A stretch of 64,000 bases of DNA from an uncultured Spirochaetota bacterium. Its GTDB lineage: Bacteria; Spirochaetota; Spirochaetia; Treponematales; Rectinemataceae. The translations under genes and the position numbers were made by a program. The notes under the pieces were generated by a model. That model was not told the origin of the DNA and did not search any database. It saw only the letters and a program-made list of their open reading frames with translations. Of the stretch, positions 1 to 64,000 are shown piece after piece (position 1 is the stretch's first letter; every line of letters starts with the position of its first letter). The DNA lies in the NCBI GenBank assembly GCA_903821875.1, contig CAIJMU010000193.1, forward strand, positions 1 through 64,000, written 5' to 3'.

Positions 1-389
1 CCGAAGCCCAGGCCCTTGCCCACATAACCGAAGGAAAGAGGACCGGCGACGTCCACGGCTGAATAGAGTTTGTAGTCGTTCCTCGCGAGCACTCCGACAA
101 AATTGTCGATCATGGAACCGCCACCGAGGAGGGCCAAGGCGATGTCAAAAAGGGGACCGCTGGCCCTAGCGCCGACCTGGGCTGCAAGGAAGCGGGGCGG
201 CACGCTCGCAAGGCCTGCCGGATTGGCGAACATCAGGCTCCAGTCATCCGCGAGGGCGACATGGGAGCCTCCCATGGCTCCGAATCGTGCCACGGGAATC
301 GTAAAGGGATCGATGTCGAGGGCCATGACTCCTTGCACCAGGCCGAAACCCAGGACGAGTCCGGGAAGTATGCGCCGTTTCATGCTCAT
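1..389 (-). CDS. FadL-like (UPF0164-type) outer-membrane protein, 3' end outside window
   Basis: The N-terminal ~129 residues of an exported protein are visible; the C-terminus lies beyond the left edge. A short signal peptide is followed by the signature of this family: an 'ARFGAMGGSHVAL' stretch and then 'FANPAGLA'. The same pattern occurs in the genes at 1222-2397 and 34661-36046, so they are paralogues. The family is typical of spirochaetes and is thought to form beta-barrels related to FadL long-chain fatty acid transporters. The ATG at 389 has an AAGGA sequence 7 bases upstream. It follows the lipoprotein gene ending at 405 by 15 bases, so the two are probably co-transcribed. Substrate unknown. 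Confidence 0.75.
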   Translation of the reverse strand, partial: MSMKRRILPGLVLGFGLVQGVMALDIDPFTIPVARFGAMGGSHVALADDWSLMFANPAGLASVPPRFLAAQVGARASGPLFDIALALLGGGSMIDNFVGVLARNDYKLYSAVDVAGPLSFGYVGKGLGF

Positions 390-404
390 GTCATGGTCCT
401 TGGC

Positions 405-1139
405 CTAGAATTTCAGCATTCCCTGCAGCATGCCGAGAAGCTGGTTGCTAGGGTCGATCGCCGTGATTCCACTGGCGAGATTGGCAAGTTCCTGCTTTGC
501 GGCATCCGAAGGAGGATTGACCACAGTGCCCTCAGGCAGGGTTCCTGAAATCACCTGGCTCAGGTCGATGCCCGGATTCTGGCTGCTGATATCGCTGAGG
601 GCGACGGCCGCGGCCGCCATTACCAGGGTCTGAGACCCGACTCCTGAATCCTTGAGATTCTGCACGCCCTCCGGCGTTGATGCCGACTGGGCGAGGGCCT
701 CGAATATTCCCGACGCGCCGGAGCTGTCAAGGCTAGCCATTGCCTCAACAATACTGTTGCCGATCGTGGTGAGTTGTTCGGCGCTCGGCGCAGTACCTGC
801 CATGACCGAGGTAAGGTCGAGGGTGGTCAGCGCCTTGGTCATCGTGGTGTCGAGCCCTGAGGCTATGACAGCGACCGCTGCCGCGTCCTTGAGCACATCC
901 ATGTTGGTCGGATCGCTTTTGATGAGCTTGTCAAAGGCCCCGAGCGAAGCGGCTGCCAGCGCCGGGTCGGGATTCGATTGCAGGGCCAGGACAAGGGCGG
1001 CAGAACTCGTCGCCGTCAGGGTAGTGATCTTGGCTTGTGGACGCTTCATGAAAGTAATGAGGGAGGAGGAAAAGAATTGCTGGCAGCCAACCAGGGTCGC
1101 CATCGAGGCTAGTAGCAACAAACGGGCGATTCTCTTCAT
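405..1139 (-). CDS. Lipoprotein of a lipoprotein/FadL-like cassette
   Basis: A 244-residue protein. The signal peptide (residues 1-19) ends in a lipobox (L-V-G-C), giving an acylated Cys followed by QQFFSS. The rest is Ala/Ser/Thr-rich and probably helical, with no recognised domain. The start is fixed by a strong GGAGGT ribosome binding site 5 bases upstream. The mature N-terminus resembles that of the lipoprotein at 2408-3322 (C-S-E-E-F-F-T), and each is followed at once by a FadL-like protein, so this is half of a duplicated two-gene cassette. A hairpin terminator lies just before its ribosome binding site. I infer a role as periplasmic or outer-membrane partner of the barrel; the function is unknown. 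Confidence 0.8.
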   Translation of the reverse strand: MKRIARLLLLASMATLVGCQQFFSSSLITFMKRPQAKITTLTATSSAALVLALQSNPDPALAAASLGAFDKLIKSDPTNMDVLKDAAAVAVIASGLDTTMTKALTTLDLTSVMAGTAPSAEQLTTIGNSIVEAMASLDSSGASGIFEALAQSASTPEGVQNLKDSGVGSQTLVMAAAAVALSDISSQNPGIDLSQVISGTLPEGTVVNPPSDAAKQELANLASGITAIDPSNQLLGMLQGMLKF

Positions 1140-1151
1140 GGTCCACCTCCG

Positions 1152-1181
1152 AAAAAAGGCCCCGCCCATAGGCGGGGCCTT
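1152..1181 (-). terminator. Rho-independent terminator between the two tandem cassettes
   Basis: Read leftward, the sequence is an 11-base perfect stem (AAGGCCCCGCC / GGCGGGGCCTT) with a 4-base loop, followed by a run of T. It lies 40 bases after the stop of the FadL-like gene at 1222 and directly upstream of the GGAGGT of the next lipoprotein gene. It may therefore act as a partial terminator or attenuator inside the run. Confidence 0.8.
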
Positions 1182-1221
1182 GCCCAAACATCGGCAGAAT
1201 GCCGCTTTGGTATGACTCTTG

Positions 1222-2397
1222 TCAGAAATGCAGTCGCACGTTGGCTGCTACTCCAGAACGGCCCTGGTCGCCGGGGTGGGCTCCCATTTCCTCGGTAAAG
1301 ACTCCGATGTCACCCTGAAGGATCAGGAGGTCGACGCCACCACCAACAGACATATAGCCCTGACTCAGGCCGCCGCGCAAGTAGATGAAATTGAGGAGCT
1401 TGATCTCCGCACCTGCATGAAGGCTGTTCCAGATGTTGGCGTCGGGCTCCAGAAGTGCAAGCGCATCACGTACTTCTACGTAGGCGACAGGATCGACAAG
1501 CCATGAAAGGAAGGCAGGCATCGGCGCGAAGGACAGGCCTGCGGTGATATCAGGGGCGAAGGTGGCCGAGGTGAACGAGAGGCCGGTCGGGTCATTGATC
1601 GCGGTTCCGAGATCAGCGAGGGTGGTCGAGTAATAATTGAACGGAGCACCGATGTCCCGGATCGAGAGGCCGACGGCGAGAGGCCCTGCTGTCATGATCG
1701 CGCCGAGGTCAGCGAGCAGCCCGAGACCGTAATTCGCCTCATTGCCCATGATCCCGGCGACGGGGTCGGCGGTGGCGGCGGCCATGCTTCCCAGGAGAGA
1801 CATAACCGACATGGCGGTATCGACACGGACAAAGGGCCTGACGTCACCGCCGAGCTTGAGGTTGAAGTCCTTTGGACCCAGCGTGACGGCAATGCCGCCA
1901 ATGAAATTTACCTGTCCCGAGCCAACAAGCGAGGTACCCAGAAGCGTGGCACCGCGGGCGTAGGCGTCGCCTATCGCAGTAGCTCCGATGCCCCAGCCGC
2001 CCCCGGTGAAACCGAGGCCCGCCGAAGCGCCGGCACCCAGGCCATTTGAGGTGATCAAGCCGCCTACGGTCTGGATGAGCGCTGCAGTCCCTCCCGCCCC
2101 TCCTGATGATCCACCGGAAAGTTCGTTTATCGCACTTGTGAGTACGTCGATGTTGTCAATCGAAGGCTTGACATAGCCCCAGGCGCTGGCATTCGCAAGC
2201 GTAAGCATGAATCGTCCCGAGGCAAAGCCCGCAGGATTGCCGTAAAAGGACTGATATCCTGAACCAAGGGAGGTGAAGGCACCGCCCATGGCCATGCTGC
2301 GTGCATCCTTCGCCGCGAGGCTGCTCAGCACAGTCTGGCCGCTGAGCAAAGAAGACACAATTAAAAACGCTATGAGAGCAAGGGAAATCCTCTTCAT
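1222..2397 (-). CDS. FadL-like (UPF0164-type) outer-membrane protein
   Basis: A 391-residue exported protein with a cleavable signal peptide (about residues 1-20) and the family signature 'MAMGGAFTSLGSG' followed by 'FYGNPAGFASG'. The remainder is rich in Gly and alternating hydrophobic residues, as in transmembrane beta-strands, and ends in 'NVRLHF', a C-terminal Phe typical of outer-membrane barrels. A GGAGGT ribosome binding site lies 5 bases before the ATG. It sits 10 bases downstream of the lipoprotein gene at 2408, forming the first copy of the cassette. The family is expected to transport hydrophobic molecules; the substrate cannot be read from the sequence. Confidence 0.8.
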   Translation of the reverse strand: MKRISLALIAFLIVSSLLSGQTVLSSLAAKDARSMAMGGAFTSLGSGYQSFYGNPAGFASGRFMLTLANASAWGYVKPSIDNIDVLTSAINELSGGSSGGAGGTAALIQTVGGLITSNGLGAGASAGLGFTGGGWGIGATAIGDAYARGATLLGTSLVGSGQVNFIGGIAVTLGPKDFNLKLGGDVRPFVRVDTAMSVMSLLGSMAAATADPVAGIMGNEANYGLGLLADLGAIMTAGPLAVGLSIRDIGAPFNYYSTTLADLGTAINDPTGLSFTSATFAPDITAGLSFAPMPAFLSWLVDPVAYVEVRDALALLEPDANIWNSLHAGAEIKLLNFIYLRGGLSQGYMSVGGGVDLLILQGDIGVFTEEMGAHPGDQGRSGVAANVRLHF

Positions 2398-2407
2398 CGT
2401 GACCTCC

Positions 2408-3322
2408 TTAGGGGTTGCTGGGCGAAAGCATTGACAGCAGATCGGGTGAAGCCGATGACAGCAGGCTGGAAGTTGTCGAACTCGGCTCTCCTGTCGTGCT
2501 GTTGATCATGCTGGTTCCGCCGATCGCCGAAGTATCGCCATTCAATGCTGCCCACAGGACTGCTGTCTTGATGGGGACAGAGGGATTCGGATTGACCCAC
2601 CCGGCCGCCGGCTCTATCGAGGCGACGCCAATGGAGATCAAAGCATAGGAGGCAGTATCAGCAGAGGAACCGCCGGAAACCGGAAGGGCAGGGAGGGATT
2701 CGCCGGTCTGGAGGTTGTCAGAAATCGCCTGGAAGCTGGCTGCCGCGTTGGCAAAGGATTCGATGATTGACACGAAGGCGTCGTTCGGAGCGGATCCCGG
2801 ATCGAGCTCATCAGGCAGTGCATTGGCGGGCAGGATGGCGGACACAAGAGCCGAAGTCATCGCAGCCGTCTTCTCCTCATCGGTCTGGGGCGGGGCATCC
2901 GGGTCGGCCGGGGCGGTGAGTACGGAAAAGGCGTTGGGGAGCTTGTCCATGACCGCAGCAGCATCGGTAGTCTTGATCTGGAGCGTCGCGGCCAGCGCCA
3001 GGTCAGCAGCGGTCACCGTGCCATTCTGAAGTGCCAGGCTTAGGTCCGCCGCCGACGGCTGAATGCCCGCGGAATAGTTCGGCACACCTTGAAACAAGGT
3101 ATCGATCGCCGTCGAAACCTGGGCAGAGCTCAGCTGCTGATAGAACGTGGGCGAGCTGGAAGCACCCGCTTTGATGTCTGCGGATGTCGAGAGATTCGCC
3201 GCGGCCGCGTCGTACTGGCCAAGGCCAGCCGCCTTGAAGGTGTTCGTGAAAAATTCCTCCGAACACGAAATAAATCCTATTCCCATTGCCGCTACGAGCA
3301 GGGTTAAGGCCATCTTCCTCAT
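2408..3322 (-). CDS. Lipoprotein of a lipoprotein/FadL-like cassette
   Basis: A 304-residue protein with a signal peptide and lipobox (F-I-S-C) placing the lipidated Cys near residue 20, followed by SEEFFTNTF. The body is Ala/Ser-rich with no recognised domain. An ATG at 3322 preceded by AGGAGGT at 7 bases is preferred over the GTG at 3331, which overlaps the ribosome binding site. It lies 64 bases downstream of mtaB. The intervening bases are AT-rich with a short AAC repeat and could hold a promoter, but I could not assign -35/-10 boxes with confidence. It pairs with the FadL-like gene that follows at 10 bases. Confidence 0.78.
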   Translation of the reverse strand: MRKMALTLLVAAMGIGFISCSEEFFTNTFKAAGLGQYDAAAANLSTSADIKAGASSSPTFYQQLSSAQVSTAIDTLFQGVPNYSAGIQPSAADLSLALQNGTVTAADLALAATLQIKTTDAAAVMDKLPNAFSVLTAPADPDAPPQTDEEKTAAMTSALVSAILPANALPDELDPGSAPNDAFVSIIESFANAAASFQAISDNLQTGESLPALPVSGGSSADTASYALISIGVASIEPAAGWVNPNPSVPIKTAVLWAALNGDTSAIGGTSMINSTTGEPSSTTSSLLSSASPDLLSMLSPSNP

Positions 3323-3385
3323 CTCTTGCACCTCCTGAGTAAAGACAATAAACAGAACAACAACAACAATATCGCAAAGCTAACG

Positions 3386-4987
3386 CTATTCAAGGTTGAA
3401 GGAAAGCGAATCACCCCTCCCTGCAAGGAAAGAAGCCCCGAGATCCACCCCCGCGGCCTCATCGCCAGGAAGGGCGGAGGGATCCCCTGCGGGGCCCGGC
3501 CCCCCTGGCGCGAGGATGCCCGAGCGCGACAGGCTCCGAGGCGTGAAGGCCCTTCCCCTGCCTCCGGGGGGGGCTCCGAGCCTGCATCGAATCGCATAAC
3601 CTCCCACAGTATCCCGGGGAAGCCCGCGTACCGCAACCTTCAGGTAATTCTCCGTGGTCGCATGCGGAAGTCCCCCTCCGGAGCGCGCGCCTGCGGTCTC
3701 CACCACCGCCTCGACGACGCGGCCTTCCTGCCGGCCGATGTAGGCGGACCTGCCAGCACTTGCGAGTTCGCCTAACGCGTGAGCACGCTCGCCGGCGACG
3801 CGCTCGGGAACCTTGGGAAGCAGCTTCACCGCTGCGGTGCCGGGTCGCGCGGAGAAGGGGAATACGTGGATCCAGGAAAAGGCACACTCCTGTGCGAGCT
3901 CGAGGCTTTCGGCGAACTGGGCGTCTCCCTCGCCAGGGAAACCCGTGATCATGTCGGCGGCGATGAAGGGGTCGTCCCTGACCCTGCGGAGCTCTCCGCA
4001 GGCACGGAGGACGGCTTCGCGGCGATACCCGCGCGCCATCGAGGTGAGGATGGAATCCGAACCCGACTGGACCGGGAGGTGGATGTGGGGTCTGACCCTC
4101 GGATCGGCGAAGGCATCCAGAAAGTCAGCATTGATACCTTCCGGCTCGTAGCTCGACAGGCGGAGCGCGATGGAGGAAGTGCCTTCGAGGAGGGCGCGGA
4201 GGAGGCCAGGGAAGCGGATGTCGCCATCGCGGTACTGGAAGAGGTTGACGCCGGTGAGCACTGCCTCCGCCTTGCCGGCCTCCTCGAGGCGGCACAGGCG
4301 CGACAGGACCTCTGCGACCGGCAGGCTCCGCGAGGGACCGCGCGCGAGGCAGACCCGGCAGTAGGAGCAGCGGTTGTCGCAGCCGTCCTCGATCTTGAGC
4401 GAGGGCCGCGAATGGAAGGAGAACTCCTCGGGGAGGAAGGCGAAGTCATCCTGGCCGGAGCCGGAGCCGGATGCGGCGTGGAGGGCCTGACGCCTCCATG
4501 CGAGGACCGCGTCGAGGAGGTCGCCGTGGCCCTGCCACTCCCGGGCAAGGAAGGCGGGGAGCGTCAACAGGGCGGCCTTCATGTCTCCGGGCACGATCAC
4601 CGCCCGTCCGTGGAGCTCCGAGAGGGCCTCTGCCTCGAGCTGGGCATAGCAGCCAGTGACAAGGGCGACGTCGCCCGGACCCCGCCCAAGGACCTGCCGC
4701 ACAAGGCGCCGCGCCTTCTGTTCCGCCTTGCCCGTGACCGTGCACGTGTTCACAATTATGAGGATAGGCCCACCGGGCGGCAGCACTGATCCGCCGGGCG
4801 GCAGCACTGATCCGCCGGGCGGCAGCACTGATCCAGCGGGCGGCAGCACGGCCCCTCCGGACAGGCCAGCTTCCGTCCGGCTGCCCTGGACCCAGGCGCC
4901 GGCGGCGCGGAAGCTGTCGGCCAGGGACTCGGTCTCGAGCTGGTTGAGCTTGCAGCCAAGGGTGTGGAAGGCGACGCGGAGTTCCAC
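3386..4987 (-). CDS. mtaB: MtaB-type tRNA methylthiotransferase with repeat insert
   Basis: A radical-SAM methylthiotransferase expected to convert t6A37 to ms2t6A37 in tRNAs. The N-terminal domain opens with 'AFHTLGCKLNQLETE', then 'VNTCTVTGKAEQKAR' and 'VTGCYAQLEA', the three conserved Cys sites for the auxiliary cluster. The radical-SAM motif CDNRCSYC uses Cys203, Cys207 and Cys210. The GTG start at 4987, 5 bases after the stop of the TPR gene, gives 533 residues against about 430-450 usual. The excess comes from a 7-residue tandem repeat (about residues 44-72) between the first strand and the NTC motif, and a low-complexity Gly/Pro-rich C-terminal extension of about 50 residues. MtaB fits better than MiaB or RimO because of the opening motif. 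Confidence 0.85.
   Translation of the reverse strand: MELRVAFHTLGCKLNQLETESLADSFRAAGAWVQGSRTEAGLSGGAVLPPAGSVLPPGGSVLPPGGSVLPPGGPILIIVNTCTVTGKAEQKARRLVRQVLGRGPGDVALVTGCYAQLEAEALSELHGRAVIVPGDMKAALLTLPAFLAREWQGHGDLLDAVLAWRRQALHAASGSGSGQDDFAFLPEEFSFHSRPSLKIEDGCDNRCSYCRVCLARGPSRSLPVAEVLSRLCRLEEAGKAEAVLTGVNLFQYRDGDIRFPGLLRALLEGTSSIALRLSSYEPEGINADFLDAFADPRVRPHIHLPVQSGSDSILTSMARGYRREAVLRACGELRRVRDDPFIAADMITGFPGEGDAQFAESLELAQECAFSWIHVFPFSARPGTAAVKLLPKVPERVAGERAHALGELASAGRSAYIGRQEGRVVEAVVETAGARSGGGLPHATTENYLKVAVRGLPRDTVGGYAIRCRLGAPPGGRGRAFTPRSLSRSGILAPGGPGPAGDPSALPGDEAAGVDLGASFLAGRGDSLSFNLE
4773..4856. repeat. In-frame 21-bp minisatellite inside mtaB
   Basis: Four tandem copies of a 21-base unit (CCGGGCGGCAGCACTGATCCG). 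Three are nearly identical and the fourth has diverged. On the coding strand it encodes repeats of V-L-P-P-G-G-S. Because the unit is a multiple of three, copy-number change would leave the frame intact. Confidence 0.9.
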
Positions 4988-4992
4988 GCCAG

Positions 4993-5628
4993 CTAGCCCC
5001 GGAGGCGCACGAGTATCCGCGACCTGCCCACAGTGGCGTCCTCGAGGCGCGGATCGATCCGGAGCGCAGCCTCGTAGTTGGCGAGCGCCTGCCGTAGGTC
5101 CCCCGTACGTTCCTGGGCCCAGGCGAGGCGGGCCCTCCACCGCGCATTGGAAGGCTCGTACTGGAGGGCTGCGGTAAAGGCAATGTCCGCATGCCCGTAG
5201 TGGCCGAGCCGGATATAGATCTCCCCGGAATGGAAATACGCCGCGCCCGCCCAGGGACCCTCGGAAAAGGCGTCGAGGTAGAGCTGGAACCACTTGAGTG
5301 CCGGTTCGTTGACGCCCTGGGCATAGAGTCCCTCGCCGATCAGCTCGGCGAGCCTCGCGTCCCGCTTGGTCTGGTAGTAGCGGCTGGCATAGGTGACTGC
5401 ATCGGCCGACCGGCCCATCAAGACGAGACTCTGGCAGAGGAGGACCTCGGCTTCAATATCATTGGGATTCACCTGCAGGGTATCGAGGGCAAAGGCGCGC
5501 GCGTCGTCAAAGCGACCGGCACCGAGAAAGGCCAGGCCTTTTTCGCGGAAGCCCTGGGCCTGCGCCAGGAGAGGAAAGAATACGAGCACAAGGAGGGAGA
5601 GCGCCCGGGCCATGGAAGGGAGCTGCAT
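4993..5628 (-). CDS. Exported TPR-repeat protein
   Basis: A 211-residue protein with a signal peptide ending near A-Q-A (about residue 24), followed by tetratricopeptide-like repeats. The repeat marks are visible as 'GLAFLGAGRFDDARAFA', 'NPNDIEAEVLL', 'GHYGHADIAFTAALQYEPSN' and 'GDLRQALANYEAALRIDPR'. TPR proteins of this size in the periplasm usually scaffold other proteins; no catalytic motif is seen. The ATG at 5628 is chosen with a GAGG 7 bases upstream, though the site is weak. It is 29 bases downstream of the bactofilin gene and 5 bases upstream of mtaB, so it is likely in the same transcript. Confidence 0.75.
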   Translation of the reverse strand: MQLPSMARALSLLVLVFFPLLAQAQGFREKGLAFLGAGRFDDARAFALDTLQVNPNDIEAEVLLCQSLVLMGRSADAVTYASRYYQTKRDARLAELIGEGLYAQGVNEPALKWFQLYLDAFSEGPWAGAAYFHSGEIYIRLGHYGHADIAFTAALQYEPSNARWRARLAWAQERTGDLRQALANYEAALRIDPRLEDATVGRSRILVRLRG

Positions 5629-5657
5629 GAAGGAGCCTCGGCGCTCCGGAAGGAAGC

Positions 5658-6035
5658 TCAGACGACCTGGCTGCCGTCGTCGTCGAACGGCGCCATCCTG
5701 CAGGTACCGTTGAGGCGGCAGCCAGTCTCCATCGTGACCTTGGGAGCCGCGATGTCACCCACCACGACGCTGGTGGAAAAAAGGTCGATGCGCTCGCGGG
5801 CAACGATATTGCCCTGGACGCCACCCTTCACCGAAACCACGAGAGCCTGGATGTCAGCCTCGATCCTCGCGCCCTCGTCGATGTAGAGCTCGCTCTCGGA
5901 GGACAGCGAACCCTTGATGCGCCCCTTGATCATGAGCGGCTTCTTCATCGTTATCGTGCCCTCGAACTCGACATCGGAGGCGATGACGGTGTCAAGCTGC
6001 TCCTCGTCGATCGCGCTGATCTGGACTTCGGTCAT
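5658..6035 (-). CDS. Bactofilin-family polymer-forming protein
   Basis: A 125-residue protein with the short beta-helical bactofilin core (about residues 18-110). Repeated turns have the form V-x-F-x-G-x-I, as in 'DVEFEGTITMKKPLMIKGRI', then 'ELYIDEGARIEADI' and 'VKGGVQGNIVARERIDLF'. Bactofilins polymerise without nucleotide and organise cell shape or envelope enzymes. No transmembrane segment is present. The ATG at 6035 lies 9 bases beyond the rsmA stop, with no obvious Shine-Dalgarno sequence, so translation may be coupled to rsmA. Confidence 0.88.
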   Translation of the reverse strand: MTEVQISAIDEEQLDTVIASDVEFEGTITMKKPLMIKGRIKGSLSSESELYIDEGARIEADIQALVVSVKGGVQGNIVARERIDLFSTSVVVGDIAAPKVTMETGCRLNGTCRMAPFDDDGSQVV

Positions 6036-6044
6036 GGGAACAGT

Positions 6045-6923
6045 CTATTGGCTTGCGGCGGGGCTGTGCAAGCGGGAGAATATCGCTGCCAGGGACTCCG
6101 GGGAGAGGGCCTCCGCCCGTATCGAGCGGTCGATGCCGAACTCCTCAAGGAGGGCCGTGACCCGGTCGCCGGGATGGCCCGCAGCCTCGAGGTTGTTCCG
6201 GAGGGTCTTCCTGCGCGAAGCGAAGGCGCTCCGGACAAAGCGGGAAAAGGCACGGCGCTCCTGGGGGAGCACGGGATCACTTCGGCTTTCCATGACGACA
6301 ACCGAACTCGTGACACGGGGAGCAGGCCAGAAGGAGCCGCCGGCCAGGTCGAAGGCATGGCGTACTCGGCACACGGAGGCGCAGAGCACGGTGAAGGACG
6401 AGTAGTCCTCGGTTCCCGGCTTTGAGACCATGCGGCGGGCAGCCTCCTTTTGCACGGTGAAGACCATGCGGCGGGCGAGGACTCCGCCCTCGAGGAGGGC
6501 TGCAATGATGGCAGCAGCAGCGTTGTAGGGCAGGTTGCCAAAGATCACGGAGGGAAGGCCTGCGCCCTCGAGTTCAGCCTTCCAGGTGTCCAGGAAGTCT
6601 CCCTCGACCAACTTGAAGTCCTCCCCCTGGCCGAAGACCCGGCAGAGCAGGCGGGAGAAGCCATGGTCGATCTCGAAGGCGGTCACCCCGAGTCCTGCAT
6701 CGAGGGCCATAGCCGTCATGGCTCCGATGCCGGGGCCGATCTCCCAGATCCGTTCTCCGGAGACCGCTCCGAGTTCCGCAAGGATCTTTGCGCGGGCGCC
6801 AGGGTTGACCAGGAAGTTCTGCCCGAAGCGCTTGGACATCGCCAGGCCCTCGAAATCGAGGAGGCGGGAAAGGGACAGCGGTGAGTCATAGTCCGGCCTT
6901 TCGCCGGGAAGGGGCGCTGGCAT
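6045..6923 (-). CDS. rsmA: 16S rRNA dimethyladenosine transferase
   Basis: RsmA/KsgA dimethylates the two adjacent adenosines in the 3'-terminal helix of 16S rRNA. Visible marks are 'KRFGQNFLVNPGA' at the N-terminus, the SAM-binding motif 'IWEIGPGIGAMT', an acidic 'FEID' strand end, and the catalytic-type 'GNLPYNAAA' motif, followed by the C-terminal helical domain. Several in-frame starts exist (6962, 6950, 6923); none has a good ribosome binding site. I chose the ATG at 6923 because the family normally starts 15-30 residues before the GQNFL motif. It overlaps the end of comEC by 38 bases, which suggests coupled translation. Confidence 0.9.
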   Translation of the reverse strand: MPAPLPGERPDYDSPLSLSRLLDFEGLAMSKRFGQNFLVNPGARAKILAELGAVSGERIWEIGPGIGAMTAMALDAGLGVTAFEIDHGFSRLLCRVFGQGEDFKLVEGDFLDTWKAELEGAGLPSVIFGNLPYNAAAAIIAALLEGGVLARRMVFTVQKEAARRMVSKPGTEDYSSFTVLCASVCRVRHAFDLAGGSFWPAPRVTSSVVVMESRSDPVLPQERRAFSRFVRSAFASRRKTLRNNLEAAGHPGDRVTALLEEFGIDRSIRAEALSPESLAAIFSRLHSPAASQ

Positions 6924-8589
6924 GGCGGCGGAAGACGCAGCTTTCGACATGGGACAGACCATATATTAAGGCAGCAAAAATGACCACAGCGAGGGCTAAG
7001 GCCAGACGCGGGCCCAGCTCGGCGAGCGCGAGCGAGGGCAGGCCTGCGAAAAACCTCATCGAGGCCGAAAGGCAGTCGAGGAGAAAACCCTCGACCGGTG
7101 CAGTGACAAAGGCAGCGACAGGGACGAGGGCGACCACCAGGGTGCCGACCAGCCCGAAAATCATGAGGAACTCGACCAGGGGGCCGGTCAGGACCGTCGC
7201 GAGGATGCCGACTGGCTGGAATACGCCGAAATTGAGGGCGATCCAGGAAGCAGTGGCAGCCTGGGCAGCGAGGGCAGCTGCCAGGGGGCGCGCAAGCGGA
7301 GGCGGACAGAAGGGTGCGAGCGCGTGCTCGAAACGTGGGGAAAGGACCGCAAGGCCCGTCACAGCCAGATAGGAGAGGGCAAAGCCCGCCTCCCGGAGGC
7401 TCCCTGGGGCGATGAGGGCGTGAACCACAAAACAAAGCCCCAGGAGGGCGCGCCCCTCTTGGGGGCGGTCACCGAGGGTCACGAGCGCAGCGAGGGCAAA
7501 GGCCACGAGGGCACGGAGAAGGGAGGGGCCGGGCCCCACGACAGCCGTATACGCCGCCACAAGAATAAGGGCTGGCACGAGGGCCCGCCGCCGACCGATG
7601 AGGGGCCCGAGTAGGGTAACCAGTCCCGCAGCGATGAGGGCGAGGTGCTGGCCCGAGAGGGCGAGCACGTGGGCACAGCCCGCGTTCTTGAAGGCCGCAG
7701 CGTCGGCTGGAGAAAGCCCGTCCGTCCAGCCCGACAGGAGGGCCAGAAGGAGCCCCCGCCGGTCGGCGAGCAGCTGCCGGCGCTGGTCGACAGGTGTCGG
7801 AGCGGCCGGCTGCGTGGCAAATTGCCGCAACGCGGGGGAGGACGCGGCTGGGGCCGGACGCGAAGCAGCAGCTGGGCCAGCGGGCGAGGCCGCGGGCGGG
7901 GTCGCCGGATCGAGGACGCGCCCGATCGCTGCGAGGAAGGCCTCGCGGAGGCCTGAGCGGAACTCCGCGACTTCGCTCCCCCTGTCGAGTATCGCCAAGT
8001 CGCGGCTGTCAGCCACTAGGAGGCCCGGGCTCGCCACCCGCCCTTCAACCTGGACGCGGCTCCCCGAAGCCAGGGCTTTTCCCCCACGCACAAGGACCCT
8101 GAGCTCACCGTAGCCCCGCCTCGGCACGATGGATTCGCAGGAACCGCCTATCCCGGCCCCCGCCAGGCGCAGCCGCCCCACCTCAAGGTCGAGGATCCTG
8201 AAGCCGTTCCTCGCTGGTCGCGAGTCGGACACAAGCCTGCCCTCGACGCCCACAATGCCGAGCCTCCGCAGCCCGGGGGAAGCTGCGGCATCAGCCCTGG
8301 CTCGGCTGATGGCGGGAGTAGCTTCGGTGCCGACCGGACTCTGCCCTGCTTCCCGAGCCGCAAGGAGCAGACCGAAGGCTGCGCCGAAGGCAAAGGCCGC
8401 GAGCTGGGTGTAGCGGAAACCCCTGTAACCGGCCACGCGAAGTGCGATGACTGCGAGGGCCAAAAGGATCGAGGATGCCCAGAGGATCCGCCAGTCGAGA
8501 AGGAGTGGATAGAAGCTGGCTGCCGCTCCGAGGGCGAACCACCAGGCTGGAATAAAGCGGACTGGGAGCCTGTCGAAGAATGCCTTCAC
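6886..8589 (-). CDS. comEC: ComEC/Rec2-type competence membrane protein, no metallo-beta-lactamase domain
   Basis: A 567-residue polytopic membrane protein. The N-terminal membrane/OB part (about residues 1-230) is followed by a Pro/Ala-rich linker and the Competence core with the hallmark 'HVLALSGQHLALIAAGL', then 'GPGPSLLRALVAFAL' and several hydrophobic segments. ComEC forms the inner-membrane channel for single-stranded DNA in natural transformation. The C-terminal metallo-beta-lactamase nuclease domain found in many long ComEC proteins is absent, as in the shorter class. The GTG start at 8589 follows GGAGG at 4 bases. No other competence gene is seen in this window. Confidence 0.88.
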   Translation of the reverse strand: MKAFFDRLPVRFIPAWWFALGAAASFYPLLLDWRILWASSILLALAVIALRVAGYRGFRYTQLAAFAFGAAFGLLLAAREAGQSPVGTEATPAISRARADAAASPGLRRLGIVGVEGRLVSDSRPARNGFRILDLEVGRLRLAGAGIGGSCESIVPRRGYGELRVLVRGGKALASGSRVQVEGRVASPGLLVADSRDLAILDRGSEVAEFRSGLREAFLAAIGRVLDPATPPAASPAGPAAASRPAPAASSPALRQFATQPAAPTPVDQRRQLLADRRGLLLALLSGWTDGLSPADAAAFKNAGCAHVLALSGQHLALIAAGLVTLLGPLIGRRRALVPALILVAAYTAVVGPGPSLLRALVAFALAALVTLGDRPQEGRALLGLCFVVHALIAPGSLREAGFALSYLAVTGLAVLSPRFEHALAPFCPPPLARPLAAALAAQAATASWIALNFGVFQPVGILATVLTGPLVEFLMIFGLVGTLVVALVPVAAFVTAPVEGFLLDCLSASMRFFAGLPSLALAELGPRLALALAVVIFAALIYGLSHVESCVFRRHASAPSRRKAGL

Positions 8590-8647
8590 CTTGCCTCCGA
8601 TGGGGGTCGGAGCTGCTCAAGGTTCCAGGATCACTCGTGCTGCGGGA

Positions 8648-9838
8648 TTACCACTTGAGCTTCTGCAGGGCAGACCTCGCCGCGTTTTTCACCGACTCTG
8701 GATAACGGAGGTACCCCACGTAGAGGAGGTAGTCAAAGGCAACCTTGTCGCCGAGGTTGCCGAGGGCGTCGATGACTCCGAGGAGCATGGCATCATCGAA
8801 GGGTTTGCCGGCCTCGGTCTGGGCATTGATCAGCTGGAGTTGCAGCGCAAGAGCCTGGGCCGCATCCGTGGAACCCATGACTCCAAGGCAGGACACCGCA
8901 TCCAGGAGCTCGGAGGCAGCACCCTTGCCGTCGTTGTACTCTGCCAAAAGGATGCGGAAATTTCTGATGGCCAGAGGGGCCGCCTTCTGCCATTTGAGGT
9001 CGCGGATCGTAGTGGTCGCCTTGGCCCGGAGCGCGTGGATGGATACAAGGTCGGCAGTGGCCTCCCCCTCCCAGGCGAGCCCCGCCGAGAGCGCGGATTC
9101 CGCAAGGCGGCCCCGATCGTCCGGGCCCAGGGCGCTGCCACCAAATCCGATATCGAGGGCGGCGGCCTTTTCAACCGGCGTACCCTTGATAAGGGCATCC
9201 TCAAGCCAGGTCCTAAGATCGCCCCGGATTGCGACCATGGACGCAACCGACTTGGTCGCGATGGCCGGGTTCGGTGCGGATACTACCCCCGAGAACAGGA
9301 CAGGCCAGGCGCTGGTATCGCGCATCGTCCCGAGGGCCTCGACCGCTGCTTCGAGAGCCGCGTATTCCGGCGTGCCTCCAGACCTGTACTGACTGAGCTG
9401 GGTCTGGGAAAAAGCAACGAGATCGGTCACTGTCTTAGGTATGCCAATGCCCGCCCTGGCATAGGCGGTAACCGCTGCTGCCCGAATCTCGACATCGCCC
9501 GGGTAGATCTGGAATACGCTCCAGATGTCAGGTGCTCCCTTGGGCCAGGCGCTCTCCCCCGCCTTCTTTACTGCGAGGAGGGCCAGGTCGCGGAGCTGGG
9601 AGTCCCCTGCCAGCAGGGCCGCATTGTCGAGGACAAAGCGCATCGCCGTATCGTACAGCGGCCCCAGATCCTGACCCACGGTGACCTTCCCGGCCTCCTT
9701 TATGAGCTCGAGCTTCGTCGTGAGGCTCGACCGCGCGAAGTTGCGCTGGTAGGTGAGTATCACTGATCCGGAATCCTGGGCCGCAGCGATTCCGGCACAG
9801 GCGAAGAGTATGGCAAGCAATGACGCCTTGAGTTTCAT
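8648..9838 (-). CDS. Exported HEAT-like repeat protein
   Basis: A 396-residue protein with a signal peptide ending near A-A-A-Q (about residue 20) and an almost entirely alpha-helical remainder. Paired helices resemble HEAT repeats, for example 'DSQLRDLALLAVKKAG', 'DVEIRAAAVTAYARAGI', 'ALEAAVEALGTM' and the C-terminal 'PESVKNAARSALQKLKW'. No catalytic motif is visible. The ATG at 9838 with an upstream AGGGGG is preferred over the more upstream start at 9862, because the signal peptide begins there. Probably a periplasmic scaffold. It is 29 bases downstream of the PilZ gene, in the same direction. Confidence 0.7.
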   Translation of the reverse strand: MKLKASLLAILFACAGIAAAQDSGSVILTYQRNFARSSLTTKLELIKEAGKVTVGQDLGPLYDTAMRFVLDNAALLAGDSQLRDLALLAVKKAGESAWPKGAPDIWSVFQIYPGDVEIRAAAVTAYARAGIGIPKTVTDLVAFSQTQLSQYRSGGTPEYAALEAAVEALGTMRDTSAWPVLFSGVVSAPNPAIATKSVASMVAIRGDLRTWLEDALIKGTPVEKAAALDIGFGGSALGPDDRGRLAESALSAGLAWEGEATADLVSIHALRAKATTTIRDLKWQKAAPLAIRNFRILLAEYNDGKGAASELLDAVSCLGVMGSTDAAQALALQLQLINAQTEAGKPFDDAMLLGVIDALGNLGDKVAFDYLLYVGYLRYPESVKNAARSALQKLKW

Positions 9839-9867
9839 CCGACCCCCTGGACTAGTACGCACGCAGC

Positions 9868-10887
9868 CTAGCCCCCCGCTTCAGTTTGTGGATTTTTTGT
9901 GACTGTATTCGCCCCGTAGACAAAGGTCCGTATGGCATTCCTGGTCCTGGGGCTCGGGGAAACCGCCTGGATATGGAGGGTGGATTGATTGGCATTGCGA
10001 TCGAAATCGATGCTCTTGACTGTGCCGCACATTACTATCTGCCGGGTGCCGAGGGAAAACTGGGCCTTCACGAGGAGACCCTCCTTTGCCTTCCCACCGA
10101 TGGCTATGGCGAAGCCGTCTTCGGAAAGGTCAGCGAGCCGTGCTCGGAATCCCGGCCGGAGTTCGGGCTTTTCAAAGGCCCCCTCGATGCGATTGAGTAG
10201 GTAGAGGAAGGCAGGAATGGTCGTCTTGGCGCGCACTGACATTCGCTTCTGCGTCCGAAGGAGGGATTCAGAATGGGCGATATGGATCACCGGCACCCCT
10301 CCCATGCGGAGATCGTCGAGTACAAAGGAATCGAACACGTAGCCCGCGTCGTCCCTGCGCCAGAAATACACGGAAACCCGTCTGCTGTTCCACAAAAAGC
10401 CGGCCGGCAACCTTACACCAATCGGCCACGAGACAACGAGGAAGCGCGGGTTGTTGCTGACTACGGTCGCGTGGAAGACACCTAGACCTTCCACCAGGAT
10501 GCGCATGCGCTGCCCGAGCGGCATCTGGCGGCTCGACTTGACGCCTTTCTTGTAGCGGGGCTGCTCGAACTCGAGGCGTTTTCGCAGGCCATACAGCTTG
10601 TCCAGGAGGCCCGAGAGCTCCTTGCTGCGTTCCACATCTGCGCCGCCTATCGAGGCTATCGCGCGATCGAGGTCGAGCGCCGAGGAAAACAGCTTGCCAG
10701 GATCGTCGATGTCCGCAGCCACGGCTGCCTCATGGAGCCTGCCTGCCTCCATGGGGGATAGGCCGCTCTGAAGGGCCTTCGCCATGAACTCGATGATGCC
10801 CATCCTCTTGCCGCCCTTCAGGAAAAGGACAAGCGTGACGAGTGCGAGGAGGAGCGCCACGACAACGATAATTGCAAGCGACGGCAT
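9868..10887 (-). CDS. Membrane-anchored PilZ-domain c-di-GMP receptor
   Basis: A 339-residue protein with one N-terminal transmembrane helix (about residues 3-22), a helical linker, a YcgR-N-like beta domain, and a C-terminal PilZ domain. The two c-di-GMP-binding motifs are present: R-x3-R in 'QKRMSVRAKT' and D-x-S-x-x-G in 'ADLSEDGFAI'. It should therefore bind c-di-GMP; the output is unknown but many spirochaete PilZ proteins affect motility. The start at 10887 (ATG, weak AGGGA upstream) places the membrane helix at the N-terminus. A sigma-70-like promoter lies about 60 bases upstream. The GGDEF protein at 20569 is a possible c-di-GMP source. Confidence 0.82.
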   Translation of the reverse strand: MPSLAIIVVVALLLALVTLVLFLKGGKRMGIIEFMAKALQSGLSPMEAGRLHEAAVAADIDDPGKLFSSALDLDRAIASIGGADVERSKELSGLLDKLYGLRKRLEFEQPRYKKGVKSSRQMPLGQRMRILVEGLGVFHATVVSNNPRFLVVSWPIGVRLPAGFLWNSRRVSVYFWRRDDAGYVFDSFVLDDLRMGGVPVIHIAHSESLLRTQKRMSVRAKTTIPAFLYLLNRIEGAFEKPELRPGFRARLADLSEDGFAIAIGGKAKEGLLVKAQFSLGTRQIVMCGTVKSIDFDRNANQSTLHIQAVSPSPRTRNAIRTFVYGANTVTKNPQTEAGG

Positions 10888-10949
10888 GATCCCTGGATTC
10901 CCGCTTTCACTGCGTACTGGAATGGGCGGTCCCACCGGACCCTCATCCC

Positions 10950-10977
10950 AGTATACACCTACCGACGGCAGCGGCAA
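10950..10977 (-). promoter_or_regulatory. Sigma-70-type promoter for the PilZ gene
   Basis: Read leftward: TTGCCG (-35), a 16-base spacer, TATACT (-10). It lies in the 159-base divergent gap between the PilZ gene and the CPBP protease gene. No operator-like repeat is evident. Confidence 0.5.
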
Positions 10978-11046
10978 AATAGAGGCGATGGAAATATCCC
11001 CTGCTGGATGGCTACAGCAAAATGACCACAGCGGCCTGGAGGCATG

Positions 11047-11778
11047 ATGGTGGAATTGCCTGACAATTCCGGAGACGGACGGAGAGGGGACCGCTGTGCC
11101 CTGGCTGAGGCCGGTCTCCTCTACCTGGTCCTCTGGCTGAGGTTTCCGCCTGGTAGCTCTGGATCGTCTTCCTTGGGACCAGACAACCCTTCCTACCACC
11201 TCGCCCTCATTTTCTCCCTCCTGCCCTGCTGCGCCTACGTCCTGTTCCGAATGATCCAGTCAGGAGGCCTTTCTGGCTTCGGAGTCGAAGCCAGGGTGAA
11301 GCCGCGCGACATCGCTGGAGCGGTGATCCTCGCCCTCCTCCTCGGACTCCTGGCATCCCTGCCCGCCTTCCTGTCACGGCTTGCTGGCGCCGCAGGCTTC
11401 CCCGGATCTGCCAATCCCCTCCTTGACTCCCTGGGACGGCCCGAGCTCCCCCCCTGGTTTTTCCTGCCCCTGATCGCCCTGGCCGCCCTGGCCACTGGCT
11501 ACGCCGAGGAGTTGTTCTTCCGCTTCTGGTTGCCCCGCCGGCTAACGCAGGGGGGCCTTGGGGAAGGCGCTGCCATTGTCCTCTCTGCCCTGATGTTCGG
11601 CGCAGCCCATGGCAACCAGGGTCCCCTCGCTGCGGTGGTCGCGACGGCCATGGGGGGACTCCTCTCCCTCCGGAAACGCGGAGGCGGAAGCTGGCACGAA
11701 CTGGCACTCGGCCACGCACTCTACGATTTTGCGGTCCTCATGATGGTCCTCTATCCCCGGGGACTGGGCATCGCGTAA
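11047..11778 (+). CDS. CPBP-family intramembrane metalloprotease
   Basis: A protein of about 243 residues with six or more hydrophobic helices and the CPBP/CAAX-protease (Abi) signature. 'YAEELFFRFWL' supplies the E-E-x3-R motif, followed by 'SALMFGAAHG' with the second-motif His and 'GHALYDFAVL' with the third-motif His. The family comprises membrane-embedded glutamic-type peptidases. ATG codons at 11044 and 11047 and a GTG at 11050 compete; the GGAGG at 11038-11042 is too close to the first, so 11047 is used. Divergent from the PilZ gene and 9 bases upstream of a small unknown gene. Confidence 0.85.
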   Translation: MVELPDNSGDGRRGDRCALAEAGLLYLVLWLRFPPGSSGSSSLGPDNPSYHLALIFSLLPCCAYVLFRMIQSGGLSGFGVEARVKPRDIAGAVILALLLGLLASLPAFLSRLAGAAGFPGSANPLLDSLGRPELPPWFFLPLIALAALATGYAEELFFRFWLPRRLTQGGLGEGAAIVLSALMFGAAHGNQGPLAAVVATAMGGLLSLRKRGGGSWHELALGHALYDFAVLMMVLYPRGLGIA

Positions 11779-11787
11779 TATCGCCGC

Positions 11788-12153
11788 ATGCAGCAAAGCG
11801 ACCGCTGGAAACGCCAGGTTTCCGAAACCCTGAAACGCCTCGGCGCAGCTCCCCCGGCACGGAAGGCCGACGCCCTCCGCGACCTGGCTGCCCAGGGCTT
11901 CCGCAACCTGCCCCCGGATTTCATCGCAGCCCTCTTCGAGGGCTTTGCGGCGCGCCTGTCGGCCGGACCGGAGGCGGCATCCGACTGGCTCGGTGCCATC
12001 GGCAGCATTCTCCTTATGGACTATGACGATACGCCCCTGTCCCCGGAGGACTGGGCATCCTTCCGCGACGCCCTCCGCGACGCTTCGGGCGAAATCGACC
12101 TCGAAGTCCTCACCTACGCCATGGCCCTCGTCGTCGAGCGCGGACTGTTGTAG
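11788..12153 (+). CDS. Conserved-looking helical protein of unknown function
   Basis: A 121-residue, acidic, probably all-helical protein with no recognised domain and no membrane or signal segment. Motif-like parts are 'RKADALRDLAAQGFRNLPPDFIAALFEGFAARL' (split here only for description) and 'DDTPLSPEDWASFRDAL'. It lies 9 bases after the CPBP gene. Its stop overlaps the GTG start of the methyltransferase by one base (TAGTG), so the three genes look like one operon. The strong GC3 bias matches the neighbours and supports real coding. Function not assigned. Confidence 0.65.
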   Translation: MQQSDRWKRQVSETLKRLGAAPPARKADALRDLAAQGFRNLPPDFIAALFEGFAARLSAGPEAASDWLGAIGSILLMDYDDTPLSPEDWASFRDALRDASGEIDLEVLTYAMALVVERGLL

Positions 12154-12920
12154 TGGGCGACTGGTTCGAGGATCCCGCCATCTGGGAGCGCTTCGCCTTC
12201 GTCATGTTCGACGGCAAGCGCTGGGGTGAGGTGCCGGCTGTCATCGACGGGATGGATGCCATTCTGGAGAGGGAGGGAGCCCGCCGGATCGGGCCGGGCT
12301 CCAGGGTCCTCGACAGCTGCTGCGGACCAGGGCGGCACAGCCTCGAACTCGCCAAGCGAGGCTGCCTCGTGACAGGCGTCGACCGCATGGAGTCCTACCT
12401 CGAAGCGGCGCGGGAAAGCGCCGCAGCCGACGGGCTGACCATAGACTTCATCAATTCTGACGTCCGCGATTTCGAGGATCCCGCAGCCTTCGACCTCGCC
12501 ATCAACCTCTTCAACAGCTTCGGCTACTTCGCCACGCGCGAGGAGGATTCGGCCTATCTGCGGAGGCTCAGGAAATCCCTCGCTCCGGGCGGCACCCTCA
12601 TCCTGGACTTCATCGGCAAGGAGTGCGCGATCCGCGATTTCATCGAGGGTGAGAGCTTCGAGCGCGAGGGCCGGCAGGTCGTCACCAGCTATACGGTCGG
12701 GGGACCCTGGGAATACCTGGACAACAGCTGGGCGGTGGAAGAGGGAGGGCAGGTCTTCGAGCGCCGATGGCGCCAGCGCCTCTATTCGGCCATCGAGATC
12801 GGCTACGCACTCCGGGAGGCCGGCTTCGACGGAAGCATCAATTATTACGGATCGCCCGAGGGCAAGCCCTACGACGAGAATGCCGAAACCCTCCTCGTTG
12901 TAGCGCGGGCAGGGGCTTAG
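12153..12920 (+). CDS. Class I SAM-dependent methyltransferase
   Basis: A 255-residue cytosolic protein. The SAM-binding core is clear: motif I 'VLDSCCGPGRHSLELAKRG', an acidic end of strand 2 in 'VTGVDRMESYLE', the 'SDVRDFED' loop, and 'FDLAINLFNSFGYF' as motif IV. The C-terminal part carries small strands typical of small-molecule methyltransferases. The substrate cannot be told. The GTG start overlaps the preceding stop by one base, indicating translational coupling. Confidence 0.85.
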   Translation: MGDWFEDPAIWERFAFVMFDGKRWGEVPAVIDGMDAILEREGARRIGPGSRVLDSCCGPGRHSLELAKRGCLVTGVDRMESYLEAARESAAADGLTIDFINSDVRDFEDPAAFDLAINLFNSFGYFATREEDSAYLRRLRKSLAPGGTLILDFIGKECAIRDFIEGESFEREGRQVVTSYTVGGPWEYLDNSWAVEEGGQVFERRWRQRLYSAIEIGYALREAGFDGSINYYGSPEGKPYDENAETLLVVARAGA

Positions 12921-12936
12921 CGCCCCGCCTTCGCCA

Positions 12937-13566
12937 TCACGAGCCTCCCACGATGCCGAGCCTCACAAGCCCGTCATAGATGAACTGGACCGAAAGCCCG
13001 GACAAAAGGAGGCCCATGATCCGCTCGATCACCGAGACCCCCGTCTTGCCGAGCACGCGGAGGATGAGGGAACTCGCCGACAGGCTTGCAAACATGGCTG
13101 CAAGGCAGAGCAGGATCGACGCCAGCAGCATGAGGGTGGTCTCGACGTAGGGAGTCGGTCCCGCCGCGAAAACCATTATGGTCGTGATGAGGCCCGGTCC
13201 GGAAATATAGGGGATGGCCAGGGGAAAGACTGCGATCGACTTCGCATAATCTGCCTCTTCCTCCTGGCTCGAGCTCCGCGAATGCTTCGGCTGCCCGAAG
13301 AGCATCTCGATGGAGATGAGGAAGAAGAGAACGCCTCCGGCGACCGAAAAGGCTCCCGGCGAGATGCCGAAAAAGCCCAGCACGAAGCGCCCCGCAAGGA
13401 TGAAGACAGTCATCACAACGAAGGAAATCAGGATAGCCTTGCGTATGGTTGCGCGCTTGGTTGCCTCATCGAGTCCGCCCGCCACCGAGATGAACAGGGG
13501 CACTGCACCGAGTGGATCCATGACCACGAGGATGGTCAGGAAGATCTTCAGGAAGAGTTCGAGCAT
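12937..13566 (-). CDS. MarC-family (UPF0056) integral membrane protein
   Basis: A 209-residue membrane protein with six predicted helices. It shows the MarC-family opening 'ILVVMDPLGAVPLFISVAGG' and the second-half motif 'FPLAIPYISGPGLITTIMV'. Length matches the family (about 200-220). The family's transport function is unproven, despite the name derived from multiple antibiotic resistance. The ATG at 13566 is chosen by alignment to the family start; no clear ribosome binding site is seen. Convergent with the methyltransferase gene and divergent from hrpB. Confidence 0.85.
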   Translation of the reverse strand: MLELFLKIFLTILVVMDPLGAVPLFISVAGGLDEATKRATIRKAILISFVVMTVFILAGRFVLGFFGISPGAFSVAGGVLFFLISIEMLFGQPKHSRSSSQEEEADYAKSIAVFPLAIPYISGPGLITTIMVFAAGPTPYVETTLMLLASILLCLAAMFASLSASSLILRVLGKTGVSVIERIMGLLLSGLSVQFIYDGLVRLGIVGGS

Positions 13567-13646
13567 GGAGAAAGTGTAAGCCTCCGCGAAGACGCGGGCA
13601 AGCGCCGTCGTTGCCATGGAAGCCGCCCCCACCCTACACTCGGCCC

Positions 13647-16220
13647 ATGCCGCCCTCGCCCACCGGCCTCCCCATCGAAGCCTTCCTCCCGGAGATATCC
13701 CAGAGGCTTGCCGCCCGCGGCATCCTGGTCCTTTCGGCGGAACCCGGCGCGGGCAAGACGAGCCTTGTACCCCTCGCCCTCGCCGAGAGACAGGAAAAAG
13801 GCGGCAAGATCCTCGTCGTCGAACCCCGTCGCGTCGCAGCGGTTTCAGCGGCAGCGCGCATGGCCGAACTCGCCGGCTCTGCCGTTGGCGAGCGGATCGG
13901 CTATCGCGTGAAGGGCGAGAGCAGGGCGGGGAGGTCCACGCGCATCGAGGTGGTGACGACAGGCGTCCTTGTGCGAATGCTCGCAGACGATCCCTTCCTC
14001 GAAGGAGCCAGGACGGTCGTCTTCGACGAATTCCACGAGCGCCCCCTCGAGGCCGACCTGGCCCTCGCCCTCGCCCGGGAGGCACGGAAGGCGCGCGGGG
14101 GAGGGCTCGAACTCCTCCTGATGTCGGCCACCTTCGATGGTGGCAAGCTCGCCCAGGCCCTGGACGCCGACTCGATGACTGTTCCCGGAAGGGTCTTTCC
14201 GGTCGAGACGCGGTATGCGGGCGAGGCTCCGCCGCGCGACGGGGAGGCCTTCATCGCGCGGGTGGTCTTCGGGGCGGCTGACAGGGAAGCAGGCGACCTC
14301 CTGGTCTTCCTGCCGGGCATGGCAGAGATCCTCCGCGTCGAGGGCGCCATGGCCAGGGGGGCAGCTGAGCGCGGCATCGAGACCCTCCGGCTTCACGGCT
14401 CGATGCCGCTTTCCGAACAGCGCAGGGCCATCCTGCCCGCCCGGGACGCCGCGCGGAGGATCATCCTGACTACAAGCATTGCCGAGACGAGCCTCACCGT
14501 GCCGCGCGTCGGCGTCGTAGTCGATTCGGGCCTCGCCCGGGGCAGCCGCTACGACCGCCGCAGCGGCCTGAGCAGGCTGGTCACCGCGAGGGAATCGGCC
14601 GACCGGGCCCAGCAGCGTCGTGGCCGCGCCGGGAGGCTCGGGCCAGGCATCTGCATCCGCCTCTGGCCCGAATCCGAGCGCCTGGCCGAGGCAGCCCCGC
14701 CCGAGATCCTCACCGCGGAGCTCTCGGGCCTCGTCCTTGAATGCCTCCTCTGGGGCGCGAAGGAAAGCGGCGACCTCGAATGGCTCGATGCGCCGCCCGT
14801 GCTTGCCTGGAAGGAGGGCCTCGAAACCCTCCACGGTCTCGGCGCCCTTGAGAGGTGGGAGGAGGGGGAACAGGGGCGGTCAGTCCCGAAGCTCAGCGAA
14901 AAGGGCCGTGCGATGGCGGTCCTCGGCACCGAACCACGGCTTGCCGCCCTGGTCCTCGAGGGCGCGGCGCGGGAAGAGGCCCTCCCCGGCTCAGCCGCCC
15001 TCGCCTGCCTCGCCGCAGCCCTGGCCGCCGACGGTAGCGGAGGCAATACTGAAGATTTCGCACAACGCATCGAGACGCTGGCCCGGGGTGGTCAGCTGGC
15101 CGGGAGCGGCCAGCTGGCCGAAAGCGGCCAGGGGGATCCCGCATCCCGCCGCATCCTCGACGAGGCCCGGCGCCTCGCCGTCCGGGCCAGCCTCCCCGCT
15201 TACCCCTCCCCTCTTTCCCCCTCCCCCCTCCCTATCGCATCCCTTTCCGGGCTCTTCGCCTCCGCCTGGCCCGACCGTGTGGCCAGGCGCATGGAAAACT
15301 CCGGGAGTTCGGCGATCTTCGCCATACCCGCGGGCCGCCTCATCAAGGCAGGCGCTGCCCTGGCAGCTTCGCCCTGGATCGTAGTGGTCGAAGCGGACTC
15401 AGGCGAGGCGACGGGCCGCCTCTACTCGGGTCTCGCCTTGGGCGAAAGCGAAGCCCTCGCAGCCCTCCGGCCATTGGTCGAAACCCGGGTCTGCATCGAG
15501 TGGTCGGGACGCTCCTACCGTGCCAGGCGCGAAGGGAGGGCGGGCTCGATCGTCCTTTCCTCGACAGCCCTCGGGGCCCAGGACCGCGGAACGCTGGGCC
15601 AGGCCCTTCTCGGGCGCCTTGTCCGGGAAGGCCTTTCCGCCCTCCTTCCGGACAAGCCCGCCGAAGCCTGGCTGGCGCGCTGGGCCTGGTGGCGGAAACG
15701 CAGTCCCGAACCCCAGCTGCCCTCCTTCGAGGATGCGGAGCTCGCAGGAGATGCTCATAATTGGCTGTTTCCCTTCCTCGACACTTCGCCCAGTGACATC
15801 CTTCCGGGGAGGAGCCTTGTCCAGGCCCTCGAAGGGCGGCTCCCCCGGGCGACCCGCCTGGGCTTCGAGGCCGAAGCCCCCACATCCATCCGCCTCCCCT
15901 CGGGGGTAGAACGGGCCATCGATTATTCGGGAGCCTCGCCGCGCGTGGAAGGCCGCGTCCACGACTTCTATGGCCTGAAGGAGCATCCCCTCATCGCCGG
16001 AGAGCCCCTGGTTATCGCCCTCCTGTCGCCGGCCGGCCGTCCCATCCAGGTCACCGCCGACCTGCCCGGCTTCTGGAAGGGCTCCTGGGCAGAGGCGCGG
16101 AAGGAGCTTCGGGGCCGCTATCCCCGGCATGACTGGCCCCTGGACCCCTCGCTGGCTATTCCGACCAGGCGAAGCCTGAAAGCTGGCCCCTCCTCCATTG
16201 GAGGATCGGCGCGGGAATAG
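13647..16220 (+). CDS. hrpB: HrpB-type ATP-dependent DExH helicase
   Basis: An 857-residue helicase of the DEAH/HrpB group. Motif I is 'AEPGAGKTS' (Lys37), motif II 'FDEFHER' (about residue 127), motif III 'LLMSATFDG', and motif VI 'QRRGRAGRLGPG'. The helicase-associated and HrpB C-terminal domains follow, with 'KEHPLIAGEPLVIALLSPAGRP' near the end being family-typical. The cellular role of HrpB is poorly defined. The ATG at 13647 is chosen over the TTG at 13611 because family homology starts shortly after it. A short in-frame repeat lies in the linker near residue 485-495. Length is slightly above the usual ~820. Confidence 0.88.
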   Translation: MPPSPTGLPIEAFLPEISQRLAARGILVLSAEPGAGKTSLVPLALAERQEKGGKILVVEPRRVAAVSAAARMAELAGSAVGERIGYRVKGESRAGRSTRIEVVTTGVLVRMLADDPFLEGARTVVFDEFHERPLEADLALALAREARKARGGGLELLLMSATFDGGKLAQALDADSMTVPGRVFPVETRYAGEAPPRDGEAFIARVVFGAADREAGDLLVFLPGMAEILRVEGAMARGAAERGIETLRLHGSMPLSEQRRAILPARDAARRIILTTSIAETSLTVPRVGVVVDSGLARGSRYDRRSGLSRLVTARESADRAQQRRGRAGRLGPGICIRLWPESERLAEAAPPEILTAELSGLVLECLLWGAKESGDLEWLDAPPVLAWKEGLETLHGLGALERWEEGEQGRSVPKLSEKGRAMAVLGTEPRLAALVLEGAAREEALPGSAALACLAAALAADGSGGNTEDFAQRIETLARGGQLAGSGQLAESGQGDPASRRILDEARRLAVRASLPAYPSPLSPSPLPIASLSGLFASAWPDRVARRMENSGSSAIFAIPAGRLIKAGAALAASPWIVVVEADSGEATGRLYSGLALGESEALAALRPLVETRVCIEWSGRSYRARREGRAGSIVLSSTALGAQDRGTLGQALLGRLVREGLSALLPDKPAEAWLARWAWWRKRSPEPQLPSFEDAELAGDAHNWLFPFLDTSPSDILPGRSLVQALEGRLPRATRLGFEAEAPTSIRLPSGVERAIDYSGASPRVEGRVHDFYGLKEHPLIAGEPLVIALLSPAGRPIQVTADLPGFWKGSWAEARKELRGRYPRHDWPLDPSLAIPTRRSLKAGPSSIGGSARE
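15090..15131. repeat. In-frame 18-bp repeat in hrpB
   Basis: About 2.3 copies of an 18-base unit built around GGCCAGCTGGCCG(A/G)(A/G)AGC. It encodes G-G-Q-L-A-G-S-G-Q-L-A-E-S-G-Q in a linker and keeps the frame. Confidence 0.7.
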
Positions 16221-16233
16221 TACATTCATCCCT

Positions 16234-17400
16234 ATGATAGACATCCAGGGGACGCTCGCAGACCTCGGCATCCCCTGCTGGGATACAGCCTACTCCGCCC
16301 TCGATGCCTTCCACGGCCTCCTGTCCCCGCCCCTACGATTCATGGCCCTGCGCGGCGGCATGGTGGAACTCGCTCGCCTGGATTCGGGCATCGTCTTCTC
16401 GGGCCTGAGCTACGCCGACGGCAGCCTCGATACGGGAAGGGGCATCATCCGCTTCCGCTGCATTGGCGAGGATTTCAGGGGCGACGAGCCCCAGGCCTTC
16501 CCCCACATGGATCTTTTCCGCCTGCCTGGAACGCGGCGCTTTGCCGACCCGCGGGGCGTGTACAGCCTTCTCCGCGAGGACCGCCTCCCCGCAGCAACAG
16601 GCGACGATGCCCTCTTCGCCACCGCCGTCATGGTGTCACGCTACGGCTACGCGACCGATGCCCTGCCGCCCTGTCCGCGCGCCATGCCGGCCGAGGCGCA
16701 GCGCGACCTCCTCACCCTCGTCCTCACCGCCGGGAAGCCCGAACGCGGCCTTGAGCTCTTGAGGCGTGCAGGCTTCCTGGCCGCCTATTGGCCCGAGATT
16801 GCGGCCCTCCCTGGCACAAGCCAGTCCAAGGAATACCACCCCGAGGGGGACGCCTGGGACCACACGCTCGAGACCTTCCAGTACCGCAAGCTGCCGGGCG
16901 GAGAGTTCTCGCTGGCCCTCTCGCTGGCCCTCCTCCTCCACGACACGGGCAAGCCACTGGCCGCCTCCTCGGGCGGCCGCCGCTTCGACCGGCACTCCGA
17001 GATCGGGACGACGGTGGCGCGGCGCTTCATGTCGAGGCTGGGTTTCGGGAATGAGCTACTTGATACGGTCAGCTTCCTCGTGCGCTGGCACATGCTGCCC
17101 GCCGCCCTGCCGAGGCTGCCGACGATGCGGGCCCTCGAGCCCCTCGAGGACCCGCGCTTCCCCCTCCTCCTGGAGCTCTACCGCTGCGACGAGCTGTCCA
17201 CCTTCCGTGGCCCGGACGGCTACCACCTGGCCTGCGCGGCCTACCACGACTGGCAGCGGAACCGGAAAAATCCCTACCGCGACGACGAGGGGAGGAAGCT
17301 CGCCCGGATGTACATCGAAAGCGTTCCGCCAGCGCTTGTATCCGGGGGAAGAAAGACCGCCGTGGGGAAGGCCGGGAAGGCCCGGCGCGGGAGGGGGTGA
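16234..17400 (+). CDS. HD-domain protein related to CCA-adding enzymes, head domain degenerate
   Basis: A 388-residue protein. The C-terminal two thirds match the HD region of bacterial tRNA nucleotidyltransferase/poly(A) polymerase proteins: 'KEYHPEGDAWDHTLETF', then 'LALLLHDTGKPLA' with the metal-binding His-Asp pair near residue 235, 'FDRHSEIG' and 'VRWHMLP'. The N-terminal part retains a faint nucleotidyltransferase outline ('RFADPRGVYSLLRED'), but the catalytic G-S-x-x-D signature is missing, so nucleotide addition is unlikely. A metal-dependent phosphohydrolase is the best reading. The ATG at 16234 lies 13 bases after the hrpB stop, so the two are probably co-transcribed. The C-terminal tail is Lys/Arg/Gly-rich. 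Confidence 0.75.
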   Translation: MIDIQGTLADLGIPCWDTAYSALDAFHGLLSPPLRFMALRGGMVELARLDSGIVFSGLSYADGSLDTGRGIIRFRCIGEDFRGDEPQAFPHMDLFRLPGTRRFADPRGVYSLLREDRLPAATGDDALFATAVMVSRYGYATDALPPCPRAMPAEAQRDLLTLVLTAGKPERGLELLRRAGFLAAYWPEIAALPGTSQSKEYHPEGDAWDHTLETFQYRKLPGGEFSLALSLALLLHDTGKPLAASSGGRRFDRHSEIGTTVARRFMSRLGFGNELLDTVSFLVRWHMLPAALPRLPTMRALEPLEDPRFPLLLELYRCDELSTFRGPDGYHLACAAYHDWQRNRKNPYRDDEGRKLARMYIESVPPALVSGGRKTAVGKAGKARRGRG

Positions 17401-17462
17401 GGCTGACGCGCAGGCGCAGGCCAGGGTGGGCGGCTACCCCGGCGCGGGCGGCAACACCAGCC

Positions 17463-19085
17463 TCAGGACTTGGGCGCAATACCCTCCATCGCGTACTCCG
17501 CCAGCGCGGCAATGGTCAGCGAGGGATTGACTCCGGGATTGGCGGGTACCACCGATCCGTCGATTACCATGAGACCCGGGTAATTGTGAAGGTTAAAGCG
17601 CGCGTCGATGGCACCCTCTGCGGCTGTAGCCCCGATGGGCGCCCCCCCCAGGATGTGGGCCGTAGTCGGCAGGTTGAAGGCGTTTTCTGCCATGGAGCCG
17701 AGATTGATGCCATTGATGCGCCGCGAGAACTCGCGCGTCACCTCGTGGCCGGTCTCCACGCGGGCGGCGAGCTTTCCCTCGGAGACCCCTACCTCCCCGT
17801 ACTGCTGGGCCACGAGGCCGCGCCGGAATCCCGTGAGCCACGACCGCCCCGTCCGGAGGCTGAGGGAGTTGTCGACATTCTGCATCACCAGGAGGATGGT
17901 CGCGCGCTTGGCCCAGCCGGGCAGGATGATGGCGCGGAAGAATTCCCCTGGCCTGGTCACCATCCACACAAGGGTCTTCCACAATCTCGCCGGGATTGTC
18001 GTCACGTCGGAGATGAGGGGCGCCGCGATAAAGCGCATGAGGTCTGAGCCTGCCGGATAGCGCACGGGCTCGATCCGGGTCACAGCATCGGCATTGAAGA
18101 TCGAGGAGATTGCCACGCCCTCGGACCAGTCGGTGTCCTTGGTGCGAGCCACCGAACCCAGGAGGGACTCGCTGTTGGTCCGCACCTTGTCGCCTAACTG
18201 CTGCGAGAGTTCCGGCAGCGAGCGCCTGACATCGCGCAACTTGAGGAGAAGTCCCATCGTGCCCAGGACACCGGCCGCGAAGATCACGTTGCGGGCCCTG
18301 AGCCTCCGGGCGACGACCGAAGGCCGCATCGAGGGCTTCCACAGGACCTCGTAGCGGGCTCCGTCCGCCGTTGGGCCTGCGGCATCTGCGCCGAGTGGGC
18401 GCACATCGACGACCTTCCTGCCATGGCTGACCACCGCGCCCTTCCGCTCGGCGAACCAGAGATAGTTCTTGGGCAGGGTGTTCTTCGCATTCTTCCGACA
18501 GCCGACCATGCAGCCGCCGCAATGCTCACAACCGCTACGGTCGGGACCCTCTCCGCCGAAGTAGGGATCGCTCACCTTCACGCCGGAATCGCCGAACCAG
18601 GAGCCCACCTCCGTGGCGCGGAAGCTGCCCCCGAGGCCCCGCTCCTCGGCGATGGCCTTGAGTGTCTCGTCGGCCTTCCAGAGCCGGGGGTTCCGCGCGA
18701 CTCCCAGCATCCGCCTGGCCGTCGCGTAATGCGGGGCGAGGGCCTGTCCCCAGAGCAGGGGCGCGTTCCAGGCAGGGGTCGCGAAGGTCGCCTCGTTGGG
18801 CACCTCGAGTACGTTGGCGTAGCCGAGGCTGCCGCCGCCCACGCCAGTCCCGTGGAGCACCATCATGCCCTTGAGGAGGCTGATCTCCAGGATGCCGTGG
18901 CAGAGGAGCTTGGGCATCCAGACGTATTTCCAGAAGGCGTTGTTGGACTTCGCGAAATCCTCGTCGTCGAGCCGCTTTCCCTTTTCGAGGACAAGGACCG
19001 AATAACCTTTCTCAGCCAGGCGGAGGGCAGATACGCTGCCACCGAAGCCCGAACCGATGATCACGTAATCCCAGGTCTTTTCCAC
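17463..19085 (-). CDS. GMC-type FAD oxidoreductase, cholesterol-oxidase-like
   Basis: A 540-residue flavoprotein. The N-terminal dinucleotide-binding motif is 'YVIIGSGFGGSVSALRLAEKG', with the acidic end 'VLVLEKG'. The GMC-type 'HGTGVGGGSLGYANV' loop and the C-terminal 'NPGVNPSLTIAALAEYAM' FAD motif are present. A Cys cluster C-x2-C-x2-C-x3-C ('GCEHCGGCMVGCRKNAKN') sits near residues 183-193, as in the cholesterol-oxidase-like subgroup of actinobacteria. Substrate unknown: a sterol, hopanoid or other alcohol is possible. The GTG at 19085 follows GGAGGG closely and is preferred over the GTG at 19100. Followed by nothing co-directional; EamA and YkgJ genes lie upstream. Confidence 0.82.
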   Translation of the reverse strand: MEKTWDYVIIGSGFGGSVSALRLAEKGYSVLVLEKGKRLDDEDFAKSNNAFWKYVWMPKLLCHGILEISLLKGMMVLHGTGVGGGSLGYANVLEVPNEATFATPAWNAPLLWGQALAPHYATARRMLGVARNPRLWKADETLKAIAEERGLGGSFRATEVGSWFGDSGVKVSDPYFGGEGPDRSGCEHCGGCMVGCRKNAKNTLPKNYLWFAERKGAVVSHGRKVVDVRPLGADAAGPTADGARYEVLWKPSMRPSVVARRLRARNVIFAAGVLGTMGLLLKLRDVRRSLPELSQQLGDKVRTNSESLLGSVARTKDTDWSEGVAISSIFNADAVTRIEPVRYPAGSDLMRFIAAPLISDVTTIPARLWKTLVWMVTRPGEFFRAIILPGWAKRATILLVMQNVDNSLSLRTGRSWLTGFRRGLVAQQYGEVGVSEGKLAARVETGHEVTREFSRRINGINLGSMAENAFNLPTTAHILGGAPIGATAAEGAIDARFNLHNYPGLMVIDGSVVPANPGVNPSLTIAALAEYAMEGIAPKS

Positions 19086-19190
19086 ATCGCCCTCCGTCAC
19101 AGGCGGTCACGACGCCGCCCCATGCAGGATGCACTATGCGGCAGCCGGGGCCCAGGCGCAAGGTGGAATCGGCCGACTGGGACCCGAGGA

Positions 19191-20075
19191 TCACACGCGC
19201 TTTTTTGCTCCGACCCCAGTGATCATCATAGTTCCCCCGAGTACGCCGGCCGCACCGACAAAGGCCAGGGGCCGCAGGGTTTCGCCGAGGAAGAGCCAGG
19301 ACCAGAGGAAGGCGAAGACCGGAATCAGGAGGGTGACCGAGAGCGCTGCAGTCAGGCCCGCGTCCGCCATCAGCCTGAAGTAGATGAGGTAGGCGAGGGC
19401 CGAGCAGAGGAGGGAAAAGACGACGGCGAGGAAGACCGTGGAAGCCGCGATCGAGGCCAGGGGCGGTGCGGTCAGGGCGGCGGCAGGAAGGAGGACGATC
19501 CCCGCGCAGAAAAGGCTCGCCGCTGTCATGGCCGCCGAGGGTATGCCCTTGGCCCACCGCCGGATGTAGGCGCCTGAAAGCCCGTAGCAGAGGGTCGCAG
19601 CGACACAGGCGAGGACCGGAAGGATCTCGGCGCCGAGTCCCGCACTCCCCGCTCCCGTCCCGAAGAGGGCAATTATGACGACTCCCGCCACCCCGAGGCC
19701 GATGCCGCCGAGCTTGCGCGGCGTGAGGGCCTCGCCCAGGATGAGGGCCCCGAACACGGCACCCCAGAGCGGCGTCAGGGCGTTGACGATCGATTCCACC
19801 GAGGCCGAAACGCGGAGTGCCGCCCAGGTGAAGAGAAAGAAAGGAATGGCCGAGTTGAGGACGCCCACCACGAGGTAGTGCCGGAAATCCCTTTTCCAGT
19901 TGAGCTGCTTCCGCATGACCGCAAAGATGGCCACCATGACCAGGCCCGCCACGAGGGTCCGGGCGCAGGCAGTCGGGAAGGCCCCGAGAAGGGGCGCGAG
20001 GATCCGCATGAAGAGGAAGGAGGCCCCCCAGATAGCCGCGAGCAGGAAAAGGAGGGCTACATCGACAAGTTTCAC
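19191..20075 (-). CDS. EamA-family drug/metabolite transporter
   Basis: A 294-residue protein with ten predicted membrane helices in two EamA repeats: the first opens 'FLLAAIWGASFLFMRILAP', and the second includes 'CVAATLCYGLSGAYIRRW'. The typical 'PLWGAVFGALILGEALTPRKLGGIGLGVAGV' region (shown for position only) is near residue 100. These proteins export or exchange small metabolites; substrate not predictable. The GTG at 20075 with AGGCGG upstream is the best start. It is 54 bases downstream of the YkgJ gene and probably shares its transcript. Confidence 0.85.
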   Translation of the reverse strand: MKLVDVALLFLLAAIWGASFLFMRILAPLLGAFPTACARTLVAGLVMVAIFAVMRKQLNWKRDFRHYLVVGVLNSAIPFFLFTWAALRVSASVESIVNALTPLWGAVFGALILGEALTPRKLGGIGLGVAGVVIIALFGTGAGSAGLGAEILPVLACVAATLCYGLSGAYIRRWAKGIPSAAMTAASLFCAGIVLLPAAALTAPPLASIAASTVFLAVVFSLLCSALAYLIYFRLMADAGLTAALSVTLLIPVFAFLWSWLFLGETLRPLAFVGAAGVLGGTMMITGVGAKKRV

Positions 20076-20128
20076 CGGAGTGCCGCCTGGAGGGAGGATG
20101 GAGGGCCCGGCATTGTACACAAGGCTGG

Positions 20129-20437
20129 CTAAAAATTCGATGGCTGCGTTGCTGCTTCCAGGCCCTCGAGGTAGGCGAGCGCCCCCTGGCCTGAGGAGGC
20201 GCACATTTCAGGCCCGGGTTGCAGGCTCAAGCAGACCGCCGGCCGTTCAGGACGGCCGAACAACACACAGCGAAGCTCCGCATTCAGCCGTGGACAGGGC
20301 AGTCCGGCGGGCTTGCCCTCAGGAAGGCTGCCAGTGCCGGTGAGGGGGTCCGGAGGGATGGGACTGCTGATGGATGGCGCGATGCAGCAGGCCGCGCAGG
20401 AGGGGCGGCAGCTCATCGGGGCGGATTCAGGGTCCAT
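20129..20437 (-). CDS. YkgJ-family cysteine-cluster protein
   Basis: A protein of about 102 residues with the YkgJ/UPF0153 pattern: 'CRPSCAACCIAP' near the N-terminus, then 'KPAGLPCPRLN', 'RCVLFGRPERPAVC' and a late Cys in 'GPEMCASS'. The Cys residues are expected to bind a metal or Fe-S centre; the biochemical role is unknown. An ATG at 20437 is used; an in-frame ATG at 20416 and a TTG at 20473 are alternatives. Divergent from the GGDEF gene. Confidence 0.8.
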   Translation of the reverse strand: MDPESAPMSCRPSCAACCIAPSISSPIPPDPLTGTGSLPEGKPAGLPCPRLNAELRCVLFGRPERPAVCLSLQPGPEMCASSGQGALAYLEGLEAATQPSNF

Positions 20438-20467
20438 CAGGGAGATACTGGACTCCTTTCCCGAGGA

Positions 20468-20496
20468 TTGCAAGAATCGCGGCCCGACACTATCTT
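20468..20496 (+). promoter_or_regulatory. Possible promoter for the GGDEF-hemerythrin gene
   Basis: TTGCAA, a 17-base spacer and TATCTT, located 73 bases before the ATG at 20569 in the divergent gap. The -10 matches consensus at four of six positions, so this is tentative. Confidence 0.35.
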
Positions 20497-20568
20497 TGGG
20501 GGAATGTTGCCAACGAAGCCTCTGCCGAAGTCGCCCGTAGAAGTCCGCGAGGCAGTCAGGTAGCCCGC

Positions 20569-22176
20569 ATGGATCCCCGCACCCTGACCGCCGCGCTGGC
20601 GGTCGTCTGCCTTGCAGCGACGATCGTGGTCTCGGCCCTCGCCCTCTACATCAGGCAGACGGCGCACCGCATCTACAGCGCAGGCTTCGGCTCGATCACC
20701 GTCGGATTCCTCCTCCTCTCGCTCCAGGGCCATGTCAGCAACTGGATCGGGATCATCCTGGCGAATTTTCTAATTATGACGTTTCATTTTTGCCTCGTCT
20801 GGGGGGTCAGGCTTTCGACCAAGGAGGCCCGCCCCCTGCCGCTCCGCTTCGCTGCCTACCTCCTTGCGTGGATCAGCCTCATGGTCATCGCCACCTTCGC
20901 CCTTCCCGACTATGCGCTCCGGGCGACGGCCAACTCGACCCTCGGCATCGTGCTGACCTGCGAATTCCTCAGCTCCTTCCTCCGCGGGAACCAGGAGGAC
21001 AGGCGTGCCCTCGGCCCGACGGTCCTGGTGATAGGGGTGGGATTCGCGGCCTTCCACGCCGCAAGGCTCGCCATCGTGCTCCTCGAGCCATCGAAGCCCG
21101 GGGGACTCATGGGCGGAGGGCTGGGCATCACCGTCCTCCTCGTCGGCTACATATTCTTCCTTGTAGCCTGGGCGGGGATCGTGCTCGCGCTCGAAGGCGC
21201 CTTCCTCCTCCGCCAAGTCGAGCGCAAGAACGCCACGCTCCGCGAGCTGGCCTCCACCGACGAGCTCACCGGCCTGTCCAACAGGCACCTCTTCTCCTTG
21301 AGGATCCGCGACGAGGTCGAGCGGTCCCGGCGCTACCATACGCCCCTTTCGCTCATCATGTTCGACCTCGACCACTTCAAGCGCGTGAACGACACCTGGG
21401 GCCATCACTCCGGGGACAGGGTCCTCGTCGAGACGGCCCATCTCACGCGGAAACTAATCCGGGAACCCGACAACATCTTCCGCTGGGGCGGTGAGGAATT
21501 CGTCATCGTGACTCCGCACACTGGCCTCGAGGGCGGGGAAGTCCTCGCCGAGAAGCTCCGGGTTGCGATCTCAACGATTGAATTCCCGGAAATCGGAAGG
21601 ATCACCGCGAGTTTCGGAGTCACCGACTGGAGGGAGGGCGAGACCCAGGACGAATGGTTCAAGCGCGTCGACAGGGCCCTCTACCGGGCCAAGAACGAGG
21701 GAAGGAACCGTGTCGTCGCGGTGTCGGCCCTCGAGAAGCGCCCCTTCGCGGAGGTGCGCATCGAGTGGCGGGCGGACTGGGATTCGGGCAACGCCACAAT
21801 CGACAGCCAGCACAAGAGGCTCATCGAGCTCGCCAACAGGCTCCTCGAGCTATCGCTCTCCTCTGAATCCGCACCGATCATCACGGCCAGCCTCGACGTC
21901 CTGATCGAACATGTGCTCCTGCACTTCTCGGACGAGGAGCGGATCCTGAAGGAAGTCGGCTACCCCGAAGCGACCACGCACGCAGGCATCCACCGCAGCC
22001 TGGTCGAAGAGGTAATGGCGCTAAAAACCCGCTTCGATGCGGGCAGCCTCGAAGCCACGGCTTTTTTCGACTTCCTCGTCGGCAAGGTGGTCATGGAACA
22101 CCTCCAGACCTCGGACCGGAGGTTCTTCGGATGGACGGGGAAACCCCAGGAAGCTCCTCGAAGCCTCCGCCAGTAA
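20569..22176 (+). CDS. Diguanylate cyclase with C-terminal hemerythrin sensor
   Basis: A 535-residue protein. The N-terminal ~215 residues hold about seven membrane helices. A GGDEF domain follows with the active motif 'RWGGEEFVIV', the 'DLDHFKRVNDTWGHHSGD' substrate region, and an inhibitory-site RxxD (REPD) exactly five residues before GGEEF. The C-terminal domain is a bacteriohemerythrin: 'IDSQHKRLIELAN', 'HVLLHFSDEERIL', 'HAGIHRSLVEE' and 'MEHLQTSDRRF' supply the His/Glu/Asp ligands of a di-iron centre. It should make c-di-GMP under control of oxygen or a related diatomic ligand, with product feedback. The ATG at 20569 was chosen because the first membrane helix begins there. Confidence 0.88.
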   Translation: MDPRTLTAALAVVCLAATIVVSALALYIRQTAHRIYSAGFGSITVGFLLLSLQGHVSNWIGIILANFLIMTFHFCLVWGVRLSTKEARPLPLRFAAYLLAWISLMVIATFALPDYALRATANSTLGIVLTCEFLSSFLRGNQEDRRALGPTVLVIGVGFAAFHAARLAIVLLEPSKPGGLMGGGLGITVLLVGYIFFLVAWAGIVLALEGAFLLRQVERKNATLRELASTDELTGLSNRHLFSLRIRDEVERSRRYHTPLSLIMFDLDHFKRVNDTWGHHSGDRVLVETAHLTRKLIREPDNIFRWGGEEFVIVTPHTGLEGGEVLAEKLRVAISTIEFPEIGRITASFGVTDWREGETQDEWFKRVDRALYRAKNEGRNRVVAVSALEKRPFAEVRIEWRADWDSGNATIDSQHKRLIELANRLLELSLSSESAPIITASLDVLIEHVLLHFSDEERILKEVGYPEATTHAGIHRSLVEEVMALKTRFDAGSLEATAFFDFLVGKVVMEHLQTSDRRFFGWTGKPQEAPRSLRQ

Positions 22177-22262
22177 GCCCCCCCGACAATAGCCCAACTC
22201 TTGCCCGGCACGGCCTGCCCACGCTATCCTTGGCGCGCCGAATCCCAGGCCAAGGAGCATCC

Positions 22263-23375
22263 ATGTCCGAGTCAAAGGTCCACTGGACCGACCTCCGTAC
22301 GACGCCCTCCGAATCCATCCTGAAAAAACTGGACCGCCTCCTCCGCGAGGCCGGCTTCACCGATCTCGGCCTCGACGGAAAGCTCACGGCCCTCAAGATC
22401 CACTTCGGCGAACCGGGGAACATGTCCTATGTCCGGCCACCCTTTGTCGGCGTGGTCTCCCGTCTCGTGCGCGAGGGGGGCGGCAGGCCCTTCCTCACCG
22501 ATTCCAACACCCTCTATTCCGGAAAACGTCACAATGCCTACGATCATCTCCGCTCGGCCCTCGAGAACGGCTTTTCCCGCGACGCCACTGGCTGCGACCT
22601 CATCGTGGCGGACGGCCTCAAGGGGAGCGACTTCGTGGAGATGCCCGTGGCCGGAGGCCTGCACTGCTCGAAGGCGCGCATAGGCAGCGCCATCGCGGAA
22701 GCCGATGCAGTGGTCTCCATCACCCACTTCAAGGGCCACGAGCTCACGGGCTTCGGAGGGACGCTCAAGAACCTCGGCATGGGTTCGGCCAGCCGCTCGG
22801 GCAAGAAGTTCCTGCACGAGGTGTCGCACCCCTCGATCGATGTCGAAGCCTGCACGGCCTGCGGAGACTGCATCGAAAGCTGCGCCTCGGAGGCCATCGG
22901 CACGGACGCCCGGGGCAAGTCGGTCATCGACCACGACAAATGCAGCGGCTGCTGCCAGTGCGTGGCCGTCTGCCAGCACGGGGCCGCCCGCGCGGCCGAG
23001 GGTTCCTCCTCCAGGGTCTGCGGCGAACGCATCGCCGAGTACAGCAAGGCCAGCCTTGCCGGCAAAGCTTCCTTCCACCTGAGCTTCGTGATGAATGTCT
23101 CTCCCAATTGCGACTGCTGGTCCAACAACGACGCAGCTGTCGTCGCCGACATCGGCATCTTCGCGAGCGCGGATCCCGTGGCCCTCGACCAGGCCTGCGT
23201 GGACGCGGTCAACGCCGCCCCTGCGGTGGGTGGGAGCGTCCTCACCGACAAGGGCTATCCGGGCAGGGGCGAGAAATTCGGCCACATCCACGCCGACACC
23301 GACTGGGCCGCCGGCCTCGACCACGCCGAGCGCATCGGCCTCGGCTCGAGGAAGTACCTGCTTGTGAAGATCTGA
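22263..23375 (+). CDS. DUF362 protein with two [4Fe-4S] ferredoxin motifs
   Basis: A 370-residue protein. The DUF362 domain surrounds a ferredoxin insert with two four-Cys motifs, C-x2-C-x2-C-x3-C in 'CTACGDCIESC' and 'CSGCCQCVAVC', spaced as for two [4Fe-4S] clusters. Before it lie 'KIHFGEPGNMSYVRPPFV' and 'ITHFKGHELTGFGGTLKNLG', typical of this family. No signal peptide, so it is cytosolic. The redox partner is unknown. An AAGGAG site precedes the ATG at 22263 by 5-6 bases. Confidence 0.85.
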   Translation: MSESKVHWTDLRTTPSESILKKLDRLLREAGFTDLGLDGKLTALKIHFGEPGNMSYVRPPFVGVVSRLVREGGGRPFLTDSNTLYSGKRHNAYDHLRSALENGFSRDATGCDLIVADGLKGSDFVEMPVAGGLHCSKARIGSAIAEADAVVSITHFKGHELTGFGGTLKNLGMGSASRSGKKFLHEVSHPSIDVEACTACGDCIESCASEAIGTDARGKSVIDHDKCSGCCQCVAVCQHGAARAAEGSSSRVCGERIAEYSKASLAGKASFHLSFVMNVSPNCDCWSNNDAAVVADIGIFASADPVALDQACVDAVNAAPAVGGSVLTDKGYPGRGEKFGHIHADTDWAAGLDHAERIGLGSRKYLLVKI

Positions 23376-23388
23376 GCGCGGGCATTCC

Positions 23389-23414
23389 GCGGCCCCGCCC
23401 GCCGGCGCGGCCGC
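23389..23414. repeat. GC-rich inverted repeat between convergent genes
   Basis: GCGGCC and GGCCGC arms flank a 14-base GC-rich centre between the DUF362 and cupin genes. There is no T-run, so it is only a possible bidirectional terminator. Confidence 0.3.
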
Positions 23415-23432
23415 TGCTCCATGGCCGAGGTG

Positions 23433-23852
23433 TCAGGGAGCCGGCTCCGCCTCTCTCACAGCCTTCCTGGCCGCCTCGAGATCCCCCGGGGAGAGGAGCC
23501 TGAGCTCCGAATTGGAAGAGCTCGTGCCGGCAGCCTCGACGAGTGCGAGCTTGACCCCGGGCTGGGTAATGGTCGTGTGCCAGAGGGACCGGGGGATCGT
23601 GTAGACCCTCCCTTCCTCCATGCGCTGTCCCGAGAAGCGAAGCCTGCCATCCTCCTCGACGGCGGAGAGTATGACGCAGGAACCTGAAAGAAGTATAAAG
23701 GACTCGTCGGTCTCCAGATGGCGCTCGACCTCGGTGAAGTGGGCAAGGTCGTTGGCCTTTTTCCAGTTCTTGATGCCGATCGCCCATTCCCCGTTCCTGT
23801 AGACCACGGCGAAACCCTCGCCGTCATGGCCGGTTGACAGCACGCTGGACAT
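23433..23852 (-). CDS. Small cupin-fold protein
   Basis: A 139-residue cytosolic protein with one cupin barrel. 'ERHLETDESFILLSGSCVIL' is cupin motif 1 with H and E, and 'RVYTIPRSLWHTTITQPG' is motif 2 with the His. The function is not fixed by sequence; many such proteins bind sugars or metals. The start is certain: GGAGGA 4 bases before the ATG at 23852. The 386 bases upstream, to mtnP, contain only one possible small gene (24036-24248) on the other strand. Confidence 0.8.
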   Translation of the reverse strand: MSSVLSTGHDGEGFAVVYRNGEWAIGIKNWKKANDLAHFTEVERHLETDESFILLSGSCVILSAVEEDGRLRFSGQRMEEGRVYTIPRSLWHTTITQPGVKLALVEAAGTSSSNSELRLLSPGDLEAARKAVREAEPAP

Positions 23853-24035
23853 ATTTCCTCCTAATTAGCTGTATCGAGGCCCGAAAGCCCATTGGGGATC
23901 CTCAGGATGCAAGCCCACGGCTTCCATCTTCCCTGCCCCCTGCAGATCCCGGGGCAAAAAGCATGTTGACTGCCCGAAGCCTGGAGGATAGCCTGAATCC
24001 GGAAGATTGGCAGCCCCTTCCCCCGAGGACCACAG

Positions 24036-24248
24036 GTGATCACACGAGGCAGGCAGTACCGCAGCGTCGAGGACACCAGGACGGCAATCAGCGACATGCG
24101 CGGCAGGACAGCCGGGGGGCGCATGGAGCCCCTGCTGGTCTGCCCGGAGGCCAGGGAGGCCAGCGAGGCGGGGATCCCGGGGCTATTCCCTGACAGGGCG
24201 GCAGACCTTGGCAGAAAACCCGGGGAAGGTGGGAACAAATGGCAATGA
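24036..24248 (+). CDS. Possible small protein coupled to mtnP
   Basis: A 70-codon reading frame with a GTG start and high GC3, like its neighbours. It ends in a TGA that overlaps the inner mtnP ATG at 24245 (ATGA) and lies inside the first codons from 24239. The peptide begins 'MITRGRQYRSVEDTRTAISD' and matches nothing I recognise. It lacks a convincing ribosome binding site and could be chance. It is the only coding candidate in the 386-base gap 23853-24238. Confidence 0.3.
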   Translation: MITRGRQYRSVEDTRTAISDMRGRTAGGRMEPLLVCPEAREASEAGIPGLFPDRAADLGRKPGEGGNKWQ

Positions 24249-24997
24249 TCGGCATCATCGGTGGCAGTGGACTGGACGACCCGGACATACTGGATGCTCC
24301 CCAGGATCGTTCCGTCGACACTGCCTGGGGATCGCCCTCGGCTCCGCTCAGGATAGGCACAATTGCTGGTATCGAGGTAGCCATCCTGGGCCGGCACGGC
24401 CGCGGGCACACCATTCCACCGTCCCAGGTCAACTACCGCGCCAACATACAGGCCCTGAAGGACGCAGGCTGTGCCTGCATCCTGGCCACCAGCGCAGTGG
24501 GTTCCCTCAGGCAGGAAATAGGCAGGGGCGACCTGGTGATACTGGACCAGTTCATAGATTTCACCAAGCAGCGGGATGCGACCTTCCACGAGCGCTTCGA
24601 GCCCGACCAGCCAATCCACACGCCCATGGCCGACCCCTTCGACCCAGCCCTGCGTGACATCCTCATCCAGGTGTGCCGCAGGAAGAGCCTGGCCTTCCAT
24701 CCCACAGGCACTGTGGTCACCATCGAGGGACCGCGCTTCTCGACACGGGCCGAATCCCGGATGTTCCGCAGCTGGGGAGCGGACATCATCAACATGTCCA
24801 TCGCCACCGAGGCTGCCCTGGCCAGGGAGGCGGGCATTCCCTACGCTGCCGTTGCCATGAGCACCGACTACGACTGCTGGAAGGACGATGAGGAAGCGGT
24901 CAGCTGGGAAGCCATTCTCGCCGTCTTCAAGGGCAACGCCGACAAGGTTACCTCCGTCCTGGTCGAGGCGATTCCCCTGGTCGCGCGCCTGAACTGA
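24239..24997 (+). CDS. mtnP: S-methyl-5'-thioadenosine phosphorylase
   Basis: A 252-residue enzyme of the PNP/MTAP family, cleaving 5'-methylthioadenosine with phosphate to adenine and 5-methylthioribose-1-phosphate in methionine salvage. Family marks are 'IGIIGGSGLDDPDIL', 'ILGRHGRGHTIPPSQVNYRANI', 'ILATSAVGSL', 'VTIEGPRFSTRAESRMFRSW' and 'DIINMSIATEAALAREAGI' with the ribose-binding Met. GGAAGG precedes the ATG at 24239; the ATG at 24245 is an alternative. No other methionine-salvage genes are nearby. Confidence 0.92.
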   Translation: MAMIGIIGGSGLDDPDILDAPQDRSVDTAWGSPSAPLRIGTIAGIEVAILGRHGRGHTIPPSQVNYRANIQALKDAGCACILATSAVGSLRQEIGRGDLVILDQFIDFTKQRDATFHERFEPDQPIHTPMADPFDPALRDILIQVCRRKSLAFHPTGTVVTIEGPRFSTRAESRMFRSWGADIINMSIATEAALAREAGIPYAAVAMSTDYDCWKDDEEAVSWEAILAVFKGNADKVTSVLVEAIPLVARLN

Positions 24998-25070
24998 ATT
25001 TCCGGAAACATTGTGCCATCCCGAACTTCGTACTCGTCACCGGGGCCGGGCTCCTCAAGGAGGGAATTAC

Positions 25071-27566
25071 ATGAGAATAGCGAAGGTCGGCCTGATCGGA
25101 CTCCTTGTTGCCTTTTCCCTGCCCCTGGGTGCCTTCGAGCAGAAATGCGACTACGAAATGGACCTAGCCCTCGACCCTGCGTCCCAGACACTCTCGGGAT
25201 CGGAAATCATCAGCTATACCAACAACTCAGAAGTCACGCTCACCGAGGTCTATCTCGAACTCTTTCCGAACAGCTTCAATCCGGGAACGGCCTGGTGGGA
25301 CAACTACACGAAGACCGAGGATGCCGGCCAGCGCTACCCCTATGGCTACAACCCCTCTTCCTTGTCGGTGGAATCGTTCCGGTACGAAGGGCAGCTCCTG
25401 GAAGCCAGGCCTGCGACGAGGGGCAGCACCTATGCCCGCGTCGAAATCCCTGGCGGGATAGCCCCGGGAGCCACCGCAGAGTTCGCGGTCAGCTTCAGCT
25501 ATCGCATACCCCAGATCTTCGAACGTTCCGGCCTGTCCGACGGCAACTTCCACCTCATCCGCTTCCATCCCCGGATCGCCGTGTACGACGCGCGGGGCTG
25601 GAATCTCCACGAGCACCTCACCTGGGGAGAGTTCTACGGGGACTTCGGCAGCTACAGGGTCACCATTACCCTTCCCTCCAGGTACGTCGTCGCAGCCTCG
25701 GGAAGCCGGACGGAGGCCCGGGAAAACGCCGATGGCACGAGGACGGAAACCCATGTCATCGAGAACGCCCATAACTTTGTCTTTGCCGCCGATCCACGCT
25801 ACAGGAGGGAGCACGCGAAATTCGGCGATGTCTCCGTCAATTACTACTATTACGATTCGGGTGGCTACGCGAAAAAGGCGATAGCGGCCGCGCTCAAGGG
25901 GCTCGCCTACTATTCCTCAGCCTTCGGGCCCTATCCCTACGCCGAAATCGACGTAGTTGGCTGCGGTCCCGGGGCGGGAGCGATGGAATACCCGGGCCTG
26001 ACCATGATGGAGCAATCACTGTTCGAAATTTTTCCGCCCCTGGATCGGGCGGTGGCGGAAACCACCATGGTCCACGAGATCGGTCACAATTGGTGGTACG
26101 CGGCGGTGGGCAACGACGAGTACAGCGAAGCCTGGCTGGACGAGGGCATCAACACCTACAGTGATATCTCCTACACCGAGGACAGTTACGGCAGCAAGAG
26201 AAACCTCCTGGACTACCCCGACTGGCTCACCTGGATGCCCAACCTGTCGACTCGGGCCCTGGCGGAGGATTCTGTCAGGGGCGAGTATCTCTCGGGACGG
26301 GCCCGACCGATCGCCGGGCCCTCCGGAACCTTTCATTCGATGCGGTCCTACAGTACCCAAGTCTACAATACGGCGGGTCTCGTGCTGTTCAAGCTGCAGG
26401 ACCTCGTTGGCAAGGAAAAGTTCCGAGAGTTTCTGGCCGCCTACTACATGAAGTACAGGTTCCATCACGTGACGGCTCTGGACTTCTTCAGCTTGCTCTC
26501 CGAGATGACCGGCAGGGATTGGACTCCCTTTTACGAATCGCAATTCGTCCGCAATGAGCTGATCATCGACGAGGTCACGGGCCTCGACGGGACTGCGTCC
26601 AGCGGCCTTAGATTCTCCCTACTGCCCGACAGCCCGGACGGGGCCGAGACCCTCGTTTCCCTCCTGCCCCTGCCCTGGGCGGGACAGGACGATTCGGGCT
26701 TTCGCCTGGGTTCTAGCATGCTCCTCTTTGCCAAGAACAGGCTGTCTACGGGACTCACCGCCTTCGCAGTGCCGAGCCTGACCTGGGCCGTGAATGGAAA
26801 AGCGACGCCACGCTTCGACATCCTTTTCAGCCTGTCACAACCCTTCTGGCTGCTGAAGGCTCCCTTCGACAGCCAGACCCTCTCCCTCTCTGGAGACAGG
26901 ACACGACAGACGCTCCTGCTCGACATCCCCTTCGCACCCGACGGCAGCCCCCTTTCATCGAACCTTTCCCTGGGGGCGGCTTATGAGCCGGGGTCAGCTG
27001 TTTCCCAAGGGAGCATTTCAGGCTTGACCGGAGTCTCGCTGGCCCTGACCAAGGGAATCAGCAGCCTGGAGCTTTCTGCGGATTCGAACTGGTATCCCTA
27101 TCAGTCGGTGGAAGGCTCACTCTTCGCCCGGTTCCCCTTCCTCTATAAAAACTCGATCAGCCTCGGGCTCAAGACGGGCTATTCGAATGCGGCTCAGGCG
27201 CGCTACCTTTTTTCCAATCTGCTGTTGACGGGTTCCACCCCCTCGGCAACCTACAGCAAAGGTTATGCGGCCTTAGAGGCCTCCCTTACCGGGATACTGT
27301 CGCTGCGCTTGATCTGGGACAGCCTTCAGTTGAATGAAATAGGGCTCAAGGCCGGTATCGAGGCTGCGACATCCAGACTCCTGTGGCAAGCCCAAAGCCC
27401 TGGAGCCAGCAGCTTCGATGTCTTTCTGGCCCTGCCCGTCCGGCTCTCGCTGATAGCTGCCTCTGTTATCAATATTGTGCCTGTGCTGTATCTGGCTCCT
27501 ACGAAGGGCTTTACTCCCTCATTCACCCTTCGGGTCGAAGCGAGAAGATACATCGAGTTCTTCTAA
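25071..27566 (+). CDS. Exported M1-family metallopeptidase with beta-barrel-like C-terminus
   Basis: An 831-residue exported protein. A signal peptide (about 1-19) is followed by an M1-type N-terminal beta domain and the gluzincin catalytic site: 'HEIGHNWWY' (His335, Glu336, His339) with the third ligand Glu358 in 'WLDEG', exactly the HExxH-18x-E spacing. A 'GCGPGAGAMEYPGLTMMEQS' segment precedes it, corresponding to the substrate-anchoring GxMEN-like motif. After about residue 560 the sequence turns into alternating polar/hydrophobic strands and ends 'EARRYIEFF' with a terminal Phe, like an outer-membrane barrel. An AGGAGG site fixes the ATG at 25071. It may be surface-anchored; the barrel reading is inference. 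Confidence 0.82.
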   Translation: MRIAKVGLIGLLVAFSLPLGAFEQKCDYEMDLALDPASQTLSGSEIISYTNNSEVTLTEVYLELFPNSFNPGTAWWDNYTKTEDAGQRYPYGYNPSSLSVESFRYEGQLLEARPATRGSTYARVEIPGGIAPGATAEFAVSFSYRIPQIFERSGLSDGNFHLIRFHPRIAVYDARGWNLHEHLTWGEFYGDFGSYRVTITLPSRYVVAASGSRTEARENADGTRTETHVIENAHNFVFAADPRYRREHAKFGDVSVNYYYYDSGGYAKKAIAAALKGLAYYSSAFGPYPYAEIDVVGCGPGAGAMEYPGLTMMEQSLFEIFPPLDRAVAETTMVHEIGHNWWYAAVGNDEYSEAWLDEGINTYSDISYTEDSYGSKRNLLDYPDWLTWMPNLSTRALAEDSVRGEYLSGRARPIAGPSGTFHSMRSYSTQVYNTAGLVLFKLQDLVGKEKFREFLAAYYMKYRFHHVTALDFFSLLSEMTGRDWTPFYESQFVRNELIIDEVTGLDGTASSGLRFSLLPDSPDGAETLVSLLPLPWAGQDDSGFRLGSSMLLFAKNRLSTGLTAFAVPSLTWAVNGKATPRFDILFSLSQPFWLLKAPFDSQTLSLSGDRTRQTLLLDIPFAPDGSPLSSNLSLGAAYEPGSAVSQGSISGLTGVSLALTKGISSLELSADSNWYPYQSVEGSLFARFPFLYKNSISLGLKTGYSNAAQARYLFSNLLLTGSTPSATYSKGYAALEASLTGILSLRLIWDSLQLNEIGLKAGIEAATSRLLWQAQSPGASSFDVFLALPVRLSLIAASVINIVPVLYLAPTKGFTPSFTLRVEARRYIEFF

Positions 27567-27606
27567 GGCTTGCAGCCAACGCGCTGTTGGCGGAGGAGAA
27601 ACAGAA

Positions 27607-28752
27607 ATGAGCCATTGGCTGAGCATCTGGGCACAAAGCCACACGGACATAGCCTTCACTCCGCCTGACCCCTGCGACAGGACGCTCCGGTTCTGGATCG
27701 CTGCCGTTATCGGGGGAGAGAGGATCCGTATCACCTTCGAGAATAAAGTCGCAACTAAAGGCTTTGCAATCGGCGAAGCCGCCCTGATCGTCGGTTCCCG
27801 CAGCTACCCCATCACTTTTGGAGGACGGGCTTCAGTGGAACTGCCCCTCGCTGCCGATCGTAGCTGTGACGAAATCCCGGTGGACATACAGGCGGGAAAG
27901 CTTCTGGAAATCCGAGTGTTCTTCCCGAAGGGCCAGCGTCCCGTTTCCGGAAATTCGATGCGGGAACGGGTCGAACTTTCCACGAAGGGAAATCATGTCA
28001 CTTCAAGGGAGTTCCCGACAAAGAACCGGCTCTTCCAGGAAAGACTGCTCTCAGGGCTCCTGATGATGAACAGCGCAATACCCGCAGTGTCCACGATCGA
28101 AATATCTACCCAGGATACTACGAGTGCTGTCGTGGTTTTCGGAGATTCCATTGCACAGCAATGCCATTGGACGAAGCCCTTGGAGCAGCGACTTGTCCGG
28201 GAATTTGAAGGGAAGGTCACCCTGGTCAACAAGAGCATCGGCGGAAACCGACTGCTGCACGATGCCACATCCATCCCCTCCTGCGGCGAGGCAGGGATCA
28301 AGCGTTTCCGGCATGACGTCGTGTCGGTGCAAGGCATAAAGACCGTCATATTCGCGCTTGGCACCAATGATATCGGTCAACCTGGGGTGCAACAGAAAAC
28401 GCCTGTATCGCAATTGCCACGTGTCGAAGAATTCAGCTCTGCAGTCGGGCAGCTTGTCAAGGAGACTCACGAAGCCGGCCTCCGTTTTGTCGCCACGACA
28501 ATCGCGCCACGCGCCATCCAGAAGGGTTTCCTTGCCTTTTCGCAGGAACGCGAGCTGCTGCGCAACGAGATCAATGCCTGGTTCAGAAGCGCTGGAATAT
28601 TCGATGCACTCTGGGACTTCGACAGGATCCTCCAAAGCCCTTATGGCCCCGGACTGCGTCCTGATTTTGACAGCGGCGACGGTGTCCATCCGAACGAAAA
28701 CGGCGGAATCATCCTGGCGAACAGCATCGATCTAGGTACGGTGATCGGTTGA
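27607..28752 (+). CDS. SGNH/GDSL-family hydrolase
   Basis: A 381-residue esterase-type protein. The N-terminal ~160 residues form a beta-sandwich-like region. The SGNH core follows with all four blocks: 'VVFGDSIAQQ' (Ser nucleophile), 'NKSIGGNRLL' (Gly), 'IFALGTNDIGQ' (Asn), and 'DSGDGVHPNENG' (Asp-His). No signal peptide is seen from the ATG at 27607, which follows GGAGGAG at 8 bases. It is likely a carbohydrate or lipid esterase. It starts 40 bases after the M1 peptidase gene, so an operon is possible. Confidence 0.85.
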   Translation: MSHWLSIWAQSHTDIAFTPPDPCDRTLRFWIAAVIGGERIRITFENKVATKGFAIGEAALIVGSRSYPITFGGRASVELPLAADRSCDEIPVDIQAGKLLEIRVFFPKGQRPVSGNSMRERVELSTKGNHVTSREFPTKNRLFQERLLSGLLMMNSAIPAVSTIEISTQDTTSAVVVFGDSIAQQCHWTKPLEQRLVREFEGKVTLVNKSIGGNRLLHDATSIPSCGEAGIKRFRHDVVSVQGIKTVIFALGTNDIGQPGVQQKTPVSQLPRVEEFSSAVGQLVKETHEAGLRFVATTIAPRAIQKGFLAFSQERELLRNEINAWFRSAGIFDALWDFDRILQSPYGPGLRPDFDSGDGVHPNENGGIILANSIDLGTVIG

Positions 28753-28819
28753 GGGAATCGGCATATGCTGCCATAGTCAAACTCAGGCCCAAAGCCAACC
28801 CGGCCCTCGGAGGATGGAG

Positions 28820-29356
28820 ATGAAAGCTCACAAGGCAACACTGTTCCTCGTGCTTGCTGTCATGGCGGCAGGCGCAGGCCTCGCAGAGGGGCCGGGCAAA
28901 ATCCAGGCCTACTTTGAAGGGAAATCCATCTCGGTGGGCTATGCCGTCTTCGGTGGATTGACCCTCACACAGGGCGGGCAGGGCACCTGGACGAGCGCCG
29001 GCATTTCACCACATTTCGAGAAACTCCTTTCGACCTACCCCGACAGCAGCTTCGCCCTCGAGGAGTTCAGGAACAAGAACACGACCGGGAACATCCTCTT
29101 CTGGGGAGGCATCGCGATCGAGATCGCAGCGCCCTTCCTGACCCTCCTCAGCTCAGGCGATACGTCGAGCGCAGCCTATGGCAGCTATGCAAGCATCGCG
29201 AGCCTTGCCAGCCTGGGCGGCCTCGTCGCGACAACGATCGGTTACTTCCTCCTGCCCATGGCCAATCAAGACCTCCTGGGTTCAGTGAATGCCTACAACC
29301 GCGGGATATTGGCCGAGCTCGACCTCCAGCTCGGGAAGGAGTCCTCCTCCCAATAA
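28820..29356 (+). CDS. Exported hypothetical membrane-associated protein
   Basis: A 178-residue protein with a signal peptide ending near A-G-L-A-E (about residue 23). Two hydrophobic segments lie near residues 90-110 ('GGIAIEIAAPFLTLLSS') and 120-145 ('ASLASLGGLVATTIGYFLLP'). No recognised domain. The GGAGG at 28808-28812 abuts the ATG at 28814 and is correctly spaced for the ATG at 28820, so the latter is used. Function unknown; the rightward neighbours are also envelope proteins. Confidence 0.65.
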   Translation: MKAHKATLFLVLAVMAAGAGLAEGPGKIQAYFEGKSISVGYAVFGGLTLTQGGQGTWTSAGISPHFEKLLSTYPDSSFALEEFRNKNTTGNILFWGGIAIEIAAPFLTLLSSGDTSSAAYGSYASIASLASLGGLVATTIGYFLLPMANQDLLGSVNAYNRGILAELDLQLGKESSSQ

Positions 29357-29430
29357 CCAGGCAGGTAGGCGAACAACCGGCAGTCCTGTACTATCAGCGG
29401 CACCCGCGGAATCTCTCGAGGAGGCAGCGT

Positions 29431-30606
29431 ATGGAAGGATCTACCAATTGGCTATGGAAGGCTCTGTCCAGAGTCGGCTTCCTCAACATCCCCGCTCTGA
29501 TCATGTTCATCCTCGCCTCGGGCTGCGCATCGACGCCGGCGGTCCCTTCCGGACAGCGTGTGGAAGCCGCGTTCAATAGCTACATCAAGGGAAAACCCGA
29601 GCTCGCAGGCGCAAGCATGCTCATCCACTCCGACAAGCATGGAATCCATACCCTGCTCAAGGCGGACCCCGAGGGTCCCGACGCCTACCACATCGCGAGT
29701 ATCGGAAAAACCTTCACCTCTGTCCTCATCGGAAGGCTCGTCGATTCCGGAAAGCTCCACTTTGACGATTCCGTCGCCCAACTCCTCGAGCCCGGGCTCC
29801 TCGACGGTCTTTTCGTCTTCAAGGATGTCAACCACCAGGGCGACGTCACCATCGAGGAGCTCCTCGCCCATACCTCCGGCATCGCCGATTACTTCGACGA
29901 TCCAGCCTCCGGGAGCGCACGGGTCTCCGAACTCATCGCCAGCGATCCGGACCGCATGTGGACAGCCGATGAGCTCCTCGCCTTCAGCCGCGATCGCCAG
30001 CACGCAGTCGGCGCTCCCGGAGCGATCTTTCATTATTCGGATACGGGCTACATCATCCTCGGCCTGGTCGTCGAAAAGCTCTATGGAGCGGCCTTCGACC
30101 AGGTCCTGGCCAGTGAGATCCTCGGCCCACTGGGCATGGACAGGACCTGGATGCCTTGGCGTTCGGAACCTGCATCAGGCAGCACGACAATGCGAAAAGC
30201 CTGGCTAGGGAAGAGCGAGGTCAGCGCCTCGCGGAGTGTCAGTGCCGACTGGTCCGGCGGCGGCATCGCATCGACCGAGGAGGACCTCCTCCGCTTCCAG
30301 AAGGCGCTCTGGGATGGCCGGCTCCTGTCTCAGGCAAGCTTTACGTACATGCAGAGCTTCGACCACGAGTTCCGCCAGGGCATGCGCTACGGCAGGGGCC
30401 TCATGCAGTTCCGCTTCGAGGAGTTCATGTTCCTCCTGGCTTCATGGCCGCGGATGACGGGGCATATCGGCATTCTTTCAACACACATGCTCTACGACCC
30501 GAAGGAAGACATCCATGTAATTGTCAACTTCTGTGGCACTGCAGCAATGGAGGACAGCGTCAGGCTCATCATCGATGTCCTTGGCATCACGCTCGGAAGG
30601 ACCTGA
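29431..30606 (+). CDS. Lipoprotein with beta-lactamase-fold serine hydrolase domain
   Basis: A 391-residue protein. The N-terminal hydrophobic stretch ends in a lipobox (L-A-S-G-C, Cys near 32). The class C beta-lactamase/penicillin-binding-like domain shows the S-x-x-K motif 'HIASIGKTFTS', the Tyr motif 'FHYSDTGYIILG', and 'ELLAHTSGIADYF', typical of this family. These proteins act as D,D-peptidases or esterases; antibiotic hydrolysis cannot be inferred. GAGGAGG precedes the ATG at 29431. The long N-terminal region before the lipobox is slightly unusual. Confidence 0.83.
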   Translation: MEGSTNWLWKALSRVGFLNIPALIMFILASGCASTPAVPSGQRVEAAFNSYIKGKPELAGASMLIHSDKHGIHTLLKADPEGPDAYHIASIGKTFTSVLIGRLVDSGKLHFDDSVAQLLEPGLLDGLFVFKDVNHQGDVTIEELLAHTSGIADYFDDPASGSARVSELIASDPDRMWTADELLAFSRDRQHAVGAPGAIFHYSDTGYIILGLVVEKLYGAAFDQVLASEILGPLGMDRTWMPWRSEPASGSTTMRKAWLGKSEVSASRSVSADWSGGGIASTEEDLLRFQKALWDGRLLSQASFTYMQSFDHEFRQGMRYGRGLMQFRFEEFMFLLASWPRMTGHIGILSTHMLYDPKEDIHVIVNFCGTAAMEDSVRLIIDVLGITLGRT

Positions 30607-30668
30607 GGCGGTACACCGGGGCACTGGAGCCTTGGCAGGGTCATCGCTTTCCACGCTATAGTCGCGGA

Positions 30669-31619
30669 GTGGAAAACGCCGTCTTCATCGCGGGCAATGT
30701 GCTTCCGATCTTCCTCCTCATCGTCGCGGGTTGGCTCGCCGGAAGAAAAAAGCTTCTCACCGCAGCCTGGAGCGATGTCAGTTCCCGCCTTGTCTTCCAG
30801 TTCTGCCTCCCCGCCCTGGTGTTCACCTCGATCTATGCCTCCGATTTCCGGATCGCCTTTTCGCCGGGCCTTCTTGCCTTCGGGATGATTGCGACGCTGC
30901 TCTCGCTGCCCCTCCTCTTTCTCCTCGCGCGCTTCCTCCTTTCCGACCCGCCAGCCAGGGGCGCCTTCATCCAGGGGGGATTTCGCGGGAACTTCATGAT
31001 CCTGGCCTTCCCCGTGATCGGAAACCTCTTCGGAGAACCTGGAAAAGCCCGGGCTGCAATACTGCTGGTGGGCATCATGCCAGTGTACAACCTGCTCTCC
31101 GTGACGATCCTTGCGGCGCATTCCCGCGAAGCAAAAGCTGCCCGCCCGAGCCAGATCCTCCGGGGAATAGCCACTAACCCCCTCATACTGGCTGCCCTCG
31201 CTGCCATCCCCTTCGCAGCCCTGGGGTGGAGGCTGCCGGCAGCCATCGAGAAATTCCTCTTGTATCTCGCCACCATTGCAGTACCGCTCTCCCTCCTCGA
31301 CTTGGGCGCGAGCATGTCCCGGAGGAAGCTCGGAGAGCGGCCTGCCGCCGTCATCATGGTAACCCTCTACAAAGTGGCAGTCCTGCCAGTACTCTTTGTC
31401 GGCGCTGCCCTCGCCCTGGGCTTCACGGGCATCGATGTCAGCATCATCTTCATGCTTGGCGCGACACCCACGGCCGTAGCGAGCTACGTCATGGCCAAGT
31501 CGATGGGCAACGACGAGAACCTCGCGGGCGAGATCGTGCTTGCGACGACGGTCGCATCGATGGTGACCATCTTCGGAGGGCTGTGGCTGCTCAGGACCTA
31601 CTTTCCCTCGCATATGTAG
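30669..31619 (+). CDS. AEC-family auxin-efflux-like carrier
   Basis: A 316-residue membrane protein with ten predicted helices in two halves, and family marks 'VLPIFLLIVAGWLAGRKKLL', 'FQFCLPALVFTSIY', 'FRGNFMILAFPVIGNLFG' and 'MLGATPTAVASYVMAKSMG'. AEC carriers usually export organic acids or amino acids. The best start is GTG at 30669, since the N-terminus aligns there, although its ribosome binding site is weak. The 250 bases downstream (31620-31869) are less GC-rich and contain no recognised gene. Confidence 0.85.
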   Translation: MENAVFIAGNVLPIFLLIVAGWLAGRKKLLTAAWSDVSSRLVFQFCLPALVFTSIYASDFRIAFSPGLLAFGMIATLLSLPLLFLLARFLLSDPPARGAFIQGGFRGNFMILAFPVIGNLFGEPGKARAAILLVGIMPVYNLLSVTILAAHSREAKAARPSQILRGIATNPLILAALAAIPFAALGWRLPAAIEKFLLYLATIAVPLSLLDLGASMSRRKLGERPAAVIMVTLYKVAVLPVLFVGAALALGFTGIDVSIIFMLGATPTAVASYVMAKSMGNDENLAGEIVLATTVASMVTIFGGLWLLRTYFPSHM

Positions 31620-31869
31620 GGCCTGGCTGTAGAGATACCTTCCCCTCCCTGCCTATTCCCCAAGACTCATATATAGACCGTACGGAGCTTTCGTGGAATT
31701 TATATGAGACAGAGGGCTTGGAAAAGTGTGAAGACAACACTGGTTTGTTCTGCGCACTGCCGGGAGGCTCTTGTAACCCTATTTTGAGGAGCGACGCAGG
31801 GGTCTCCGATCTATCGGGTTGGCGGGCCTGGAATTGAATAACAGCCGGAGATCGGCCTACCATCTCTAC

Positions 31870-32499
31870 ATGTTCCCAACCCTCGATTGGTCCGCCGCCT
31901 GTTCCCATCTTGCGGCGGCCGAACCGCGGCTCAAGGTCCTCATCGAGCGCTACCCGGGAGAACGTCTCGAACCCAACCCCGACTGCTTCCGCACCTTGGC
32001 CAACGCCATCGTAGGCCAGCAGATCTCCGTCAAGGCCGCTGCATCCATATGGAAGCGACTGAACGAAGCCTGCGCCCCTCTTTCTCCTGAAAGCGTGGCA
32101 GGAGCCACGGACTCGAGGCTTCGCGAAGCCGGGCTTTCCAGTCGAAAGGTAGAGTACCTACGATCTATCGCGGGGGTATTCCTTCGCGGGGAACTGAGCT
32201 CGGAACTGCTGTGCGAGCTCGACGACAAGGCAGCAGTGGAAGGTCTCGTCTCCCTTCGAGGAGTCGGTCGATGGACAGCTGAGATGGTCCTTGTTTTCCA
32301 CCTCGCGCGACCTGACATCCTTCCCATCGACGATGTCGGACTTCTCAGGATCGCGGCTTCGACCTTCCGATGGAAGGAAGAGGATCCCAGGCTCATCGCC
32401 GATCGCCTCCTTCACAGGGCTGAACGATGGAGACCCTGGCGCACGGTCGCATCCTGGTACCTATGGCGCGACCTCGATCCCGAACCAGTGGCCTACTGA
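31870..32499 (+). CDS. AlkA-type DNA-3-methyladenine glycosylase
   Basis: A 209-residue HhH-GPD glycosylase of base-excision repair. 'FRTLANAIVGQQISVKAA' is a family hallmark. The helix-hairpin-helix is 'GLVSLRGVGRWTAEMVL', followed by the catalytic-Asp segment 'PDILPIDDVGLLRIA'. The N-terminal AlkA beta domain is missing, as in the shorter class. No Fe-S Cys loop, which excludes an endonuclease III identity. The ATG at 31870 is chosen by family length. No strong ribosome binding site is visible. Confidence 0.88.
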   Translation: MFPTLDWSAACSHLAAAEPRLKVLIERYPGERLEPNPDCFRTLANAIVGQQISVKAAASIWKRLNEACAPLSPESVAGATDSRLREAGLSSRKVEYLRSIAGVFLRGELSSELLCELDDKAAVEGLVSLRGVGRWTAEMVLVFHLARPDILPIDDVGLLRIAASTFRWKEEDPRLIADRLLHRAERWRPWRTVASWYLWRDLDPEPVAY

Positions 32500-32550
32500 A
32501 AACGGATGGGAATTATTTCCGCATATTTCCGAAGAGCGATGCCGGCCTAG

Positions 32551-33672
32551 CCCGCCTCGGGCACTGCGTGGGAGGCGAGTTCAGCTATCGTAGCTTCAGG
32601 GCCGATCAAGGAATCCGAGATCCGGCTAAGCCAGGATCGATTTTCACTCACCCTCGCCGAAGCCGGCTACTCATATCGCAGTGAGACGGTGTCTGCCTAC
32701 TTCGACAATCTCCTCCCGGATTCGAGCGAGATCCGCCAGAGGATCAGGAGGAGGTACGGAGCGTCGTCCCTCTCGGCTTTCGACCTGCTGGCCGAGATCG
32801 GAAGGGATTGCGTCGGAGCGATCCAGCTCCTGCCCGAGGACGAAGCGCCCTCCCCCATCGGCCGCATCGAGGGCAGGCTGATCGACGAGCATGAGATAGC
32901 AACACTACTGAAGGGGCTGACAGCCATGGGGACGGGCGGGCGCATGGCCAATGAAGAGTTCCGCATATCCCTGGCAGGGGCGCAGGAGAAGACCGCCTTG
33001 CTACGGCTTGAGGGACGGTGGCTCGTTCCCCACGGCTCGACGCCATCGACCCACATCGTGAAGCTTCCGCCAGGAAGGATAGGCGGTCTCGGATTCGATA
33101 TGACCGGCTCCGTCGAAAACGAATGGCTCTGCACAAAGGTCGCGAGCGCCTTGGGACTGGAAACGGCGCGCTGCGAGATAGCCCGCTTCGAAGACGTTAC
33201 AGCCCTCGTCGTGGAGCGCTTCGACAGGAGAATGGCCGAAGACGGGAAGCGGATCGTCCGGCTTCCACAGGAGGACTTCTGTCAGATCACGGGTACTCCT
33301 CCCAGCGCGAAGTATGAATCAGATGGCGGGCCGGGCATTGAAACAATTATGCGAATCATCCTGGGCTCCCAGGAGGCGGCCAGGGATCGCGAGACCTTTT
33401 TCACGGCCTTGGTCCTGTTCTGGCTCCTGGCTGCGCCCGATGGACACGCAAAGAACTACTCGGTCTTCATCGAACGGGGCGGTCGGTTCAGATTGACGCC
33501 CCTGTATGACATCATGTCGGCCTACCCCGTTCTCGGTAATGGAAGCGGGCTGATCCCGCCCGAGAAACTGAGGCTGGCCATGGCTTTCAGGGGAAAGAAT
33601 CGTCACTACGAGTGGGGAAAGATCAGTATTCAAGGGATCGAAACACGCGCCGCGCTGCTGCATAGCGAATAG
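32551..33672 (+). pseudogene. hipA: Orphan hipA kinase gene, broken at both ends
   Basis: The reading frame matches HipA-type Ser/Thr kinase toxins closely over their middle: 'SAYFDNLLPDSSEIRQRI', 'FDLLAEIGRDCVGAIQLLPE', 'FRISLAGAQEKTALL', 'RLPQEDFCQ', 'SAKYESDGGPGIE', 'APDGHAKNYSVFIE' (catalytic Asp) and 'RLTPLYDIMSAYP'. In-frame homology extends upstream of the first usable start (GTG 32689) to a TAG at 32548, with no ATG/GTG/TTG, so the N-terminus is lost. A possible frame change lies near 32590. The stop at 33672 removes roughly the last 90 residues relative to E. coli HipA. No hipB-like antitoxin gene precedes it. Kinase motifs survive, but activity is doubtful. Confidence 0.75.
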
Positions 33673-33882
33673 TTGCTGGTCGAGATGCCCTGCGAGTTCA
33701 CCGCAGCCTTCGTGATCGATGGCTCCGATAAGGAGAGGACCTTCGGCCTGCAGCGACGCCGATGGAAATTCGAATCCGCGAAACCCTGGACTGGGTCAGG
33801 AATCAGCCGGCGATAGGCCCGGACAGGTCTCAGCCAAGCTTCGCTGGCCGGTATTGATAAAAAAAAGGCTATTCGGGACCAA

Positions 33883-33910
33883 TTGCAATATTCTTTTCCA
33901 TCGATATAAT
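33883..33910 (+). promoter_or_regulatory. Strong sigma-70-type promoter for the third lipoprotein cassette
   Basis: TTGCAA, a 16-base spacer and a perfect TATAAT, within an AT-rich island in the 281-base gap after the hipA remnant. It lies 44 bases before the ATG at 33954. The rest of the gap (33673-33882) shows no recognised gene. Confidence 0.7.
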
Positions 33911-33953
33911 CCACTCCACCATCGGGGCTTCCCTGTCCCGCAAAGGAGGCTTC

Positions 33954-34664
33954 ATGGCCATATCGATATCGCGGACGCTCGTCGCACTCGCAGGTCTTCT
34001 TCTCCTCGGTTCCTGCCAGGGCATAGGCGGCAGAGTCAGCTCCCTTTCCGGGACAAAGATCTACACGCTTTCATCCTCGCAGATGCAGGGCAAACCCTCG
34101 ACAATCCTCTACCAGGTCGACGTGGATACAGCGGCGAAGGCAGCGCTGGTCAGCCAACTTGGCACAGGCTACGAGGAACCGAAGGTGCTTTATATTTGGA
34201 TCGGCCTCACCTGGGCTGGCTCGGGCGATATGAGGGCGATGCACCCCATCGCGAAGCTCGACCTCGTTCCGGGCACCCTCCACTATTCCGGAAGCTTCGA
34301 CCTCCTTGAACACGCTTCCACAGGAGACTACAGCGATACAAAATTCCACTGGCTTGACTCCACCACGTGGTTCAGCGCCACGAACAACGCGGGCGTCATG
34401 ACAGGGTATGCGCTCCTGGCCTCTGAGGGCTGGTACAGCAGCAACAGCGACAGCAGCAACAGAGACAGCAGCAAGGGTTCGCAGGTTCTTTTCGAGGTCG
34501 AGGGTCCCGATCCCCAGACCATGGTCTACTGCGAGTTCCCCGAAAACGCAGCCAAGGGGCCGGGCCTCTCCAACGCCATCGAGTACCCTCCCTCCGGAAA
34601 AGCCTTTGTTCCCATTGTCTACCGTCCTGCCAGAAGCATGACGATCGAAGGGGGGCAGTCATGA
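33954..34664 (+). CDS. Lipoprotein upstream of a FadL-like protein
   Basis: A 236-residue protein. The signal peptide ends in the lipobox L-L-G-S-C (Cys near residue 20). The mature part is probably beta-rich, with a Ser/Asn/Asp repeat stretch near residue 165 ('NSDSSNRDSSKGS'). No known domain, and no clear similarity to the other two cassette lipoproteins beyond layout. AAAGGAGG precedes the ATG at 33954. Its stop overlaps the next ATG by four bases (ATGA), so synthesis of the two proteins is coupled. The promoter at 33883 makes this an independent two-gene operon. Confidence 0.8.
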   Translation: MAISISRTLVALAGLLLLGSCQGIGGRVSSLSGTKIYTLSSSQMQGKPSTILYQVDVDTAAKAALVSQLGTGYEEPKVLYIWIGLTWAGSGDMRAMHPIAKLDLVPGTLHYSGSFDLLEHASTGDYSDTKFHWLDSTTWFSATNNAGVMTGYALLASEGWYSSNSDSSNRDSSKGSQVLFEVEGPDPQTMVYCEFPENAAKGPGLSNAIEYPPSGKAFVPIVYRPARSMTIEGGQS

Positions 34665-36046
34665 ACAGGATCATCATTCTGGCCCTTGCCGGGCTGCTCG
34701 TGGCCCAGGCATCCTTCGGACAGTCCGGCGACGCCAGGGCGGCCGGGCTTTCAGGCGCCATGACGGCCGTTACCGACGACGCGAACACCCTCCTGTTCAA
34801 TCCAGCGGGCCTCGCCTTCCTCCGCAAGGGCTACCTGGTCGTGGAGGGAATGGGAGGGCTCAGCGCGAGCCTGAGTGGCTTCGAGACGAACTCGGCGCTA
34901 CCGGAGCTCACCCAGACCACGGTAAATGGCAGCAGTGGACCGACCTATAGCTACAACTATTGGGACCGCTTCCTGGGCATCCGTCGGCCCTTCGACTTCG
35001 AGTCGGTCCGGCCCGGGCTTTCGGCATTTATCGCCGGGGTGGATGCTTCAGTCGACTGGGACAGCTTGAGTGGCCCGGAAAAGCTGGACTGGTACCAGAA
35101 ATACAGCAACACGGAAAGCACATTTCGCACCATTCAGAGCTTCGGGCCGCTGGTAGCGAACCCGACCCTCGAACTCGGTGGCCGATACTGGGCGCTCTCC
35201 TTCGGGGCGGATCTGGCGGCGAGTCCCCTGTTCCCGTCGGGATTCCAGGGATCTGACAGTACTATGAATATCAACCTGAGGCGGAACATCAAGGCAGCAG
35301 GCGGCCTTGGCTTCAACATTGGCCCGCTGGCGCTGGGGGCCAACCTTCGCTACCAGTCCTTCGGCAGCACCACAAAAAAGTCGAGCCTTGCGGAGTTCAG
35401 CCAGGACGCGCAGGCACTTCTCATCAGCCTTCTCCCTGAGTTCCTGTCGGGGGATATGGATCCTGCGAGCCTCGAGACCTCGATCACGGCCGGTCTCGGA
35501 GCCCTCCTCACCGTCGGCCCCCTCAATATGGGTCTTTACGAAAACGATCTCCTGGGCTTCATGGATCAGGGCGCTACAAACGCCGGCACCTCAGCCGATC
35601 CGGCAGCAGCCCTCCTTGACAACCTGAACGCAGGTTTTTCCTTTATGCCCTCCGACTGGAAGTCGGGAAAATACCGCTTTCCATTGGTGTTCCAGGCGAG
35701 CGTGGACCTGCAGAAAATCGGCGACGAGCGGAACCGCGAGTTCAAGTCTGGAGTGGAGGCAGGGCTCGACCTCGGCGATGCCATCGTGGTCCTCCTCCGT
35801 GCCGGCTACGGCCAGCCCCTTCCGGGTCACCTCGCCGAAATTGTCACGGGCTTTGACGCGAAGAAAGGAACCCTCAGCGGAGGCCTTACGGCCAAATTCC
35901 TGCTGCTCAGGTTAGACGGCTTTGTTGAAATGCCGATGTCCACACTGCTGCGGCTGGGAGGGCCCACTGCCACTGGCACGATGACGCCGGCGGAGAGGTT
36001 GCAGCGCTTCGGCAGCGCAGGAATCAGCGCCTCGCTCAGGTTATAG
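34661..36046 (+). CDS. FadL-like (UPF0164-type) outer-membrane protein
   Basis: A 461-residue exported protein. The signal peptide (about 1-20) is followed by the family signature 'AAGLSGAMTAVTDDANTLLFNPAGLAFL' region (cited for position, residues ~27-54), the same pattern as at 1222-2397 and 1-389. The body is Gly/aromatic-rich strand-like sequence and the protein ends 'GSAGISASLRL'. It is expected to be a FadL-type barrel for hydrophobic substrates. Translation is coupled to the lipoprotein through the ATGA overlap. It converges with ddl. Confidence 0.82.
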   Translation: MNRIIILALAGLLVAQASFGQSGDARAAGLSGAMTAVTDDANTLLFNPAGLAFLRKGYLVVEGMGGLSASLSGFETNSALPELTQTTVNGSSGPTYSYNYWDRFLGIRRPFDFESVRPGLSAFIAGVDASVDWDSLSGPEKLDWYQKYSNTESTFRTIQSFGPLVANPTLELGGRYWALSFGADLAASPLFPSGFQGSDSTMNINLRRNIKAAGGLGFNIGPLALGANLRYQSFGSTTKKSSLAEFSQDAQALLISLLPEFLSGDMDPASLETSITAGLGALLTVGPLNMGLYENDLLGFMDQGATNAGTSADPAAALLDNLNAGFSFMPSDWKSGKYRFPLVFQASVDLQKIGDERNREFKSGVEAGLDLGDAIVVLLRAGYGQPLPGHLAEIVTGFDAKKGTLSGGLTAKFLLLRLDGFVEMPMSTLLRLGGPTATGTMTPAERLQRFGSAGISASLRL

Positions 36047-36104
36047 GCAGGGGTCGGCGGCCACGAGAGGGAAGGAGAACTACATCCTCTTGCGAAGGGA
36101 ACCT

Positions 36105-37280
36105 TCACTCTCCTCCTGCAGCGATCCCTGCGGTAGCCGCTGCGAGCGCTACGACAGCAGCCGGCCGGGCTGCCTCCTGCCTCTCAAAGGCGTAATCGAC
36201 CAGCCTGCCGACGAGGGAGCCGAGGTCCATACCCGAAGCCTCCCACATCTTGCTGAACACGCTGGTCCTGCCGAAGCCGGGCACGGTGTTGGCCTCTATG
36301 AATATCGGCCGCCCATCGGCCACAAAGAAATCGAGCCGTGACATTCCCCGCAGGCCCAGAAGTCCCCAGACGCGATCCGCGAGGGTCCTGATCTCGGCCT
36401 CGACCGCAGGCTCGAGTCTGGCTGGTATCGTATCCTCGAAGGCTCCCGGGCCATACTTGGCCTCGAAGGAAAGGAAGCCAGGGCAACCGCCGAATTCGAC
36501 CAGTGCACTCTGCTCGGGGCAGGCATTGCCGATCATGCCGATGCCGTATTCCATGCCGACCACAGCCTTCTCGAAGAGGACACGGTCTCCGTAGCCAAGC
36601 GCCACGAGAGCAGCCTCGCGCAGGGCCTGGCGGTTTCCGGCCCGGACTATGCCGACGGAGGAGCCCAGGCAGGGCGGTTTGACAAAGACTGGATAGCCGA
36701 GCTTCCCCTCGACCTCGGCAAGTGCAGCCTCAGCTCCTTCCTCCCACTCGCTTTTCAGGTACACGAGAAAATCCGCGACAGGGATGCCGGCGTTGCTGCA
36801 GATTGCCTTGTTGCAGGCCTTGTCGTTGCCGACTATGGAACCGGAAATGCCACAGCCGACATAGGCCAGGCCGAGGGTCTCGAGAAAGCCCTGGAAGATG
36901 CCGTCTTCGCCGCCCTGCCCGTGGAAAACCGGAAAGACCACATCCACAGCTCCCGAACTGAGGAGCCTGAGGGCTTCGCCCGGGCCGCTTGCAGGGAGGG
37001 TCGAGGCAAGCCAGTCAGCGAAATCCGGCGGCACCCGGTCGGCTGGGCCGAAGATGTCCCCCGCCTCGACGGCAAGGAAGTCGCGCAGGCGGTGGACGGC
37101 GGTGGCCGAGTCGGCCAGACGCCCCTCCTCGTCGACATAGATGGTCACAACACTGAACTTCGCGCGGTCGACGTGGGACATGATGTAGAGGGCGGACTTG
37201 ATGGAGATTTCGTGCTCGGCCGCCTTGCCGCCGAAGGCGAAACCGAGCCGGATGGGCGGCGTGGCCCTCCCGTCGCTCAT
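36105..37280 (-). CDS. ddl: D-alanine--D-alanine ligase
   Basis: A 391-residue ATP-grasp enzyme forming D-Ala-D-Ala for peptidoglycan. Marks include 'GFAFGGKAAEHEISIKSA', 'VFPVFHGQGGEDGIFQGFLE', 'FVKPPCLGSSVGIVRAG', the omega-loop pair K-Y in 'FEAKYGPG' (D-Ala-D-Ala rather than D-Ala-D-lactate type), and 'SRLDFFVADGRPIFIEANTVPGF'. It has about 25 extra Ala-rich residues at the C-terminus. It is the last gene of a coupled set: its ATG overlaps the sensor-MFS stop by four bases. The racemase two genes upstream could supply or modify D-amino acids. Confidence 0.92.
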   Translation of the reverse strand: MSDGRATPPIRLGFAFGGKAAEHEISIKSALYIMSHVDRAKFSVVTIYVDEEGRLADSATAVHRLRDFLAVEAGDIFGPADRVPPDFADWLASTLPASGPGEALRLLSSGAVDVVFPVFHGQGGEDGIFQGFLETLGLAYVGCGISGSIVGNDKACNKAICSNAGIPVADFLVYLKSEWEEGAEAALAEVEGKLGYPVFVKPPCLGSSVGIVRAGNRQALREAALVALGYGDRVLFEKAVVGMEYGIGMIGNACPEQSALVEFGGCPGFLSFEAKYGPGAFEDTIPARLEPAVEAEIRTLADRVWGLLGLRGMSRLDFFVADGRPIFIEANTVPGFGRTSVFSKMWEASGMDLGSLVGRLVDYAFERQEAARPAAVVALAAATAGIAAGGE

Positions 37281-39796
37281 GCCTTGCTCCGCAGGTTGCT
37301 TGCGAGGACGGCGAAGATGCCGGCACCCGCGAGGGTGAAGGCACCAATTACGCCGATACTGCCGGAAAAGCCCAGGGTTGCCACGAGAAGGCCCGCCACA
37401 AGCGGGACGGCTATGGAAGTCACCTTCTCGAAGGTCGCGTAGATGCCCAGGAAATTAGCCTCGCCGAGTTCCTCGGCCTCCCTCGCCGAGGTGAGGAAGG
37501 ACTCTTCGGAAGCATCGATCATCATGCCTCCAAAACCCATGCCGAAGAGGACGAGGGCGAGGAGGATGTAGGGACTCAAGGACCCGAAGAAGGTGATCGC
37601 TACAAAGAAGGCCACAAGGGAGAGCCCGGTGATGACATTGCCTGTCACGATGATCGTCTTCTCGTTGCGCTTCCGGTCGGCAAGGCGGGAAATGAGGGGG
37701 GTCGCAAGGCTGATGAGGCCGTAGACGGTCAGGAGGCGGCCGGTGTCGGCGGCGCTGATGCCTGAATGCCCCATGTAAAGGGGAAGGATGTACTGGAAGA
37801 TGCCGACATAGGCGAGGGAAAAGGGAATGCTCGAAAAGAGGAGGTTCATGAGGATGCTGCGATTGCGGTAGATGCGGAGCAGGCTAAGGAGACCCTCGCC
37901 CCTCGGGGCGCTGCCGCCCGCAGCGCTGCCCTTCTGGACGGAAACCCGCCGCTTCTTCGGCTCGGAGGGGGGCACGTAGAAAGCTACCAGGGCCAGAAGG
38001 AAGAGGGCCGCCCCCGTGGCGATGAGGATACCCACGCGGTAGCCGAGCCGGTTGACGATTACGCCGCCCACGGAAATGGCGCAGATGGTCGCTGCGGCAA
38101 AGCCCGCTGACCATGAGCCGAAGCCCGTGGAGCGGTTCCGGTCAGTCGTCGAGGCGACGACGAGATTGGAACCATTTATGACGATGCCGCCATAACCCAT
38201 CCCCGCGACGAGGCGGGCAGCGATGAGCCAGCCGATCCCGGACGCGAAGGCCGAGGCCAGGGTGCCGACCACGAAGAGCGAGCCTGCGATGAAAAAGATC
38301 CTCCGAATCGAAAGCATTGTTGAGAGGAAGCCCACAAGCGGTATGAAGATCGTCACGCCGAGCATGTAGGCCGCGATGGGAAGGCCGATGATGCTCTCCC
38401 GCGAGAGCCCCAGGATCGAGACGGGATTCCCGAGATAGATCTTCTCGATGAAGGCGGGCAGGAAGGAAAGGGGGATAAGGGCAGCGAAGAAGAAGACAAA
38501 GGCAAGGACGCGGACCACCTGGAGCGAACGCCGCTGCTCGGCTGCGGCCTCCTCAGCCGCGGCTTCCTCAGCAGCAGTCTCCTCGTTCGCAGCTGCCGAG
38601 CCTCCCTTCGCGCCAGGGATTCCGGGCATGACGACCGCTAGCATCCGCGTGAGTTCGAAGCCGAGCACAAGGGATACGGCCAGGATTGTCAGGACGTCGA
38701 GGAGGGCTTCGCGCAGTCGTTCCCCGATGAGCTTCTGATTGACGTTGACGACGAGGTAGGCCTTGGGCACCGCCCCGGAACCGAGGGGCACCACACGCCG
38801 TACCTCGTCCTGGATAATCGAGACCGGCTTCCCCGCACCTGACCCCGACACGGCGGAGAATATGCTCCAGGTCCCGGCCGCCGCCGCCGAATAGAGGATG
38901 CGTCCGGCGGGATCGACGATGGCGAGACTCTCGGCTTCCCGTGTCCGCACGCGGTTGCGCTCGAGGAAGGCATCGGCCCCGTTGAGCCGCTCGACGGCGA
39001 CTCCATAACCCAGCACCTTGTCGAGGTCGGTCTTCATGACCTGCCCGAGTGCGTCGACATTGCCCTCGAAGAGGGCGATATAGCCGCGCTCGAACTGGCG
39101 GTCGTTCAGCCAGGCATAGGAGCCCTGGGCAATCAGGAGGGTGATGCCCACTGCCAGCGTTGCCCGGACCGCTGCCGGAAGGCGGAGCCTGCCCTTCGCT
39201 GCAGCTGCCTCGCCGCCGATGAGAAGGCCAATCATGAGGAGGGTCGCACAGAGCATGATGGGCAGGATGATGCGGACGTTCTCGACATAGAGGGCGTTAA
39301 CACGCGTGGTCACCACGCTTTCTTTGAAGCGGAGCCGCACCATGCCAACCAGGGTCTCGCCTCCGTAGCGTATGGGCGCGCTTACCCAGTTCGAGTCCCC
39401 GACAGAGGCCACGGCGTATTCCTCACCACCTTCTGCGGGGCGGGTGGCGGGAAAGACCGTCATCCCGGCGGGGCGGCTCCCCAGCGACGAGGGTTCCGTG
39501 GAATAAAGTACCTTGCCATCTGCCTGGCTTACATAGAGGGCACTGATGTTGCCATCGCGCTCAAGGACAGCGGCAAACATCTTCTCCACTCCGCCAAGGA
39601 GGTAGATCGGACGGCCGAAATCGACATCCCTTTCCACCTGGCGGCGGAGCTCCCCCACCAGGATCCTGTACTTCGATTCGAGGGATTCCCTGAATGTCTT
39701 CTCGAAGGTGGAGACGCTCAGTACGGCTCCAAGGGTCTGGGCGATCAGGAGGACAATGAATCCCCCGATCACCATTCCGCGCAGGTGCTTCTTCAT
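37277..39796 (-). CDS. Two-domain extracytoplasmic sensor fused to an MFS transporter
   Basis: An 839-residue membrane protein with unusual architecture. A first membrane helix (about 8-28) is followed by a Cache-like extracytoplasmic domain (about 30-175), two helices, a second extracytoplasmic domain (about 230-365), another helix, and an Ala/Glu-rich linker of E-E-A-A-A units. A twelve-helix MFS carrier (about 425-839) then shows 'ARLVAGMGYGGIVINGSN' and 'SRLADRKRNEKTIIVTG', MFS-type loops. There is no kinase, HAMP or cyclase output, so the sensor probably gates the carrier itself. The ATG overlaps the preceding stop by four bases. Substrate unknown. Confidence 0.75.
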   Translation of the reverse strand: MKKHLRGMVIGGFIVLLIAQTLGAVLSVSTFEKTFRESLESKYRILVGELRRQVERDVDFGRPIYLLGGVEKMFAAVLERDGNISALYVSQADGKVLYSTEPSSLGSRPAGMTVFPATRPAEGGEEYAVASVGDSNWVSAPIRYGGETLVGMVRLRFKESVVTTRVNALYVENVRIILPIMLCATLLMIGLLIGGEAAAAKGRLRLPAAVRATLAVGITLLIAQGSYAWLNDRQFERGYIALFEGNVDALGQVMKTDLDKVLGYGVAVERLNGADAFLERNRVRTREAESLAIVDPAGRILYSAAAAGTWSIFSAVSGSGAGKPVSIIQDEVRRVVPLGSGAVPKAYLVVNVNQKLIGERLREALLDVLTILAVSLVLGFELTRMLAVVMPGIPGAKGGSAAANEETAAEEAAAEEAAAEQRRSLQVVRVLAFVFFFAALIPLSFLPAFIEKIYLGNPVSILGLSRESIIGLPIAAYMLGVTIFIPLVGFLSTMLSIRRIFFIAGSLFVVGTLASAFASGIGWLIAARLVAGMGYGGIVINGSNLVVASTTDRNRSTGFGSWSAGFAAATICAISVGGVIVNRLGYRVGILIATGAALFLLALVAFYVPPSEPKKRRVSVQKGSAAGGSAPRGEGLLSLLRIYRNRSILMNLLFSSIPFSLAYVGIFQYILPLYMGHSGISAADTGRLLTVYGLISLATPLISRLADRKRNEKTIIVTGNVITGLSLVAFFVAITFFGSLSPYILLALVLFGMGFGGMMIDASEESFLTSAREAEELGEANFLGIYATFEKVTSIAVPLVAGLLVATLGFSGSIGVIGAFTLAGAGIFAVLASNLRSKA

Positions 39797-41097
39797 TTCT
39801 TTGCCCCTTCGGAGGAGAAGACCTCGTCGGCACTGGCGATGATGTCTATGGGCACGTCGTAGCCCAGGGTACTGGCGCTGCCCAGGTTGATCGCGATGTG
39901 CGGTACATGCTCGTAGACCTGGGGAAGCTCGCGTGGCTTCCTGCCCTTGAAAATGCTGACAATCTTCTTGCCATTGAAGATGCCCTTCGCGACGAGGTTG
40001 GAATCCGATTCCCCGAGGAGGATGCCGTCCCTGACAAAGTTCTTTCCCTCCATGACAAAGGAGGGTTTCTTGTGCCGGTTGAGGACTTTTACGATGTCCG
40101 GAAGGCTGTATTCGGAGAGGCCAGCCTGGACAGCAAGATAGACAGCGTCGACCTTGGGACAGAGTGCGTCGAGCGCTGTGACATAGCGCGCCTCGGCGGC
40201 GGCCCAGGCTTCCTCGTCGTCCTCGTTCTCCGGATCGGGAAGCAGCTCGGTGCTCGCAGTGACGCTGAAGCCGTTCTCCTTGGCGACCTTGAGGATATCG
40301 TCCACTGCGCCATAGGCCCGGCCGATCTCGCTGTCCTCGTAAAGGATGCCGAGGGTCTTGAACTTGATGACGCTGTAGAAAAGGCGTACCTGCCTGATAT
40401 CCTGGTCGGGGTCCACGGCGCCAGTAAGGTAGTCCTTGCCCGAATCCCCGAGTGAGGCGAGGATGCCGGAGCCGACGGGATCGGAGATCGAGTCGACAAT
40501 GACCGGAATGTCAAAGCTGGCAGGCTTGGTAAGGATGCTGCTCACCTGCGTCCCGAGGGCGATGATGAGATCGACGCCCGAACCGGGGGAAGTCAGGCGC
40601 AGGTACTCGTGGCTTTTGGCATTTACGTCGTTCCACTTGAGGTCAAAGAAGGCCTGCTCGGGAAATTCGAGGTAGTCGCTGTAGTCGTTCTTGGCCAGCT
40701 CGGCCAGGATGTTGGGAACCGTCTTGCCGTCCTTGTATGCCGCGTAGCCGGCGAAGCCGGGAAGGAGGGAGGGGACTTCCCGTATCCAGCCAATGGTCAT
40801 GAGTCCCTTGAGCGTACCTTCCAGGACGTCGGCATAGGAGAAATACTCGCCGCTCTGCATGATGGCGATGCGAAAGCGTGAGCCGTCGGGCTTCTTGAAG
40901 GGCGTGTAGTAGCTCTCGTCGTCCTCGGCGGAAGCGGCGGCCTTGTCGAGGGCGGCCCGGGGCGCGGCAGCATCGGTGGTGGCTGCCAGTGATTCCTTCA
41001 CCGGACTCCCTGCGCCTGAACCACATCCCGTGGCCAAAAGCGCAATCGAGAAAAGGCCCGCAACGGCTACGGCCCGGATAGCCTGGTTCATCTTCAT
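39793..41097 (-). CDS. PF04392-type ABC substrate-binding lipoprotein
   Basis: A 434-residue exported lipoprotein (lipobox A-T-G-C, Cys near 25). The mature part is a two-lobe periplasmic-binding fold of the ABC_sub_bind type: 'FRIAIMQSGEYFSYADVLEG', 'VDLIIALGTQVSSIL', 'IPVIVDSISDPVGSGIL' and 'KTLGILYEDSEIGRAY'. Such proteins often bind aromatic amino acids or related ligands. No ABC permease or ATPase is in this cluster, so it may deliver ligand to the sensor-MFS protein encoded next. It overlaps both neighbours by four bases. Confidence 0.82.
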   Translation of the reverse strand: MKMNQAIRAVAVAGLFSIALLATGCGSGAGSPVKESLAATTDAAAPRAALDKAAASAEDDESYYTPFKKPDGSRFRIAIMQSGEYFSYADVLEGTLKGLMTIGWIREVPSLLPGFAGYAAYKDGKTVPNILAELAKNDYSDYLEFPEQAFFDLKWNDVNAKSHEYLRLTSPGSGVDLIIALGTQVSSILTKPASFDIPVIVDSISDPVGSGILASLGDSGKDYLTGAVDPDQDIRQVRLFYSVIKFKTLGILYEDSEIGRAYGAVDDILKVAKENGFSVTASTELLPDPENEDDEEAWAAAEARYVTALDALCPKVDAVYLAVQAGLSEYSLPDIVKVLNRHKKPSFVMEGKNFVRDGILLGESDSNLVAKGIFNGKKIVSIFKGRKPRELPQVYEHVPHIAINLGSASTLGYDVPIDIIASADEVFSSEGAKK

Positions 41098-42206
41098 CCT
41101 CGTTCCTCCATGGCAGGCAGAGCGCGCGTGGCCATGACCTTCTCCACATAGGGAGAGAGCATGGCCTGCGCGGCACTATGGTAATTGGTACGAAATTTGA
41201 CAAGGTCCCCCGGGCGCGGGGGATCTTCGCAGTCGGTTATGTCGAGCACCGCATGGTCGTGGGTAGCGCCCTCGAAAAAGGCTCCTGGCAGCAGGGGGGC
41301 CAGGCTCCGGGTGGGGGCTGCCAGCTCGCCGAAATTCAGGATCGCCCTCAGGCGTATCCCCGTGCGCGGCTTGAAGGCGGGGTGGCCGAAGGCGTTCAGT
41401 CCGTGGGGCTCGTCGTCAGTGACAAGCTTTTCACGGGCCTCGATGACCTCTGCGGTGAGGATAAGGGCGTCATCGTGGAGCCCGGGGATCTTTTTCGCGA
41501 GGGACATGTTGTAGCCAAAATATATCGCCTCGCCGATCCTGATCTGGTCAGCGAGGCCGTCCAGCGAACCCTCCGCAAGCATGTCGAAAACTGTAGTGCC
41601 TCCGATGCTCACTTCATAGCCCCCGAGCCCTGCCCGGGAAGCGGAACGGTCGCAAAGCTCCCGGAATCGGACCAGATCCTCCAGGTCGGGAACAAAACCG
41701 CGCAGGCAACCGTAGTTGGCGGCGAAACCCGCGATGCGCGGCCCTCCCCGCACGCGGGCAGCCTTGTCGACAAAGCCCGGCAGTTCCTCGGCGGTGACAC
41801 CATCGCGGAGATCGCCAGCCTCCACGCTTATGAAGGCCCCGCGCCGAGGTCCGGCGTGCCGAGGTCCGGCGTGCCGGGGTCCGGCGCGCCTGGCTTCGGC
41901 GCAGGTCTCGAAGTGGGAAAGCTCGGACAGAAAGACATAGTCGCAATTGGCCAGACCCTCGCGCATCTCAGCGAGAGAGCAACGGAGCAGCATGCGCTCC
42001 ACGTGGCCCGGCAGGCTGGAGAGATTGGCGAGGTTCGACTCCGCCACGATGCGCGCACCCGCGTCGATGATGGGTTGTACGATGTCGAGCTTCGTAAGGC
42101 AGATCTTGGCGACGACGACCAGGGATATGCCGTGCCCGTCGCAGATCTTCCGTACACTGCGGTAATTTTCGGTGATCTTGTCGATATCGATTGTCAGGCG
42201 GAGCAT
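41094..42206 (-). CDS. PLP-dependent racemase, ornithine/alanine-racemase-like
   Basis: A 370-residue protein with the alanine-racemase N-terminal TIM barrel. 'ISLVVVAKICLTKLDIVQPI' contains the likely PLP Lys, followed by 'GARIVAESNLANL', 'FISVEAGDLRDGVTAEEL', 'GFAANYGCLRGFVPDLEDL' and 'VSIGGTTVFDML', the order seen in the ornithine-racemase-type family rather than classic Alr. Substrate could be ornithine, alanine or another amino acid. A 15-base in-frame repeat inserts A-G-P-R-H units near residue 105-122. AAGGAGG precedes the ATG at 42206, which overlaps the transporter stop by one base (TGATG). Confidence 0.75.
   Translation of the reverse strand: MLRLTIDIDKITENYRSVRKICDGHGISLVVVAKICLTKLDIVQPIIDAGARIVAESNLANLSSLPGHVERMLLRCSLAEMREGLANCDYVFLSELSHFETCAEARRAGPRHAGPRHAGPRRGAFISVEAGDLRDGVTAEELPGFVDKAARVRGGPRIAGFAANYGCLRGFVPDLEDLVRFRELCDRSASRAGLGGYEVSIGGTTVFDMLAEGSLDGLADQIRIGEAIYFGYNMSLAKKIPGLHDDALILTAEVIEAREKLVTDDEPHGLNAFGHPAFKPRTGIRLRAILNFGELAAPTRSLAPLLPGAFFEGATHDHAVLDITDCEDPPRPGDLVKFRTNYHSAAQAMLSPYVEKVMATRALPAMEERG
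41838..41895. repeat. In-frame 15-bp minisatellite inside the racemase gene
   Basis: About four tandem units of a 15-base sequence (CCGGCGTGCCGAGGT), the middle two nearly identical and the outer ones diverged. It encodes A-G-P-R-H repeats in a surface-type loop and preserves the frame. Confidence 0.85.
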
Positions 42207-45064
42207 CAACCCTCCTTGGGAGCTTGGGGCATTTTTGCGACGAGCCTAAGCCGGTCGACGGCGGTGAGGGTCAGGTCATGGAGGAAATCGGGTCCGCCCC
42301 AGGCCAGGTCGGAGAGGGCCCGACCCGGCAAGTCGAGCAACTCTGCCGCTTCGGAGGCGACAGCGGATGTCATCCGCCTTTCGCCGAGCACCACCTCGAA
42401 GTCGCCAAAGACTTCGCCCGGGCCTAGCTCGAAAACGCTTCGGCCTGCCCTCTTCATGGCTACCCGCCCGGAGTGCACATAGAAAAAGGCCCGGGCTTCC
42501 TCGCCGGGAGAGTAGAGGCTCTCCCCGACCTCGAGCCTGCGGAGGTGCAGGAGCTTGCCGAGTCCCTCGAGGACATGGGCATCGAGGCTTCGCAGCGACG
42601 GTACCCGGGACAAAGCCTCCGCCGCGCTCCTGGCGTCCATCTGGGAGCCGGAACCAATTGCTTTGCGCCTCTTGGCAGCAGGCTTTCTACTCCCCGGCAG
42701 TGGATCACTAATAGGGAACTTGGACTGGATGGCATCGACAACCCTCCGGTCGATGACCTTGAGTATCTCGAAGGCTGTCCTCCACCGTGTCCGGGAGAAC
42801 TCAGTCAGGCGCTCTCCCCGCACCACGAGGAGCCGCAGGTCTTCCAGCGCAGTGACATCAGCAGAGCGCGGCTCAGGGCTCAGGGCCGAGAGCTCTCCGA
42901 AGACATCTCCCGCGCCCATCCTAGCGATCTCGGTTCCCGCGATGGAGATGCTGACACGGCCCGAAACGAGAAGATAGAGTTCGGATCCTTCCTCTCCCCT
43001 CGTGAGGATGCGCGTTCCAGCGGGGGCCAGCCTTTCCTCGATGGAAAGGGCGAGGACAGCGAGATCCTCGAAGGGGACGGAGCGGAAAATCGGGGCGACG
43101 GACAGCGAAAGGACCCTGTCGATCACCGGGGACTCCCGCTCCAGAAGGGCGACCTCGTCATCGCGCAAGGAAGCTGCCCCTTCGGGCAGCCAGGAGAGAT
43201 GGAGAAGGGCAAAGGTTCGCAGCCAGTCCTGCCCGGCGATGGCCGCTTTGTCCACGAGTTCCCGGAGAAGCTTCCCGTCTGGCTGCCCGGCGTAGGGAAG
43301 TGTCCCGCCTCTGCCCGCATCCTCGAACAGCGGCAGGATGAGGCCGCGATCAGGCCCCAGGAGGGTAGATTCGGCCAATTCCAGGGCATAGCCCCGCGCC
43401 GAGCCCCCTCCTGAAAAGAGAAGCCCGTGCCTGAGGGCGCTGATGGCGTTGCGCGAATAGGCCAAGGCGAGGATGAGCATGGATCGTTCCAGGGCTTTGT
43501 CAGCCTCCCGTTCCAGGGTTGCACCCAGGGCCTTTACGCTCATGGAGCGGGCTGCCTCGCGATAGCCGATGCACAGGGCTGCCTCCAGCTCGAGGGCCTG
43601 TCTGTAAGGACTCGAGCGGGAGTCTCCGCTTGAGCGATCGATGGCACAGCCCGACCGAACCAGGGCCTCGAAGCCTTCCCCGCGATCGGCATGCCGGGCT
43701 TCCCTGAGCAGGACGGCGAGCTCGTCCTGCAGCTCCCCATTGCACTGGGCATCCCCATCCTCGGAGGCCAGATCCCCTGCTGCTCCCATGCTGCCGCCCC
43801 GCGCCTGTGCCGTCACATCCACCCGATAGCGCTTTTCGGCACGCAGGGCGGCTACAATCCAGACAAGAAGCAGTGCCAGCGTCGCGGCTCCCACCATGGA
43901 GAAACCAAGCTTGAGCGGATTGATCAGGAGGAAAAGGAGAAGGCCCGCGAATCCTGATCCTATTTGCCCTACCGCAGTGTCGGCGAGAGCCTGGGCAGAG
44001 CTCCTGAGGGTGGACCGCAGGGGTTGATACAGGGTGAAATAGGCAGGAGCGTACAGGGAGCTTAAGGCCACTGTTTGCAGGAAGCGGACGAGGACGAGGG
44101 GCACGAAGGCCCCCGATCCCTGGCCCCCGATCAGGGACCATAGCACATGGACCGCGAGCGGCAGGGCCATCAGCAGGGCCGGGGCGACAAGCCCGCCCCG
44201 CAGGCCGAAACGGGCCAGGAAGGGATTGGTTCCGAAGACATTGATCGCAAGCTTGCAGGCGCCTGCCAGCGCAAAGAAAAGCCCCAGGAAAGAAGCCACG
44301 CTGCCAGCGTCCGGCAGGCTGCGCTGGAGCCCTGCGTAGAAGATCGTCTCTGAAAAGGCCTGGACGCAGAACTCCAGGAAGACGAGAAGGAAGATCAGTC
44401 GCACCAGGGGGTCTCGCACGGTCGTCGCCGCGCTGGCGTCCGCTTCGTGATAGCCGTCGGAGGCCAGGGGATGGCGCCTGCCCATGCGCTCGAAGTTGAG
44501 CCAGGCGCAGACAAGCCCGAAGAGGGAAATCCCCAGCAGGGCACCGACAGGCATGAAGCGCAGCAGCCAGGGAGCCAGGAATCCGCCGATCATGGCCGCA
44601 AGCACCTGGCCAGCGCTGACAAGTCCGAAAAGGCGCTTGGCCTGGCGGATGTCCAGGACCCTGTTGGCGTGGGCGGTAAAGCTGAGTTCCGTGAATGCGT
44701 ATTCGACATCCACCCAGATAATGAGGGCGATGCGGACAGGGGAGGCTCCACCCGTTGCGGCCAACAGCGCCGCTATCGTCCCGAGCCCGGCGACCAGGAG
44801 GGCCAGCGTCGTCCTGAGTGTGGCTGTGGCGCCGAAGCGCGTCAGCGCGGCTGAAAGGAGGTAACCGAGGGCAGGTACCAACAGGCCACCGGCCATGATG
44901 ACATAGGGCAGGTCGCCAGCCGAAAATGCGTCCAGAAAAAGCGCGGCGGCGACCGTTGCCGTGAATAGCTGGGGAATCCCGAGGAGAAAGGCCTGAAGGA
45001 AAAGTGAATAGGCGAGCGGACGCTCTTCCGCGTCAATATGAAGGGCGAGAACTCCACCGGCCAT
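42206..45064 (-). CDS. NTT/MFS-like transporter with helical domain and two cyclic-nucleotide-binding domains
   Basis: A 952-residue protein. About residues 1-420 form roughly twelve membrane helices resembling the ATP/ADP-translocase (NTT)/MFS group, with 'WVDVEYAFTELSFTAHANRVLD' among its loops. A helical repeat-like cytoplasmic region follows (about 430-650). CNB1 (about 655-780) has an intact phosphate-binding cassette 'FGELSALSPEPRSADVTAL', including the Arg that binds the cyclic phosphate. CNB2 (about 815-935) has a diverged cassette 'FGDFEVVLGERRMTS'. It should respond to cAMP or cGMP, plausibly from the two cyclases upstream. AGAGGA precedes the ATG at 45064. Confidence 0.78.
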   Translation of the reverse strand: MAGGVLALHIDAEERPLAYSLFLQAFLLGIPQLFTATVAAALFLDAFSAGDLPYVIMAGGLLVPALGYLLSAALTRFGATATLRTTLALLVAGLGTIAALLAATGGASPVRIALIIWVDVEYAFTELSFTAHANRVLDIRQAKRLFGLVSAGQVLAAMIGGFLAPWLLRFMPVGALLGISLFGLVCAWLNFERMGRRHPLASDGYHEADASAATTVRDPLVRLIFLLVFLEFCVQAFSETIFYAGLQRSLPDAGSVASFLGLFFALAGACKLAINVFGTNPFLARFGLRGGLVAPALLMALPLAVHVLWSLIGGQGSGAFVPLVLVRFLQTVALSSLYAPAYFTLYQPLRSTLRSSAQALADTAVGQIGSGFAGLLLFLLINPLKLGFSMVGAATLALLLVWIVAALRAEKRYRVDVTAQARGGSMGAAGDLASEDGDAQCNGELQDELAVLLREARHADRGEGFEALVRSGCAIDRSSGDSRSSPYRQALELEAALCIGYREAARSMSVKALGATLEREADKALERSMLILALAYSRNAISALRHGLLFSGGGSARGYALELAESTLLGPDRGLILPLFEDAGRGGTLPYAGQPDGKLLRELVDKAAIAGQDWLRTFALLHLSWLPEGAASLRDDEVALLERESPVIDRVLSLSVAPIFRSVPFEDLAVLALSIEERLAPAGTRILTRGEEGSELYLLVSGRVSISIAGTEIARMGAGDVFGELSALSPEPRSADVTALEDLRLLVVRGERLTEFSRTRWRTAFEILKVIDRRVVDAIQSKFPISDPLPGSRKPAAKRRKAIGSGSQMDARSAAEALSRVPSLRSLDAHVLEGLGKLLHLRRLEVGESLYSPGEEARAFFYVHSGRVAMKRAGRSVFELGPGEVFGDFEVVLGERRMTSAVASEAAELLDLPGRALSDLAWGGPDFLHDLTLTAVDRLRLVAKMPQAPKEG

Positions 45065-45167
45065 GCAGGATCAGTCCTCTCCACAGTGCATCAAGAGCAT
45101 GGATCCCTCCCAGGGACAGCCCGCAGGAGGCGACGCGACCTCGAGGCTGGAGCGCAAGCTCCCTGGG

Positions 45168-47747
45168 TCAAGACTCAGGGAGGCCATCGGACATTCCATA
45201 GATCGCGATGGACTCACCGAGGTGCAGTATCTCGCCAAGATGCCTGAAGCGCGCCTTCAGGTCCTCTGACAGGCCCTGCCAGGCAGGCTCTGAAAGGACC
45301 TGGGCAACGTGATGCTCCTTCGTCGCAGCCTCAAGGCGGTTTGCGAGGTCCACGCCAGAGGAAACCACCGTCACCGCCAGGCGCGCCTCGTTGCCGACCA
45401 CGCCGAGTATCATGTCCTCGGAATGTACGCCTACTCCGAAGTTTATCGCCGTGCGCCCCTTTTCGGCGAGCTCGCGGTTGAACTCAAGGAGGGCCTTCCT
45501 CATGTCCATCCCGGCACGCACCGCGTCGTCCGGGGACCTCGGGAAGATGGCCACGATGGCATCGCCTATGTAGCGGTCGATGAAGCCTCCGTGCTTCCTG
45601 ATCATGGGCCCCATGTGGTTGAAGTAGGCGTTGATGAAGTCGAAATTCTCCTTCGGGCTCATCTTCTCGGAGATGGCCGTAAAGGAGCGGATGTCCGAGG
45701 AAAAGAGCGTAATTGGTTTCTTTACCTGGTCACCCATGCGAACTTTGGCGATGCTCTCCTTGCCGAGGAAGCTCATGAACTCGGCGGGCACGAAGCGCGC
45801 GTTGGCCTCGTGCACCTGGCGGAGGCGGGCGAAGTTGGCGGAGAGCTTCTCGCTCATGACATTGAAATCGCGTCCGAGGTCGCCTATCTCGTCCCTGCGT
45901 TTCGCGGGCACCAGGACCCCCACCTCCCCCTCCATGAGCCGCTCCGAGGCCCGCTCGAGCGAGGCAAGGGAGAAAAAGAGCATGAGGTCGGCGAGCACGA
46001 GGATCACGATGACCGTAAGGAGGGAAAGGATGAGTCCGAGGAGAAGCCTCTGCCTGAAGGTCGTCGCGAGTTCCTCCACCGAGCTGTAGTTGTGGTAGAC
46101 CTCGAAGACGCCAGCGATCCGGCCGTCCGTCGTCCGTAGGGGTGCGAGGCCACCGAGATAGCTGCCGTACTCGTCGGAATAGAGCACGGTATCGAGCCTG
46201 CCCCCCCTGGCGGCCGCGTAGTGGCTCGGGCTGACGCCTCCGTAGGGGAACATCACTCCGTAATAATTGCTGCTGTTCCGGACGAAGAAGAGCCTGCCGT
46301 CCTGGTACTTGTAGATGACGATCCGCATGTCCTGGGTCCAGGGCTGTGCGTAGGAATCCAGCACCGAATCGACCTGTCGGCCAAGCGCCTCGTGGGCCGG
46401 GCCGCCAAAGTCCGATGCGGAGCCGATGGCATCGACGTCATCCCCCTTCACGAGCTGCGAACCGAGGGAGGCTATGAGCGAGAGCTTGGTCCTGAGTTCC
46501 TTCTGGTAGCTGGCCTCGAGCCTCCGGTAGATGGCGGCCGATCCAATGCTCACCGAGAGGACCACGAGGGGAAGGAAGACCGCCACCTGCTTGATGATGA
46601 TCGAGGTCCGTGAGGAAAAGAGCCTCCGGAGCAGGCCTATCACCGCGAAGAGGGACAGGGGCAGGAAGGCCAGTCCACAGGCCAGTCCCACCGTGTAGCC
46701 GACGAGGTCGTCGGTCCTCATGCGCGCTCCCGTCACGACCCTCGGGTTCCCCTTGGGATCAATTACGAAGACCGAGTGGTTGAACTTGTCGACCACCGCC
46801 CCCGAGCCATCCTGGGCGAAGGCCATGCCCTCGAAACAGGGCCGGTTCAGGCCGAGGTCCATGACGTCCTTCTCGGCGAAGACCGTCGTGAGGGAGCTGG
46901 CCTTGATCGAGTCGGCCCTGAGGACGACCTGCCTGAAGTTGTCGAGTATGTAGATCCGGCCCTTTGTGTCGACGCTGAGGATCCAGGGCTTTTCGTAGGG
47001 TTTGCCCGTGGCGAACCCGGGCTGCGTGATGGACCCGTCGCGTCCGAGGAGGTAGATCGAACCCTTCCTGTCGCTGAGCACCACACCCTCGGGCAGGTGC
47101 GGAACGGCTGCCACCCAGTCCAGGGTGAGGGGCGCGGAAAAGACGAGTTCGTGGCCGGCCGGATCGGGGCCCGCGGCGTCCGTGCGGAGCGGCCGCTTCA
47201 TGAGGTCGAGCTTTCCCTCGCCCTTGAGGAAATAGTAGAGATAGCCGTCCTGGACCATCAGGCTGCCGATGCGTTCGTCATCGGAATAGCCCGGACCCTT
47301 CGGGTTCTCCACGCGCACCAGTGCCCCGCGATAGCGGCCCGAAGAGTCGTAGGACACTATCTCCTCGCGCTCCTTGGTGGAATCGACGGGACTCATGACA
47401 TAGTTGTAGGCACAGACCCCGCCCCCGGGCACGGCGGCCAGGCTGTAGGCTTCGTAGAATCCACTCCCGCGGCGACCCCCATCGGCATGCCAAAGCTCGA
47501 CGCCATCGGGGGAAATGCTCACAATCCTGCGGGATTTGCCGTCGATCACGTAGAGGTCGCCCGAGGCATCCAGGTCGGCAAAGACGGGGTAGTTGAGCTT
47601 GAGATCCTTGTAGACGCCGTTCCCGAAAAGGTCACCGAGGGCGACCGAGCCACCGATGAGGGTGACAAGACCGGCGGTCAGGGCGAGGGGCAGGACGGCC
47701 ACCAGGCCGTCACGGAACATGAAGAGGAACTTCCTGACTCTGTCCAT
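45168..47747 (-). CDS. Beta-propeller/HAMP class III nucleotide cyclase, subunit A (metal-binding half)
   Basis: An 859-residue membrane protein. An N-terminal helix is followed by an extracytoplasmic NHL-type beta-propeller (about 40-300; blades such as 'PVFADLDASGDLYVID'), two helices, a Cache-like domain, another helix, HAMP (about 590-635) and a class III cyclase domain (about 675-830). Both metal Asp residues are present (Asp685 in 'SSDIRSF', Asp729 in 'IGD'). The purine-site Lys is replaced by Arg725 and the transition-state Asn by Asp800; Arg804 is kept, and Thr793 is class IIIb-like. The ATG at 47747 lies 7 bases after the subunit B stop. The losses complement those in subunit B. Confidence 0.83.
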   Translation of the reverse strand: MDRVRKFLFMFRDGLVAVLPLALTAGLVTLIGGSVALGDLFGNGVYKDLKLNYPVFADLDASGDLYVIDGKSRRIVSISPDGVELWHADGGRRGSGFYEAYSLAAVPGGGVCAYNYVMSPVDSTKEREEIVSYDSSGRYRGALVRVENPKGPGYSDDERIGSLMVQDGYLYYFLKGEGKLDLMKRPLRTDAAGPDPAGHELVFSAPLTLDWVAAVPHLPEGVVLSDRKGSIYLLGRDGSITQPGFATGKPYEKPWILSVDTKGRIYILDNFRQVVLRADSIKASSLTTVFAEKDVMDLGLNRPCFEGMAFAQDGSGAVVDKFNHSVFVIDPKGNPRVVTGARMRTDDLVGYTVGLACGLAFLPLSLFAVIGLLRRLFSSRTSIIIKQVAVFLPLVVLSVSIGSAAIYRRLEASYQKELRTKLSLIASLGSQLVKGDDVDAIGSASDFGGPAHEALGRQVDSVLDSYAQPWTQDMRIVIYKYQDGRLFFVRNSSNYYGVMFPYGGVSPSHYAAARGGRLDTVLYSDEYGSYLGGLAPLRTTDGRIAGVFEVYHNYSSVEELATTFRQRLLLGLILSLLTVIVILVLADLMLFFSLASLERASERLMEGEVGVLVPAKRRDEIGDLGRDFNVMSEKLSANFARLRQVHEANARFVPAEFMSFLGKESIAKVRMGDQVKKPITLFSSDIRSFTAISEKMSPKENFDFINAYFNHMGPMIRKHGGFIDRYIGDAIVAIFPRSPDDAVRAGMDMRKALLEFNRELAEKGRTAINFGVGVHSEDMILGVVGNEARLAVTVVSSGVDLANRLEAATKEHHVAQVLSEPAWQGLSEDLKARFRHLGEILHLGESIAIYGMSDGLPES

Positions 47748-47754
47748 CATTTCC

Positions 47755-50532
47755 TCATTTCTCGTCGAAGGACACGGCAGGAGTCCAGGGCGAGGGCTTG
47801 CCGCTCTCGAGGAGATGCCGGCAGCGGTCTGCGTGCCTTGTGATGACCGGATCCTCCGGAAGCCGGGAATGGAGGCTGTCGAAGCGCCTGGAAGCCTCAT
47901 CCAGATCGCCCCGCTCCCAGATCGCGAAGGCTTCCTCATAGTCGGGAAGAAGTGCCATCAGCGCCGCCCCTGCGGGATCCTCGGGATCGATGGGTTCGCA
48001 GATGAGGAGGGGCTCGCTCTTGCCTTTCACGATCACGTGGTCGAGGCGCCTGAAGGGATCGCGGGGACGGACAGGGGCGCGCGGGACATCGGTAGCCCCG
48101 CTTCCCTCCCCTTCGACCGGGGCCAGGAGGGTGCTGATCGTGGCAATGCAGGGCACGCGGTAGATCCGGCACAGCCCGTTGAGCCTGCTGGCGAGGTTGA
48201 CTGCGTCGGATATGACAGTGCCTTCCATGCGTTCGGACTCCCCGACGATGCCAAGCATCAGCGGCCCCCGGTGGATCCCGAAGGTCACCGTGAGTTCTTC
48301 GCTCCCGGCGGCGAGCCGCTTGGCGTTGTAGAGGCGGAGGCGCTTCCTGATGGCCCGCACGCTGCGGAAGGCATCCTGGGGAGAACCGGGGAAGAGCGCC
48401 ATATAGGTATCGCCCATATACTTGTCGATGAGCCCCCGGAGGAGACGGATCGGCGGCACCACAAGGCCGAGGTAGGAGTTGAGGAAATTAAAGACTCCCT
48501 GGGAAGAGTGATTGCTCGTGACCTTCCTGAAATTGCCGACCGTCGAAAAGAGCACGCAGATCTCGCGGCGGGTCTGGTCCCCCAGCCTGAGTTCCGTCAG
48601 GTCCTCGACGCCGAGGAGGTCGATGAAGTCGGCTGGCACGAACCTCGCGCTTGCCTTGGTCAGGTCCGTGATGTCGTCGACATAGGTCTGGAGCCTGTTG
48701 GCCATCTGGACGAAGGAGCGGCTCAGCTGCCCGATCTCGTCGCGGCTCTGGATCCCGGTGTGGAGGGCAAGGTCGCCTCCCGCTATCTGGCGCGTCATCC
48801 TCCGGAGCCGGTCGAGGGACCGCATCATGAAGAAATTCAGCATTATGAAGACTATGACGCTGGCGAGCGCGCTGGCGAAGGCGAAGGCCCGGGCGCTGGC
48901 GAGGTAGGCGTCGTCCACCTCGCGGACCAGATCCGAAAAGAGCCCGACTTCGACGATCCCCGCCTGGCTGCCGTCGGCACGGTCGAGCGATGCGAAGGCG
49001 GCCTCGTACATGCCGTAGTCGTCGAGGTACTCCTCGAAGATCCTCCCGGGCTTCGAGAAGAGTTCCTTGGCGGCGGGGGGCAGGAGGGTATAGGGATAGT
49101 CCACACCGAAGGTGCCCGACCCCGTATACACATAATAGGGTTGACCGCCGATCTGCCGGTACAGGGCCAGGTAGGCGAAGGCCCCGGTCCGTTCGCCCTC
49201 CTTGAGCAGCCCCTCGGCGGCTGCCCTGACGCGCGCGTAGGCGGGTGAGGCGAGATCGGAGGGCACCGCGAGCGCCTGCACGTCCTCGAGAGGCAGGAGC
49301 CTGGCGGTGAGGCTGGCCGCGTTCAGGAGGGTGTTCTTCACCTCCGCGCGGTAGCGACGTGCGAGCGTGTCGCCCACCTGGTTGAAGGCCACGTACTGCG
49401 AGGCGATGATGACGGGCACGAAAAATACGATCTGTACTAGAAGGAGCGGGTGTCGCCCCCTCATCACGCCGAGGAAGAACGACAGGACGGCGGCGACGAG
49501 CGAGAGCAGGGCGAGCACAAGACCCAGCCAGACCGACCAGCGGAAAGCCAGGGTAGCCTCCGAGTAGCGCGCGCCCTTGAAGACCTTCGGTTCCCCACCC
49601 TCGTCCGCTACAATGAGGGCCTGCCGTTCCTTGTCCGCCACCACCAGCGCGCCCTTCGGCGAGATCGCGAAACTGTCGGCAAAGACCCCGCCGGTCCTGC
49701 GCGTCGAAAGCAGGATGTCGGTCTTGCCATCGGGCTCGAGGCGGAGGAGTTCGCCCTTGAGCAGGTCCAGGAGAAGGAGTCGCCCTTTTTCATCGTATCT
49801 GAGATCCCAGGGTTTCGGCGCTGTGGGAATGGGGAGCAGCGTCCAGGAAGCGCCCGGCTCAGCCTGCCAGACGCTCCCGTCGCGGACGGCGGCGCAGAGA
49901 CTGCCGTTGGGAAGGGCTGCGACCGCGACAAAATCGAGGGAAGTAGGAAGACTGCGTATGGGAATCCTTCCCCCGCCGTCGAGATCGGTGCTGAAGAGAT
50001 TCAGGTTATGGCCGTCCCCCGAAAGGTAGTAAAGCCGATCCGCGCGGACGAAGATCGAAAAGAATCCGGGATAACTGTCGGAGGAAGCCTGGTTTTTTTC
50101 GCTGAACACGACGCGCTCGAAGGCCCCTGATTTCGAATAACGCAGCACCTGGATCTCTTCCGTATTGAAGCCGAGGCCCTGGTAGGGGATCTTGTTGTAG
50201 ACATAGAGCCGGTTCTGGCCATCCACCGCGAGGTTGGCCGCGTAGAAAAAGCCGCCGCTCCTGCGTCCGCCGGTTTTCACCCAGCGGAGGCGCCCCTCCT
50301 TGTCCAGGGCCACGATTCGACGCTGGGCTGTATCCACGACATAGCCATTGCCTTCCGAGTCCATGGCCGATGCGTAGGGAAAGAAGAGCGGCAGGCTTTC
50401 GGCGACGGGTAGACGCGTTAGTTCTCCGCGAAAGGTCAGCACATAGGCCGCCAGTGCGACGGAAATGCCCAGGAAGGCGAGGGCTGCCCTGCGCGCGGCT
50501 ATTCCGAATATCATAGGAAGTATATAAAGCAT
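47755..50532 (-). CDS. Beta-propeller/HAMP class III nucleotide cyclase, subunit B (purine-binding half)
   Basis: A 925-residue paralogue of the following gene with the same layout: helix, extracytoplasmic NHL-type propeller (about 50-320), two helices, Cache-like region, helix, HAMP (about 575-625) and class III cyclase domain (about 650-800), then a ~100-residue helical tail. The first metal Asp is lost (Thr664 in 'LFSTVGNF', much like the C2 half of mammalian adenylyl cyclase). Lys704 ('IDKYMGD'), Asp708, Thr772, Asn779 and Arg783 ('VNLASRL') are kept. It should be inactive alone and form a site with subunit A. The ATG at 50532 with AGGAG at 8 bases is preferred. Confidence 0.82.
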   Translation of the reverse strand: MLYILPMIFGIAARRAALAFLGISVALAAYVLTFRGELTRLPVAESLPLFFPYASAMDSEGNGYVVDTAQRRIVALDKEGRLRWVKTGGRRSGGFFYAANLAVDGQNRLYVYNKIPYQGLGFNTEEIQVLRYSKSGAFERVVFSEKNQASSDSYPGFFSIFVRADRLYYLSGDGHNLNLFSTDLDGGGRIPIRSLPTSLDFVAVAALPNGSLCAAVRDGSVWQAEPGASWTLLPIPTAPKPWDLRYDEKGRLLLLDLLKGELLRLEPDGKTDILLSTRRTGGVFADSFAISPKGALVVADKERQALIVADEGGEPKVFKGARYSEATLAFRWSVWLGLVLALLSLVAAVLSFFLGVMRGRHPLLLVQIVFFVPVIIASQYVAFNQVGDTLARRYRAEVKNTLLNAASLTARLLPLEDVQALAVPSDLASPAYARVRAAAEGLLKEGERTGAFAYLALYRQIGGQPYYVYTGSGTFGVDYPYTLLPPAAKELFSKPGRIFEEYLDDYGMYEAAFASLDRADGSQAGIVEVGLFSDLVREVDDAYLASARAFAFASALASVIVFIMLNFFMMRSLDRLRRMTRQIAGGDLALHTGIQSRDEIGQLSRSFVQMANRLQTYVDDITDLTKASARFVPADFIDLLGVEDLTELRLGDQTRREICVLFSTVGNFRKVTSNHSSQGVFNFLNSYLGLVVPPIRLLRGLIDKYMGDTYMALFPGSPQDAFRSVRAIRKRLRLYNAKRLAAGSEELTVTFGIHRGPLMLGIVGESERMEGTVISDAVNLASRLNGLCRIYRVPCIATISTLLAPVEGEGSGATDVPRAPVRPRDPFRRLDHVIVKGKSEPLLICEPIDPEDPAGAALMALLPDYEEAFAIWERGDLDEASRRFDSLHSRLPEDPVITRHADRCRHLLESGKPSPWTPAVSFDEK

Positions 50533-50550
50533 GCAGGGTTCTCCTGCATA
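50530..50550 (-). promoter_or_regulatory. Hairpin covering the ribosome binding site and start codon of cyclase B
   Basis: On the mRNA strand, ATGCAGG and CCTGCAT form a 7-bp stem with a 5-base loop. The first arm and loop include the AGGAG, and the second arm includes most of the start ATG at 50532. It could hide the start site. The 251-base gap upstream, to the iron permease gene, has other short GC-rich palindromes but no recognised gene or known riboswitch. Confidence 0.4.
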
Positions 50551-50783
50551 GGGGAGGTTTACCCACATTCCACGGCTTTGGTAGCGCCGGGGTGAACCTC
50601 AGGACCTTCCCTGCCTTGCTGGCCCTTCCCTGCGTCGACGAGGGCTGCCAAGGCAGTTACAACTACGACCAATTCCGTCCCCCCGGTCCATCCCGGTGAT
50701 GCAACCCGCCTCCGTCCCTGCCCTGGCAGGGCTTAGGGGTTGGGCGATTTCACCTCGAGGCTGTGGGCTGCCTGGTCTCCGGA

Positions 50784-51620
50784 TCAGGCCCTGGTTCGGG
50801 GGGCAGGCTTCCCGGCTGGCTTCAGCCATAGGAGGGCGAAGACGGCTCCTACAAAGAGGAGCCAGGCCAGGATCTGGCTCAGGGAGGGGCTGGAAGAGTA
50901 GCCGAAAAGACCCTTCAGGAAGGAACCCACGAGGCCGTCCTGGTTGAGCGCTGGCACGGGACTCCCCGGTGTTGCGGGGAAGATCTTCCAGACTCCCTCG
51001 ACGAGGGGGGGAAGGAGTCCTGCCTCGCCGAACTCTCCGGCGGCTCTGGCGAAAAGCCCGGCACCGAAGAGGACCAGGATGGTGGTAACCGTGCCAAAGA
51101 ATCTCCGGAGCTGGATTCTGCGGCCTGCGGTCGAGATCCAGAAGGCAAGACCCAGGGCGAGGCCTAAGCCGACGAGACCGCCTACAAAGAGCCCCTCGCC
51201 ACCCTGCGAAAGACTCGACCCAAGGTAGATGACTGTCTCGACCCCTTCGCGGAGGATGGAAAGGAAAACGAGAGCCCCTATGCCCCAGGGGCCGCCAAGC
51301 GCTGCGCTGGAAGCCTCCTCTTCAAGCCCGGAACCAAGACTGTGGCTGCCTGTCCAGAGGATGAGGGTTGCCAGGAGAATGGCACCGAGACTCATCACGA
51401 TCCCCTCGAAGAGCTGCTCTTCGCGGCCATCGAACTGGCCCAGGAGACTGACGAAGAGCCAGGCTGTAGCAAGGCTGGCAGCGATCCCAGCGGCAAGTCC
51501 GACCCACACCCAGGGGATGAGCCTGCCTTGGCCGCTCTTTCCCAGGACGGCCAGGACCAGGCCTAGGACCAGGAAAGCCTCGAGGCTCTCCCGGAAGGTA
51601 ATGAGGATTGTCGCTCCCAT
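50784..51620 (-). CDS. FTR1-family iron permease
   Basis: A 278-residue membrane protein with seven predicted helices and two REGLE-type iron-binding motifs: 'ITFRESLEAFLVLGLVLA' in helix 1 and 'SILREGVETVIYLGSSL' in helix 4. This is the FTR1/EfeU family, which imports iron across the inner membrane. No EfeO, EfeB or multicopper oxidase partner is beside it. GGAGGA at 4 bases before the ATG at 51620 decides the start over the ATG at 51635. Divergent from the V-ATPase operon. Confidence 0.88.
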   Translation of the reverse strand: MGATILITFRESLEAFLVLGLVLAVLGKSGQGRLIPWVWVGLAAGIAASLATAWLFVSLLGQFDGREEQLFEGIVMSLGAILLATLILWTGSHSLGSGLEEEASSAALGGPWGIGALVFLSILREGVETVIYLGSSLSQGGEGLFVGGLVGLGLALGLAFWISTAGRRIQLRRFFGTVTTILVLFGAGLFARAAGEFGEAGLLPPLVEGVWKIFPATPGSPVPALNQDGLVGSFLKGLFGYSSSPSLSQILAWLLFVGAVFALLWLKPAGKPAPRTRA

Positions 51621-51766
51621 GGATTCCTCCGGCATTGTCTGAATCCTGCCCTGCTCTGCGCTGCGGCATTCAAACGTAACATATGATACAGATAGGAGGC
51701 CCTAGGGGGCAAGCGTAGGAGGGAGGGAAAACCCTGCCTCCCCCGGACTCTTTCGGCTTTTTTTTA

Positions 51767-51795
51767 TTGACATCCCACATCCCATACATTAGTGT
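51767..51795 (+). promoter_or_regulatory. Probable promoter of the V-ATPase operon
   Basis: A perfect -35 TTGACA, a 17-base spacer and a weak -10 (TAGTGT), 39 bases before the ATG at 51834. A GC-rich inverted repeat and a long T-run (about 51721-51765) lie just upstream and might affect expression. Confidence 0.45.
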
Positions 51796-51833
51796 GCCGA
51801 AAGGCCGGGCTTCGACGTTTTTGGAGGGGTTCT

Positions 51834-52445
51834 ATGGACAGCAAGATTTCAGAACTGGCGAAATCCATCTATGCCGAAGGGGTAGAGAAGGCCGAGGCCG
51901 AAGCTGGTCGTATCCGGAAGGATGCGGAAGAGAAGGCAGCACGGATTCTTGAGGATGCTCGCAAGCAGGCCCAGACACTCCTGGCTGACGCTAAGCGCAC
52001 GGCAGACGACCTCACGACAAATACGGGCGCTGAAATAAAGCTCGCAGGTCTCCAGGCCCTCGCTGGATTGAAGCAGTCAATCGTGGACCTCGTCATGTCC
52101 GCTTCTGTCGATGTCCCCATGAACAAGCTCCTCTCGGATCCTTCAGCATTGAAGGAAATAGTCCTGGCAGCTGTCCAGGCTTCAAGCACTGCTGGAATCT
52201 CTCCGGAGCTTCAGGTCATCCTTCCCGCATCCAGGAAAAAGGACCTCGACGGGATGCTTTCCTCAAGTGTCAAGGAAATGCTCAGCGGGGGGATGGAGAT
52301 CCGATACTCCGAGGGCTTCCAGGCAGGTTTCCAGATCGGTCCGAAGAACGGCAGCTACAAGGTGAGCATGACGGACGCAGACCTCTCCGAATTCTTCAAG
52401 TCATACCTCAAGCCCCGGACCCGCGAACTTCTTTTCGGACGATAG
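51834..52445 (+). CDS. atpE: V-type ATPase subunit E
   Basis: A 203-residue peripheral-stalk subunit. The N-terminal half is a charged coiled-coil ('EGVEKAEAEAGRIRKDAEEKAARILEDA' region, residues ~12-40), as in subunit E, followed by the C-terminal globular domain ending 'LKPRTRELLFGR'. It links the A3B3 head to the stator. GGAGGGG lies 4 bases before the ATG at 51834. First gene of the operon E-DUF2764-A-B-D-I-K, the arrangement known from spirochaetes. Confidence 0.87.
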   Translation: MDSKISELAKSIYAEGVEKAEAEAGRIRKDAEEKAARILEDARKQAQTLLADAKRTADDLTTNTGAEIKLAGLQALAGLKQSIVDLVMSASVDVPMNKLLSDPSALKEIVLAAVQASSTAGISPELQVILPASRKKDLDGMLSSSVKEMLSGGMEIRYSEGFQAGFQIGPKNGSYKVSMTDADLSEFFKSYLKPRTRELLFGR

Positions 52446-52446
52446 G

Positions 52447-53289
52447 ATGTCCGAATACATCTATTTTGTAACAGGCCTCCCGGACATTACGCTCGACGAG
52501 ACCCGGACCTTCCCCCTGTCCCTCGATTATTTCGACGAGGTGGCAGGCAGGCTTGAAGCGGCCGACAGGGAGCTGATGGCCATTGTCAGGCATCCCTTCG
52601 ACAACACGAACCTCATTCGCGCCATGGAAGGGAAGTCCGACAGCTTCGACCCGAGGGGTGCCTTTCCCAGCGATGAGATCGCGAACCTCCTCCGAGGGAC
52701 CGAGTCCGGACCCGATTACATGGACACATTCCTCAAGGCGAAAAAGGAAGGCCGTGCGCTGTTCCAGGGGCTCGGTGACGAGGATTCACTGGCCTGGCTC
52801 TTCCTGGAAGAGATGGAAGCCCATCCCAACGCCTTCCTGAGGGAGTGGTTCGCCTTCGATGCCGATGTAAGGAACCTCCTGGCCGGGCTGAGCGCACGAA
52901 GCCTCGGAACCGACCCTGGCCGTGTCGCCATCGGCAGTGGAGGGGTTGCAGAGGCTGTCGCAAAGAGCTCAGCTGCGGATTTCGGCCTTGCGTGGAGCCA
53001 TCCCTGGGCAGAGAAGATCCTGGCTGCGAAGGGCCTCTTGGCACGTGACAAGGCTGCAGACCAGGTGCGCTGGGACAAGCTCGACGAGATGCGGACCTTC
53101 GCGCACTTCGACGTGGCAGCGCTGCTGGCCTACGCGCAGCAGCTTTTCATCGCTGAACGCTGGCTGAAGATGGATCCTGCAGAGGGACGCGCGATGCTGG
53201 AAAGCCTTTCGAAGGGGCTGATCGACGGAGCCAAGGCGCTCATGCTGCGGGACGTGGATTCGAGCAAGCAAGGAAACGAGTCTAACTGA
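52447..53289 (+). CDS. DUF2764 protein of the V-ATPase operon
   Basis: A 280-residue cytosolic helical protein beginning 'SEYIYFVTGLPDITL', characteristic of DUF2764. It is found only between subunits E and A in spirochaete-type and related V-ATPase operons. Subunit C is otherwise absent here, so it may replace C as the head-to-membrane connector; this is inference. It starts one base after the atpE stop. Confidence 0.85.
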   Translation: MSEYIYFVTGLPDITLDETRTFPLSLDYFDEVAGRLEAADRELMAIVRHPFDNTNLIRAMEGKSDSFDPRGAFPSDEIANLLRGTESGPDYMDTFLKAKKEGRALFQGLGDEDSLAWLFLEEMEAHPNAFLREWFAFDADVRNLLAGLSARSLGTDPGRVAIGSGGVAEAVAKSSAADFGLAWSHPWAEKILAAKGLLARDKAADQVRWDKLDEMRTFAHFDVAALLAYAQQLFIAERWLKMDPAEGRAMLESLSKGLIDGAKALMLRDVDSSKQGNESN

Positions 53290-53309
53290 TATGATATATG
53301 GAGTACCCA

Positions 53310-55067
53310 ATGGCAACGCACGGTAAAGTGACGGGCATTGTCGCCAACCTGGTGACAGTCCAGGTCGATGGACCTGTCGGCCAGAACGAGATCTGCTACA
53401 TCACTCTTGGCAGCGAGAAGCTGATGGCCGAAGTGATCAAGATCACTGCGGACCGCGCCTTTGTACAGGTCTTCGAGAGCACGCGCGGCCTGACTGTCGG
53501 TTGTCCTGCGGAGTTCACGGGCCACATGCTCGAGGTCCAGCTCGGGCCCGGGATGCTCTCGCGCAAGTACGACGGCCTCCAGAACAACCTCGAGGCCATG
53601 GAGGGGGTCTACCTCCGCCGTGGTCAGTATACCGCGCCCCTCGACATCGAGGCGTCCTGGGACTTCATACCCCTCGTGAAGGTCGGCGACCTTGTCCGCG
53701 CTGCGGACTGGATCGGCGAAGTGGACGAGGGCTGGGTAAAGCACAAGGTGATGGTTCCCTTCGATCTGGAGGGGAAGCTCACCGTCGTGAGCGTTGTCTC
53801 TGCAGGGTCGCACAAGGCCGGGGATACCGTAGCCGTGCTGAAGGCCGCAGACGGCTCCGAGACCAGTGTTTCCATGGTCATGCGCTGGCCCGTCAAGGTC
53901 GAGGTGCGCGCCTTTGCCGAGAAGGTGAGGCCGTTCAAGATCCTCGAGACGGGCGTCCGCTCGATCGACACGCTCAACCCGATCGCCGAAGGCGGGACAG
54001 GGTTTATTCCCGGCCCCTTCGGTTGCGGCAAGACTGTCCTCCAGCACGCCATCTCCAAGCAGGCCGAGGCTGACATCATCATCATCGTGGCGTGCGGAGA
54101 GCGCGCCAACGAGGTGGTCGAGATCTTCACCGAGTTCCCTGAACTGGACGATCCGCGCACGGGCCGGAAGCTCATGGAACGGACCATCATCATCTGCAAC
54201 ACTTCCAACATGCCCGTTGCGGCCCGCGAAGCCTCTGTCTACACAGGCATGACCATCGCGGAATACTACAGGATGATGGGGCTGAAGGTTCTCCTCCTGG
54301 CAGACTCGACCTCCCGCTGGGCCCAGGCCCTCCGCGAGATGGCCAACCGCATGGAGGAGCTGCCCGGTCCGGACGCCTTCCCCATGGACCTGCCGGCCAT
54401 CATCTCGAACTTCTACTCGCGCGCAGGCTTCGTCAAGCTCCACAACGGCAAGTCAGGCTCCATTACCTTCGTCGGCACCGTCAGCCCCGCTGGCGGCAAC
54501 CTTAAGGAGCCCGTCACCGAGTCCACAAAGAAGGCGGCGCGCTGCTTCTATGCACTGGCCCAGTCCCGCGCGGACAGCAAGCGTTATCCGGCCATCGACC
54601 CGATCGACAGCTATTCCAAGTACCTGGAGTATCCCGAGGTGACGGGCTATCTCGATGCCAACATCGAGGACGGCTGGGTCGCCAAGGTGATGAGGCTGAA
54701 AGACATCCTGCTTCGAGGCAAGGAAGCGCGGGACCAGATCAACATCCTCGGAGACGACGGAGTCCCGCTGGAGTACCATGTCAACTTCTACCGCTCCGAG
54801 GTGATCGACTTCATCATCCTCCAGCAGGACGCCTTCGACAAGGTTGACGCCTCCACTCCGATCCGGAGGCAGCAATACATGGTCAACAGGGTGCTCGGGA
54901 TCTGCGACGAGAAGCTTTCGTTCGTCGGCTTCGAGCAGGTGCCGACCCTCTTCAAGAAACTGATCAACATCCTCAGGCAGATGAACTACCAGGAGTTCAA
55001 CAGCGACCAGTTCCGCAGTCTCGAGTCAGAGCTGGACAGAGAGATCGCTGCCAGGAGGGTGTCATGA
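53310..55067 (+). CDS. atpA: V-type ATPase catalytic subunit A
   Basis: A 585-residue catalytic subunit. Walker A is 'GPFGCGKTVLQHA' (about residues 236-244), with 'IIIIVACGERANEVVEIFTEF' and Walker B-like 'LKVLLLADSTSRWAQALRE' following. The non-homologous insert typical of subunit A (about residues 115-185) is present. The ATG at 53310 with GGAG at 6 bases is preferred to the ATG at 53298. ATP hydrolysis or synthesis occurs at the A/B interface. Its stop overlaps atpB by four bases. Confidence 0.95.
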   Translation: MATHGKVTGIVANLVTVQVDGPVGQNEICYITLGSEKLMAEVIKITADRAFVQVFESTRGLTVGCPAEFTGHMLEVQLGPGMLSRKYDGLQNNLEAMEGVYLRRGQYTAPLDIEASWDFIPLVKVGDLVRAADWIGEVDEGWVKHKVMVPFDLEGKLTVVSVVSAGSHKAGDTVAVLKAADGSETSVSMVMRWPVKVEVRAFAEKVRPFKILETGVRSIDTLNPIAEGGTGFIPGPFGCGKTVLQHAISKQAEADIIIIVACGERANEVVEIFTEFPELDDPRTGRKLMERTIIICNTSNMPVAAREASVYTGMTIAEYYRMMGLKVLLLADSTSRWAQALREMANRMEELPGPDAFPMDLPAIISNFYSRAGFVKLHNGKSGSITFVGTVSPAGGNLKEPVTESTKKAARCFYALAQSRADSKRYPAIDPIDSYSKYLEYPEVTGYLDANIEDGWVAKVMRLKDILLRGKEARDQINILGDDGVPLEYHVNFYRSEVIDFIILQQDAFDKVDASTPIRRQQYMVNRVLGICDEKLSFVGFEQVPTLFKKLINILRQMNYQEFNSDQFRSLESELDREIAARRVS

Positions 55068-56413
55068 GCGGACAGGGTTTCAAGCCGAAGGCCTTCCAGA
55101 AGGTCTACACGCGCATCGACAACATCACCAAGGCGACCTGCACGATCACGGCGCAGGGGATCAGCAACGAAGAGATGGCCTACGTCGACGGCCGCCCCGC
55201 CCAGGTCGTCAAGATAAACGGCGAAAAGGTGACGCTCCAGGTCTTCCCGGGCACACAGGGCATTGCTACGAATGCCGAGGTTGTCTTTACGGGCAAGCCT
55301 CCCTCAGTCAAGGTGAGCGAGGAGATGCGTGGCAGGTTCTTTGACGCCTACGGACTGCCCATAGACGGAGGTCCTGCGGTCGAGGGCGAAGAGCGGGAGA
55401 TCGGCGGCCCCTCGGCCAACCCCGTCCGCAGGAAACAGCCTTCAGAACTGATCGCTACCGGCATCGCCGGCATAGACCTGAACAACACCCTCGTCACAGG
55501 ACAGAAGATCCCTTTCTTTGCTGACCCGGACCAGCCCTTCAACCAGGTGATGGCTGACGTCGCGCTCCGCGCCAAGGCTGACGTCATCATCCTCGGTGGC
55601 ATGGGAATGTCCAATGATGACTATCTCTACTTCAAGACGGTCTTCGAGAACGCCGGAGCGCTCAACCGCATCATCAGCTTCATGAACACCACCGAGAACC
55701 CACCTGTCGAGCGGCTCCTCGTTCCGGACATGTGCCTCACGACAGCGGAGTACTTCGCTGTGGACAAGAACGCAAAGGTCCTCGTGCTCCTGACGGACAT
55801 GACGCTTTTCGCGGATGCCCTCGCCATCGTTTCCAACCGCATGGACCAGATCCCCTCCAAGGATTCGATGCCCGGCTCCCTCTATTCAGACCTCGCCAAG
55901 ATCTACGAAAAGGCCGTCCAGCTCCCCTCGGGCGGCTCCATCACGATCGTCGCAGTCACGACGCTTTCAGGTGGAGACATCACGCACGCCATCCCGGACA
56001 ACACTGGCTACATCACTGAAGGCCAGCTCTACCTCCGCCGGGACACCGACATCTCCAAGGTGATCATCGATCCCTTCAGGTCCCTGTCCAGGCTCAAGAT
56101 GCTCGTCATAGGCAAGAAGACTCGGAAGGACCATCCCCAGGTTATGAACGCCTGCATCCGCCTCTATGCCGACGCAGCCAACGCCCGGACCAAGCTCGAC
56201 AACGGATTCGATCTCACGGACTACGACAGGCGCTGCCTCGATTTCGCGAGGGAATATTCGCGTTCACTCCTGGCCATCGACGTCAACATCGAGATCGAGA
56301 AGATGCTCGATACGGCATGGTCCCTCTTCGGCGCACATTTCACGAAGGAAGAGGTAGCCATCAAGCAGGAGTTCGTGGACAAGCACTGGCCAAAGATAGC
56401 GGAGAAGGCATGA
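55064..56413 (+). CDS. atpB: V-type ATPase subunit B
   Basis: A 449-residue non-catalytic nucleotide-binding subunit. Family marks are 'KVYTRIDNITKATCTI', 'ATGIAGIDLNNTLVTGQKIPF', 'DVIILGGMGMSNDDYLYFK', and 'YSDLAKIYEKAVQLPSGGSI'. A Walker A lysine motif is absent, as usual for B. Start overlaps the atpA stop (ATGA), indicating coupled synthesis of the A and B subunits. Confidence 0.95.
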   Translation: MSGQGFKPKAFQKVYTRIDNITKATCTITAQGISNEEMAYVDGRPAQVVKINGEKVTLQVFPGTQGIATNAEVVFTGKPPSVKVSEEMRGRFFDAYGLPIDGGPAVEGEEREIGGPSANPVRRKQPSELIATGIAGIDLNNTLVTGQKIPFFADPDQPFNQVMADVALRAKADVIILGGMGMSNDDYLYFKTVFENAGALNRIISFMNTTENPPVERLLVPDMCLTTAEYFAVDKNAKVLVLLTDMTLFADALAIVSNRMDQIPSKDSMPGSLYSDLAKIYEKAVQLPSGGSITIVAVTTLSGGDITHAIPDNTGYITEGQLYLRRDTDISKVIIDPFRSLSRLKMLVIGKKTRKDHPQVMNACIRLYADAANARTKLDNGFDLTDYDRRCLDFAREYSRSLLAIDVNIEIEKMLDTAWSLFGAHFTKEEVAIKQEFVDKHWPKIAEKA

Positions 56414-56448
56414 ACGCTCCCATCCCACGCAAGGAGCCTTGACAGCCC

Positions 56449-57066
56449 ATGGCCATCAAGTTCCAGTACAACAAGACCTACCTCCAGCAGCTCAACAAGG
56501 AGCTGAAGGTCCGGCTCAACGCCCTTCCTACGCTCCAGGCCAAGGAATCCGCACTCCGCCTTGAGGTGAAGCGCGCCAAGGACGAGATGGCCGCCTTCGA
56601 TGCAGGGCTTGTGGAGCGTCGCGGCTTCCTGGCTGCGGAGATGAGGCTCTGGAGGGAGTTCCCTTCTGACCTTGTCCGGGTCAAGGCAGTCCATCTCAAG
56701 GAGAGGAAGATCGCGGGCATCCGGACTCCGGATCTGGAGTCTGTCGAGTTTGAGTCGAGGCCCTTGAGCTTTTTCATCGAACATGGCTGGATCCCCGAGG
56801 GGCTGAAGGTCTTGGAGGAGCTGGCAACGCTGATGATCCGCAGGGAGATCGCCTATAAACGGATGATCGTCCTCGAATACAACAGGAAGAAGACAACACA
56901 GAAGGTGAACCTCTACGAGAAGGTGCAGATACCGGGCTACCAGGAGGCCATCCTCAAGATCAAAAGGTTCATGGAGGACGAGGACAACCTCTCCAAGGCC
57001 TCCCAGAAGATCCTCAAGGCCAGGATCGCCGCGGCAGAAGAAGCCGAAGCAGGAGCCACAGCATGA
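56449..57066 (+). CDS. atpD: V-type ATPase subunit D
   Basis: A 205-residue rotor-shaft subunit. Long N- and C-terminal helices form the antiparallel coiled coil ('YLQQLNKELKVRLNALPTLQ' at the N-terminus, 'IKRFMEDEDNLSKASQKIL' at the C-terminus). AAGGAG precedes the ATG. The 35-base gap after atpB is the longest within the A-B-D-I core. The stop overlaps atpI by four bases. Confidence 0.9.
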   Translation: MAIKFQYNKTYLQQLNKELKVRLNALPTLQAKESALRLEVKRAKDEMAAFDAGLVERRGFLAAEMRLWREFPSDLVRVKAVHLKERKIAGIRTPDLESVEFESRPLSFFIEHGWIPEGLKVLEELATLMIRREIAYKRMIVLEYNRKKTTQKVNLYEKVQIPGYQEAILKIKRFMEDEDNLSKASQKILKARIAAAEEAEAGATA

Positions 57067-58982
57067 TCGCACGGATGAGGAAGCTCGACATCCTGGTCTT
57101 CCACAAGGATCGGGACGCCCTCCTGTCAGGGCTCCAGACCCTTGGCGCAGTACACGTCGAGGAAAAGTCCGAATCCACCTCGCGTGAGGTCGCTGTCGTA
57201 GCAGGGGAACTGAAGAAATACGAGCAGGTGCTCCTGGGCCAGAAGCTGCGAGCCAAGGCCGTGAAAAAAATCCCGGCTCCGGACTCAAAAAAGACTGCCG
57301 AGGCGGTGGCGGAATCATTCCTCGAGCTTGACCGGGAAAGGCAGCGCCTGGAACAGGCCCTGGCCTCGCAGAAAATGGACGAGGAGCTCCTTGGTGTCTG
57401 GGGCGGTATAGACCCTGTCATGTTGACCAAGCTCGAGGCTGCCGGAGTCAATGCCCGGTACTTCGAGGTGCCAGTGCGCTCCTTCGAGCAGGTTCATGCG
57501 GCTAACCTGGACCTCGTGGAGACTGGACGGTCGAAGCTGACGGTCCGCTGCGCCCTTTTCGAACGCGGCCCCGCGCGCGACATCGAGGGTGCCGAAGAAG
57601 TGAAGCTCCCGAGGAAGAGCCTGGACGACATCCACGCTGACATCGGGATCATGGACAGGGAGCTCACGGAAGCGAACAAGGAGCTGGACACTCTCCTTCC
57701 CTACATGCCTGATGTCGCTGCATGGGTCTCCGGGCTCAAGGCCAAGATCGGATTCGAGACTGCCCAGCTGTGCTTCAGCGAGGCAGGCACCGAGAAGCTC
57801 CTCCACCTGGAGGGATGGATTCCCTCTAACCGGGAAAAGGACGTGAAGGCCGGAATTGCGTCGTTCAACGCGACGGCCCTCTTCGCTGACCCTGCTCCCA
57901 GGGAGGTGCCGCCCGTCCTGATGCAGAACGGACGCTACGCCAGGCTCTTCGAGCCCATCACGAAGATCTTCAGCATACCTGATTATTTCGAGCTCGACCC
58001 GACGCCCTTCTTTGCGCCCTTCTTCATGCTGTTCGTGGGTCTCTGCCTGGGCGACCTGGCCTACGGCTCCATCATATTCATCGGCTCGATCGTAGCCCTC
58101 TTCCTCGCGCCCAAGAGCCTGAAACCCTTTGCCGGGCTCGGCGCTGTCCTCGGTGCCTCCGTCATGGTCTGTGGCATCCTGCTCAACTCCGCATTCGGAG
58201 GCGCCATTTTCGGAGGCCCCGGAATCCCTCCGGGTACCTCGCTCTTCAGCAGCGGCGCCGACAAGTTCTCCCTCCTCGCGGCCCTCGAGCAGGACGGCGG
58301 TACCTTCTACCCGATGATGGGGCTGTCCTTGCTGATCGGCATCATCCAGATCCAGATCGGCCTGGTGCTCTGCGCGGTCAACCGGGCCCGGCAGGGAAAC
58401 TGGGGCGGTGCAATCCGTCCCATTGCGGACATGATGCTCATACTTGGTGCAATCACCGTCGCAACGCATACGAATGCCTTCGACCTCAAGCTCGCGACCT
58501 TCGCACCCTTCGGCATTCCTGTCGGCAAACTCCCCCTCCTGATTCCCCTCGTGGTTGCCCAGGGCATGGTCTACGGCGGCGCAGTGCTGTTCCTCTTCTT
58601 CGACGCCTGGGGGAAGCCCTTCACGAAGAAGATCGGCTGGAGCTTCTTCAACCTCTACCTCTTCATCAGCGGTTCGCTCGGCAACATGCTCTCGTACATG
58701 CGTCTCTTCGCTCTCGGCCTGTCCGGCGGCATGCTGGGGATGGTCTTCAACACCCTGGCCTTTGGCTTCATTACCAAGGACGGGGTCGTGGATCCATTCA
58801 CACCCGCGATTTTCGGAACTGTGCTCCTCCTTGTGCTGGGCCATTCCCTCAATTTCGGGCTATCGATCCTCGGATCCTTCGTGCATCCGCTGCGTCTCAC
58901 CTTCCTGGAATTTTTCTCCACCCTCGATTTCAAGGGCAACGGAAAACCATTCAAACCCCTCTCCCGCGCAGGAGAGGTTTAG
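57063..58982 (+). CDS. atpI: V-type ATPase subunit I (a)
   Basis: A 639-residue stator membrane subunit. The N-terminal cytoplasmic arm (about 1-300) is coiled-coil-rich; the C-terminal part has about seven helices. The essential ion-channel Arg lies in 'LSYMRLFALGLSGGMLGMVF' (about residue 547). 'PFFAPFFMLFVGLCLGDLAYG' marks the first helix pair. It starts within the atpD stop (ATGA) and precedes atpK by 20 bases. Confidence 0.93.
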   Translation: MIARMRKLDILVFHKDRDALLSGLQTLGAVHVEEKSESTSREVAVVAGELKKYEQVLLGQKLRAKAVKKIPAPDSKKTAEAVAESFLELDRERQRLEQALASQKMDEELLGVWGGIDPVMLTKLEAAGVNARYFEVPVRSFEQVHAANLDLVETGRSKLTVRCALFERGPARDIEGAEEVKLPRKSLDDIHADIGIMDRELTEANKELDTLLPYMPDVAAWVSGLKAKIGFETAQLCFSEAGTEKLLHLEGWIPSNREKDVKAGIASFNATALFADPAPREVPPVLMQNGRYARLFEPITKIFSIPDYFELDPTPFFAPFFMLFVGLCLGDLAYGSIIFIGSIVALFLAPKSLKPFAGLGAVLGASVMVCGILLNSAFGGAIFGGPGIPPGTSLFSSGADKFSLLAALEQDGGTFYPMMGLSLLIGIIQIQIGLVLCAVNRARQGNWGGAIRPIADMMLILGAITVATHTNAFDLKLATFAPFGIPVGKLPLLIPLVVAQGMVYGGAVLFLFFDAWGKPFTKKIGWSFFNLYLFISGSLGNMLSYMRLFALGLSGGMLGMVFNTLAFGFITKDGVVDPFTPAIFGTVLLLVLGHSLNFGLSILGSFVHPLRLTFLEFFSTLDFKGNGKPFKPLSRAGEV

Positions 58983-59002
58983 CAACAACAAGGAGTTCCA
59001 CC

Positions 59003-59470
59003 ATGGATCCAGTGCAGATCGGTTATATCCTCGCGTTCGCAGGCTGCGGCCTGATGCTCGGGCTTGCTGGTTCGGGGTCCGCGATGGGCACAGTGGAAGC
59101 AGGCAAGGCGACCCTCGGCCTCATCAAGAAAAATCCGGAGTCATTCGGAGTCGGCATCCTGCTTACAGCAGTCCCGGGCACCCAGGGCATCTACGGCTTC
59201 GTCGGATTCTTCCTCAGCCTGGCGAGAATCCAGGCAGGCGACATGAGCGTCATGAAAGGCGCCATCATCCTCGGTTCCGGACTGGGACTGGGACTTGCCG
59301 GCTTTTTCTCGGGCTGGTACCAGGGCAAGGTCTGCGCTGACGGTCTCAACGCCATTGCAGCAGGCCGCACCTCGGCCTTCGGCAACACCATGGTCCTCGC
59401 TGCCTTCCCGGAATTCTATGCCATCCTCTCGCTGATCGGGCTCATCCTGATGCAGGGACTGATCAAGTAA
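59003..59470 (+). CDS. atpK: V-type ATPase proteolipid subunit K (c)
   Basis: A 155-residue duplicated hairpin with four helices. The ion-carrying Glu is in helix 4 ('FPEFYAILSLIGLIL'); the matching first-half site has T-Q ('PGTQGIYGF'). The T-Q pair, a Gln in 'WYQGKVCADG' and the helix-4 Glu resemble the ligand set of Na+-binding NtpK of Enterococcus hirae, so Na+ coupling is plausible. AAGGAG precedes the ATG. Last gene of the operon; no subunit F or G genes are present. Confidence 0.93.
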   Translation: MDPVQIGYILAFAGCGLMLGLAGSGSAMGTVEAGKATLGLIKKNPESFGVGILLTAVPGTQGIYGFVGFFLSLARIQAGDMSVMKGAIILGSGLGLGLAGFFSGWYQGKVCADGLNAIAAGRTSAFGNTMVLAAFPEFYAILSLIGLILMQGLIK

Positions 59471-59487
59471 GACAGACATTCCAGCCT

Positions 59488-59509
59488 GCCCGGGCGGTCA
59501 TGCCCGGGC
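59488..59509. repeat. GC-rich inverted repeat after the V-ATPase operon
   Basis: Two copies of the self-complementary GCCCGGGC separated by GGTCAT form a strong hairpin 18 bases after the atpK stop. There is no T-run, so it is at most a rho-assisted terminator or RNA-stabilising element. Confidence 0.45.
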
Positions 59510-59538
59510 GGGGTCATGCCTGGCCCGGAATTCTGGTT

Positions 59539-59805
59539 TCAGCCACTCACTACCGTGACTGTCCCACCCTCGCAGGCCATGGCTTCCCAGGTCAGGCGCT
59601 CCGCCCAGGGCAGGGCCCTGCCTGCCGGCGTGCGGTCAAAGACCACCAGCCAGGCATCGGCCTCGCGATCGATGCTGTCTCGATAGCGGATCACCTGCTT
59701 GAGGCCTTCCTCCACAACGCGGCTGCGGCCCCGACGGTTGACCAGCTTGACCTCGATGACAGACCAGTGGCCGCCGAACAAGAGAGCCAGGTCCAGAAGC
59801 GCTAT
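59539..59805 (-). pseudogene. C-terminal remnant of an ATPase/nuclease-type protein
   Basis: The frame is open for about 88 codons from a TAA at 59806-59808 and has no good start (TTG at 59781 only). The peptide ('ALLDLALLFGGHWSVIEVKL', then 'EGLKQVIRYRDSIDREADAW' and 'LPWAERLTWE') resembles the C-terminal restriction-nuclease-like end of large AAA-type ATP-binding proteins common in mobile gene pools. 'IEVKL' is the E-x-K half of a PD-(D/E)xK-like site. It is probably a fossil left after deletion. Confidence 0.5.
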
Positions 59806-59834
59806 TTAGTATCCCGGCTCCACGCCAGGAAGAC

Positions 59835-60515
59835 TTATGCCAATCTGGGGTACTCGTTGCCCAGAAGGTAGAGTGGCTCGGCGTCCTCCACGATGTCGGG
59901 AAACCTTCCGACCTTTTCGTAGAAGCGGTTGTCGACAGTATCGTCGTTGACCTTCGAGACCTCTCCGAGGAGGATCATGCCCGCACCCTTCTCGCCCCAG
60001 AATTTGTGATACTGACCCGAAGGCAGTGTTATGCTTTCTCCAGGTTCCACCCGGACGATGGCGCCTGCCTCGACCTCGTAGTTCCTGCCGTCCTTCGAAA
60101 CCCGAACCGGAGTTTTCGCAAACTCGCCGTCGGCTCCGGAATTGTAGACCTGGACGAGGAGCTGGCCTCCACCGCGGTTGATGATGTCCTCCATCTTCTT
60201 CCAGTGGAAATGAAAGGGAGTAACCTGTTCCTCGCCGGTGATGAGAAGTTTTTCGGCGTAGGGCTTGATGTATTCTTCCTTTGAATTGTGACCGTTCCGA
60301 AGGGTAAACATGAGGAGCCCTATCCTCGGGAAATCGCCCGACCCGAAATCGGTGATGTCCCAGCCAAGCATGCAATCGGCGATCTCGCGGTATTCGCTGC
60401 CCTTCGTCGCCCACTCCTTCCTGCCCCAGAAGGCGAAGGGTGGCAGAAGGAAACGCTTAGAGTCCAGGAAGGCAATGGCATCCCGCATGATCGCGTTTAT
60501 TTCAGATCTCTTCAT
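59835..60515 (-). CDS. D-lyxose/D-mannose ketol-isomerase
   Basis: A 226-residue cupin-fold isomerase of the D-lyxose isomerase family. The metal-binding region is 'VTPFHFHWKKMEDIINRGGG', with H-x-H and Glu ligands, and the fourth His is in 'LPSGQYHKFWGEKG'. Family members interconvert D-lyxose and D-xylulose, or D-mannose and D-fructose, with Mn2+. AAGGAA precedes the ATG at 60515. It is the last gene of the sugar-import operon and probably feeds the imported pentose or hexose into metabolism. Confidence 0.85.
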   Translation of the reverse strand: MKRSEINAIMRDAIAFLDSKRFLLPPFAFWGRKEWATKGSEYREIADCMLGWDITDFGSGDFPRIGLLMFTLRNGHNSKEEYIKPYAEKLLITGEEQVTPFHFHWKKMEDIINRGGGQLLVQVYNSGADGEFAKTPVRVSKDGRNYEVEAGAIVRVEPGESITLPSGQYHKFWGEKGAGMILLGEVSKVNDDTVDNRFYEKVGRFPDIVEDAEPLYLLGNEYPRLA

Positions 60516-60527
60516 GGTGGTTTCCTT

Positions 60528-61472
60528 TCAGTTCCTGGTTCTTTTGGAGTTCCGGTCGAAGCCGACAGCGAGGGCGAGTACAAAGCCCCGGACGAGCCAC
60601 TGGTAGTTCTCGTCAAGGCTCATGATGATCATGCCGTTGGACAGCACTCCCATTATGAGAACGCCGATGATCACACCACGGAGTTTCCCCTCTCCTCCGG
60701 CAATGCTGACCCCACCCAGAACCACCGCCGTGATGACATCCATCTCGAAGCCGGTGCCCAGGGTAGGCGCGCCTGTCATCAAGCGTGAAAGAAGGACGAT
60801 GCCCGCGAAGCCCGCCAGGAGCCCACTGATGGCGAAGACCATCAGCTTGATCTTCCCGATGTCGAGGCCCGCGAGCCGTGCCGCCTCCTCGTTGCCTCCG
60901 AGGCCATAGACATGGCGTCCGAAGCGTGTCCTGCCGAGCATCAGGGAGCCGAGGAGGAATACGGCAAGCATGATGATGACGGGAATCGGAATGGGACCGA
61001 CGTAGCCCTGGCCGAGGATGGCGAAGGAATCGTCGAAGCCGTAGATGGGAATGCCCTTCGTGATGATGTAGGAAACGCCACGGAAGGATGTCATGGTCGC
61101 CAGGGTCGTGATGAGGGGAGGGATGTTGAATTTGGCCACCATGATGCCGTTGAGGAGGCCGATGGCTCCGCCGAGGAGGATGCCGATGACAGCCGAAAGG
61201 GCGATCGGCAGCTTCAGGTTGATCATCAGGAAGGCCGCACCCGTGGCAGCGACACCGACGATCGCCCCGACAGAAAGGTCGATGCCCCCGGTCAGGATGA
61301 CTATCGTCATGCCGACCGACACAATACCGATGATCGAGACCTGGCGTGCCACGTTCAGGAGATTGGTCGGCCGCAGGAAACCGCTGGCGAAGATGGAGAA
61401 GAAGACGCAGAGGAGGAGGAAGAAGAAAAAAAGGGCGAATTCCTTCATGTCAATGCTGTTCTTTGACTTCAT
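60528..61472 (-). CDS. Sugar ABC transporter permease, RbsC-like
   Basis: A 314-residue membrane protein of the ribose/galactose-type (CUT2) permease family with about nine helices. Marks include 'SIGMTIVILTGGIDLSVGAIVG', 'GLLNGIMVAKFNIPPLITTLATM' and 'FGRHVYGLGGNEEAARLAGLD', the ATPase-coupling loop. Its ATG overlaps the stop of the ATPase gene by four bases. Confidence 0.92.
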   Translation of the reverse strand: MKSKNSIDMKEFALFFFFLLLCVFFSIFASGFLRPTNLLNVARQVSIIGIVSVGMTIVILTGGIDLSVGAIVGVAATGAAFLMINLKLPIALSAVIGILLGGAIGLLNGIMVAKFNIPPLITTLATMTSFRGVSYIITKGIPIYGFDDSFAILGQGYVGPIPIPVIIMLAVFLLGSLMLGRTRFGRHVYGLGGNEEAARLAGLDIGKIKLMVFAISGLLAGFAGIVLLSRLMTGAPTLGTGFEMDVITAVVLGGVSIAGGEGKLRGVIIGVLIMGVLSNGMIIMSLDENYQWLVRGFVLALAVGFDRNSKRTRN

Positions 61473-63013
61473 CGCGCAGCCACCCCTTCCATCGATCCGG
61501 AGACTCCGGGGCCGTCGGTCTCGTCCGAAAAATCAGCGGCGAGCCTCAGGATCCTTTCCTGGTCTATGTCCTGTCCCACGAGTTCTCCCTTCATCCTGCC
61601 GTTGCACATGACGTAGAGCCGGTCGGATATGCCGATGAGTTCCTGCATGTCCGAGCTGATCACGATGAGCGACTTGCCTTCGGACTTGAGCTTGTTCATC
61701 AACGTGTAGATTTCGAACTTGGCGCCGACATCGATGCCCCGGGTCGGCTCATCAAAGATGATGACGTCTGCCTCCATAAGCATCCACCGTGCAATTATGA
61801 CCTTCTGCTGGTTGCCGCCAGAGAGGAAGAGTACCCTGTTCCGTTCCGATGAGGTCTTGATGCGGAGCGAGTCGATCATCCCCAGCACGTCCTGCCTGAT
61901 GCTCTTTGCGTTGAGCATGGCCAGGCGCCTGTACTTCCTGAGGTTGGGAAACACCATGTTGTCGCTCACCGAAAGATTTAGGAACAAACCCTGGCTCTTC
62001 CGTTCCTCGGGCAGGAGCACGATGCCCTGTCGGATGGCATCCAGGGGAGAAGCGATGGAGATTTCCTTGCCGTTTTTCCGTACCCTGCCCCCGCTCCTCC
62101 GGTCCGCGCCGTAGATCGCCCGGACCACTTCGGTCCTTCCCGCTCCGACCAGGCCGGCGAGGCCGAGAATCTCGCCCCGCCTGAGCTTCAGGGAAACATC
62201 CTTCAACTTGCCGCTCCGCAGCCCCTCCGCCTCGAGAATCGTGGGCGAAGCTGAAGGTACCGGAATCCTGGGGGGGTATTGGTTGAGGAGGGGCCGCCCG
62301 ACCATGAGCGAAATGAGTCTACCCTTCTCGGCTTCGCCGATGGGAAGTGTTTCGATCCTCGTACCATCGCGGAATACCGTCACCCGGTCGCAGATCTCAT
62401 AGAGTTCCTCGAGGCGATGCGAGATGTAGATGATGGAAACGCCCTCGGTCTTCAGCCGCCGGATGAGCTCGAAAAGCTTCGTGACCTCATCGGTGGAAAG
62501 GGGGGCCGTGGGTTCGTCCATGATGAGGATGCGGATGTTCTTGGAAACGGCCATGGCGATCTCGACAACCTGCTCCCAGGCAGTCCCGAGGCTTCCGACC
62601 CTCGCACGCGTGTCCAGCTTGAAGCCCATGCGAGCGAGGATCGTCCCTGCTTCGGCGTGCATGCGCGCAAAATCGACAAGGCCGTGCTTCCGGAATTCCC
62701 TGCCAAAGAAGATGTTCTCCGCGATACTGAGATTGGGTATGAGGTTGAGTTCCTGGTAGATCGCTCCAATGCCGAGGTTCTGGGCTTGCTTGATCGAAAA
62801 ACCCGCGTAACTCTGCCCATCCAGGATGATCTGGCCTTCGTCCGCGTGGATGGCCCCGGTCAGGATCTTGATCATCGTCGACTTGCCCGCGCCGTTTTCG
62901 CCCACCAGGGCGTGGACCTCACCGCGTTCGAGGGAAAAATCGATCTTGTCGAGGGCCCGGACTCCGGGCCAGGATTTTGACACGGACTTGAGTTCGAGCA
63001 GTGGCGCGGGCAT
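61469..63013 (-). CDS. Sugar ABC transporter ATP-binding protein, RbsA/MglA-like
   Basis: A 514-residue protein with two fused nucleotide-binding domains, typical of CUT2 sugar importers. NBD1 has Walker A 'GENGAGKSTMIK' and Walker B 'ILIMDEPTAPL', but a degenerate signature ('LGTAWEQVVEIA'). NBD2 has a diverged Walker A region ('GLVGAGRTEVVR') and an intact 'LSGGNQQKV' signature. This asymmetry is normal in the family. AAGGAG precedes the ATG at 63013. Confidence 0.92.
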   Translation of the reverse strand: MPAPLLELKSVSKSWPGVRALDKIDFSLERGEVHALVGENGAGKSTMIKILTGAIHADEGQIILDGQSYAGFSIKQAQNLGIGAIYQELNLIPNLSIAENIFFGREFRKHGLVDFARMHAEAGTILARMGFKLDTRARVGSLGTAWEQVVEIAMAVSKNIRILIMDEPTAPLSTDEVTKLFELIRRLKTEGVSIIYISHRLEELYEICDRVTVFRDGTRIETLPIGEAEKGRLISLMVGRPLLNQYPPRIPVPSASPTILEAEGLRSGKLKDVSLKLRRGEILGLAGLVGAGRTEVVRAIYGADRRSGGRVRKNGKEISIASPLDAIRQGIVLLPEERKSQGLFLNLSVSDNMVFPNLRKYRRLAMLNAKSIRQDVLGMIDSLRIKTSSERNRVLFLSGGNQQKVIIARWMLMEADVIIFDEPTRGIDVGAKFEIYTLMNKLKSEGKSLIVISSDMQELIGISDRLYVMCNGRMKGELVGQDIDQERILRLAADFSDETDGPGVSGSMEGVAAR

Positions 63014-63042
63014 CGACTCTCCTTCCAGGATACGGACGGCCA

Positions 63043-63058
63043 CGCGAGGATCCTCGCG
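63043..63058. repeat. Perfect palindrome between binding-protein and ATPase genes
   Basis: The 16-base perfect palindrome CGCGAGGATCCTCGCG lies in the 77-base gap. Such intercistronic structures can protect the upstream mRNA and raise binding-protein levels relative to the membrane components, or bind a regulator. Confidence 0.5.
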
Positions 63059-63090
63059 AGCCGCCCGCATCAGGCGTTGCAATCAGGCAG

Positions 63091-64000
63091 TTATTTATAT
63101 GAGTCGATATTCGCCCAGGTAACAGCCTTGGCAGGAACGACGAGCAGTTTGTCGAAGGCCTGCTTCTTGAGGATCTTGGAGGCGAGGTCGACGCACATCT
63201 TGCCAGTGTCGAAGGGGATGATGTCAACGGTCACGCGGTAGGCTCCCTTGCCGGAGGCCTTCTCTTTTTTCATGAGATCGAGGGCCTGGGGGATGGCATT
63301 CACGCCACCGAAGCCCATCTTGGCGAGATTGACGCCTGCGCTCTTCGCGGCCTGGTACGAGGCCATGATGCTGTCATCGTTGCAGCCCATGACGATGTTG
63401 ATGTTCGGGTGGGACTGGAGGATGCCTTCCATGTTCTTCATCCCGTCCTCCGGGGTCAGGCCGCCGAGACTTGCGACGTAGTCGATCTTACCGTTCTTGT
63501 AGAAGGTCTCGAGCCCCGAGCGCATGCCCTGTTCGCGGACGAGGGTGTGGGAATCCTGGGTCACATGATAGGTCGCCACTTCGATCGTGCCCTTCAGGTT
63601 GGCCTGCGCCCATTTGCCCATGGCCTCGCCGAGCGACCTGCCCATGTTGTCCTCGCCAGGGCCGACGTGGGCGGAGGTGCCCTCGACTATCGTCGCTTCG
63701 GTGATGACAATGGCCCCCTGGTCGACAGCCTTCTTCACGATCGCCTTGACTGCCGTGGAGTCGAGGGCCGAAAGGAAGATGACATCATACTTCTGTTCGA
63801 CGGCGGTTTCGAGCTGGGCGAGCTGCGCGGCGATGTCTCCCTTGGGGTCGACCACACTCACGTCCCAACCGAGTTCCTTTCCCCTCGCCTTCATCCCGTC
63901 TCCCACCTGCACGAAGTAGGGAGCGCCAAAGGTCATAGGCGTGTAGAGGGCCTTGATCTTCTTCGCCTGGGCGGGAGCGTAGCTCAGCGCCAGGACGGCA
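63091..64000 (-). CDS. Periplasmic sugar-binding protein, RbsB-like, 5' end outside window
   Basis: The visible 303 residues begin inside a signal peptide (cleavage likely after 'YAPAQA') and continue with a type I periplasmic-binding fold: 'TPMTFGAPYFVQVGDGMKA', 'LETAVEQKYDVIFLSALDS', 'EATIVEGTSAHVGPGEDNMG' and 'NIVMGCNDDSIMASYQAAKS'. The frame is open to the right edge. As first gene of the ABC operon it should bind the sugar, perhaps lyxose, mannose or a related sugar given the isomerase gene. Confidence 0.9.
   Translation of the reverse strand, partial: AVLALSYAPAQAKKIKALYTPMTFGAPYFVQVGDGMKARGKELGWDVSVVDPKGDIAAQLAQLETAVEQKYDVIFLSALDSTAVKAIVKKAVDQGAIVITEATIVEGTSAHVGPGEDNMGRSLGEAMGKWAQANLKGTIEVATYHVTQDSHTLVREQGMRSGLETFYKNGKIDYVASLGGLTPEDGMKNMEGILQSHPNINIVMGCNDDSIMASYQAAKSAGVNLAKMGFGGVNAIPQALDLMKKEKASGKGAYRVTVDIIPFDTGKMCVDLASKILKKQAFDKLLVVPAKAVTWANIDSYK

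Follow-up and report, generated by a model that had tools for sequence, protein, structure and literature searches.

Two adjacent genes on the reverse strand of the window (the whole stretch of 64,000 nucleotides analysed here, positions 1 to 64,000 of contig CAIJMU010000193.1 from an uncultured Spirochaetota bacterium) most probably encode, judging by their catalytic residues, two proteins that work only together, as a heterodimeric receptor adenylyl cyclase. The sites of class III cyclases form at a dimer interface. Neither of the two proteins, named A and B here, can therefore complete a site as a homodimer, and only their combination can do so; the same holds for a second adjacent pair of the same genome, C and D. 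An earlier note on this DNA had proposed a bacterial heterodimer of the mammalian C1/C2 type. Comparison with relatives strongly supports this reading through the complete sites of single-gene relatives, the conservation of the A/B split in a second genome (G640) and the independent split of C and D, while dimerisation and activity are predicted. Given the G640 relatives and a second, unrelated pair with the same division of residues, two-chain cyclases very probably operate in these bacteria, and the sequences are best explained if Spirochaetota gave rise at least twice to adenylyl cyclases that are obligate heterodimers of the C1/C2 type.

Gene A (positions 45168–47750, start at 47750 or 47747), the predicted metal donor, and gene B (47755–50568, start at 50568 or 50532), the predicted donor of purine-binding and transition-state residues, lie in tandem on the reverse strand as had been described. 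The 7-base gap previously given between them holds when A is read from its second ATG but shrinks to 4 bases when its first in-frame ATG is used. B is organized as a transmembrane segment, an NHL propeller, a transmembrane/periplasmic domain, a HAMP domain, a class III cyclase domain and a TPR-like tail; A has the same architecture without the C-terminal tail. The two proteins are 29% identical over 797 amino acids in an alignment spanning propeller to cyclase, and their HAMP-to-cyclase linkers align without gaps. Pfam identifies HAMP and Guanylate_cyc domains in both (PF00211 scores of 47.4 bits for A and 41.2 bits for B, above the cut-off of 21.9), and the NHL propeller is only marginal in Pfam. 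In the AlphaFold model of A (mean pLDDT 81) an NHL propeller is found at residues ~49–335, with Z of about 21 to NHL domains (21.4 over 250 residues to that of Brat), and a class III cyclase fold at ~649–857, with Z of about 22 to CyaC, CyaB, Cya2 and OaPAC (22.5 and 2.1 Å over 179 residues for CyaC, 1wc1). An alpha/beta domain (~434–554) is modelled between two long helices; Pfam has no Cache match there, and the fold is compatible with a candidate Cache domain. Of the propeller-Cache-HAMP architecture given in the earlier note, HAMP is confirmed in both proteins and the propeller by the model of A, and Cache stays a candidate.

All catalytic residues quoted in the earlier note are correct when B is numbered from 50532 and A from 47747. 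A retains the first and second metal-binding aspartates, Asp685 (45693–45695, reverse strand like all codons listed here) and Asp729 (45561–45563), and carries Arg725 (45573–45575) in place of the purine-binding lysine and Asp800 (45348–45350) in place of the transition-state asparagine, the same Arg and Asp being found in G640. In B the first metal aspartate is replaced by Thr664 (48541–48543; Ser in the G640 orthologue) and most of the phosphate loop around it is also lost, while the second, Asp708 (48409–48411; Glu in the G640 orthologue), the purine lysine Lys704 (48421–48423), the purine-side Thr772 (48217–48219) and the transition-state residues Asn779 and Arg783 (48184–48198) are kept. 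The alignment adds a seventh residue, the lysine of a VKGK motif, kept in B (48025–48027; residue 848 counted from 50568 or 836 from 50532) and lost in A. It also adds that A still has Thr793 on the purine side and Arg804 among the transition-state residues, so that what A has lost is the Lys and the Asn rather than the entire purine half. Proper alignment restored the canonical residues in neither protein. The full set that one chain of a class III homodimer carries is absent from A, which lacks Lys and Asn, and from B, which lacks the first metal Asp. The only complete site combines the metal residues of A with the purine and transition-state residues of B, as claimed before; this C1/C2-like division is seen in the sequences and is conserved in G640. 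Two other causes for the odd residues were considered and dropped: misalignment, as the motif context is unambiguous, and sequencing error, as identical losses occur in an independent genome.

Full-length relatives were collected from 15 genomes of the same order and the search with a profile of the sensor region was then widened across the phylum. Nearly all of the ~45 single-gene propeller-HAMP-cyclase relatives with readable catalytic positions have a complete site with the pattern Asp, Lys, Asp, Thr/Ser, Asn, Arg (DKDT/SNR). A single-gene relative in genome G195 (L145:7423-10164) has the residues E K D T N E and is the only one of the order with altered residues. The other exceptions among the sensor-cyclases read are the Cohnella/Paenibacillus homologues and the tandem genes described below.

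The pair itself recurs in G640, a Spirochaetales metagenome-assembled genome (MAG) matched with the A-type alignment (contig CANJXC010000008.1), where four sensor-cyclase genes in tandem lie upstream, by the direction of transcription, of a ddl-mfs-sbp-rac operon. The gene nearest to rac is the orthologue of A (49% identity; residues D R D T D K) and the next one is the orthologue of B (49% identity; S K E T N R); A and B are only 26–29% identical to each other. The positions lost in A and B are lost in their G640 orthologues as well, and the further changes there are confined to the halves already lost. The order of transcription is B′-A′-B-A, B′ and A′ being duplicates of B and A that are degenerate on both sides; the pair was thus duplicated as a unit. 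In the tree A-types and B-types form separate clades with long stems, each with 100/100 support. Among family-conserved columns near the site the A-types keep 8/8 metal-side residues; the B-types keep 3/8 and 2/8 on the metal side and 13/14 and 11/14 on the purine/transition-state side. The VKGK lysine is likewise kept in the B-types and lost in the A-types. The earlier note had pointed out that orthologues of A and B occurring separately would speak against the pair. No lone orthologue was found: G640, the only other genome with either gene, has both, adjacent and with complementary losses. Searches of the order, family, class and phylum, in which many of the genomes compared are draft assemblies or MAGs, found no A/B pair outside these two genomes; a scan of named genomes with B gave no match, and one with the A-type alignment returned CANJXC010000008.1 and distant relatives but no additional A/B pair. 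In another genome, G415, the rac-sbp-mfs-ddl operon stands behind one complete cyclase.

Reading the catalytic positions in all 29 PF00211 cyclase matches of the source genome revealed the second split pair, C/D, on another contig (C76, L229:5771-9222). C is the metal donor (D K D T E G) and D carries H K D T N R; the two genes overlap by four bases and are preceded by a CheR-like gene and a gene for a CheA-CheW-receiver protein. The pair is present in six genomes (the source genome, G640, G435, G408, G453 and G415) behind the same CheR-CheA genes, with CheR of the G453 locus beyond the stretch examined. Both metal aspartates are kept by C in 6/6 pairs (D K D T/A), and its Asn is replaced by E, E, S, G, S and R and its Arg by G, L, E, E, A and E across the six genomes. 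In all six D proteins the first metal Asp is replaced by His, and Lys, Asp, Thr, Asn and Arg are present. The same operon carries one cyclase in 11 other genomes, all with complete sites (one further copy, cut by the contig end, was left out of the residue scoring). All D proteins and all single cyclases have the VKGK lysine, and every C protein has lost it. Metal donors of both the A/B and the C/D families also lack the C-terminal TPR-like tail, which their partners and single relatives keep. C and D form clades with 100/99 support each and similar branching. The N-terminus of C used as query found no orthologue in the order; D as query found the other C/D pairs across the phylum, and no new close D orthologue came from relatives of G453 and G408.

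The strongest alternative, which we consider unlikely, is that A and B are both pseudo-cyclases, receptors that produce no cyclic nucleotide and pass on their signal through contacts with proteins. Fully degenerate members of the family do exist: the duplicates B′ and A′ of G640, and homologues in Cohnella/Paenibacillus in which most catalytic residues are changed (N K A N Q M or N K A N N T), no second sensor-cyclase being detected near the latter in the stretch examined. The Cohnella/Paenibacillus sequences apparently represent a conserved dead receptor cyclase. With such members in the same family, the loss of catalytic residues is by itself no proof of a composite enzyme. That A/B is known from two genomes only also counts against the heterodimer. 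However, the degenerate members are damaged in both halves, whereas in A/B (two genomes) and C/D (six) both metal aspartates are present in one chain, and Lys, Thr, Asn, Arg and the VKGK lysine in its partner, without exception, and the lost positions of C drift freely, unlike the needed half.

A very improbable alternative is that the two proteins form separate homodimers that retain some activity or have a changed one, B working for example with one metal Asp and A with Arg and Asp as substitutes. The Thr793 and Arg804 retained in A, the conservative change of Lys to Arg and the second metal Asp of B would fit it, but in B the phosphate loop is largely gone along with the first metal Asp, and the G640 orthologues have other residues at both metal positions (B) and at the Lys, Asn and Arg positions (A), which leaves no plausible homodimer site in either orthologue. 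Pairing of one subunit with a cyclase other than its neighbour is scarcely credible, since A and B lie 4–7 bases apart and are adjacent in G640 too, where they were duplicated as a unit, even though the source genome has 29 PF00211 matches to choose from, several with odd residues.

A tree of the cyclase domain only sets the A/B family apart from C/D with 100/100 support. Placing all metal donors in one clade is rejected (p-AU 1.3e-7), so that the split evolved at least twice. Grouping of A with B in one clade (p-AU 0.26) and of C with D (p 0.11) is neither supported nor rejected. The earlier note called A and B tandem duplicates; they are in tandem and 29% identical along their length, and the tree is compatible with duplication as well as with separate recruitment. 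In a simple random-loss count over six or seven residues, complementary losses would arise by chance in one pair with a probability of 0.08–0.18, and the pattern of the G640 pair with one of about 0.01. The case for the heterodimer rests less on these figures than on the retention of the needed half over deep divergence, the free drift of the lost half of C, the contrast with single-cyclase loci and the independent repetition of the split.

In the heterodimer A and B would pair through HAMP and coiled-coil linkers of equal length. One active site would be built from Asp685, Asp729 and the phosphate loop of A with Lys704, Thr772, Asn779, Arg783 and the VKGK lysine of B; the mirror site (Thr664 and Asp708 of B with Arg725 and Asp800 of A) would be dead and is maybe regulatory. 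The Lys and Thr of B predict ATP as substrate. One cAMP output would integrate the signals of the two propeller receptors, which are related but have diverged. The simplest origin would be that a homodimeric ancestor was duplicated and the two copies then degenerated in complementary ways. A wider reading, which as a whole is possible but somewhat doubtful, is that two-gene obligate heterodimers evolved at least twice, as membrane receptors (A/B) and as soluble partners in CheA operons (C/D), with the dead site retained for regulation by a bound nucleotide and the two different sensor chains together working as a coincidence detector.

The cAMP would perhaps be read by the product of the gene directly downstream of A in the same run (42206–45064, reverse strand), a candidate cAMP effector. 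This protein has a weakly TLC/MFS-like membrane part (TLC, E 0.009) and two cyclic-nucleotide-binding domains (cNMP_binding, E 5e-31), the first with an FGELSAL...PRSA cassette; its gene is not in the G640 operon. The rest of the predicted operon (36105–42209, reverse strand) codes for an alanine-racemase-like protein, an ABC_sub_bind protein, an MFS protein and a D-Ala-D-Ala-ligase-like protein. Each of these genes overlaps the next by 4 bases, and their order is conserved in G640 and G415.

The nearest solved structures to the cyclase domain of A/B are those of the bacterial class III enzymes CyaC, CyaB, Cya2 and OaPAC which, unlike A/B, are homodimers in which each chain carries the full catalytic set and the two sites are equal. 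Rv1625c of Mycobacterium tuberculosis is also a homodimeric bacterial cyclase and is viewed as a progenitor of C1/C2. Guo in 2001 reportedly restored its activity by mixing mutants that lacked complementary residues; that heterodimer was engineered, whereas the one of A/B is predicted to be natural. Mammalian membrane adenylyl cyclases (the class IIIa C1/C2 pseudo-heterodimer) share with A/B one composite site, the division between metal aspartates and purine/transition-state residues, and a degenerate second site. They differ in the purine pair (Lys/Asp against Lys/Thr in A/B) and in having two 6-TM bundles instead of propeller-HAMP receptors; the union of both cyclase domains and both bundles in one polypeptide that defines the mammalian family is not found in A/B, which are two separate spirochaete genes. 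Soluble guanylyl cyclase alpha1/beta1 resembles A/B in its two homologous chains from two genes with one catalytic site, and is unlike them as a GTP enzyme of animals with a haem sensor, the closeness being that of the class III fold only. The chytrid rhodopsin guanylyl cyclases RGC1/NeoR are likewise an obligate heterodimer of receptor cyclases encoded by separate genes, although RGC1 and RGC2 retain all residues known to be necessary for cyclisation (PMC8815786), unlike A/B and C/D.

According to a 2022 review, class III adenylyl cyclases of bacteria form homodimers and are not known there in any fused dimeric form; it asks what advantage the duplicated eukaryotic form brings (PMC9552081). 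In the open-licence literature, which is only part of the whole, we found no report of a natural heterodimeric or split class III cyclase from bacteria. The working principle is known from C1/C2 and soluble guanylyl cyclase. A natural bacterial split cyclase that is conserved and evolved twice would represent the step from homodimer to C1/C2-like asymmetry taken in separate genes. As single-gene relatives and split pairs are found side by side in the same operons, the origin and regulatory benefit of an asymmetric cyclase become directly testable. The A/B and C/D pairs would also offer natural two-input cAMP receptors.

Some further observations concern the sensor region and the other cyclases of the source genome. 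In Cohnella/Paenibacillus (L151:9809-12592, L152:3433-6231, L153 and L154) the full-length receptor homologue is followed by two conserved genes coding for ~190 and 1015 amino acids. In many relatives (L113–L117, L119, L121–L123; also L071, L075 and L136) a protein of ~1000 amino acids with the same sensor region followed by an MFS-looking part adjoins the sensor-cyclase, which looks like one sensor head placed on two different outputs. The source genome has one more copy of the sensor region, its third, which lacks a cyclase (532 amino acids; L125:9109-10704, contig C105) and lies at a contig end, where it adjoins a chemotaxis-receptor-like gene. Five other cyclase matches of this genome (L019, L021, L026, L028 and L029) have unusual catalytic residues and are possible further pseudo-cyclases.
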